Under the pieces are notes generated by a model. It had not been told where the DNA came from. It saw nothing but the letters and a program-made list of their open reading frames with translations, and ran no database searches. Source: Terasakiella brassicae (GTDB taxonomy: Bacteria; Pseudomonadota; Alphaproteobacteria; Rhodospirillales; Terasakiellaceae). Taken from it: a DNA stretch of 32,361 bases. The DNA lies in assembly GCF_014641495.1 (NCBI RefSeq), contig NZ_BMHV01000029.1:1-32361 (forward strand), read 5' to 3'. Each line of letters starts with the position of its first letter. Within the stretch, counting starts at the first letter, position 1. A program made the translations under genes and the position numbers. This document shows positions 1 through 32,361 of this stretch, in pieces.

Positions 1-70
1 ATCCTCTGTCTAAGCCCTTGTTTTGCCGAAGCTTTTTGAGAGCCCCTCCGAGGCAGCGCCCCGTTGGTGA

Positions 71-105
71 AGCCGGGTTATAAAGACCTCAAACCACCCT
101 GTAAA
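71..105 (-). promoter_or_regulatory. Possible strong promoter facing out of the left edge
   Basis: Read on the minus strand there is a TTTACA -35-like hexamer (100-105), a 16-base spacer and a TTATAA -10-like hexamer (78-83), followed by a GC-rich start region. Transcription would begin near 71 and leave the window to the left. From 1 to 70 no reading frame on either strand looks like protein. The strength and GC-rich start would suit a stable RNA or ribosomal gene, but that is only a guess because the gene itself is outside the window. Confidence 0.4.
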
Positions 106-216
106 CACCTTTTTTCATTTTTTTTGTATTTTTTTTCGCAGCCGCGAATAAAATCGTAAAAAACCGCAAAAAACAGCCATTTTTTACGAGATGATTTCTC
201 CCGAATTTTAGGCAAA
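106..216. other. T-rich noncoding spacer
   Basis: A spacer with long T runs (about 111-140) and A/T-rich sequence between the leftward promoter and the terminator of the SPOR lipoprotein gene. No credible open reading frame, RNA gene or long repeat is visible. The T-rich side lies just upstream of the leftward -35 element, where an A/T-rich upstream element would sit; that role is inference. Confidence 0.4.
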
Positions 217-252
217 TAAAAAGGAGGTTGGTGCAGCGCACACAACCTCCTT
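217..252 (-). terminator. Rho-independent terminator of the SPOR lipoprotein gene
   Basis: A perfect 10-base stem (221-230 with 243-252) carries an inner GTGC/GCAC extension. On the minus strand it is followed by a T-rich run. It lies 27 bases past the stop codon of the minus-strand lipoprotein gene. Confidence 0.85.
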
Positions 253-279
253 GAGCATTTGGGAAGATATTAAAGTCTT

Positions 280-1692
280 TTAGCCATTCGTCCCCATGAA
301 TCCGGGTTCACAGAACTGACGTTTTGATTTGAGTTTTTGACAAAGGCTCGCAGCGGCCCCCTTATCATCAAGCGGACCAGCCAATAAACGGTAGAAAACC
401 CCCTTTCCCGGACCAAGGTTCACCTGAAGAATCTCGGAGTCCAAATTACCCAGCAGACTTCGATGCGCACGCTTCAACTGTGCCCAGCCGCGTGATGCAT
501 CCCTTTCTGATTTATAAGACGCCAAATGAACAGCAGGCTGTGGCCCACTCATTTTCTTTTTGGCATTGGGTTGCATAGCAGTTGGGCTGCCGCCCATCGT
601 GTTATCTGTCATCGCCGCACCTCCAGCAGGCGGTGCAGGCTGCAACCCTTTTTCAATGGCATTGCGTTCACGGGCATATTCATCAGATGAAATGAGCCCT
701 TCAGCTTGTAGCCCTTCCAGACGCCGCACCGCATCTGCCGATGCCATCAACCCTTGGGGAGGAACAGCCGGGTTCGCCAAGACAAGTGGTGTTTCCGGCA
801 TCAAGGCATCCAGAATCATTTTACGTTCTGCAGCATGCTGTTCGATAGTAATCGCCCGCATTTCCAGCGCGCGTCCAATCGCACGTAAACGTCCTGCAAT
901 TTGTGCCGATGTCGGAACCGGGCGATCCAGACCAGCCGCCGGTGGTTTTGAGGAAAGCGGAACCAACGCGCCGACATTTCGACTGCGCCGGACTTTAAAT
1001 TCTTCCGGTGTAATCAAGCCCTGATCCAGCAGGTCACGCAAGGTGTTGAAGCGAGATACAACATTGCGCGTTCCTTCATCCATACCCATTTCCGGGATGG
1101 TGCCGGATTGCATTTCCATATCGGTTTGACGCAAAGCGGTTGTCCCGTTCATGGGGATTTGACCATAAGTGCCCGAACCGGCTGTCATGCCGTAACCCGG
1201 TGCCCCCCCCATGTCGGCGGGTTTATCGACACCGGCTGCCCCATGTGCCAGATTACCGACCACATTGCCGGAATCAATCATGGACAGGTTCATGGTTGCA
1301 ACCTCGGCCACATTACGCGGCGTTGCATCCGTCCAGATAATCACATTCAAGCTTTCATCCGGGCGTTGTGCCAGCACAGCCTCGTAAAGAGCGCGTGCAC
1401 GTGTCATTTGACCCGTATTTTGATAAATCATTGCCTTGCCCAGCAACGCATAAACATTGCGAGGATCCGCACCAAGAGCCTGATCAAAAAGAGCTTCTGC
1501 CGGGAGATAGTTTCCCTTGACCAATTCAGCCAATCCACGATCGGACGCCGATGTACTTTCTGCCGTTTTTGAAAAATCGCTTCGTTCCCAGAATACGGGA
1601 TCAAGCATACTCCCGTCCTGAATGCCGCCACATGACGCCAGCGTCAATCCGGCAGCAAAAAGCGCAGCGTAGCGTTTTGTCTTCCCAAACAC
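280..1692 (-). CDS. TPR/SPOR-domain lipoprotein
   Basis: Predicted envelope lipoprotein of 470 residues. The N-terminus is a lipoprotein signal peptide with lipobox LASC and the lipidated Cys at residue 21. Residues about 50-115 form a TPR-like helical repeat. Three short helical repeats of the SHOCT kind follow (about 208-240, 266-297 and 318-348), each with an L-x2-L core, a GLI-S/T turn and E-x3-R-R. The last 80 residues are a SPOR domain, a fold that binds denuded peptidoglycan glycans in other proteins. The start is GTG with an AAGGA ribosome site nine bases upstream. It is transcribed alone with its own terminator. A role in cell-wall or division-site biology is inferred from SPOR; the exact function is unknown. 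Confidence 0.85.
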   Translation of the reverse strand: MFGKTKRYAALFAAGLTLASCGGIQDGSMLDPVFWERSDFSKTAESTSASDRGLAELVKGNYLPAEALFDQALGADPRNVYALLGKAMIYQNTGQMTRARALYEAVLAQRPDESLNVIIWTDATPRNVAEVATMNLSMIDSGNVVGNLAHGAAGVDKPADMGGAPGYGMTAGSGTYGQIPMNGTTALRQTDMEMQSGTIPEMGMDEGTRNVVSRFNTLRDLLDQGLITPEEFKVRRSRNVGALVPLSSKPPAAGLDRPVPTSAQIAGRLRAIGRALEMRAITIEQHAAERKMILDALMPETPLVLANPAVPPQGLMASADAVRRLEGLQAEGLISSDEYARERNAIEKGLQPAPPAGGAAMTDNTMGGSPTAMQPNAKKKMSGPQPAVHLASYKSERDASRGWAQLKRAHRSLLGNLDSEILQVNLGPGKGVFYRLLAGPLDDKGAAASLCQKLKSKRQFCEPGFMGTNG

Positions 1693-1961
1693 GCCTTTAT
1701 TCCTTTTGCCTGTGTCTTGAGGCTTTCGTCTTTACCCCATGCAAAAACCAGCCTGCAAGACTCCTGATATAGGTTCTCCCATAATCTTATGTGAATCCTA
1801 ATTTTTCTTTAATGAAAACAAAAAGGATCAACGCCCGAATTCAGTATAAACCAATTTACTTTTTTTCTCAAAAACTGTTCGCATCCAAGATTTTGTTAAC
1901 TTTTGGCGTGCTAATATAACTTGCAGTATAGATTACCTGTATCAAATTCTTGAGGAAGCAA

Positions 1962-2168
1962 ATGGCCAAATCACATATCCAACCGGGTGACCGGTTTGTC
2001 AAAGTGGGGCATCCGGACACCATTTGGATCGCCACACGCTTAATCGAACTCCCCAACCTGCCGGTGCATGTTCACCTTATGAATGCCCGTGACGATCTTG
2101 ATATGCAGACCATGAGTGAAGTCGCCCTGGTTGATCGCAAGCTCTACAGACGGGTTCAAACACATTAA
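1962..2168 (+). CDS. Small conserved-type hypothetical protein (68 aa)
   Basis: A 68-residue protein that I cannot name. The ATG at 1962 is preferred over an in-frame TTG at 1950 because a GAGGAAG ribosome site (1952-1958) sits four to ten bases before it. The sequence is compact, with the pattern GDRFVKVGHPDTIWIATRL and a C-terminal DRKLYRRV, without signal peptide, membrane segment or Cys pairs. Short alphaproteobacterial proteins of this pattern (beta-rich, about 70 residues) are common and of unknown function; that resemblance is from memory. It stands alone between the divergent lipoprotein gene and a convergent chemoreceptor gene, sharing a terminator with the latter. Confidence 0.7.
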   Translation: MAKSHIQPGDRFVKVGHPDTIWIATRLIELPNLPVHVHLMNARDDLDMQTMSEVALVDRKLYRRVQTH

Positions 2169-2203
2169 AATTAAAAAGCGAAGACAAAAACTAGACAAAA
2201 ACT

Positions 2204-2240
2204 AAAAAGCGGCCCTGATAATCAGCGCCGCTTTTTCTTT
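2204..2240. terminator. Bidirectional terminator
   Basis: A perfect 10-base stem (2204-2213 with 2227-2236) has A and T runs at its outer ends, so it can stop transcription both from the small plus-strand gene and from the minus-strand chemoreceptor gene. The loop contains a further CTGAT/ATCAG pairing. Confidence 0.85.
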
Positions 2241-2242
2241 AT

Positions 2243-3931
2243 TTATTCCCTGACGTTTCGCACATCACTGAGGAAAACCTCAATTTGTGCTTTCAAGGTT
2301 TCAAACTGGCAATCTAAATCATCCGCCTTGGACAAAACATTTTGCGCCGACTGGCAGGATTGCTCGACCTCCCCTTTTAAGACCGCGATAAAATCATCCA
2401 CTTGCTGCACTGCCTGAGATGAACCGTCTATATTTTGAGCAATATTACCTGTTGCTGCTGTTTGTTCTTCAACCGCAGAGGCAATAGAGGCATTGATCCG
2501 GTCAATTTCTGAAACCGTATCGGAAATATCGCCGATCCGTAAAACAGCATCCTGTGTTGCCGATTGAATGGCATCGATATATTGCTGAATTTCATCAGTT
2601 GCACGCCCCGTCTGGCTAGCCAGATTTTTAACTTCCCCGGCAACGACAGCAAATCCTTTCCCCGCCTCGCCTGCCCGTGCAGCTTCGATCGTCGCATTAA
2701 GCGCCAGTAAATTGGTTTGTTCTGCAATGCTGTTAATCAGCCCCGCAGCCTGACCGATTTTTTCCGCCGCATCGGATAGTTTCTCAACAGAAGCCTGTGT
2801 GGCTTGTGTTTTTTCCACGCCATCCGTGGATTTGCGCGAAGACAAGTTCACCTGTTGACTGATTTCAGCAATAGAGGAAGCAAGCTGTTCCGCCAGCGCA
2901 CTGACTTCCCCCATATTCGTTGCCGCATGAGACGAATTTTGCGTGACATTTTCGGCACGTTCCAAAATTTGTTCTGTGGACCCATGAATATCTTGCGAAA
3001 CTTTCCCCATAGAATGCAATGAGCCTGACACATCCTGAACCAGATCACCAATGTTTCGGTCAAAAACTTCGATCAATGCTTTACGTTTTTGCGCCCGTTC
3101 ACGTGACGCTTCACTCGCACGTACGGTTTCGTTCGCCAATTCCTCAACCTTAATCATGCTTTCCTTGAAAACGACAACTGCCTTAGCCATTCCACCAACT
3201 TCATCCTGACGGTCTGTTGCTGGAATTTCTACCCCTTTATCCCCATCGGCCAAACGTGACATCGCCTGTGTCATTTCGTTAATCGGTAAAAGAATGCTGC
3301 GCCCCAGAAACAGTAATAAAATCCCGGATATACCCGCTGCAATCGCAAACCCGATCGATGTAATATAAGACGAAGCCGTTAGTGAATCGTCTGCTTCCAG
3401 CGAGGAATGATCAAGCTTCTGTTGAATATTTTCCCCAATCGCACCGATATTGCGATCCAGTCGATCACCAATAAGATCAACCACCAATCCAATTTTGGTA
3501 AGAGCACCGAAATTCACGGTCCCTTTTTCCACCATTGGGCCAAACCCGGTATTTAAACCGGAAATAAGTTTATCTAAATCCTTGGTTATTAAATCGACCA
3601 AGCGTTGAGAGTTTTCATCCCGCGCATATTGTTTGAGCTTGTCATTATTGGAAAGCAGGAGTTTTCCATTCTCTGCCATGCTTTCAAAGAGGTCTTTGTC
3701 AATTTCTTCATTCACTGCTGACAAAATCATTTTATTTGCCTGAGAAGTCACGATCAGGTTTTGACGACGTAACAGGTTGAGAAAATCAATATCTCGACGC
3801 AGATCACTCGCCACCTGTGCCGTTTTTTGTGCTTTCGTATTGGTCCAAAGACCCGTCCCCCAAATAACTGAAAGCGCCATTAAAACAATTGCACAAATCA
3901 AAATGATTTTATTGCGAATTGTAAGGTTCAT
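2243..3931 (-). CDS. Methyl-accepting chemotaxis protein (transmembrane, HAMP)
   Basis: A classical chemoreceptor of 562 residues. A transmembrane helix lies at about 8-28. An all-helical periplasmic sensor follows at about 30-190, of four-helix-bundle type with no recognisable small-molecule fold. A second transmembrane helix is at about 190-212. The HAMP domain (about 213-265) has the [14 protein letters not shown] stretch typical of alphaproteobacterial receptors. The cytoplasmic signalling hairpin contains the conserved tip [18 protein letters not shown] and the [15 protein letters not shown] motif that contacts CheA/CheW. There is no C-terminal CheR/CheB-tethering pentapeptide. The ATG follows a GGGAGT ribosome site. 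The ligand cannot be predicted. No che kinase or adaptor genes are adjacent, so it must work with an array encoded elsewhere. Confidence 0.97.
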
Positions 3932-3982
3932 TGCATACTCCCGTACAGATCAATGCAAAGCTTCTGTTCGTTTTCCATTGAT

Positions 3983-4015
3983 AAAAAAAGCACTCCCTTT
4001 ACTCAAAAAAGGAGC
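3983..4015 (-). terminator. Terminator-like hairpin in the chemoreceptor leader
   Basis: On the minus strand the arms CTCCTTT (4008-4014) and AAAGGGAG (3993-4000) can pair with one bulged G, and seven T residues follow (3983-3989). It lies only 52 bases before the chemoreceptor start codon, so it either ends transcripts from the upstream small gene or acts as a leader attenuator. Confidence 0.5.
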
Positions 4016-4293
4016 ACGTTCTTTCTTTGCTTTATGTTTTGGCTTTGCTTGGGAGGGACTTTATCAAATAGTCGAGCAAACAAGTATGAAATAGTGCCCG
4101 CATTGTCTGTATTTCACACAGAAAAGCTCAATTTTTTGGCCCTAAGTAGATTTGCGTGGATTTGTAGGCGGAAACCCGCCAATCGGCAAAAAACCATTTA
4201 GCGGATTTTCGCTCACCACCGAGCGGGATTATAATTAAATTACATATTGCATATGGAAAAACTGATCACTCGACATTCGATTCGCGCATAACT
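4016..4293. other. Noncoding upstream region of the chemoreceptor gene
   Basis: AT-rich spacer with no credible protein-coding frame. It contains two short GC stems, GGCGG/CCGCC near 4167-4180 and CGCTC/GAGCG near 4210-4225, neither followed by a T run. A weak TTGCCG-N17-TACAAA promoter-like pair reads on the minus strand across the first stem. I see no sigma-28 or sigma-54 consensus, although chemoreceptor genes often have one. Confidence 0.35.
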
Positions 4294-4638
4294 CTAATCG
4301 TTATTCAGCTCTTTCATCCAGATCTCATCCAAACAATAACGCACATTATCCATCGGGGATATGGCAACAATGATTTGTCCAAAAGCATCCTGTAACGCGC
4401 GGATGGCCTTCAAAACATCTTCAGACAAATCTCGTTTGGTTGTTTGGCGCCCTATCGCATACATTTTTTCAAAGGCCGCCTTCTTAATCTCGTTAAGCTG
4501 ATCCGCCAGCGATAGGGCAGAGAGACACGGCGTTTGTTCAAGAAGCGTTTTCATGTCACTTAAAGCCTGCAAAATGATACGGCGCAGCTCAGCATTTTTA
4601 ATATGGGAAAACTGGGCATTCGGCAAAGCTGAAGACAT
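4294..4638 (-). CDS. Hypothetical protein, helical (114 aa)
   Basis: I do not recognise this protein. It is predicted to be mostly alpha-helical and soluble, with no signal peptide and no metal-binding pattern. I place the start at 4638 because TTAGGAAGG lies just before that ATG; the longer in-frame start at 4689 has no such site and would overlap the divergent rluE leader. A C-terminal stretch with CLDEIW is the only distinctive segment. It is divergent from rluE and upstream of the chemoreceptor on the same strand. Compositionally it resembles its neighbours. Confidence 0.6.
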   Translation of the reverse strand: MSSALPNAQFSHIKNAELRRIILQALSDMKTLLEQTPCLSALSLADQLNEIKKAAFEKMYAIGRQTTKRDLSEDVLKAIRALQDAFGQIIVAISPMDNVRYCLDEIWMKELNND

Positions 4639-4710
4639 AAACCTTCCTAACTGTAAATAAGTGGGTGCAAACGGTTGCACAAAAAGCATTCTTATTGGAT
4701 AAGTGAGCTT

Positions 4711-5346
4711 ATGTCGAAAATAATCTTATTCAACAAGCCCTTTAACGTCTTGTGCCAGTTCAGCGATGACGGTATCGCCCATAAGACATTGGCCGATTAT
4801 ATCAATATACCCAACGTTTATGCAGCCGGAAGACTGGATAAAGACAGTGAAGGTTTATTACTTTTAACAGGCGATGGGAAACTTCAGGCGCGGATCGCTC
4901 ATCCCAAATTTAAACTCCCAAAAACATATTGGGTTCAGGTCGAAGGTGTACCTGATGAGGTTGCTTTGGACAAATTGCGAAATGGCGTTGTGTTAAAAGA
5001 TGGAAAGACCCTACCCGCCCAAGCCCGCCTTATCAGTGAACCTGATATATTATGGGAACGCACGCCACCTGTTCGCTTTCGTGCAAAAATACCGACAAGC
5101 TGGATTGAACTTTCCATCAAAGAAGGGAAGAACCGTCAGGTTCGGCGCATGACTGCGGCAGTCGGCTTCCCGACACTGCGCTTAATCAGATATGCGATCG
5201 GTCCCTGGACGCTGGATGGGATCGCAAATGGGGATTGGGTGGAAAAGGACGTTTCACCGGATGACCTCCCCGAGATCAAGGCATCACCCCGCCCTTACAA
5301 GAGCAAACAACGCACACGCAAAAAACTACATAGAAAACAAACCTGA
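4711..5346 (+). CDS. rluE: 23S rRNA pseudouridine synthase, RluE type
   Basis: Pseudouridine synthase of the RsuA/RluB/E/F family, 211 residues, close to the usual RluE length. The catalytic motif [14 protein letters not shown] carries the nucleophilic Asp, and the family motif [20 protein letters not shown] follows. It lacks the N-terminal S4 domain of RsuA/RluB, which points to RluE; the family's E. coli member modifies U2457 of 23S rRNA. The C-terminus is very basic, as expected for RNA binding. The start at 4711 (ILFNKPFN follows) is chosen over 4675 because the family begins there; its ribosome site (GTGAG) is weak. The EAL gene begins 38 bases downstream and is probably co-transcribed. 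Confidence 0.9.
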
Positions 5347-5352
5347 AAAACA

Positions 5353-5370
5353 GTATTCTACAGAGAATAC
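5353..5370 (+). other. Perfect small hairpin before the EAL gene
   Basis: GTATTCT (5353-5359) pairs exactly with AGAATAC (5364-5370) across an ACAG loop, seven bases after the rluE stop and just upstream of the EAL gene's ribosome site. There is no T run, so it is not a terminator. It could stabilise the message or shape translation of the downstream gene. Confidence 0.4.
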
Positions 5371-5384
5371 CAAAGAGGTCGAGA

Positions 5385-7058
5385 ATGGCGAGTATCGATA
5401 AAACAAAAAGAGAAAAAGAACGTTTCGTAGCCCTGTCTTTTTGCCGGGCCGATCTTCTGTTCGAATTAAATGACAATCGTGACATTGAATTTGTTGCCGG
5501 GGCAACACCTGTTTTGCTTGGGAAAACGGCACAGGAAATGACAGCGACCTCTTTTGCTGATTATATTCACAACGAAGATGTCAAACTTGTAAACGAACTT
5601 CTGGATACCGCCAGCAACAAGGGGCGTCTGGATGATGCTACCTTGTACCTGAAAGGTCCCAAGGGCATGAAACTGCGGGTTTCCTTATCCGGTTATCGCG
5701 TTCCTGATTTTAACAATCATTTTTTCCTTGCCCTTAAGGTTGATCCCCATCGCGGCAGTTTCGGCAAAATTGAACCGCTTAAACGCGAAGAAGAAACCAA
5801 TTTGTTAGAGACCGAATCTTTTGCACAGGCCGCTTCTGAACGCGTGACCTCCTTTATCCATGCAGGTGGGGATGCTCAAGTCTCCATGCTTAAAGTTAAT
5901 CATCTGGATAAACTTTTGAATACGGTCGGTGCGACAGATAAACAAAAGCTTCTGGGTGAAATTGGATCGATCTTAAGCGAAAGCTCGCTTGGCGGGGATA
6001 CGGCGAGTCGCATTGACGATACCAGCTTTAGCTTTGCCCACGCCAGCACAGTCGATACACAAGCCATCAATGAAAAAATTGAAGCCTTGGCCGCCCAAAT
6101 CCATCCCGATGGCGATATGGTGCAGGCCATATCCAGCACATTGGACGTTGACGGCGCGGGTATGAGCGAAGATCAGGTTGCGCGTGCCTTGATCCATACC
6201 ATGCAGCGGTTCTGTGAAAACAAAGGGTCCGTGCGTGAAAACGCCCTGTCTGATGTTTTGTCCGGTATGATGACCAATACTGTAAAAAATGTCGGTTTTA
6301 TTAAAGAAGTCGCCAAAAATATGGATTTCGACATTCATTTTATGCCGATTAACGACTTGAAACGCGGTTACGTCCATCATTTCGAAGGATTATTACGTTT
6401 TAAAGGCGAACGTTCCAAAGAATCGCCTTATCATATGATCTGTTTGGCCGAAGAGGTCGGTATTATCTGCGATCTGGATATGGCGGTTGTCAAAAAATCA
6501 ATCGAACGCGTCCATCATTTCAGGCAAACTCATTTCTTGCCCCCCTTGGCTATTAACCTGTCCGGTGCCTCCTTGGGCAACGACATGTTTATGCGCACCT
6601 TATACAATATGTTAAAAGATTCGCCGGAAATGTCGGGCCATTTACTATTTGAAATTACCGAGTCCGCGCGCATTGAAGATTTACCCAAGGTAAACCGTAT
6701 CCTGCAATCTATCCGCAAACTGGATTTCGAAGTCTGTCTGGATGATTTTGGTGCAGGCGCTGCCAGCTTTGACTACCTGAATGGACTAGACGTTGATGTG
6801 GTCAAATTCGACGGGCCTGTTGTCAAGCGGGCTTACTCAACCGAAAAAGGCAATGATCTCTTACGGGCCATGTCCAACATGTGCCATGACCTGAATATCC
6901 ATACCGTTGCGGAAATGGTAGAAGATGCCGCAATGGCAAAACACATGCAAGACTGCGGCATCGACTTCGGACAAGGCTGGTTCTTTGGTAAACCCGACCC
7001 TGACCCCATTCAGTATGCAAACAAATTTGCCCCGACATCAAAAGTTCGTCGCAAATAA
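5385..7058 (+). CDS. PAS / degenerate GGDEF / EAL-domain protein (c-di-GMP phosphodiesterase or sensor)
   Basis: Predicted soluble signalling protein of 557 residues. Residues about 10-118 resemble a PAS fold. Residues about 150-265 resemble a GGDEF domain in which the active-site loop has become RIDDTSFSF, so diguanylate cyclase activity is not expected. Residues about 305-550 are an EAL domain. Its first motif is EGLLR with Glu at 334 (Ala of EAL replaced by Gly). The other metal and catalytic positions look present: the Asn of INLSGASL, the Glu of FEITES, DDFGAG at 453-458, the Lys of VKFDG, the Glu of TVAEMVED and QGWFFGKP. Hydrolysis of cyclic di-GMP is therefore plausible. The ATG follows AGAGGTCGAG. 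It is probably co-transcribed with rluE. Confidence 0.9.
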   Translation: MASIDKTKREKERFVALSFCRADLLFELNDNRDIEFVAGATPVLLGKTAQEMTATSFADYIHNEDVKLVNELLDTASNKGRLDDATLYLKGPKGMKLRVSLSGYRVPDFNNHFFLALKVDPHRGSFGKIEPLKREEETNLLETESFAQAASERVTSFIHAGGDAQVSMLKVNHLDKLLNTVGATDKQKLLGEIGSILSESSLGGDTASRIDDTSFSFAHASTVDTQAINEKIEALAAQIHPDGDMVQAISSTLDVDGAGMSEDQVARALIHTMQRFCENKGSVRENALSDVLSGMMTNTVKNVGFIKEVAKNMDFDIHFMPINDLKRGYVHHFEGLLRFKGERSKESPYHMICLAEEVGIICDLDMAVVKKSIERVHHFRQTHFLPPLAINLSGASLGNDMFMRTLYNMLKDSPEMSGHLLFEITESARIEDLPKVNRILQSIRKLDFEVCLDDFGAGAASFDYLNGLDVDVVKFDGPVVKRAYSTEKGNDLLRAMSNMCHDLNIHTVAEMVEDAAMAKHMQDCGIDFGQGWFFGKPDPDPIQYANKFAPTSKVRRK

Positions 7059-7193
7059 CGCAATACCGCACCGCACAACAATCACTATCTTTACAGCATG
7101 CACTTATGTTGAAACATACAAACAGATAAAGAACCTCTACCCCTAAAGGATATTAAAAATATATTTAAAACAAATACTTATACAAATATCATA

Positions 7194-7235
7194 CGCCTAT
7201 TATTTAGGCGGGCATCAAAAAATCGCCTAGTTTTT
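7194..7235 (+). terminator. Three-arm hairpin / terminator-like element
   Basis: CGCCTA (7194-7199), TAGGCG (7205-7210) and CGCCTA (7224-7229) occur in order. The middle arm can pair with either outer arm, giving two mutually exclusive hairpins. The downstream pairing is followed by GTTTTT (7230-7235), as in an intrinsic terminator. It lies 136 bases after the EAL stop and about 80 bases before the sigma-54 promoter, so ending the rluE-EAL transcript is the simplest role. Confidence 0.45.
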
Positions 7236-7316
7236 AACCCATATTGCACCGCAAAAATAAAATTGCTTTCAATGTTTTTTGAGAAAGCCCCCGGTTTCCT
7301 TTAGATAATTCTAAAC

Positions 7317-7332
7317 TGGCACTACTTTTGCT
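7317..7332 (+). promoter_or_regulatory. Sigma-54 (RpoN) promoter of the Amt-MCP gene
   Basis: TGGCAC (7317-7322), five bases, then TTGCT (7328-7332): the invariant GG (7318-7319) and GC (7330-7331) are ten bases apart, the exact sigma-54 -24/-12 arrangement. Transcription would start near 7342, about 50 bases before the ATG. Ammonium transporter genes are classic NtrC/sigma-54 targets, so induction under nitrogen limitation is expected. Upstream, a single TTGCACC half-site (7244-7250) resembles half of an NtrC operator; a full palindrome is not visible. Confidence 0.85.
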
Positions 7333-7392
7333 CTTCTCTCCGAAAAAAGACGGATAACGTCTGCAAAAATAAATTAAAAACGGAGAGTACCA

Positions 7393-9885
7393 ATGACGGT
7401 ATTAAAAAATGGACCAAAGGCGGTTCTATTTTCAGCTCTTCTCGCCGTCATCTACTTTTGCTCAGTCAAAAGCGGATGGGCAATGGAAGCTAAAGCGCTT
7501 GAAGAACGCCTGACTTTTCTTGAGAACGAACTTAATCAAAAACAATTAAATATCGACCATATCTGGACCATGATGGCCGCTTGCCTCGTCTTTTTCATGC
7601 AAGGCGGCTTTTTATTACTGGAAGCCGGGCTGGTACGGTCTAAAAACTCAATTAACGTTGCACAAAAAAATATTGCCGATTTCATTCTTGCGACCGTCTG
7701 TTTTGGGGCGGTTGGTTTTATGATTATGTTTGGTGGTTCCATCGGTGGACTTATCGGTTTTGATTGGGATTTATTTGCCTTTGACAAAGTGGAAGACTGG
7801 ACCTTCACCTTTTTCGTATTCCAAGTCGTTTTCTGTGGCACAGCCGCCACGATTGTCTCCGGTGCCGTTGCCGAACGTATGAAATTTGGGGGGTATCTTG
7901 CGGTAACTCTTGTCATTTCCCTTCTGATCTATCCTGTATTCGGGCATTGGGCATGGGGGAACCTTTTGGTAACTGAGAATGAACCCTTTTTAGCCTCCCT
8001 CGGGTTCATTGACTTTGCGGGTTCTACGGTTGTGCACTCTGTAGGTGGATGGGTTGCTTTGGCGGCTATCCTTGTCATCGGCCCCCGTATCGGGCGTTAT
8101 GATGAAAACGGAAAACCTGTTTCCATCAACGGTCACAGTCCGGTTCTGGCGACATTTGGCTGTATTATCCTCTGGATCGGCTGGATTGGTTTTAACGGTG
8201 GATCGACAACAGCGGGCACCCCGGCATTTGCCCATATCATTGCAAACACTATTGTTTCCGGTGCCATTGGTGGCCTTGTCGGGCTTTTCCTCGGACGGTT
8301 TGTGGATGGACATTACCGCCCAGACCGTTCAATCAACGGCGTTCTTGGTGGCTTGGTCGGCATTACAGCCGGGTGTGATACCGTCAGCTTATGGGGGGCA
8401 ATCTTCATTGGTGGTGGCAGTGCTGTCGCTGTTGTCTTTGCCGCCGACTTCCTCGAAAAACGATTAAAGGCGGATGACGTTGTCGGTGCGGTTTCCGTCC
8501 ACGGTGTCGCTGGTGCCTTTGGAACCATTGCCCTTGCCCTTGTCGCCCCGGCTGGTGCCTTTGAAGGCGGCATGTGGGCGCAACTTGGTATACAAAGCTT
8601 TGGTGTCGGTGTTGCATTCCTTTGGGCCTTTGCCCTTCCCTATTTCCTTTTCAAAGTCATTGATAAGATGTTTAAAGGGGGGATGCGCGTTAGTGGCGAA
8701 GATGAAATGAATGGCCTAAACTTTGCCGAACATGCTGCAACAATGGGCGCCTCGCATGTCCTGCGGGAAATGGAGCACGTTTTTGGCGCCACATCGGGGG
8801 AGGAGGAACCCCACGCAAATTTTATCGCAGCTGATGAGGCCGATGAAATTGCCTTTTATTTCAAGCGCCTCATGGACCGCAACGCCTCTCTCGTCACAGG
8901 CATGCAGAAAACGACATCCGTTTTGGTTCAAGCCGCACAGAACCTGACACACATGTCGACAAACCTAAGCGCACAGGCGGAACAAACACAATCGCGCGCT
9001 TTTGAGTTGGAAAGTACAACGCAGAACGTATCAGGCAATATGAATATTATGGCCACTGGTGTCGGTGAAGCCGGAACCCTCGCACAAGCCATTGCCAAAA
9101 ACGCCGACGACATGTCCTTGACGGTTCAATCGGTTGCCGACGAAATCCGCAACGTCATGGGCAGTATCGAAGAAATCTCCAATTCTACCGGGGAAACACA
9201 AAGCGTACTGAATAATGCCGTTGTCGAAGTCCGCCAAGGACGTGACAAGATGAAAGCTCTTGGTACTGCGGCACGCGACACAGGACAGGTCCTGAGCTTA
9301 ATCAGCGACATTGCCAATCAAACCAACATGCTGGCCTTAAATGCCACCATCGAAGCGGCCCGCAGCGGCCAAGCCGGAAAAGGGTTTGCGGTCGTCGCCG
9401 GGGAAGTCAAAAAACTTGCCGATCAAACCGCCAAAGCCATTGCCAATATCGAGACACGCGTTTTGAACATGCAAGCTGGTGCCAGCGATGCCGTTCAGGT
9501 TATGGAAAGAATCGCGGGACTGGTCGAACATGTTAATGATACCGCCGATGGCATTAACCTTGCGGTTGGTCGCCAAACATCTGCTGCCGATAAAATCACC
9601 GGGCGCCTGAACAAGATGACCGACATGACATCGCATGTCGCAGCTGAAATCAACCGGGTTGCTGCCAACACAAATGAAGCATCCTATATGGCCGGAGATG
9701 CCGCCACACAGACCGGTAACTTGAATGACGGTATTCTTGATGTCAAACAAGCCGCCAGCCTCAGTCACACCCAAGCCAGCAGCCTGAAAGCAGAAGCCGA
9801 ACAAATTTCACGCTCCGCCCATGATCTGAATAAGCTTGTGAACAGCCTGTCCTTACACAAACAAGCACAGGAAGCCGCTGAATAA
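7393..9885 (+). CDS. Ammonium transporter fused to a chemoreceptor signalling domain (Amt-MCP)
   Basis: A fusion protein of 830 residues. Residues 1-30 are a signal peptide and 31-53 a short charged, heptad-like periplasmic helix. Residues about 54-465 are a complete Amt/Rh ammonium channel. Its key AmtB positions are present: the Phe gate in FQVVFCG, the Trp/Phe of WIGWIGFNGGS, Asp in IDFAGST and the twin pore histidines at 215 (VVHSVGG) and 370 (VSVHGVAG). A linker follows with no HAMP. Residues about 510-825 are an MCP hairpin with the CheA/CheW tip near 640 ([18 protein letters not shown]) and [15 protein letters not shown]; no CheR-tethering pentapeptide ends it. The ribosome site is CGGAGAG. 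No glnK lies next to it, unlike ordinary amtB. Ammonium sensing for chemotaxis is inference; an intact pore suggests it may also conduct. Confidence 0.95.
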   Translation: MTVLKNGPKAVLFSALLAVIYFCSVKSGWAMEAKALEERLTFLENELNQKQLNIDHIWTMMAACLVFFMQGGFLLLEAGLVRSKNSINVAQKNIADFILATVCFGAVGFMIMFGGSIGGLIGFDWDLFAFDKVEDWTFTFFVFQVVFCGTAATIVSGAVAERMKFGGYLAVTLVISLLIYPVFGHWAWGNLLVTENEPFLASLGFIDFAGSTVVHSVGGWVALAAILVIGPRIGRYDENGKPVSINGHSPVLATFGCIILWIGWIGFNGGSTTAGTPAFAHIIANTIVSGAIGGLVGLFLGRFVDGHYRPDRSINGVLGGLVGITAGCDTVSLWGAIFIGGGSAVAVVFAADFLEKRLKADDVVGAVSVHGVAGAFGTIALALVAPAGAFEGGMWAQLGIQSFGVGVAFLWAFALPYFLFKVIDKMFKGGMRVSGEDEMNGLNFAEHAATMGASHVLREMEHVFGATSGEEEPHANFIAADEADEIAFYFKRLMDRNASLVTGMQKTTSVLVQAAQNLTHMSTNLSAQAEQTQSRAFELESTTQNVSGNMNIMATGVGEAGTLAQAIAKNADDMSLTVQSVADEIRNVMGSIEEISNSTGETQSVLNNAVVEVRQGRDKMKALGTAARDTGQVLSLISDIANQTNMLALNATIEAARSGQAGKGFAVVAGEVKKLADQTAKAIANIETRVLNMQAGASDAVQVMERIAGLVEHVNDTADGINLAVGRQTSAADKITGRLNKMTDMTSHVAAEINRVAANTNEASYMAGDAATQTGNLNDGILDVKQAASLSHTQASSLKAEAEQISRSAHDLNKLVNSLSLHKQAQEAAE

Positions 9886-9908
9886 CCCTTACATATGGCA
9901 AAAAAACA

Positions 9909-9942
9909 AAAAGGACTTAGAGAGCAATCTCTAAGTCCTTTT
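9909..9942 (+). terminator. Terminator of the Amt-MCP gene
   Basis: A perfect 15-base stem (9909-9923 with 9928-9942) with a GCAA tetraloop lies 24 bases after the stop codon. The stem ends in T residues on the plus strand. The A-rich other side could equally stop minus-strand transcription leaving the tRNA gene, whose 3' end is at 9947. Confidence 0.9.
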
Positions 9943-9946
9943 GAAT

Positions 9947-10023
9947 TGGTAGCTGGAGGCAGACTTGAACTGCCGACCTCGGCATTATGAGTGCCGCGCT
10001 CTAACCAGCTGAGCTATCCAGCC
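9947..10023 (-). tRNA. tRNA-Met (anticodon CAU)
   Basis: A 77-base cloverleaf on the minus strand with encoded CCA. The acceptor stem is 5' GGCTGGA with 3' TCCAGCT (a G-U pair at 1-72), the D-arm contains AGCTCAGCTGGTTAGAGC, the anticodon loop is CTCATAA on a CGGCA/TGCCG stem, and the T-loop is TTCAAGT. CAU fits elongator Met; a lysidine-modified tRNA-Ile2 has the same genomic anticodon and cannot be fully excluded. The variable region AGGTC and single-copy context do not distinguish them. Confidence 0.93.
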
Positions 10024-10053
10024 ATCGTAACCGTTTGGCTTCGAAGTGCGCGC

Positions 10054-10082
10054 TTTTTACGGCAGCACAGGGAAAGTGTCAA
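10054..10082 (-). promoter_or_regulatory. Promoter of tRNA-Met
   Basis: On the minus strand a consensus TTGACA (10077-10082), a 17-base spacer and TAAAAA (10054-10059) precede a GC-rich GCGCGC discriminator. A GC-rich discriminator is typical of stable-RNA promoters under stringent control. The tRNA 5' end lies about 30 bases downstream. Confidence 0.7.
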
Positions 10083-10172
10083 GCAACAAAGAGAATGTTT
10101 TTTAACTTTTTTTTGAAAGTCGCACAAATCGCAAGTCGACCCTTTAAAAACATCTGCTATTTCCCTGAAAAG

Positions 10173-11279
10173 TCAGGCAGCTTTCTGGATCCAGCCGCCA
10201 CCCAACATGCGTTCCCCTTCATAGAAAACACAAGCTTGCCCGGGTGCAATACCGGCATAACCATCACGTAAAACCACACGGGCACTACCATCCGCATTTG
10301 GATAAACCGTTGCCGGTTGTGGTGGCTGTGCTGAACGGACCTTGACTTCAATCTCGCGGCCCTCAGCAGACAGAGGTGTAAAGCCGATCCAGTTCAATTC
10401 GGCAATCGTCAATTCAAACTCCAGCAAGGCTTCTTGCGGGCCGACAATGACTTGCTTTTTCTCTGCATCCAGTCGAATCACATATAAGGGGTCCGGCCAT
10501 GCAATGCCTAAGCCCCGGCGTTGACCGACCGTATATTTGATGATCCCGTCATGTTTACCAACAACGGTACCGTCCAAATGAACGATTTCCCCCGGTTCTA
10601 ACGCGCCGGGGCGCAATTTTTCGACCACATCGACATATTTGCCTTCCGGCACAAAACAGATGTCCTGACTGTCGCTTTTTGAGGCAACAGACAAACCATA
10701 TTTTTTTGCCAAGGCCCGCGTTTCATCCTTCGACATATTCCCCAAAGGAAAGCGCACAAAATCGGCCTGTGCCTGCGTCATCGTAAACATAAAATAACTT
10801 TGGTCGCGGCGATGGTCGGCCCCGCGCAAAAGAATAGCCCCTTGATCGGTCTTTTGCCATTGCACATAGTGGCCTGTAACCAAAGCATCCCCGCCCAGAT
10901 CTTTTGCCGTTTCCAGCAAATCACGGAATTTAACGGTTTCATTGCATTTGACACAAGGAATTGGCGTTTCGCCCTGTACATAGGTTTCGGCGAAATAATC
11001 CATCACATCACGTTTGAAAACTTCTTCATAATCCAAAACGTAATGGGGAATACCTATTTGATCGGCCACACGGCGTGCATCATAAATATCGCGTCCTGCA
11101 CAACAGGTATTAGGGCGGCAGACAGCCTCGCCGTGGTCATAGAGCTGTAACGTCACGCCCACAACGTCATAGCCCTGTTCTTTCAACATGGCAGCCGTGA
11201 CAGAGCTATCTACGCCACCGGACATGGCAACAATAATGCGGGTATCTTCAGGGGCTTTATCAATAAATAGAGAGTTCAT
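10173..11279 (-). CDS. mnmA: tRNA-specific 2-thiouridylase MnmA
   Basis: MnmA, 368 residues, activates U34 of Lys/Glu/Gln tRNAs with ATP and replaces its 2-oxygen by sulfur delivered from a cysteine desulfurase. The PP-loop SGGVDSS is at 20-26. The catalytic Cys is C109 in PIPCVKCN, and the second Cys is in the SDSQDICF segment. The Cys-rich insert [17 protein letters not shown] after the first helix is of the form seen in alphaproteobacterial MnmA proteins. The ATG is at 11279, five bases after the DUF599 stop, so the two are co-transcribed. The iscS operon, the expected sulfur source, lies immediately upstream on the same strand. Confidence 0.97.
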
Positions 11280-11284
11280 TTTCT

Positions 11285-12010
11285 TCAGAACTTAAAAACG
11301 TTTTCATAATCGCTGTTCGGGTCCAGCGTGCGCAGTGTTTTGGATTTGAATTCACGACGGTAAATCACCAAAACAACAAATAGGGTGACCGCAATGAAAA
11401 TCCAAGGGTTCAAAAACCACGAGAGTGCAGCCATACCGAAATAGTATGTCCGCATTCCCCGGTTAAAAGTCTGCACAGCCAGAGCATTCACCCGTGCTGC
11501 ACGTTCAGCAATTTGCTGCGCTTCTTTCGTCTTTGCAAATTCCGGTGACGGAAATGCCCCCATCACGATCAGCATGTAATTGAACTGACGCAACGCCCAC
11601 GCAAATTTGAAAAAAGCATATATAAAAATTGTACCCAAGGTCAGTAGTTTGAGTTCCCACATGACTTTGGACGCTTTGGCAACATAGGTCAGGTCTTTGG
11701 TCAAATCCTGAATTTGTTCCAATGACCCAAAAATTGCCACAACCCCACCCAACAAAAAAATAGCTGTTGAGGCAAATAACGAAATCGAACGGATCAATGT
11801 CGATAACAACGCAGCATCCGCCACACGGACTTCGCGATGCAAAGCCTGTTTCATCCATTCCAGACGATAGTCATACATGACCGTCATCAAACTGGGACGT
11901 GTCTGGCTAAAACGATCCGCCCACGATGTATAACCGACCCAAGCCAGCAAGAACCAACTCAAGGCAACAATATCCAGAAGGGTTACACCATACATAAATT
12001 GGACATTCAT
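11285..12010 (-). CDS. DUF599 family membrane protein
   Basis: Integral membrane protein of 241 residues belonging, by its overall pattern, to the DUF599 family of unknown function. Hydrophobic segments lie at about 8-28, 70-95, 115-140 and 190-225, with the family-like region around [19 protein letters not shown] near the third and fourth helices. The N-terminal ATG at 12010 has only a poor ribosome site. It follows the iscX terminator on the same strand and runs directly into mnmA. Linkage to mnmA suggests co-expression but no shared function can be read from the sequence. Confidence 0.8.
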
Positions 12011-12041
12011 CGCCGAGGCCCTTTATTCACCTTGCGTCTAA

Positions 12042-12070
12042 AGAAAACGTCCCTGCAAGATGGCAGGGAC
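12042..12070 (-). terminator. Terminator at the end of the isc operon
   Basis: GTCCCTGC (12049-12056) and GCAGGGAC (12063-12070) form a perfect eight-base stem with a six-base loop. On the minus strand GTTTTCTTT follows. It lies eight bases past the iscX stop and separates the iron-sulfur operon from DUF599-mnmA. Confidence 0.8.
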
Positions 12071-12078
12071 TGTTCATA

Positions 12079-12279
12079 TTAATCTCGTTCATCCAACCAT
12101 GCCATTTGAATGGCTTCGAGGACTTTTTCATTGCTTTTATCCGGATCATCTTCGAAATCATCCAGTTCTTGCACCCATTTCCATAAATCGGTGAAGCGCA
12201 CAGACATAATATCTACATCCGGGTGAGCATCTTCCAATTCAATGGCAATATCGTGAATATCCGTCCAGCGCAATCCCAT
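12079..12279 (-). CDS. iscX: Fe-S assembly protein IscX
   Basis: IscX, 66 residues, the usual length. It is a small acidic protein that binds iron and IscS and tunes cluster assembly. The sequence has the typical W-TDI-IA-L pattern near the N-terminus, the VRFTDLWKWV core, and an acidic DDFEDDPDKSNEKVLEAIQ stretch. The ribosome site GAGGAG lies upstream. It is the last gene of the operon, as in Escherichia coli. Confidence 0.95.
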   Translation of the reverse strand: MGLRWTDIHDIAIELEDAHPDVDIMSVRFTDLWKWVQELDDFEDDPDKSNEKVLEAIQMAWLDERD

Positions 12280-12305
12280 GAGACAATCTCCTCGTCCGGT
12301 TAAAA

Positions 12306-12632
12306 TTAACCGATATTACGTGTTTCCGCCGGCACGTGCACAGTCAAACCGTCCAGTTCGTCAGACATAATAATCTGACATCCCAAACGAGAGGTCTGTT
12401 GCAGGCCAAACGCCAAATCCAGCATATCTTCTTCTTCTTCAGATGCTTCATTCAACTTGTCGAACCATTCTTCATCGACAACCACATGGCACGTTGAACA
12501 AGCCAAAGAGCCTTCACACGCACCTTCAAGATCAATATCGTTCTTGTGTGCGATTTCCAAAACGGACAAACCGTTGGCGGCGTCTACTACTTTTTCAGAA
12601 CCGTCAGGGTTAATGAAAGTCATTTTAGGCAT
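12306..12632 (-). CDS. fdx: ISC-type [2Fe-2S] ferredoxin
   Basis: Adrenodoxin-type ferredoxin of 108 residues that supplies electrons for cluster assembly on IscU. The four cluster ligands are C39, C45 and C48 (C-x5-C-x2-C) and C85, exactly the vertebrate-type/Isc spacing rather than the plant-type one. An acidic helix near 62-72 is the normal partner-docking surface. It sits between hscA and iscX in the order seen in proteobacterial isc operons. Confidence 0.97.
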
Positions 12633-12691
12633 GGTTTTCTTCTCTCTTTAAAAACTGCGTTGCAAGCCTTTTATCGACTTTGGTCAAGAAA

Positions 12692-14587
12692 TCAAGACTC
12701 AATCGCGCTTTCCAGCTTCGCTACGTTTACCCCGGTCAGGGCCTCTTCAATACCCTTATCCATACGACGCTGGGCAAAAACCTGTGTTTCACGGTCCAAT
12801 TCTTCAACCATCGCATTGATCGTGTGACGATCATCGCTCGCAATTGTTTCGTCCAGTTTATTCAAAACAACATTGATATGGGCGCGTTCATCTTCATTCA
12901 ACAACTTACCATCGATATGGAGCGCGGAATAAACGGCTTCCATCACCCGTTTGGCTTCCACGCGAGCTTCCGTCAAAAGGCGGACTTCCATATCTTCCTT
13001 GGCGTGGACCATACTGTCACGTAGCATATGGGCCATTTCTTCATCGGACAACCCATAAGACGGCTTCACGGCAACTTCTTGAGAAACGCCCGTTGTGACT
13101 TCTTCTGCCCCGACCGTCAACAAACCGTCGGCATCCACACTAAAGGTCACACGGATACGTGCCGCCCCGGCCGTCATCGGCGGGATCCCTTTCAGAATAA
13201 AGCGGGCAAGGGACCGGTTCTGATCCACCATTTCACGTTCGCCTTGCAAAACATGAATTGCCATTGCGCTCTGACCATCCTGATAGGTGGTAAATTCCTG
13301 TGCCTTGGCGACCGGGATCGGGGTATTGCGCGGAATGACTTTCTCCACAATTCCGCCCATTGTCTCGATCCCCAGACTCAAGGGTGTCACATCCAGCAAC
13401 AGATTGTCAGAACCAACGGTTAAAGCCTCGGCTTGCAATGCGGCACCGACCGCGACAACTTCGTCCGGGTTGATATCAGATAACGGAGGTTGTCCAAAAA
13501 AGTCCCCCACCCGTTTGCGCACCAAAGGTACACGGGTCGATCCCCCAACCAGAACAATGCCTTTGACTTCGTCCGGGAAGGTATCGCCATCTTCCAGAAC
13601 ATTGCGGCAAATATCAATTGTGCGATCCACAAGTGGTGCCGCCAGTTCATCAAATTTTTCACGGGTAATCGTATGTTTTGAAGACTGACCGTTAAATTCC
13701 AATACAAAATCGCCACTGTCATTTTCCGTCAGGCATTCTTTCGCCATTCGTCCGGTAACCAGTGCAATTTTTACATCATCCGTCGTCAGTTTTTCTTCAC
13801 CGAACTTTGCGCGGCGCTCCGTCAGGAAATATTCCAAGATGGCATGATCAAAATCATCCCCGCCAAGGGACGCATCACCGCCTGTCGATTTAACCTGAAA
13901 CACGCCTTTTTCCATGCGCAATAACGAGATATCAAATGTCCCGCCACCAAGATCATAAACAGCATAAAGCCCTTCGGCCTCTTTATCCAAACCATAGGCC
14001 AACGCAGCGGCTGTCGGTTCGTTCACAAGGCGTAGAACCTGTAAACCAGCAAGCTTTGCGGCATCTTTGGTTGCGGTGCGGGCCGCATCGTCAAAATAAG
14101 CAGGGACGGTGATCACTGCCTTTTCAACCTTTTGCTTCAACTGATCTTCAGAACGTTCTTTCAAAGCGCGTAAAATATCGGCGGAAATTTCCACCGGCGT
14201 CAGTTCTTTGCCCGAAACCTTAAGACGTACCATGCCTTCGCCTTCAATTACTTCAAAAGGCAGGGTTCCTGAAATAGATTTTACATCCTGAAGGCCACGT
14301 CCCATCAATCGTTTAACGGATGAAATCACTGTTTCCGGGCGCATCAGCAAAAGCTGTTTGGCAAGTTGGCCCACAATGGCAGACCCATCCGGTGCGTAAG
14401 CCACAACAGAGGGCACAAGACCCGAGCCATTTTCATCGCGCAAAACTTCGGGCGTTTCGTCATTAGAGACGGCAACAACGGAATTGGTCGTGCCTAAATC
14501 AATTCCCACCGCCAAATCGCTGTCGCCCGCATGGGGAAGGGGTGTTTCGCCGGGTTCGTGAATTTGTAGCAATACGGTTTCGATCAT
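12692..14587 (-). CDS. hscA: Fe-S chaperone HscA (Hsp70 family)
   Basis: HscA, 631 residues, a specialised Hsp70 that uses ATP to release clusters from IscU after recognising its LPPVK motif. The nucleotide-binding domain begins with GIDLGTTNSVVAV and contains the second phosphate motif YDLGGGTFDISLL and the adenosine motif GIVLVGGSTRVPLV. A substrate-binding domain (about 390-510) and a shortened helical lid follow. It lacks a C-terminal EEVD-type or DnaK-like tail, as HscA proteins do. An N-terminal extension of about 25 residues precedes the ATPase domain, also usual for HscA. The start lies four bases after the hscB stop, showing tight coupling. Confidence 0.97.
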   Translation of the reverse strand: MIETVLLQIHEPGETPLPHAGDSDLAVGIDLGTTNSVVAVSNDETPEVLRDENGSGLVPSVVAYAPDGSAIVGQLAKQLLLMRPETVISSVKRLMGRGLQDVKSISGTLPFEVIEGEGMVRLKVSGKELTPVEISADILRALKERSEDQLKQKVEKAVITVPAYFDDAARTATKDAAKLAGLQVLRLVNEPTAAALAYGLDKEAEGLYAVYDLGGGTFDISLLRMEKGVFQVKSTGGDASLGGDDFDHAILEYFLTERRAKFGEEKLTTDDVKIALVTGRMAKECLTENDSGDFVLEFNGQSSKHTITREKFDELAAPLVDRTIDICRNVLEDGDTFPDEVKGIVLVGGSTRVPLVRKRVGDFFGQPPLSDINPDEVVAVGAALQAEALTVGSDNLLLDVTPLSLGIETMGGIVEKVIPRNTPIPVAKAQEFTTYQDGQSAMAIHVLQGEREMVDQNRSLARFILKGIPPMTAGAARIRVTFSVDADGLLTVGAEEVTTGVSQEVAVKPSYGLSDEEMAHMLRDSMVHAKEDMEVRLLTEARVEAKRVMEAVYSALHIDGKLLNEDERAHINVVLNKLDETIASDDRHTINAMVEELDRETQVFAQRRMDKGIEEALTGVNVAKLESAIES

Positions 14588-14591
14588 GGTC

Positions 14592-15233
14592 TTATTTCAT
14601 TACCAAACGCGCTTTATGCTGGCGCGTTTCTTCCAAGAGTTTCGTCAAATATTTCAGGCGCAAGGCTAATTTACGAGCCTCGTCATATTGTTCTTGATCA
14701 AAGGCCTGTGCAATCGCACGCACACAATCACGTACATCACGGCGCGCCTTATCGGATAATGCATTCACCGTATCGACGGATTGTGCCTCCATCAAGGCTT
14801 CGCGTGTTTCCATCGCTTCCATCAAAAGAACCGGATCATTCACCGTATGATCATGGCTAATGCCCGTCATCCCGAGCACACTCAACAAATAATCCGCGCG
14901 CTTAAGCGGGTCTTTTAACACTTCGAAAGCTTCGTTCAAACTGACTGCCTGTTGCTGAGACAGCGTCTTTTCCTTCGGTGTTTTATTTGCAAAACGATCC
15001 GGGTGCAAATGACGTTGCAGTTCGAAATAGCTGCGTTCCAACCCATCTACATCCAGACTATAGGCCTTTTGCAACCCGAAACGGCTGAAATGGTCGATAT
15101 GGCCGGGCGGTTGAACCGCATGACAGGTTTCACAAAACAAATCTCCACCACTGACCGGTCCTTTGCAAGACCAACAGGGATGAACACTGCTTTTGTCGTT
15201 TTTCAGCATCATCGTTTGGTTTGATACGTCCAT
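14592..15233 (-). CDS. hscB: Fe-S co-chaperone HscB with N-terminal zinc-finger-like motif
   Basis: J-domain co-chaperone of 213 residues that delivers IscU to HscA and stimulates its ATPase. The J domain (about 45-115) carries the HPD motif in HLHPDRF; the C-terminal three-helix domain binds IscU. Ahead of the J domain is C20-x2-C23-x10-C34-x2-C37, a probable zinc knuckle as in eukaryotic HSCB and unlike E. coli HscB. I choose the start at 15233 rather than 15296: the longer form would translate through a terminator-like hairpin and adds 21 residues without family character. The ribosome site is weak at either start. Confidence 0.93.
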   Translation of the reverse strand: MDVSNQTMMLKNDKSSVHPCWSCKGPVSGGDLFCETCHAVQPPGHIDHFSRFGLQKAYSLDVDGLERSYFELQRHLHPDRFANKTPKEKTLSQQQAVSLNEAFEVLKDPLKRADYLLSVLGMTGISHDHTVNDPVLLMEAMETREALMEAQSVDTVNALSDKARRDVRDCVRAIAQAFDQEQYDEARKLALRLKYLTKLLEETRQHKARLVMK

Positions 15234-15280
15234 AGTTCTAAACAATCGCCCTTGCGCACAACATGCGAAACCTCTTTGTA

Positions 15281-15309
15281 AAAGAGATCCCCGCATAAGG
15301 CGCGGGGAT
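15281..15309 (-). terminator. Possible internal terminator/attenuator between iscA and hscB
   Basis: ATCCCCGC (15287-15294) and GCGGGGAT (15302-15309) form a perfect eight-base GC-rich stem with a seven-base loop. On the minus strand CTCTTTT follows. It lies about 20 bases past the iscA stop and could lower expression of hscBA-fdx-iscX relative to iscSUA, or protect the 3' end of a processed message. Confidence 0.5.
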
Positions 15310-15328
15310 GGCTTCCTACCTTTTGCTT

Positions 15329-15673
15329 TTAAACGTGGAAAGATTCACCACAGCCACAACGCCCCTTTTCATTGGGGTTGGTGAAGACAAAGCCGGAGGC
15401 CATTTGTTCTTCAACAAAATCCATTTCGGTTCCGAAGATAAACATGGTTGCCTTCGGATCTATCATAATGGTTATATCGTCGGCTGCGTCGAACACTTCG
15501 TCAAACTCATTGACTTCATCGGCGAATTCCAGCGTGTAAGACAGGCCGGAACAGCCTTTTGTCCGTACACCGATACGTACACCTTTACTCGGTTTTCCGC
15601 GTCCTTCCATCAGGACGCGGATCCGGTCCAGTGCCGCTTCGGTCACGCTAATTGGGGCGGGACGTCCAGTCAT
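15329..15673 (-). CDS. iscA: A-type Fe-S carrier IscA
   Basis: A-type carrier of 114 residues that receives and passes on clusters. The three ligand cysteines are C41 in GCSGLSY and C106 and C108 in CGCGESF near the C-terminus. The start at 15673 (ATG) is preferred: AAGGAG lies 11 bases upstream, whereas the in-frame GTG at 15685 overlaps that ribosome site. The gene follows iscU by 27 bases in the usual isc order. Confidence 0.96.
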   Translation of the reverse strand: MTGRPAPISVTEAALDRIRVLMEGRGKPSKGVRIGVRTKGCSGLSYTLEFADEVNEFDEVFDAADDITIMIDPKATMFIFGTEMDFVEEQMASGFVFTNPNEKGRCGCGESFHV

Positions 15674-15700
15674 GGTTGGCGTCACTCCTTCGTGATTGAT

Positions 15701-16084
15701 TTAGTCTTTATGTTTTGCTTTATAATCTTCAATTGCTGCTTTGATAGCATCTTCTGCCAGCACAGAGCAATGAATCTTCACCGGAGGTAACGCCAACTCT
15801 TCGGCAATATCCGTATTTTTGATATTGGACGCTTCATCCAGCGTCTTGCCTTTAACCCATTCCGTCACAAGTGAGCTGGACGCAATCGCAGAACCGCAAC
15901 CGAATGTTTTAAATTTGGCATCTTCAATGATACCGTCAGCACCGACTTTGATCTGCAAACGCATCACATCGCCACAGGCGGGCGCACCAACCAGACCGGT
16001 TCCGATTTCACCGGCCTCATTGTCCATTGAACCAACATTGCGCGGGTTTTCGTAGTGATCGACAACTTTATCGCTATAAGACAT
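15701..16084 (-). CDS. iscU: Fe-S scaffold protein IscU
   Basis: Scaffold on which new clusters are made, 127 residues, normal length. The cluster ligands are C37 (PACGD), C63 (FGCGS) and C106, with H105 and D39 also present. LPPVK at 99-103 is the HscA recognition motif, matching the presence of hscA and hscB downstream. AAAGGAG lies before the ATG. Confidence 0.98.
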   Translation of the reverse strand: MSYSDKVVDHYENPRNVGSMDNEAGEIGTGLVGAPACGDVMRLQIKVGADGIIEDAKFKTFGCGSAIASSSLVTEWVKGKTLDEASNIKNTDIAEELALPPVKIHCSVLAEDAIKAAIEDYKAKHKD

Positions 16085-16128
16085 TTTCTTCTCCTTTAAA
16101 CCACTTCAAAGGTGGCTGTCTTTCGAAA

Positions 16129-17355
16129 TTAGTGTTCAGCCCATTGGATGGATTTAATATCAATACCTTGCTGAGCCATTTCATAAAGCGGGCTCATTTC
16201 ACGCAGGCGTTTGACTTCTTTAATAATCCGGTCCGTTGCATAATCGATTTCTTCCTGTGTGGAAAAACGACCAATCCCCAGTCGCAAAGACGTATGGGCC
16301 AGTTCTTCTTCAACACCGAGAGCACGCAGCACATAAGACGGTTCAAGCGAAGCCGATGTACAAGCCGACCCACTGGAAACAGCCAGATCCTTAATCCCCA
16401 TCATCAAGCCTTCGCCTTCAACGAAAGCAAAGCTTACATTCAGGTTGGTACATACGCGTTGTTCCAGATCGCCATTGAGGTAAACCTCATCCAGTTCATT
16501 CTGGAAACGGTTCCACATATGCATTTGCAGTTTATGCAGGCGTTCGTTTTCTGTTGCCATTTCTTTTTTGGCAATTTCGCAGGCAACGCCCAAGCCGACA
16601 CAAAGCGCCGGGGCAAGCGTACCGGAGCGCATACCGCGTTCCTGACCCCCACCGTTGATTTGGGCAATGATACGCACACGCGGACGACGACGCACATAAA
16701 GCGCCCCAATCCCCATCGGGCCATAAATTTTGTGACCGGAAATAGACATCAAATCGATGTTCATTTCTTCCACATCGAGTTCAATTTTGCCAACCGCCTG
16801 CGCGCAATCCGTATGGAAGAAGGTCTTGTTGGCACGACACAAGGCGCCGATTTCTTTTAGGGGTTGAATAACACCGATTTCGTTGTTGACCCCCATCACA
16901 GACACCAGCAAGGTATTGTCCGTCATGGCAGCTTTCAATTCTTCCAGATCAATCAAACCGTTTTGTTGAACGCCAAGGTAAGTGACCTCAAAGCCATCCT
17001 GTTCCATATGGCGACAGGTATCGAGAACACATTTATGTTCGGTCACAACCGTAATGATGTGATTGCGTTTATTTTTATAGAACGCACCCACACCCTTAAG
17101 GGCCAGGTTGTTCGATTCCGTTGCACCAGACGTAAAGATAATTTCTTTCGGATTGGCGTTGATGATGTCCGCAACTTGTTTGCGCGCCTCTTCAACAGCT
17201 TCCTCAGCTTCCCAACCATAGGCATGGTTACGTGAATGCGGGTTTCCGAATTTTTGAGTAAAATACGGCAACATCGCTTCTACGACGCGGGGGTCCGTCG
17301 GTGTTGTGGCTTGGTAATCCAAGTAAACCGGATGTTCCTGTGTATTTACGCCCAT
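16129..17355 (-). CDS. iscS: Cysteine desulfurase IscS
   Basis: Pyridoxal-phosphate enzyme of 408 residues that converts cysteine to alanine and holds the sulfur as a persulfide for IscU, MnmA and others. The Schiff-base Lys is in SGHKIYGP. The mobile catalytic Cys is in [14 protein letters not shown], the long-loop form typical of group I. The start at 17355 has an AAGGAG site seven bases upstream; the in-frame start at 17412 would add a Lys-rich extension and overlap the preceding gene. IscU starts 44 bases downstream. Confidence 0.96.
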
Positions 17356-17401
17356 GTGGGCACTCCTTTTCTTCTTTTTCTTCAATCCAAAACTAAATGC
17401 C

Positions 17402-18511
17402 TTAGGCGGCATTACTCTTCGTCTGTTTGGCCTGTACGCGCTCTACCAACTTTTTCCACGCTTGTACAAACATTTCCACGTCTTCTTTTGAACTATTCCA
17501 TCCTAATGAAATCCGAATGGCACAATTCGCAACGTCATCTTCAATTTTCATGGCCTTCAGCACATGAGACGCTTTCACCTTCCCGCTGGAACAGGCCGAC
17601 CCGGCACTGACCATAACATTGGCGAGATCCAGCGCCATCACCTGACGATCACTGGGCATCCCCACCAAGGCAAAATAACTTGTATTTGGCAAACGCTTGA
17701 CCTGATCGCCAAAAACGACTGCACCGAGTGCCTTCACTTGTCTTTCTAAATCGTCACGTAACGCTTCGATTTCAACAAAATTCACTTTCTCACGAGCGGC
17801 CGCACCAAATCCAACGATACCGCTTAGATTTTCAGTCCCGCCGCGCATGGACCGTTCCTGCCCACCACCTTTAAACATGGCGTCCAGTTTCAACCCTTCA
17901 CGTCTAACCAAGGCACCAACACCTTGCGGCCCACCGATTTTATGCGAAGACAAACTCGCAAAATCAAGATCAAGTGCCGAAACATCAAATGCGCATTTCC
18001 CGGCCATTTGTACCGCATCACAATGAACCAACGCGCCGTAACGATGTGCGATTTCAACGATCTCGCCAATCGGTTCGATCACGCCTGTTTCATTGTTGGC
18101 ACCAACCACACTGACCAGGGTTGAACGATTATCTTGTTTCAACGCGGCTTCCAAAGCATTTAAATCAACAATGCCGTTACCATCGACCGGCAGGATTTCT
18201 GCATCGTCACGTACCTTCAGCACAGCCGCGTGTTCAACGGCTGAAACCAGCACACGTTCGCAGCTACAGCCTTTCAGAACCAGCGCATCCGCCTCGGTCC
18301 CGCCACTGGTGAAAATCACCCAGTCACGCGGCACGTTCACAAGGTCTGCCACCGATTCACGCGCCTCTTCTATCATGGCACGTGCTTCACGTCCCAGACG
18401 ATGCACAGATGACGGGTTGCCGACATGGGCAATCGCCGTACTCATGGCATGTGCGACCGATGGAAACACCGGCGCTGTCGCGTTGTAATCCATATATGCA
18501 ATACGTGACAT
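17402..18511 (-). CDS. Second cysteine desulfurase (NifS/IscS-like)
   Basis: A second, divergent group I desulfurase of 369 residues between iscR and iscS. It has the substrate and PLP-binding features of the family: [10 protein letters not shown] at the N-terminus, the TSGGTEAD loop, [10 protein letters not shown], the Schiff-base Lys in SSHKIGGP and a catalytic Cys in SAGSACSSG. It is about 40 residues shorter than the IscS next door, chiefly at the C-terminus, where the IscS segment that docks IscU is missing. It may supply sulfur to different acceptors, for example tRNA thiolation, or act under other conditions; this is inference. The stop is 46 bases before the iscS start and the ATG 11 bases after the iscR stop, so it is an operon member. 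Confidence 0.92.
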
Positions 18512-18522
18512 GACTTTAATCT

Positions 18523-18993
18523 TTACTCTGCGGCCTCAACCTTGGCGCGAACCGCCGCATTAAACAGGTTACTGGTCCCCAACAATCGTTTTTCAACAAT
18601 ATCTTCCAAGGAAACCGAACTGAGATACAGATAAATCTGATTTCCCAACTCGGTCCAGAGATCATGTGTCAAACAACGACTTTTGTTTTCACGACAACCG
18701 TTCGGATTGCCCGGCGTACAGCGTGTTGCCGTAATCGGCTCATCCACGGAAATAATAATGTCGGAAACACGCACTTCTGAACAATCGCGCGACAACAAAT
18801 ATCCACCGCCGGGCCCCCGCACACTTTTCACCAAATCGCCTTTGCGCAACTTGCCAAACAATTGTTCCAGATAGGACAGTGAAATTTCCTGACGTTCGGC
18901 AATATCCGCCAAAGACACCGGCGTTCCCTTGCTGTTGCAGGCCAGATCAACCATTGCCATCACGGCATAACGACCTTTTGTACTTAACTTCAC
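18523..18993 (-). CDS. iscR: Fe-S-sensing transcription regulator IscR (Rrf2 family)
   Basis: IscR, 156 residues, represses the isc operon when it carries a [2Fe-2S] cluster. The winged helix spans about 1-70 with the recognition region SLSYLEQLFGKLRKGDLV. The cluster ligands appear to be C92, C100 and C107 with H110. The order matches E. coli (C92, C98, C104, H107) but the Cys spacings are x7 and x6 instead of x5 and x5. Its own operon starts at a promoter overlapped by a type-1 IscR site (19819-19843). cysE ends 12 bases upstream. Confidence 0.95.
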   Translation of the reverse strand: MKLSTKGRYAVMAMVDLACNSKGTPVSLADIAERQEISLSYLEQLFGKLRKGDLVKSVRGPGGGYLLSRDCSEVRVSDIIISVDEPITATRCTPGNPNGCRENKSRCLTHDLWTELGNQIYLYLSSVSLEDIVEKRLLGTSNLFNAAVRAKVEAAE

Positions 18994-19005
18994 GGCAAAA
19001 ACTCC

Positions 19006-19743
19006 CTATTTACGCCCGCAGGAAACGATATCCAGTTTCTTTTCGGATTTCTTTTCGACATCATCGCCTTCTAATTCTTCAACCCGATTCTTTAACGCAT
19101 GAATTTCATTACGTAACATTTCAATGGTCCGCACCATCGGATCGGTCATACCGTCCGGCGTCCCATATGCACAAAAATCGCCATTGTCTTTCTTTTTGCG
19201 CCCCATCACCATCTTGGCCGGAATACCAACCATCGTGACACCCGGGGGAACATCTTCCAACACAACGGCATTGGCCCCGATACGCGCCCCGGCACCGATA
19301 ACATGCGGGCCGAGAACTTGCGCACCGGACCCCACAATCACACCGTCTTCCAATGTCGGGTGGCGTTTACCTTCTTCCAGCGAGGTTCCGCCCAATGTCA
19401 CACCTTGATAAAGCATGACATCGTCGCCGACCTCAGCCGTTTCACCGATCACAACACCTGTGCCGTGATCAATAAAGAAACGCCGACCGATCGTTGCACC
19501 GGGATGGATTTCAATGCCTGAGAGAATTTTACCGACATGGGATAAAAAACGTCCCAGCAAGCGCCAGTCACGCAGCCATAAAGCATGCGAAACACGATAA
19601 AACATCAACGCGTGCAACCCCGGATAACAAAGGATAACTTCCAAGCGGGACTTGGCCGCAGGGTCACGTTGAATGAATGAGTCGATGTCTTCTTTAAATC
19701 TTTTAAACACGGCAGACCACGTTTTGCTAGTATCTTGATCCAT
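19006..19743 (-). CDS. cysE: Serine O-acetyltransferase CysE (short, EpsC-like form)
   Basis: Makes O-acetylserine from serine and acetyl-CoA, the first step of cysteine synthesis. The enzyme has 245 residues. The N-terminal helical region is short, as in the EpsC/SRPI-type enzymes. A left-handed beta-helix of hexapeptide repeats follows, with the catalytic His in [11 protein letters not shown] and the family segment YQGVTLGGT. The C-terminal tail (about 190-245) is charged and coiled-coil-like. Being the first gene of the isc operon, it ties cysteine supply to Fe-S demand. The ATG at 19743 is about 65 bases downstream of the predicted promoter. Confidence 0.95.
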
Positions 19744-19810
19744 TTTGCGCTATGAGAGGCACCATTGATCTGACGACCGATTGACACTATTTCATAGCTT
19801 GTTGTTAGGG

Positions 19811-19839
19811 AATATAGAATGCCCGACTATTTTAGTCAA
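19811..19839 (-). promoter_or_regulatory. Promoter of the cysE-isc operon
   Basis: On the minus strand TTGACT (19834-19839), a 17-base spacer and TATATT (19811-19816) form a near-consensus vegetative promoter. Its -35 lies inside the IscR site, so bound IscR would block RNA polymerase. Confidence 0.85.
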
Positions 19840-19843
19840 GTTT
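19819..19843 (-). promoter_or_regulatory. IscR type-1 operator
   Basis: The 25 bases fit the Escherichia coli type-1 IscR consensus almost throughout: the minus strand reads TTGACT, AAAA, TAGTC, then GGG. It is an inverted repeat (GACT/AGTC) centred on an A/T core. Type-1 sites are bound by the clustered form of IscR and mediate autorepression, which agrees with iscR being the second gene of this operon. Confidence 0.85.
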
Positions 19844-19873
19844 ATGAAGGGCAGTTTTCTATATTTTTATGCA

Positions 19874-19898
19874 ATACCCGCAAAAAGTAGTCGGATTT
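19874..19898 (+). promoter_or_regulatory. Degenerate second IscR-like site
   Basis: The plus strand carries an ATACCCG start and a perfect TAGTCGG right half, but the left half GACT is lost. It lies 31 bases from the first operator and 42 bases before the start of the divergent hydrolase gene, so it could let IscR act on that gene too. Evidence is only sequence resemblance. Confidence 0.3.
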
Positions 19899-19940
19899 TT
19901 AATTTTTTATATTCTTACCTAAAGGATTCGTCTGAGAAAA

Positions 19941-20600
19941 ATGCCTGAAGTCATTTTCAATGGACCTGAAGGTCGCCTCGAAGGGCGTTACCATCACAGC
20001 AACGACCCCAACGCACCTGTTGCACTTTTGCTCCATCCCCACCCCGAACAGGGTGGCACAATGAACAACCGTGTGACCTACACCTTGTTCAAAGCATTTA
20101 AGGAACGCGGCTTTTCCGTCTTGCGTTTCAATTTCCGTGGTGTTGGCCGTTCACAAGGTATTTTCGACAGCGGCATTGGTGAATTGTCCGATGCGGCTGC
20201 GGCACTGGACTGGATGCAGACACACAACCCGAATGCCCGTATTTGCTGGGTTGGCGGTTTTTCGTTTGGCGCGTGGATCGGTATGCAACTGATGATGCGC
20301 CGCCCGGAAATCAACGGCTTTATCTCCGTTGCGCCCCCTGCAAACCTGTATGATTTCTCATTCCTTGCGCCTTGCCCGGCTTCAGGATTGGTCATTCATG
20401 GCGATGCCGATGATGTTGTACCGGAAGAATCGGTGCAAAAACTGGTGAATAAACTGGACAGCCAGAAAAACATCAGCATCACTTACGAACGCATTTCAGA
20501 GGCAACGCACTATTTCAATAATGAAAGCGAAGCCGAACTGATCAAACAATTCGTCGGTGACTATCTCGACCGCCGCATTGTTGAACTGGCTGCCGAATAA
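19941..20600 (+). CDS. Alpha/beta hydrolase
   Basis: Soluble alpha/beta hydrolase of 219 residues of the short, lid-poor COG2945 type. The core strand and oxyanion region LLLHPHPEQGGTMNN is followed by the nucleophile elbow GFSFGAW (Ser), an acid in HGDADDVVP and the catalytic His in ATHYF. The substrate is unknown. It is divergent from cysE-iscR with only 197 bases between the start codons. From memory, this kind of hydrolase is often found beside iscR-type/suf clusters in alphaproteobacteria, so a shared regulatory region is plausible. The ribosome site before the ATG is weak (GAGAAAA). Confidence 0.9.
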   Translation: MPEVIFNGPEGRLEGRYHHSNDPNAPVALLLHPHPEQGGTMNNRVTYTLFKAFKERGFSVLRFNFRGVGRSQGIFDSGIGELSDAAAALDWMQTHNPNARICWVGGFSFGAWIGMQLMMRRPEINGFISVAPPANLYDFSFLAPCPASGLVIHGDADDVVPEESVQKLVNKLDSQKNISITYERISEATHYFNNESEAELIKQFVGDYLDRRIVELAAE

Positions 20601-20620
20601 TCCAGTCAGTACAGTATAAT

Positions 20621-20657
20621 AAAAATGGCTCTGCATTTCATGTGGGGCCATTTTTTT
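20621..20657. terminator. Bidirectional terminator between hydrolase and anmK
   Basis: AAAAATGGCTC (20621-20631) pairs with GGGCCATTTTT (20645-20655, with one G-T pair), with seven T residues in total on the plus side. The genes converge here; the anmK stop codon overlaps the T run. Confidence 0.75.
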
Positions 20658-21735
20658 AGCGTGCTTTATGTAACGCACCGCCGCTTATCGGTTTGGCAAC
20701 ACCCGTTGTGCCGGGAAAAGTAATCGCCAGCCCTTCTGCACTGCGCGCCGCCAAATAGGCAAAGGCCTGTGCCTCAATCGCATCACCATTCCAGCCAACG
20801 TCTTCTGCTGTTCGCACATCTGCGTATAAATAGGCCCGAAACGCGCTCATTAACGACTTATTCAAGCGCCCCCCGCCACAGACGATCCAACGATCCGGCC
20901 AATCGGGAAATTCATCCTGCGCCTTGATAACCGAGGCCACACTAAAAGCCGCCAATGTTGCAGCCCCGTCTTCGACACTTAAATCATCCACCAGATCGAA
21001 GGCAAAGGATTTAAATTCATCCCGATCTAAGCTTTTAGGGGCAGGTCTTTGAAAATAAGAATGGCGAATAAAAGTGTTTACGCAGTCATCATGGATATCA
21101 CCACGCGCCGCAATGATACCGTCTTCATCATACGGCTGCCCGGTATGACGCTTGATCCAGTCATCAATCAATGCATTTCCCGGCCCTGTATCAAATGCCA
21201 GAAGTTCGCCGTCACGACCAATCCATGTCACATTACCGACCCCACCCAAATTTAAAATGGCGATCGGCCCCTTCAGGTTGCTTTGTTGCACCAAGGCACG
21301 ATGAAAAACAGGAACCAATGGGGCACCCTGCCCCCCGGCCAACACATCGGCACTGCGCAAATCATTCACCACGTCAATCCCCACGCTACGTGCCATATCC
21401 GCACCATTTCCCAATTGTACGGTTAAACCAGCCGTTGGGTCATGGAAGACCGTTTGTCCATGAAAACCGATCAAATCAATATCGGAACGGGCAAAACCTT
21501 CGGCCTGTAAAAAACGTTCTACCGCCTGAATATGGCGTTGCGTGACCTGTTCTTCCAGATCACCAAAATTGTCCTTCCGCCCGAAACTGGCCTGAACGTT
21601 TCCCCGAAATTCTTCATCATAGGGATAGGTTTGAAAACCCAATAGTTCCCCGACCTTGTCTCCATCTGTCCTAATCAACGCAACATCGATACCGTCCAGT
21701 GACGTGCCGCTCATCAACCCCAGAACCAGTTTCAC
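20656..21735 (-). CDS. anmK: Anhydro-N-acetylmuramic acid kinase AnmK
   Basis: AnmK, 359 residues, phosphorylates and opens 1,6-anhydro-MurNAc released by lytic transglycosylases so that cell-wall sugar can be recycled. The N-terminal ATP motif is GLMSGTSLDGIDVAL, followed by GFHGQTVFHDP, the NDLRSADVLAGGQGAPLVP segment and FDTGPGNALIDD. The length is normal. marC ends 12 bases upstream on the same strand, suggesting one transcript. Confidence 0.96.
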   Translation of the reverse strand: MKLVLGLMSGTSLDGIDVALIRTDGDKVGELLGFQTYPYDEEFRGNVQASFGRKDNFGDLEEQVTQRHIQAVERFLQAEGFARSDIDLIGFHGQTVFHDPTAGLTVQLGNGADMARSVGIDVVNDLRSADVLAGGQGAPLVPVFHRALVQQSNLKGPIAILNLGGVGNVTWIGRDGELLAFDTGPGNALIDDWIKRHTGQPYDEDGIIAARGDIHDDCVNTFIRHSYFQRPAPKSLDRDEFKSFAFDLVDDLSVEDGAATLAAFSVASVIKAQDEFPDWPDRWIVCGGGRLNKSLMSAFRAYLYADVRTAEDVGWNGDAIEAQAFAYLAARSAEGLAITFPGTTGVAKPISGGALHKAR

Positions 21736-21747
21736 AATTGGTCACCC

Positions 21748-22380
21748 TTATGCATTACTGAATAAGGCAGTCCGCAACCCGTCAATAATATATTGCGAAG
21801 CCAGCGCCGCCAGTAGCACACCCAAAATACGCGAAAAAATACTTGAAACCGTTTGTCCCAATATTTTTTCCAACTTGTCCGACAACATAAACAAAACAAG
21901 GCTGACCAGCAACACCGCGCCCGTAACGGCCAAAATCACGAACTGGCCTTCAAAATTCCCATCCTGACCTTCCATCAACAGCATTATGGAGGTGATAGAC
22001 CCCGGCCCTGCCAAAAAGGGGATCGCCAATGGAAAGACGGAAATATCTTCCATTTCGTGTTCCGCAACGATTTCTTCGGCATTTTCACTACGCCGGGTCG
22101 TTCGCTTGCCAAAAACCATTTCCAGTCCGGTCAAAAACAACATGGCCCCGCCGGCAATGCGAAATGATGACATTTCAATCCCCAACAGGCCGAGAAACTC
22201 ATGCCCAATCAAAGCAAAGAAAGCAAGAATGCAGGCCGCAAAAAGAACCGCGCGTAACGCCATTTTACGACGATAAGCCGCTGTCGCCCCCGCACTTAAC
22301 CCGATAAACATTGGCGTTAGGCCAATCGGGTCGATAATTACGAACATTGTAACGAAAGCCTGAAGAATAATATCCGTCAT
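21748..22380 (-). CDS. MarC family integral membrane protein
   Basis: Membrane protein of 210 residues with about six hydrophobic helices and the MarC-family signature MFVIIDPIGLTPMFIGL near the N-terminus and PFLAGPGSITSIMLL in the middle. MarC proteins were once thought to act in antibiotic resistance; no transport substrate is established. The start is uncertain: ATG at 22380 fits the family, while an in-frame GTG at 22395 directly abuts an AAGG. It is divergent from tyrS and upstream of anmK. Confidence 0.9.
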   Translation of the reverse strand: MTDIILQAFVTMFVIIDPIGLTPMFIGLSAGATAAYRRKMALRAVLFAACILAFFALIGHEFLGLLGIEMSSFRIAGGAMLFLTGLEMVFGKRTTRRSENAEEIVAEHEMEDISVFPLAIPFLAGPGSITSIMLLMEGQDGNFEGQFVILAVTGAVLLVSLVLFMLSDKLEKILGQTVSSIFSRILGVLLAALASQYIIDGLRTALFSNA

Positions 22381-22464
22381 TTTTATATAGAGCACCCTTG
22401 TCGTTTTATGCTAAGTAGGCCCGCCTCATAGTAAAGTAAAGCGTTATTCAGGAAAACCCTATCC

Positions 22465-23718
22465 ATGACCCATTACAAATCCGATTTCATTCGCATTTTG
22501 TCAGAGCGCGGTTTTATCAACCAGTGCACAGACATTGAAGCCTTGGACGAAAAAGCCGCAAAAGAGGTTATTACAGCGTATATCGGGTTCGATTGTACGG
22601 CAACCAGCCTGCATATTGGCAGCCTTTTGCCAATCATGTTGCTGCGTTGGCTGCAAAAAACGGGGCATAAACCTGTTGTTTTGATGGGGGGCGGCACCAC
22701 AAAAGTCGGCGACCCGTCCGGTAAAGATGCCACCCGCCCGGTTATGAGCGATGAATTCATCAGCAATAACATGGCCGGTATTAAAACCGTTTTCGACAAA
22801 TATCTTGATTTCGGTGACGGCAATAGCGATGCCATCATGGTCAACAACGATGATTGGCTGTCCGGTTTATCCTACCTTGAATTCCTGCGTGATTTCGGTC
22901 GTCATTTCACCATCAACCGCATGATGAGCTTTGACAGCGTTCGCCTGCGCCTTGATCGGGAACAACCGCTGACTTTCCTTGAATTTAACTATATGATCCT
23001 TCAGGCCTATGATTTCTATGAACTGAACAAACGCCACGGCCTGTCCCTGCAAATGGGGGGGGCGGACCAATGGGGTAACATTATTAACGGTGTTGAATTG
23101 ACCCGTCGCGTTTCCGGCAACGAAGTTTTCGGCCTGACCGTTCCCTTGCTGACCACATCCAGTGGTCAGAAAATGGGGAAAACGGCAAACGGAGCCATCT
23201 GGTTAAACGACGATATGCTGTCAGCCTATGATTTCTGGCAATACTGGCGCAATACTTCGGATGCCGATGTTGGTCGTTTCCTGAAACTCTTTACCGAACT
23301 TCCCCTTGATGAAATTGCCAAACTGGAAGCTCTGCAAGGTCAGGAATTAAACGAAGCCAAGAAAATCCTCGCCCATGAAGTCACCAAACTTTGCCGTGGC
23401 GAAGAAGCAGCCCTGAATGCAGCAGAAACCGCCAAGAAAACCTTTGAAGAAGGCCAATTGGGCAAAGACCTGCCGACATTCGAGATTTCGCAAAGCGATC
23501 TGAAAGACGGCATTCCTGCCTTTGATGCCATGCGCCGTGTTGAATTGGCAAAATCCGGCGGCGAAGCCCGCCGCGCCATTAAAGGCGGTGGTGCCCGCCT
23601 TAACGACAATGCCATTAATGATGAAAACCAACTCATCACATTGGCAGACGCCAACGACGATGGATTAATCAAACTGTCCTTTGGCAAAAAACGCCATGCT
23701 TTGATCAAACCGGTTTAA
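22465..23718 (+). CDS. tyrS: Tyrosyl-tRNA synthetase
   Basis: Class I tyrosyl-tRNA synthetase of 417 residues, normal length. The HIGH-type motif is SLHIGSL, the tyrosine pocket includes [12 protein letters not shown] and GGADQWGNI, and KMGKT is the KMSKS-type motif. The C-terminus (about 345-415) is an S4-like tRNA-binding domain. It is monocistronic, with a shared terminator downstream. Confidence 0.98.
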
Positions 23719-23741
23719 GCCGGATAACAGTCTACACATTT

Positions 23742-23775
23742 AAAAGGCTTCCTTCAAAACGAGGAAGCCTTTTTT
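23742..23775. terminator. Bidirectional terminator between tyrS and the AsmA-like gene
   Basis: AAAAGGCTTCCT (23742-23753) pairs perfectly with AGGAAGCCTTTT (23762-23773), with further T residues to 23775. The stop codon of the minus-strand gene touches its edge. Confidence 0.9.
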
Positions 23776-26700
23776 ATTTCTTGGGAACGTCCTTCGGGGG
23801 CGGACTGCCCCCCTCCCCGATTTGGAAAAGTTTGCGCAACACACCGGGGGCAAGTGCACTGACAGGGTTCACACTGACATCGGCATCATCCAGATTGCCT
23901 TTAACGGTATAAGTCCATGCAAACAAACCACCACCTTTTTCCCCGGCGGAAAAGAGATTGCCCAAGATCGGCACATTGCCCAACAACGAATTTAATCCAT
24001 AAGCAGGCACAACCGTTCCTGAAATATCGGCGACCTTGGCAAAGGTGTAAATCTTGCCTTCCCACGTCAAACCAAGTGAAATACCGTTTGTACGACCATC
24101 TTTAAATTCAATCACACCCCCATCGTATTTAAACGGTGACACCAGCGAGGAAAAACCGATCCCATCGCCCTGTAAGCTGTCCAGTACACCGGTCAAGGCG
24201 GCAAGGCTTAAAAGTTTTGCCAATGCGGGAACCTTGGTAATGCGATAATCACTGATGCGAATGCTCCCCACAAGGGGACGGCGCGGGGCATCATCATTGA
24301 TCACCCCTTCGATGGTCAAATCCCCGCCTTTCATATCGTCGAACATGTCCAAGGCCCGCAACAAAGCGCCTGCATCCCCCGTTTCCATTTTTAATCTGCG
24401 GTTCTGTCCATCGGGTGACAAATCGATCATAAAAGGTTTTCCACCACCAACCACGCCGCTGAGATGGGCTTGCGTCCAGATTTTACCATCCGAAGACAGC
24501 GCGCCAGCCACCGTATCCAACGTATATTCATCATCCAGCCAGACACGATCAAATCGGCCGGAAAAGGTTCCGGGCAAATCCGTGTCTTTTTCCTCGTCCA
24601 ACTGTGCGTTTTCACTATTTTGACGACTGCTTTTCAGCACATGCGTCAGATCCAGACTTTCCCCAGTAATATCCAGCTCCCATCCCACACGGGGGGAATA
24701 AAGGATTGTGCCACTCGTGATATTTGTTTTTCCGGCCTGAAAGCGGGAAACCTGCATCGTCTGAATTTGTTTGCCTTGCGCATCCAGCGCAATCGACCCG
24801 GACGCCTTTAAATCCCCACTGGAAACCGAGAAATAAGGCACACCGATTAAACGATCAGAATTAAAGTTGACCTTGGCATAGGCTTCCCCTTCCCCTTCGG
24901 CTTCTTTTCGCCAATGAATAACAGGAATATCTATTTCAGCCCCTTTTAAATCGGCAAAGGCTTCCAAAATACCAATCCCACCCCAATCTTCGGTAATGGT
25001 CGCATCCACATGAACAGGCCCATCGATAATCTTGTTATTGAAAGGTGGGAAATCCAACCGCAATTCTTTAATCCGTTGGTCTTCATTCACCACACCATCC
25101 AATAAGAAACGGCGTTTAAACAAAGTATTTTGTGTGAAGTTTTCACGCCATTTCAAGTCTGCCGGGATCGAACCCAGGATAATTTTGCCTTCGACATCCA
25201 TTCCTTTTTTGTCAACGACCAGATTAATCTCGCCTTTGCTGATATCTTCATCGAACATGACATCCTTGATTGCAATGTTCGACCCCTTGGCCTTGGCCTG
25301 TACATCGACACCATCCCAATCCAGATCATGCAGCAACAGGAAAGACATCGTCATATCCGTCACCGCCTCACCTGATGTTTTTTCAGGCGCAATCCCCAAC
25401 GCCTTGGCAAATCCCAATGGTTTATTGTCGATAAAGGTCAATGTGTCGCGCAATGGGCCGGTTGCTGTTAAAGACATGTTAAGTCTTTGATCATATTCAT
25501 CTAAGTCAACAATATCGATTTGTGCTTTTTGAAGCTTGATGGTATCGACCTCGCCACCTGTCACGGTAATTTTAAAAGACTGATGATCGTATTTTGCCCA
25601 ACCGCTGGCATTTCTGACTTTGGGCATGGGCGATAAATAATCAACACTGACACCATCCATCTCCATATCACCAAACACATGATGCAAGGAAATGTCACCC
25701 TTTTCATTGGCACTCAACGAAATGTTGATCCCGGCCCGATGCACCATGCCTTCGGAAATATTATTGACGATCCAATCGCGTGCATTATCATTCAATCCAC
25801 GTGGCCAATACCGATATAAATTGGACGGATTAACGCTTAACAACTCCCCGACAAGATCAGCCGAACGATCAGGACCATTTAAAACGCCCGCGAATGTACC
25901 TTTCAGAGTGCCCGTAGGCCCTTCCCCCAAATCAAAATTCAAGTCATCCAACTGAAACTGGTCTAATCGCGTATCATATTCCCCGCTCAGGCGCACAACT
26001 TCCATCGGGATATAGTCTTCGATCGGTTGGGGTAATTTTACCAATGTGCCCACCGGCAGGGCCAGCATGGCTTCTTGAATACGAAGCTTGCCATCCAAAT
26101 CTTCATAGGCCGCGCGCAACGCCATAGTATCAATGCTCAGGGCTTGTTTCGCCGGTTCAGGGAGGATGAATTTCCCCTTCGTCGATTTCAAATCCGCAAA
26201 AAAGGAACGGACCTTCCAATCTGTATCAAGGGCAATATTGACCTTGCCTTCCAGATCAAATTGAAGTGGTGTAAGGATATCCAGTTCCGGCAATAAAAGG
26301 GACAAATCCCCCACATTCAGCGTGCCAATATTTGCTTGAGTATCTAAAATCTCCGTCGTCAGGTTATAAGAGGCATTCAAATCGACTTTTGCAGGCTTGC
26401 CCCCAAGCAACACTTCCAAACCGATATCCATCACCATTGTTTCGCCGATACGTTCCAATTCAAAAGACGTATTGGGCGCAATCAAACTGGTTTGGTTTTT
26501 GCGATCATTGTAATCAAGCGTTGCTTTACGCACGACAAGCTTTTTCAAAAAGCTGAGCGGACGGTTCGCGTCCGGTGTTTTTCCGATAAAATCATCCAGT
26601 CGGAAAGCGCGGTCTGCCCGCACCGTCATGCCGTTGCCCAGTTCAAAAGCAAACGTCCCATCGCCATGACGCATCAAATTAATTTGTGGTTCAATCAATT

Positions 26701-27049
26701 CAATACTGCTGGGGGCAACGATGCCTTTCAATAAGGCTTGCGCGCTTAAAGACAAGGATGCTTCAGGCACAGAAGCCAGACGGCGACCGTCCCGTGTAAA
26801 AATACTGGCACCAACAATTTTAATATCAAGGGTGCGTTCCCACCCTTCCCAGCTCAGGACCGTATCTTTAATTTTGACCGTCATACCACGGGTGTTGTGC
26901 GAAACAGCGTCCAGAATATAAGGGGTCAGTTGCGGCAGAGAAATCGGACCTTGCGACAACTTCCACGCAATCACAAGCGCGAGCAACGCAATCCCGGCAA
27001 GAACCGCGCTAACTATCTGGAGTGTATGTTTTAATGTCTTCCAGACCAC
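23774..27049 (-). CDS. AsmA/YhdP-like envelope protein
   Basis: A 1091-residue protein with one N-terminal transmembrane helix (about 10-30) and a very long, beta-rich periplasmic part of the DUF3971/AsmA-like kind. The C-terminal AsmA-like region (about 900-1060) contains the pattern LAKLLSLAALTGVLDSLQ and FKDGRTNGISLGLTWEGKIY. Large AsmA-clan proteins such as YhdP and TamB form grooves that carry phospholipid from inner to outer membrane, so a similar role is inferred. The start is a GTG whose nearest AAGGA is 15 bases upstream; no better in-frame start exists before a stop. It is divergent from glnE. Confidence 0.88.
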   Translation of the reverse strand: MVWKTLKHTLQIVSAVLAGIALLALVIAWKLSQGPISLPQLTPYILDAVSHNTRGMTVKIKDTVLSWEGWERTLDIKIVGASIFTRDGRRLASVPEASLSLSAQALLKGIVAPSSIELIEPQINLMRHGDGTFAFELGNGMTVRADRAFRLDDFIGKTPDANRPLSFLKKLVVRKATLDYNDRKNQTSLIAPNTSFELERIGETMVMDIGLEVLLGGKPAKVDLNASYNLTTEILDTQANIGTLNVGDLSLLLPELDILTPLQFDLEGKVNIALDTDWKVRSFFADLKSTKGKFILPEPAKQALSIDTMALRAAYEDLDGKLRIQEAMLALPVGTLVKLPQPIEDYIPMEVVRLSGEYDTRLDQFQLDDLNFDLGEGPTGTLKGTFAGVLNGPDRSADLVGELLSVNPSNLYRYWPRGLNDNARDWIVNNISEGMVHRAGINISLSANEKGDISLHHVFGDMEMDGVSVDYLSPMPKVRNASGWAKYDHQSFKITVTGGEVDTIKLQKAQIDIVDLDEYDQRLNMSLTATGPLRDTLTFIDNKPLGFAKALGIAPEKTSGEAVTDMTMSFLLLHDLDWDGVDVQAKAKGSNIAIKDVMFDEDISKGEINLVVDKKGMDVEGKIILGSIPADLKWRENFTQNTLFKRRFLLDGVVNEDQRIKELRLDFPPFNNKIIDGPVHVDATITEDWGGIGILEAFADLKGAEIDIPVIHWRKEAEGEGEAYAKVNFNSDRLIGVPYFSVSSGDLKASGSIALDAQGKQIQTMQVSRFQAGKTNITSGTILYSPRVGWELDITGESLDLTHVLKSSRQNSENAQLDEEKDTDLPGTFSGRFDRVWLDDEYTLDTVAGALSSDGKIWTQAHLSGVVGGGKPFMIDLSPDGQNRRLKMETGDAGALLRALDMFDDMKGGDLTIEGVINDDAPRRPLVGSIRISDYRITKVPALAKLLSLAALTGVLDSLQGDGIGFSSLVSPFKYDGGVIEFKDGRTNGISLGLTWEGKIYTFAKVADISGTVVPAYGLNSLLGNVPILGNLFSAGEKGGGLFAWTYTVKGNLDDADVSVNPVSALAPGVLRKLFQIGEGGSPPPKDVPKK

Positions 27050-27142
27050 CGGGCTTAATCCAATCCTTTTTCATACTTGATAAACAAATCCAGTTGGCGC
27101 ACTGTTGCAAAAACAAGATGCTGACAGCTGGGGGATATTATT

Positions 27143-30100
27143 ATGACATCACTTTGGTACCAAACGGTTAACAGCCCTCTCCCACAGGCTTCTGATACAG
27201 AAAAAGCAGATGTCGGTTTTCTTCATTGGCAAGAAGCCTGCGAGCGCATTGATGACACTGAACGCAAGGCGTTTGCAACCCATCTTATAAAAGATGAACA
27301 GGCACGCAAAATATTTTGCTCTATTTTCGGCAACAGCCCATTCTTAACCCATTGTGTTTTAAAAGATATTTTATTCTTTTCCACCTTGATGCAAGAAGGG
27401 CCGGACAAGACCTTTAAACAGCTTATGTCAGACCTTACAGCCTTCTGGGAAACTCAACCCGAACGCGAAGCCATGGCCAAAGAGTTGCGAATCACCAAAC
27501 GAAAAGCGGCCCTGACCATCGCCTTGGCTGATATTTGTCAGACATGGGATGTTTTTCAAGTTACCGACAACCTGACAACATTGGCCGAAACGTCCTTGGA
27601 TTATGCCTGTGGGACACTTTTGCGCGAAGGCCATCAACGCGGGTATTTTAAATTACCCGACCCGGAAAACCATCCACAAAAAGGGTCCGGCTTGATCGTA
27701 CTCGGCATGGGAAAGCTTGGGGGGCGCGAACTGAATTATTCCAGTGACGTGGATATTATTGTTCTTTTCGACACCGACGTTATTCAAACAGACGATCCGT
27801 GGGATTTACAAAAAAATATGGTGCGCCTGACCAAACAACTGGTGCAAATGATGGATGACCGCACCGCACATGGGTATGTCTTTCGCACCGATCTTCGTTT
27901 GCGCCCCGACCCCGGTTCCACCCCGTTAGCCCTATCCGTTTTGGCGGCTGAAACCTATTATGAAAGTATTGGGCAAAACTGGGAACGCGCTGCCATGATC
28001 AAGGCCCGCCCGGTTGCCGGCGATATTGAGGCCGGTTACGCCTTCCTTGAAATTTTGCGTCCCTATATGTGGCGCAAATATATGGATTTTGCGGCAATTC
28101 AGGATATCCATGCCATTAAACGCCAGATTAATGCGCATAAAGGCGGACATAACATTGCCCTGAACGGACATAATGTCAAATTGGGCCACGGCGGCATTCG
28201 CGAAATTGAATTTTACGCCCAGACCCAACAACTTATCTGGGGTGGGCGCAATCCTGACGTTCGGATTGCCCCGACATGTAAAGCCTTACAAGCACTGGTT
28301 GATGCAGAACAGGTTGAGCAAGACGTGTGCGATAACCTCATTGAAAGCTATCAATACCTGCGCAAGGTCGAACATCGCATTCAGATGACCAATGATGAAC
28401 AAACCCATTCCATTCCCGAAGATGACGCGGCCGTGGAACGTTTGGCAATTTTCCTCGGTTATGAAAATAAGGACAGTTTTGCAACAGAATTCATCGCACA
28501 CTTGGAACGGGTCGAAACCTATTACGCCGAACTGTTTGAAGAAAGCAGCGAGGTAAACACCCATGCGAAAGAAACAGGAAACCTTGTCTTTACCGGTGGC
28601 GACCCTGATCCCGGTACCCTGACATACCTGCGTTCCATTGGTTTTGAAAACCCCGGATTTGTCGACACAACCGTGCGAGGCTGGCATCATGCCCGCTATC
28701 GCGCAACACGAAGCCGGCGTTCGCGCGAAATTCTAACCGATTTGATGCCGGCCCTCCTCCACGCCCTTGCACAAACGGCAGAACCGGACACGGCCTTTCG
28801 TCATTTTGACGATTTCCTGAGCAAGCTTCCCTCAGGCGTACAACTTTTTTCCATGTTTCAGGTCAACCCACATCTTTTAGATTTGGTGGCCGAGGTTATG
28901 GGCGAAGCCCCGCGTCTGGCTGAACACCTCGCCCGTAATTCCACATTGCTGGAATATGTTCTCACACCCGATTTCTTTACACCCCTTCCCGATGTCACTG
29001 AATTACGCGAGGATTTGCAAAAAGTTCTGGAACAGGCGCGTGACTTTCAAGATGTTTTGGATCTGTCACGGCGTTGGGCCAATGATCGTAAGTTCCAGGT
29101 TGGCGTACAAACCTTGCGTCAAATCATCACGATTAAAGAGTCAGGACTGGCACAAACCCATATTGCAGAAGCCATTATTCAGGAAATTCTGCCCTGCGTG
29201 ATCGATGAGTTGGCTCAAAAACACGGCATTATCGAGCAAGGCGAAATTTGCATCGTCGGTCTCGGCAAGGCAGGCAGTCGAGACATGACCGCAACCAGTG
29301 ACCTTGATCTTGTCTTTATATATGAAGCCCCCGAAGACTGCATCGGATCAAACGGCGAGCGCAGCCTGAGTGTCGCGCAATATTACGCACGCCTGTCACA
29401 ACGCTTTATCAATGCCCTGACCGCCCCCACCGGGGATGGTATGCTTTATGAAGTCGACATGCGCCTAAGACCATCGGGCAATTCCGGCCCAATTGCCTCC
29501 AGTCTGGACTCCTTTATCCGTTATCACAATGAAGCTGCCTGGACGTGGGAACACATGGCCCTGACCCGCGCACGTGTAATCAGCGGCGCGCCGTCCCTCA
29601 GCGCCAAAGTTGAACAACACATTCAGGACGTTCTATGTCGACAACGTGACAATGATAAGCTTCTCTTTGATGTCGCTGATATGCGCAAAAGGATGGATAA
29701 AGAACATCACACGGATATCGTCTGGGACATCAAACAATATCGCGGTGGTATCGTCGACATTGATTTTATGGCGCAATATCTGCAACTACGTCATGCCTGC
29801 GATTATCCTGACATTCTGCAAAACAACACGATTGATGTTTTACATAAGGCCCGCGATCTGGAGATTATCGATGAAGCAATGGCCAATGATTTGATATCCG
29901 CTGTCGAATTATGGAACATCATTCAGGGCTACCTGCGCCTCACCGTTGCGGCTGAATTGAAAAAGAAAGACGGCGGTGATCTGCCTCATGCCTTAAAAGA
30001 CGACCTTGTTCAGGCCTGCGGGGAACCCTCGTTCGATATGCTCTGTGAACGGATGAAAAATTCAGCAGATCTTGTTTTGAAACATTATAAACAATTGATC

Positions 30101-30145
30101 GATACACCGGCATCGACTATCACTTTACAAGACAATAAACAATAA
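27143..30145 (+). CDS. glnE: Glutamine synthetase adenylyltransferase/deadenylylase
   Basis: GlnE, 1000 residues, switches glutamine synthetase off by adenylylation and on again by deadenylylation in response to PII proteins and glutamine. The two nucleotidyltransferase domains are clear: the deadenylylase motif GMGKLGGRELNYSSDVDI near residue 187 and the adenylylase motif GLGKAGSRDMTATSDLDL near residue 706. The length fits alphaproteobacterial enzymes. GGGGGA is upstream of the ATG. bcp follows after 12 bases, probably on the same message. With the Amt-MCP gene it gives the window two nitrogen-control functions. Confidence 0.98.
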   Translation: MTSLWYQTVNSPLPQASDTEKADVGFLHWQEACERIDDTERKAFATHLIKDEQARKIFCSIFGNSPFLTHCVLKDILFFSTLMQEGPDKTFKQLMSDLTAFWETQPEREAMAKELRITKRKAALTIALADICQTWDVFQVTDNLTTLAETSLDYACGTLLREGHQRGYFKLPDPENHPQKGSGLIVLGMGKLGGRELNYSSDVDIIVLFDTDVIQTDDPWDLQKNMVRLTKQLVQMMDDRTAHGYVFRTDLRLRPDPGSTPLALSVLAAETYYESIGQNWERAAMIKARPVAGDIEAGYAFLEILRPYMWRKYMDFAAIQDIHAIKRQINAHKGGHNIALNGHNVKLGHGGIREIEFYAQTQQLIWGGRNPDVRIAPTCKALQALVDAEQVEQDVCDNLIESYQYLRKVEHRIQMTNDEQTHSIPEDDAAVERLAIFLGYENKDSFATEFIAHLERVETYYAELFEESSEVNTHAKETGNLVFTGGDPDPGTLTYLRSIGFENPGFVDTTVRGWHHARYRATRSRRSREILTDLMPALLHALAQTAEPDTAFRHFDDFLSKLPSGVQLFSMFQVNPHLLDLVAEVMGEAPRLAEHLARNSTLLEYVLTPDFFTPLPDVTELREDLQKVLEQARDFQDVLDLSRRWANDRKFQVGVQTLRQIITIKESGLAQTHIAEAIIQEILPCVIDELAQKHGIIEQGEICIVGLGKAGSRDMTATSDLDLVFIYEAPEDCIGSNGERSLSVAQYYARLSQRFINALTAPTGDGMLYEVDMRLRPSGNSGPIASSLDSFIRYHNEAAWTWEHMALTRARVISGAPSLSAKVEQHIQDVLCRQRDNDKLLFDVADMRKRMDKEHHTDIVWDIKQYRGGIVDIDFMAQYLQLRHACDYPDILQNNTIDVLHKARDLEIIDEAMANDLISAVELWNIIQGYLRLTVAAELKKKDGGDLPHALKDDLVQACGEPSFDMLCERMKNSADLVLKHYKQLIDTPASTITLQDNKQ

Positions 30146-30157
30146 GGATCACGAACC

Positions 30158-30622
30158 ATGACACTTGAAGTAGGCAGCCCAGCCCCCGATTTCACACTTC
30201 CGACCGACGGCAACGGCGAGCTCAGCCTCTCAAGCCTGCGCGGTAAAAAAGTTGTCCTCTATTTCTACCCAAAAGACAGCACGCCGGGCTGCACGACACA
30301 GGCCAAAGGTTTTCGTGATGAACGCGCGGCTTTTGAAGCTGAGAACTGCGTTATCATCGGGGCATCCAAAGATACCGTCAAACGCCATGACAACTTTAAA
30401 ACCAAACAGGACTTGAACTTCCCCCTTGTGTCCGATGCAGAAAGCGACTTGTGCGAAACATACGGCGTTTGGCAGGAAAAGAAGATGTACGGCAAGACAT
30501 TTATGGGGATTGTGCGCACAACATTCCTGATTGATGAAAACGGGATCATCAAAAAGATATGGCCCAAAGTAAAAGTCAAAGACCATATTGCAGAGGTCTT
30601 GGAAGCCGTTAAAACACTTTGA
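30158..30622 (+). CDS. bcp: Thiol peroxidase, BCP/PrxQ family
   Basis: Peroxiredoxin of 154 residues that reduces hydrogen and organic peroxides with thioredoxin. The peroxidatic Cys is C45 in STPGCTTQAKGFRDE. Position 50, which is the resolving Cys in E. coli BCP, is Lys, so it must use another thiol (C64 or the Cys of DLCETYGVW) or an external thiol. The rest of the fold, including the active-site Arg of the RTTFLID strand, is intact. It is linked to glnE. Confidence 0.96.
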   Translation: MTLEVGSPAPDFTLPTDGNGELSLSSLRGKKVVLYFYPKDSTPGCTTQAKGFRDERAAFEAENCVIIGASKDTVKRHDNFKTKQDLNFPLVSDAESDLCETYGVWQEKKMYGKTFMGIVRTTFLIDENGIIKKIWPKVKVKDHIAEVLEAVKTL

Positions 30623-30679
30623 ACTTTATAGACTTTCCATATAATGTTCTGATCAGTCGAATATGGGGGATTACATCAC

Positions 30680-31453
30680 ATGGCCGGTAATAAAAGCGAT
30701 CTGGAAATTCAGGTCGAAAACGAATTTTTAGAAGAAGCACGCGACATTATGAACCAGCTTGAAGTTCAACGCGAAAATCTGCGTTCGAACTTCAATAGCG
30801 ACGACATGGCGAAACTGCGCCGCAACGTCCAGCTATTAGGTGCTCAGGCCCATGCGGCCGATTTCGGTATCGTCAGTATGCTGTCACATCGTCTGGAAGA
30901 TTATCTGGAACGTATCGACACAATGGCGGAACCGCACGGCGATAATGTCCGCATGTTTCTGGATAAAATTGAAGGGGCACTGGACGGCACCCTCGAAGTC
31001 GGCAAACCAAATGCGGGGGCCGAACTGGTACGCGAATTGCCGTCTACCAGTAAATTTGTCCACGAATTTGGTGATCTGGAAAAGAAAAATATCGAAGTTC
31101 TCGTCATCGTTCCCGACAAGGCCACAGGCCATATTGTTGAGCGCGAAATGGCGGAATGCGGCTATCGTGTTTCTTTTGCCAAATCATCCTTTAAAGGCTT
31201 TGAAATTGCGGTACGCACACGACCGGATATGGTTTTGGCCTCCGGTCAAATTGATGAACTGTCCGGCATTGATCTTGCCAATGCATTTTCCGCCATGCCG
31301 GCTTCCAAGGACATTCCTTTTGCCTTGCTGACCAGTAATGACTGGGGCCATCCCAGCCTGAAAGCCCTACCCCATTCCGTCGGTCTGGTGCGCAAAGGAA
31401 AGCACTTCGGCGACGATATTGCTGATTGCTTGCGTCGTTTCCAGATCACTTAA
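30680..31453 (+). CDS. Two-domain Hpt-like/receiver-like protein lacking phosphorylation residues
   Basis: A 257-residue protein. Residues about 10-105 form a helical domain resembling a histidine phosphotransfer (Hpt) domain; the usual AHTLKG signature is replaced by NVQLLG (49-54), losing the phosphorylated His. Residues about 133-250 resemble a receiver domain; the N-terminal Asp pair is replaced (VIVPDK), the phospho-acceptor strand reads VLASGQ instead of ending in Asp, but the Thr of ALLTSN and the Lys of VRKGKH remain. It cannot be a conventional phosphorelay protein. A binding or scaffold role is inferred. The ATG follows GGGGGA. It lies 57 bases after bcp with its own terminator. The domain calls are by pattern only. 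Confidence 0.75.
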   Translation: MAGNKSDLEIQVENEFLEEARDIMNQLEVQRENLRSNFNSDDMAKLRRNVQLLGAQAHAADFGIVSMLSHRLEDYLERIDTMAEPHGDNVRMFLDKIEGALDGTLEVGKPNAGAELVRELPSTSKFVHEFGDLEKKNIEVLVIVPDKATGHIVEREMAECGYRVSFAKSSFKGFEIAVRTRPDMVLASGQIDELSGIDLANAFSAMPASKDIPFALLTSNDWGHPSLKALPHSVGLVRKGKHFGDDIADCLRRFQIT

Positions 31454-31481
31454 TTCTGACAACAGTTGCATGAGATAGACT

Positions 31482-31520
31482 AAAAACGGCGGACACACAC
31501 CAAAAGGTCCGCCGTTTTTT
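31482..31520 (+). terminator. Terminator of the Hpt/receiver-like gene
   Basis: AAAAACGGCGGAC (31482-31494) pairs perfectly with GTCCGCCGTTTTT (31507-31519), and T residues extend to 31520. It lies 28 bases after the stop. Confidence 0.92.
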
Positions 31521-31573
31521 ATCAGACCTGCGCTCTAAATCTAGAGAGCGCCTTGCACAGTCTAAAAACAGAG

Positions 31574-31600
31574 AAAATTCGAGCTTAACCTCGCAATTTT
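31574..31600 (-). terminator. Weak terminator of the cytochrome gene
   Basis: On the minus strand AAAATT and GAG arms (31595-31600, 31590-31593) pair with CTC and AATTTT (31574-31583) with one bulge. It lies just past the cytochrome stop. A second stem GCGCTCT/AGAGCGC lies nearby at 31531-31552, without a T run. Confidence 0.5.
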
Positions 31601-31605
31601 AGGCT

Positions 31606-32178
31606 TCACCGATCCTCATCATTTGTTTGAGGGAGTTTATGTGCAATCCCTTTATGGCATTCGATACAGGTTTGCTTATTTTTAACAGCTTCCTGCATTT
31701 TTTCAGCTGCCCTGCGTGTTTGCTTATGGAAATCCATGTCGGCATAGCTATGACAGTTCCGGCATTCACGAGAATCGGTTTCTTTCATCGTAGCCCAGAC
31801 CCGTTCGGCCATTTCCAGACGGTGAATTTCAAACTTTTCGGGAGTATCAATTGTTCCCAAAACTTTATGTAAAAGTTCGTTCGATGCTTGTATTTTTCGA
31901 ATTATTTTAGCCATCCCGTCTTTGGGAACGTGACAGTCAGGGCATGTAGCCTTTACCCCAGAGGCATTTGAAAAATGAGCTGATTTTTTATATTCCTGAT
32001 AAACTGTATTTTCCATTTCATGGCAAGAAATGCAGAATTCAAGAGTATTCGTTTTTTCGAGAGTATAGTTAAATGCTCCCCAAAATATAATTCCTGCTAT
32101 TCCACCAAAAACAAAGATGGTCCCAAAGCTAAACCGTAGCGATGGTTTTGATATAAACTTCCATAACTTGCTGATCAT
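31606..32178 (-). CDS. NapC/NirT-family tetraheme cytochrome c
   Basis: Membrane-anchored quinol-oxidising cytochrome of 190 residues. One transmembrane helix spans about 16-36. Four heme motifs CxxCH follow in the periplasmic part: CISCH, CPDCH, CRNCH and CIECH, the spacing and length of NapC/NirT proteins, which pass electrons from quinol to periplasmic reductases (nitrate, nitrite, TMAO and others). No reductase gene is visible in the window, so the partner is unknown. The ATG follows GGGGGGA. The gene is visibly more AT-rich than its neighbours and starts 86 bases from a transposase 3' end, suggesting insertion or acquisition. Confidence 0.93.
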   Translation of the reverse strand: MISKLWKFISKPSLRFSFGTIFVFGGIAGIIFWGAFNYTLEKTNTLEFCISCHEMENTVYQEYKKSAHFSNASGVKATCPDCHVPKDGMAKIIRKIQASNELLHKVLGTIDTPEKFEIHRLEMAERVWATMKETDSRECRNCHSYADMDFHKQTRRAAEKMQEAVKNKQTCIECHKGIAHKLPQTNDEDR

Positions 32179-32189
32179 ATCCCCCCCTA

Positions 32190-32231
32190 TAAAAAAACAG
32201 CACTCACCTTCAAGTTCGAAGAATGAGTGCT
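32190..32231 (-). terminator. Terminator between the transposase remnant and the cytochrome gene
   Basis: AGCACTCA (32199-32206) and TGAGTGCT (32224-32231) pair perfectly, with an inner CTTC/GAAG pairing. On the minus strand the stem is followed by a run of seven T residues (32191-32197). It ends transcription coming from the transposase side before the cytochrome gene's ribosome site. Confidence 0.75.
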
Positions 32232-32264
32232 ATGTCGATATGCTCTTATACCAAAATGCACCTG

Positions 32265-32361
32265 CTATGACCGATAGAGCCATTCCCTGTTCCCAATGGA
32301 CATAATTCTCCACGGTTGATCACTCAAGCGGTTCCATGCATCACAGCAAATATTGACAATG
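32265..32361 (-). mobile_element. 3' end of an IS630-type transposase (partial, cut by the window edge)
   Basis: On the minus strand an open frame runs from the right edge to a TAG at 32265-32267 (31 residues visible). It reads ICCDAWNRLSDQPWRIMSIG then NREWLYRS, the characteristic C-terminal end of IS630-family DDE transposases (ACC-AWN ... I-SIG-R-W). The catalytic part lies outside the window, so whether the element is intact cannot be told. The right inverted repeat should lie between about 32197 and 32264; I could not define it without the other end. Confidence 0.75.

Follow-up and report, generated by a model that had tools for sequence, protein, structure and literature searches.

Background

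The locus analysed here raises the question of whether an ammonium transporter (Amt) domain can report directly to the chemotaxis pathway. It lies within a 32,361-nucleotide stretch of DNA from Terasakiella brassicae (the window), for which an original prediction, made from the letters, proposed a frame of 830 residues uniting an Amt with the signalling domain of a chemoreceptor (MCP). Two known proteins invite comparison. One is Sd-Amt1 of Shewanella denitrificans (8qj3/8qj4/8qpf), a sensor Amt like the fusion, which Pfluger et al. are said to have described in Sci Adv in 2024 as an Amt joined through HAMP to a diguanylate cyclase; its output domain differs from that of the fusion, whose linker is only a degenerate HAMP. 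The other is Ks-Amt5 of Kuenenia stuttgartiensis (6eu6), an Amt-histidine kinase (Amt-HK) that shares with the fusion a sensor-type Amt, an accessory NH4+ site and a C-terminal transducer, and that lacks a typical HAMP according to the excerpts of PMC5764959 on which all statements about its residues rely here; its output is a kinase, that of the fusion an MCP hairpin. As argued below, the prediction is that the fusion informs the chemotaxis pathway of ammonium, by which swimming may be steered.

Gene and domain structure

The gene is a single open reading frame with an ATG start and zero internal stops (Table 1). Within its product, Pfam (E 0.001) identifies Ammonium_transp at residues 58-450 (345 bits, cut-off 23.2) and MCPsignal at residues 612-763 (104 bits, cut-off 34.6), and finds neither a HAMP nor any further domain. 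An AF2 model (mean pLDDT 79 and pTM 0.60, with the linker and the membrane-near end of the rod poorly modelled) consists of an Amt fold, mostly above pLDDT 90, followed by a long helical hairpin that turns near residue 658. Its top Foldseek matches are 6eu6, the best at 43% identity, and 8qj3/8qj4 (45% identity to 8qj3). Frame, Pfam and model thus bear out the proposed union of the two domains; the rod, predicted from about residue 510, is present as a signalling hairpin, but its helix already begins at about 483.

Table 1. Features of the Amt-MCP locus, in window coordinates
Feature	Position	Strand	Evidence
Amt-MCP fusion gene, 830 aa (P0001)	7393..9885	+	ORF, Pfam, same-genus full-length homologues
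Residues 1-57: signal peptide predicted by eye, then ~25-residue periplasmic helix before TM1	7393..7563	+	sequence, AF2 helix
Sensor-type Amt domain, residues 58-450	7564..8742	+	Pfam 345 bits, site residues, Foldseek 6eu6
Linker, residues 451-500, degenerate HAMP	8743..8892	+	family profile, DE..E spacing, AF2
MCP signalling hairpin, residues 501-820, lacking a consensus methylation motif	8893..9852	+	Pfam, AF2, motif scan
Hairpin tip, residues 639-681	9307..9435	+	81% identity to genome MCP consensus
Sigma-54 (-24/-12) promoter-like site TGGCAC-N5-TTGCT, 76 bp before ATG	7317..7332	+	motif match

The Amt sensor domain

The fusion's Amt keeps the selectivity filter (W188/S271), the Phe gate (F147/F267) and the His pair (H215/H370). 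The accessory NH4+ site that the excerpts of PMC5764959 give for Ks-Amt5 comprises Q24, E31, N47, D50, T51, T109 and T112; the fusion is identical at Q70, E77, N93, D96 and T153, has S156 in place of T112, and has F97 in place of T51, as F stands at that position in 23/26 Amt-HK and 55/61 Amt-GGDEF proteins. Among the 38 Amt-MCPs, Q and E are kept in 37 (the last is gapped) and N, D and T109 in all 38; at the Q, D and T109 positions, L002, an ordinary Amt of the same genome, has A, L and S. These residues place the fusion's Amt with the sensor-type ones, Ks-Amt5 and Sd-Amt1, and its putative accessory site, beside the pore, would bind NH4+ from outside. The accessory site also occurs in six plain Amts without an output domain, and is therefore no proof of signalling.

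The original prediction spoke of a channel. The complete Amt, with its filter, gate and His pair, stands; given a sensor-type Amt with an accessory site, the word itself may be wrong. The excerpts of PMC5764959 report F27, Y30 and F34 as pore plugs of Ks-Amt5. The fusion keeps the first as F73, as ordinary Amts do, but has L76 and L80 in place of Y30 and F34 and hence may also transport. At the Y30 position L is found too in 23/26 Amt-HK and 57/61 Amt-GGDEF proteins, so this plug is no defining trait of sensor-type Amts. It is possible, though we regard it as doubtful, that the fusion is a transceptor, which still carries ammonium and whose signal to CheA reports flux or a transport conformation rather than dead-end binding: the retained pore residues and the leucines at two plug positions argue for this, but the PDB titles of its nearest solved relatives, 6eu6 and 8qj3/8qj4, call them sensor or receptor (although that of 8qpf, for the same Shewanella protein, says ammonium transporter), and for uptake this genome has two ordinary Amts, which are neighbours and adjoin a PII gene. 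PII matches lie on contigs C6 (the one adjoining the ordinary Amts), C3 and C1, and the search of the genome found none on C29, the fusion's contig; an operon with PII is rejected on this ground, and the fusion lacks the adjoining glnK/PII gene that is a trait of ordinary assimilatory Amts.

By a crude measure, the median distance from the first Met to W58 is 50.5 residues in Amt-MCPs, 14.5 in Amt-HK and Amt-GGDEF proteins together and 42.5 in ordinary Amts.

The linker

The hairpin was predicted to follow the Amt without a HAMP. This holds insofar as Pfam finds none in the protein, but not for the family, whose linker is in HAMP register. Compared by hhalign with a HAMP profile built from 21 MCPs selected for having the DE motif, family linker profiles gave P 3e-4 (38 MCP rows), 6.5e-4 (18 HK rows) and 1.5e-4 (19 of the 22 GGDEF rows), versus at least 0.05 in nine control comparisons (at least 0.06 in the three for the MCP profile); hhalign itself assigned the family matches probabilities of 28-51%. 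Three relatives (L009, L093 and L103) exceed the Pfam HAMP cut-off at this position; in a scan of 10 proteins, 7 gave no match. The Terasakiella linker alone gave no signal against HAMP (hhalign P 0.22), and residues 442-529 matched PDB entries at E 1.3 or worse. A DE..E motif at 481-485 marks the start of AS2, and AF2 places a helix at 454-465, a loop, and a helix from 483. On these patterns, residues 451-500 are a degenerate HAMP-like segment rather than a bare join.

The signalling hairpin and its missing methylation motif

In MCPs the tip of the hairpin contacts CheA and CheW. Over 43 positions, the fusion's tip shares 81% identity with a consensus drawn from the 33 other MCPs analysed in its genome, which themselves average 88% (lowest 74%; of 34 MCPs fetched, the two that lacked a tip were left out); 35 Amt-MCPs average 76% (58-91%), the three of 38 without a tip match being left out here, in the MCP tree and in the methylation scan. 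From D481 in AS2 to the tip residue R657 there are 176 residues; the spacing is 176-178 in 20 of the 33 other MCPs (counted by eye; one more has 179), implying the same hairpin length. Where it could be measured (32 of 38 Amt-MCPs), it is 176 in 23 and from 131 to 253 in the other nine. Classical HAMP-bearing MCPs, such as that at 2243-3931 (-) in the window, thus share tip, hairpin length and AS2 register with the fusion, but carry a periplasmic sensor between two helices, whereas the fusion has a many-helix Amt as its sensor and no methylation consensus.

The motif scanned for, which we take to be the consensus methylation motif, occurs in 0/35 Amt-MCPs, the fusion included, versus 73/80 ordinary receptors of nine Amt-MCP genomes. 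The controls comprise two sets, with 28/33 and 45/47 positive, the latter left from 50 loci after removal of two without a tip and one Amt-MCP; 30 of these loci were strong matches, and so lean towards canonical receptors, and the other 20 were picked by eye. A relaxed motif, in which 3 of the 4 flanking residues are small, appears at scattered positions in 24/35 Amt-MCPs, so that unusual sites are possible. On the motif scan, the family thus seems to be without the methylation sites usually used for adaptation. Some chemoreceptors have no consensus methylation sites; hence the absence of the motif argues against the label 'methyl-accepting', not against 'chemoreceptor'.

CheA was found in 30/30 Amt-MCP genomes tested versus 53/115 genomes of the class. 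The T. brassicae genome encodes 36 MCPs (fusion included), 2 CheA and 2 CheR. With two CheA genes and a lost methylation motif, the fusion might instead report ammonium to a second CheA pathway governing gene expression or surface behaviour. We consider this unlikely: its hairpin length is shared by 20 of the 33 other MCPs analysed, which points to the main array, and in 14 of the 30 tested genomes that carry an Amt-MCP only one CheA match was found.

Conservation and spread

Full-length homologues occur in four of the five other Terasakiella genomes, and in one genome, that of Terasakiella pusilla, the homologue has an in-frame TAA near its N-terminus. Across the junction (residues 440-540), differences at codon positions 1/2/3 number 66/30/196, summed over four pairwise comparisons; purifying selection acts on the junction as on the Amt, the linker and the MCP part. 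The architecture was found at 38 distinct loci, mostly in Alphaproteobacteria, of which 37 loci have a GLN-to-DE distance of 39 or 40 residues. Output labels follow the author's motif patterns, with some set by hand (five rows as MCP, four as truncated or other) and L064 and L085 added by hand; a Pfam check gave MCPsignal in 37/38, HisKA in 18/40 and GGDEF in 22/40. L001 (a repeat of the window) and L091 (wrong frame) were left out.

A decaying or non-functional fusion that has lost its signalling is very improbable, even given the degenerate HAMP, the missing methylation consensus in the window's lineage and the T. pusilla stop codon, for selection is purifying throughout, the tip remains close to consensus and the fusion has been kept over 38 loci. 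As for an assembly or sequencing error joining two genes, the one refutation named with the original prediction that these data address, no point in its favour was found, and the junction's codon-position pattern, the same-genus homologues and the recurrence of the same join with the same spacing in separate assemblies from many genera leave it practically no chance.

Cultured strains with an Amt-MCP include Terasakiella, Roseospirillum, Tritonibacter, Phaeobacter, Azospirillum and Halalkalibacter. A conserved gene partner was rejected: compared loci of named genomes and the window shared only the fusion, apart from three Tritonibacter/Roseobacter loci and one antisense-frame set. Among open-licence papers--a scope that falls short of proving absence--neither a description of an Amt-MCP fusion nor an experiment on one was found, and the text match 'Amt-MCP' in PMC3699834 is, in the matching passage, the name of a GFP insert. 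With 38 loci, the fusion is no one-off.

Evolutionary origin

On a quick tree of Amt domains (SH-aLRT support only; five duplicates, one short row and the six plain Amts keeping the accessory site left out), comprising 90 of 158 rows (38/38 MCP, 18/26 HK, 22/61 GGDEF and 12/30 without output), 35 Amt-MCPs form one clade (SH-aLRT 94), and L063 (G575) and two Halalkalibacter copies fall outside it; L063, L064 and L117 have long branches. The 78 fused rows (Amt-MCP, Amt-HK and Amt-GGDEF) split from the 12 ordinary Amts with support 95. Alphaproteobacterial Amt-HK and rhizobiaceous Amt-GGDEF-EAL proteins share this larger clade, the accessory site and a HAMP-register linker with the fusion, but have other outputs and a shorter N-terminus. 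The anticipated kinship to Ks-Amt5 is upheld by the accessory site, as far as the excerpts describe it, by the Foldseek match and by the common clade with Amt-HK; the spread of the architecture, proposed as a check, proved to be wide and largely of one clade.

The MCP label requires 2 changes on the Amt tree, with which a single origin of the fusion is compatible. On the tree of MCP domains, where 37/65 inner branches are open, the Amt label requires 6 changes (2 are forced by the starred branches); exchange or repeated acquisition of the MCP part is therefore possible. There the five Terasakiella fusions form one group (support 100), outside a branch (support 92) that unites 29/33 other MCPs of the genome with the distant Amt-MCPs L064 and L169; a recent origin of the fusion's MCP domain by capture from a sister receptor within this genome is rejected accordingly.

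A sigma-54-like site upstream

The promoter-like site in Table 1 is the sole exact match to the sigma-54 motif in the window; with one mismatch allowed there are 2 matches versus 1.63 expected. All 5 Terasakiella copies have such a site upstream, with 10-11 of 11 consensus bases, and the other 33 Amt-MCP loci have at most 9; at least 9 are present at 7/38 loci, the 5 Terasakiella ones among them. Elsewhere, one Amt-HK locus scores 10 and one plain Amt locus 11. The genome encodes RpoN, by which the Terasakiella fusion is probably transcribed, in which case it is likely made under nitrogen limitation. Neither this site nor the missing methylation consensus figured in the original prediction.

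Proposed mechanism and implications

The fusion is, in our judgement, probably an orphan ammonium chemoreceptor, presumably made under nitrogen limitation, which signals via CheA without canonical methylation. A trimeric sensor-type Amt would bind outside NH4+ at the site beside its pore; the signal would pass from the C-terminal region of the Amt through the degenerate HAMP-like linker to the MCP hairpin, which would join CheA/CheW arrays and bias the flagellar motor and, we infer, set the direction of taxis. Control would lie with RpoN/NtrC. Signalling without canonical CheR/CheB methylation would leave the fusion either not adapting or reliant on neighbouring receptors. Energy taxis, offered originally as an alternative to ammonium taxis, is rejected, the analysis having found no feature in its favour.

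More speculatively, and with greater doubt, Amt-MCPs could be an unrecognised, widespread group of ammonium chemoreceptors without methylation-based adaptation, with three MCP dimers as the bridge between two Amt trimers: ammonium occupancy would set a standing CheA signal, and RpoN would turn the system on at nitrogen shortage. If so, the cell would track the absolute ammonium level and not just its change.

In architecture, the Amt-MCP couples an already known kind of Amt receptor to a new output. The annotation of at least one copy reads only 'ammonium transporter', so that receptors are included in some counts of ammonium transporters. In the passages retrieved by the literature search, no bacterial ammonium-taxis receptor was found, the matches being mostly on algae and a nematode, with one Clostridium paper. 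MCP dimers pack as trimers of dimers, which raises the structural question of how an Amt trimer might drive them, and a family without consensus methylation sites raises the functional question of adaptation. The Amt-MCP is thus a concrete candidate for a bacterial ammonium-taxis receptor, and one that is present in cultured strains too.

The fusion gene and its relatives

The original prediction, that an ammonium transporter (Amt) domain and a chemoreceptor (MCP) signaling hairpin share a single frame of 830 residues, is borne out by Pfam, which finds both domains and, at E 0.001, no further domain in the protein. An AlphaFold2 model built from a 38-row alignment (mean pLDDT 79) predicts the Amt fold with confidence, followed by a short helix (residues 454-465) and, after a loop, by a helical hairpin that would begin at residue 483 and turn near 658; modeled pLDDT is low in the linker and at the rod end nearest the membrane. 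The solved structures nearest to it in fold are 6eu6 (Ks-Amt5, titled 'Sensor Amt Protein') and 8qj3/8qj4 (the OFF and ON states of Sd-Amt1, titled 'Receptor Sd-Amt1'). By a crude measure, Amt domains fused to histidine kinase (Amt-HK) or GGDEF (Amt-GGDEF) outputs start much nearer to the first transmembrane helix (TM1) than do Amt-MCPs.

Coordinates of features in the window and in the fusion protein
Feature	Position	Strand	Remark
Ordinary HAMP-bearing MCP	2243-3931	-	Hairpin spacing 176, equal to the fusion's
EAL-domain protein	5385-7058	+	Immediately upstream of fusion
Amt-MCP fusion	7393-9885	+	830 residues
Predicted signal peptide and ~25-residue amphipathic periplasmic helix	7393-7563		Precede TM1, as in Amt-MCPs
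Ammonium_transp (Pfam)	residues 58-450		345 bits
Linker	residues 451-500		DE motif at 481-485
MCPsignal (Pfam)	residues 612-763		104 bits
tRNA-Met gene	9947-10023	-	Immediately 3' of fusion
glnE-type glutamine synthetase adenylyltransferase	27143-30145	+	17 kb from fusion

A join created by sequencing error is rejected by full-length copies in four of five other same-genus genomes (78-82% identity) and by differences over the junction that are distributed over codon positions as 66/30/196, with 161 synonymous versus 68 nonsynonymous codon changes (four comparisons); judged from these sequences, the fusion is real. The fifth genome (G003) has no Amt-MCP and has an Amt-GGDEF. In Terasakiella pusilla (L008/L092) an in-frame TAA lies between signal peptide and Amt domain, the rest of the frame being open; a pseudogene, an internal start or a sequencing error are possible readings. 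Two same-genus loci (G002:C6:70301 and G004:C59:724110) are other Amt fusions or long Amts, their open reading frames being 660 and 700 aa long.

Class and phylum genomes were searched with a profile of six fusions, and the resulting counts are a minimum: besides the window's own, full-length Amt-MCPs occur in at least 4 of 385 class genomes (G094, G182, G268, G347), with a fifth match (G170) cut by a contig end, and in at least 2 of 398 phylum genomes (G575, G780). Named genomes were also scanned for Amt plus linker; the best 80 loci include Amt-MCPs of Rhodospira, Roseospirillum, Hwanghaeella, Azospirillum, Cohaesibacter, Tritonibacter, Roseobacter, Woodsholea, Roseibium, Rhodovulum and Methylobacterium MAGs and, beyond the class, of a Rubrivivax MAG and two Halalkalibacter (Bacillota). 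Pooling all loci, the architecture search that the prediction had proposed yields at least 38 distinct Amt-MCPs, mostly alphaproteobacterial. Pfam finds Amt in 38/38 and MCPsignal in 37/38, the exception being probably L107, which has a frame that ends early; another (L038, from G268) carries a 26-residue insertion in one Amt loop.

When 90 Amt domains are placed in a tree, 35 of the 38 Amt-MCPs cluster together (SH-aLRT 94), and almost all of these are alphaproteobacterial; the locus from G575 (L063) and the two Halalkalibacter lie outside the cluster. The MCP label requires two changes on this tree, and there may have been a single one. Among 72,556 plasmid records, three carry an Amt-MCP at E 1e-60 (Phaeobacter one, Tritonibacter two); that on Phaeobacter inhibens plasmid pP88_b (L257), typed conjugative, bears the annotation 'ammonium transporter', and genes for a recombinase and an IS481 transposase come after it.

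The linker

The claim that no HAMP domain intervenes stood only in part: Pfam gives none in the window protein, but three relatives score above Pfam's HAMP threshold of 25 at precisely the linker position (Roseospirillum L009, 28.8 bits; Rhodospira MAG L093, 34.8; Cohaesibacter L103, 31.3), and the family profile matches HAMP in register. A further locus (L034) scores 22.7 there; in one scanned set, 7 of 10 Amt-MCPs have no Pfam HAMP match, and at E 0.01 matches occur in 12/38, their position having been inspected for four. Compared by hhalign with HAMP segments from 21 MCPs of the same genome, the linkers align in register at P 3e-4 (Amt-MCP), 6.5e-4 (Amt-HK) and 1.5e-4 (Amt-GGDEF), with match probabilities of only 28-51%; nine controls, pairing these families with other receptor segments, give P 0.05 or more, and the five Terasakiella linkers alone give P 0.22.

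In the window protein the DE motif lies 176 residues before the tip arginine--the tip being the hairpin turn that in MCPs contacts CheA/CheW. This spacing recurs in 23 of the 32 Amt-MCPs where it could be measured, and 20 of the genome's 33 other MCPs have 176-178, which supports the HAMP register. Profile comparison and spacing together indicate that the C-terminal region of Amt is most likely coupled to a HAMP-derived element, degenerate in Terasakiella, and that the rod has the same length as most other receptors of the cell. In Sd-Amt1, a HAMP is reported to join Amt to the transducer (Pfluger et al. 2024).

The ammonium-sensing site

Measured against the Ks-Amt5 reference residues given in PMC5764959 (selectivity filter, Phe gate, His pair and an accessory two-ammonium site), the window protein keeps filter, gate and His pair, and its Q70, E77, N93, D96 and T153 match the accessory site, which differs at S156 (for T112) and F97 (for T51). 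All 26 Amt-HK keep these five residues, as do 37 or 38 of the 38 Amt-MCPs (one gap) and 59 or 60 of the 61 Amt-GGDEF. Both ordinary Amts of the genome depart from the site: L002 carries A, L and S in place of Q, D and T109, and L003 carries H, I and A in place of Q, N and T109. Since six plain Amts of 433-457 aa that lack any output (L046, L075, L076, L077, L082, L083) also have it, the site so defined is wider than signaling. The Ks-Amt5 pore plugs Y30 and F34 (PMC5764959) are replaced by leucines, and the window protein may therefore transport ammonium.

Tip and methylation sites

Over 43 tip positions the window protein shares 81% identity with the MCP consensus of the genome, against a mean of 88% (lowest 74%) for the other MCPs and 76% (58-91%) for 35 Amt-MCPs. 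The genome encodes 36 MCPs (fusion counted), two CheA and two CheR; CheA is present in 30/30 Amt-MCP genomes tested versus 53/115 class-sample genomes.

The chemoreceptor methylation consensus, [ASTG]2-x2-[EQ]2-x2-[ASTG]2, was sought within 135 residues of the tip: 28 of the genome's 33 other MCPs carry it, mostly at -71 and +69/+70, as do 45/47 MCPs from eight other Amt-MCP genomes, but 0/35 Amt-MCPs. The Amt-MCPs share ancestry, so the absences are not 35 independent losses; they are, however, highly diverged, and their tip is better conserved (76% identical to the genome's consensus) than the flanks where the motif was sought (24-25%), the corresponding values for ordinary MCPs being 88% and 57-59%. 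Non-standard sites are possible, because a relaxed motif (three of four small residues) is found in 24/35 at scattered positions, versus 30/33 other MCPs of the genome.

Promoter and gene neighborhood

A perfect -24/-12 element, TGGCACTACTTTTGCT, lies 76 bp upstream of the fusion ATG and is the only exact match in a whole-window scan. All five Terasakiella copies have such a sigma-54-like site (10-11 of 11 bases matching, 76-94 bp upstream of the start codon); the best score among the other 33 Amt-MCP loci is 9. RpoN is encoded in the genome. The loci compared share no conserved gene partner of the fusion. In four other Terasakiella the place of the upstream EAL gene is taken by a putative TrmJ-like methyltransferase. 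The glnE-type gene is probably unrelated to the fusion. tRNA genes, one of which adjoins the fusion, are common gene-insertion sites.

Proposed mechanism

Ammonium receptors that pair an Amt domain with a kinase or cyclase output are already known. Judged by the open literature searched, what is new is a large Amt-MCP family with its HAMP register and missing methylation consensus, as well as the candidate sigma-54 site in one genus. Ammonium in the outer vestibule would occupy the accessory site, and occupancy would change the Amt C-terminal region, a change that the HAMP-like linker would relay to the hairpin, altering CheA activity. It is well established that Amt proteins form trimers and MCP hairpins dimers, with three dimers per unit; by simple arithmetic, two Amt trimers would supply six hairpins, sufficient for one trimer of dimers. 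Because consensus methylation is absent, an Amt-MCP may keep a standing output, or may borrow adaptation from neighboring receptors.
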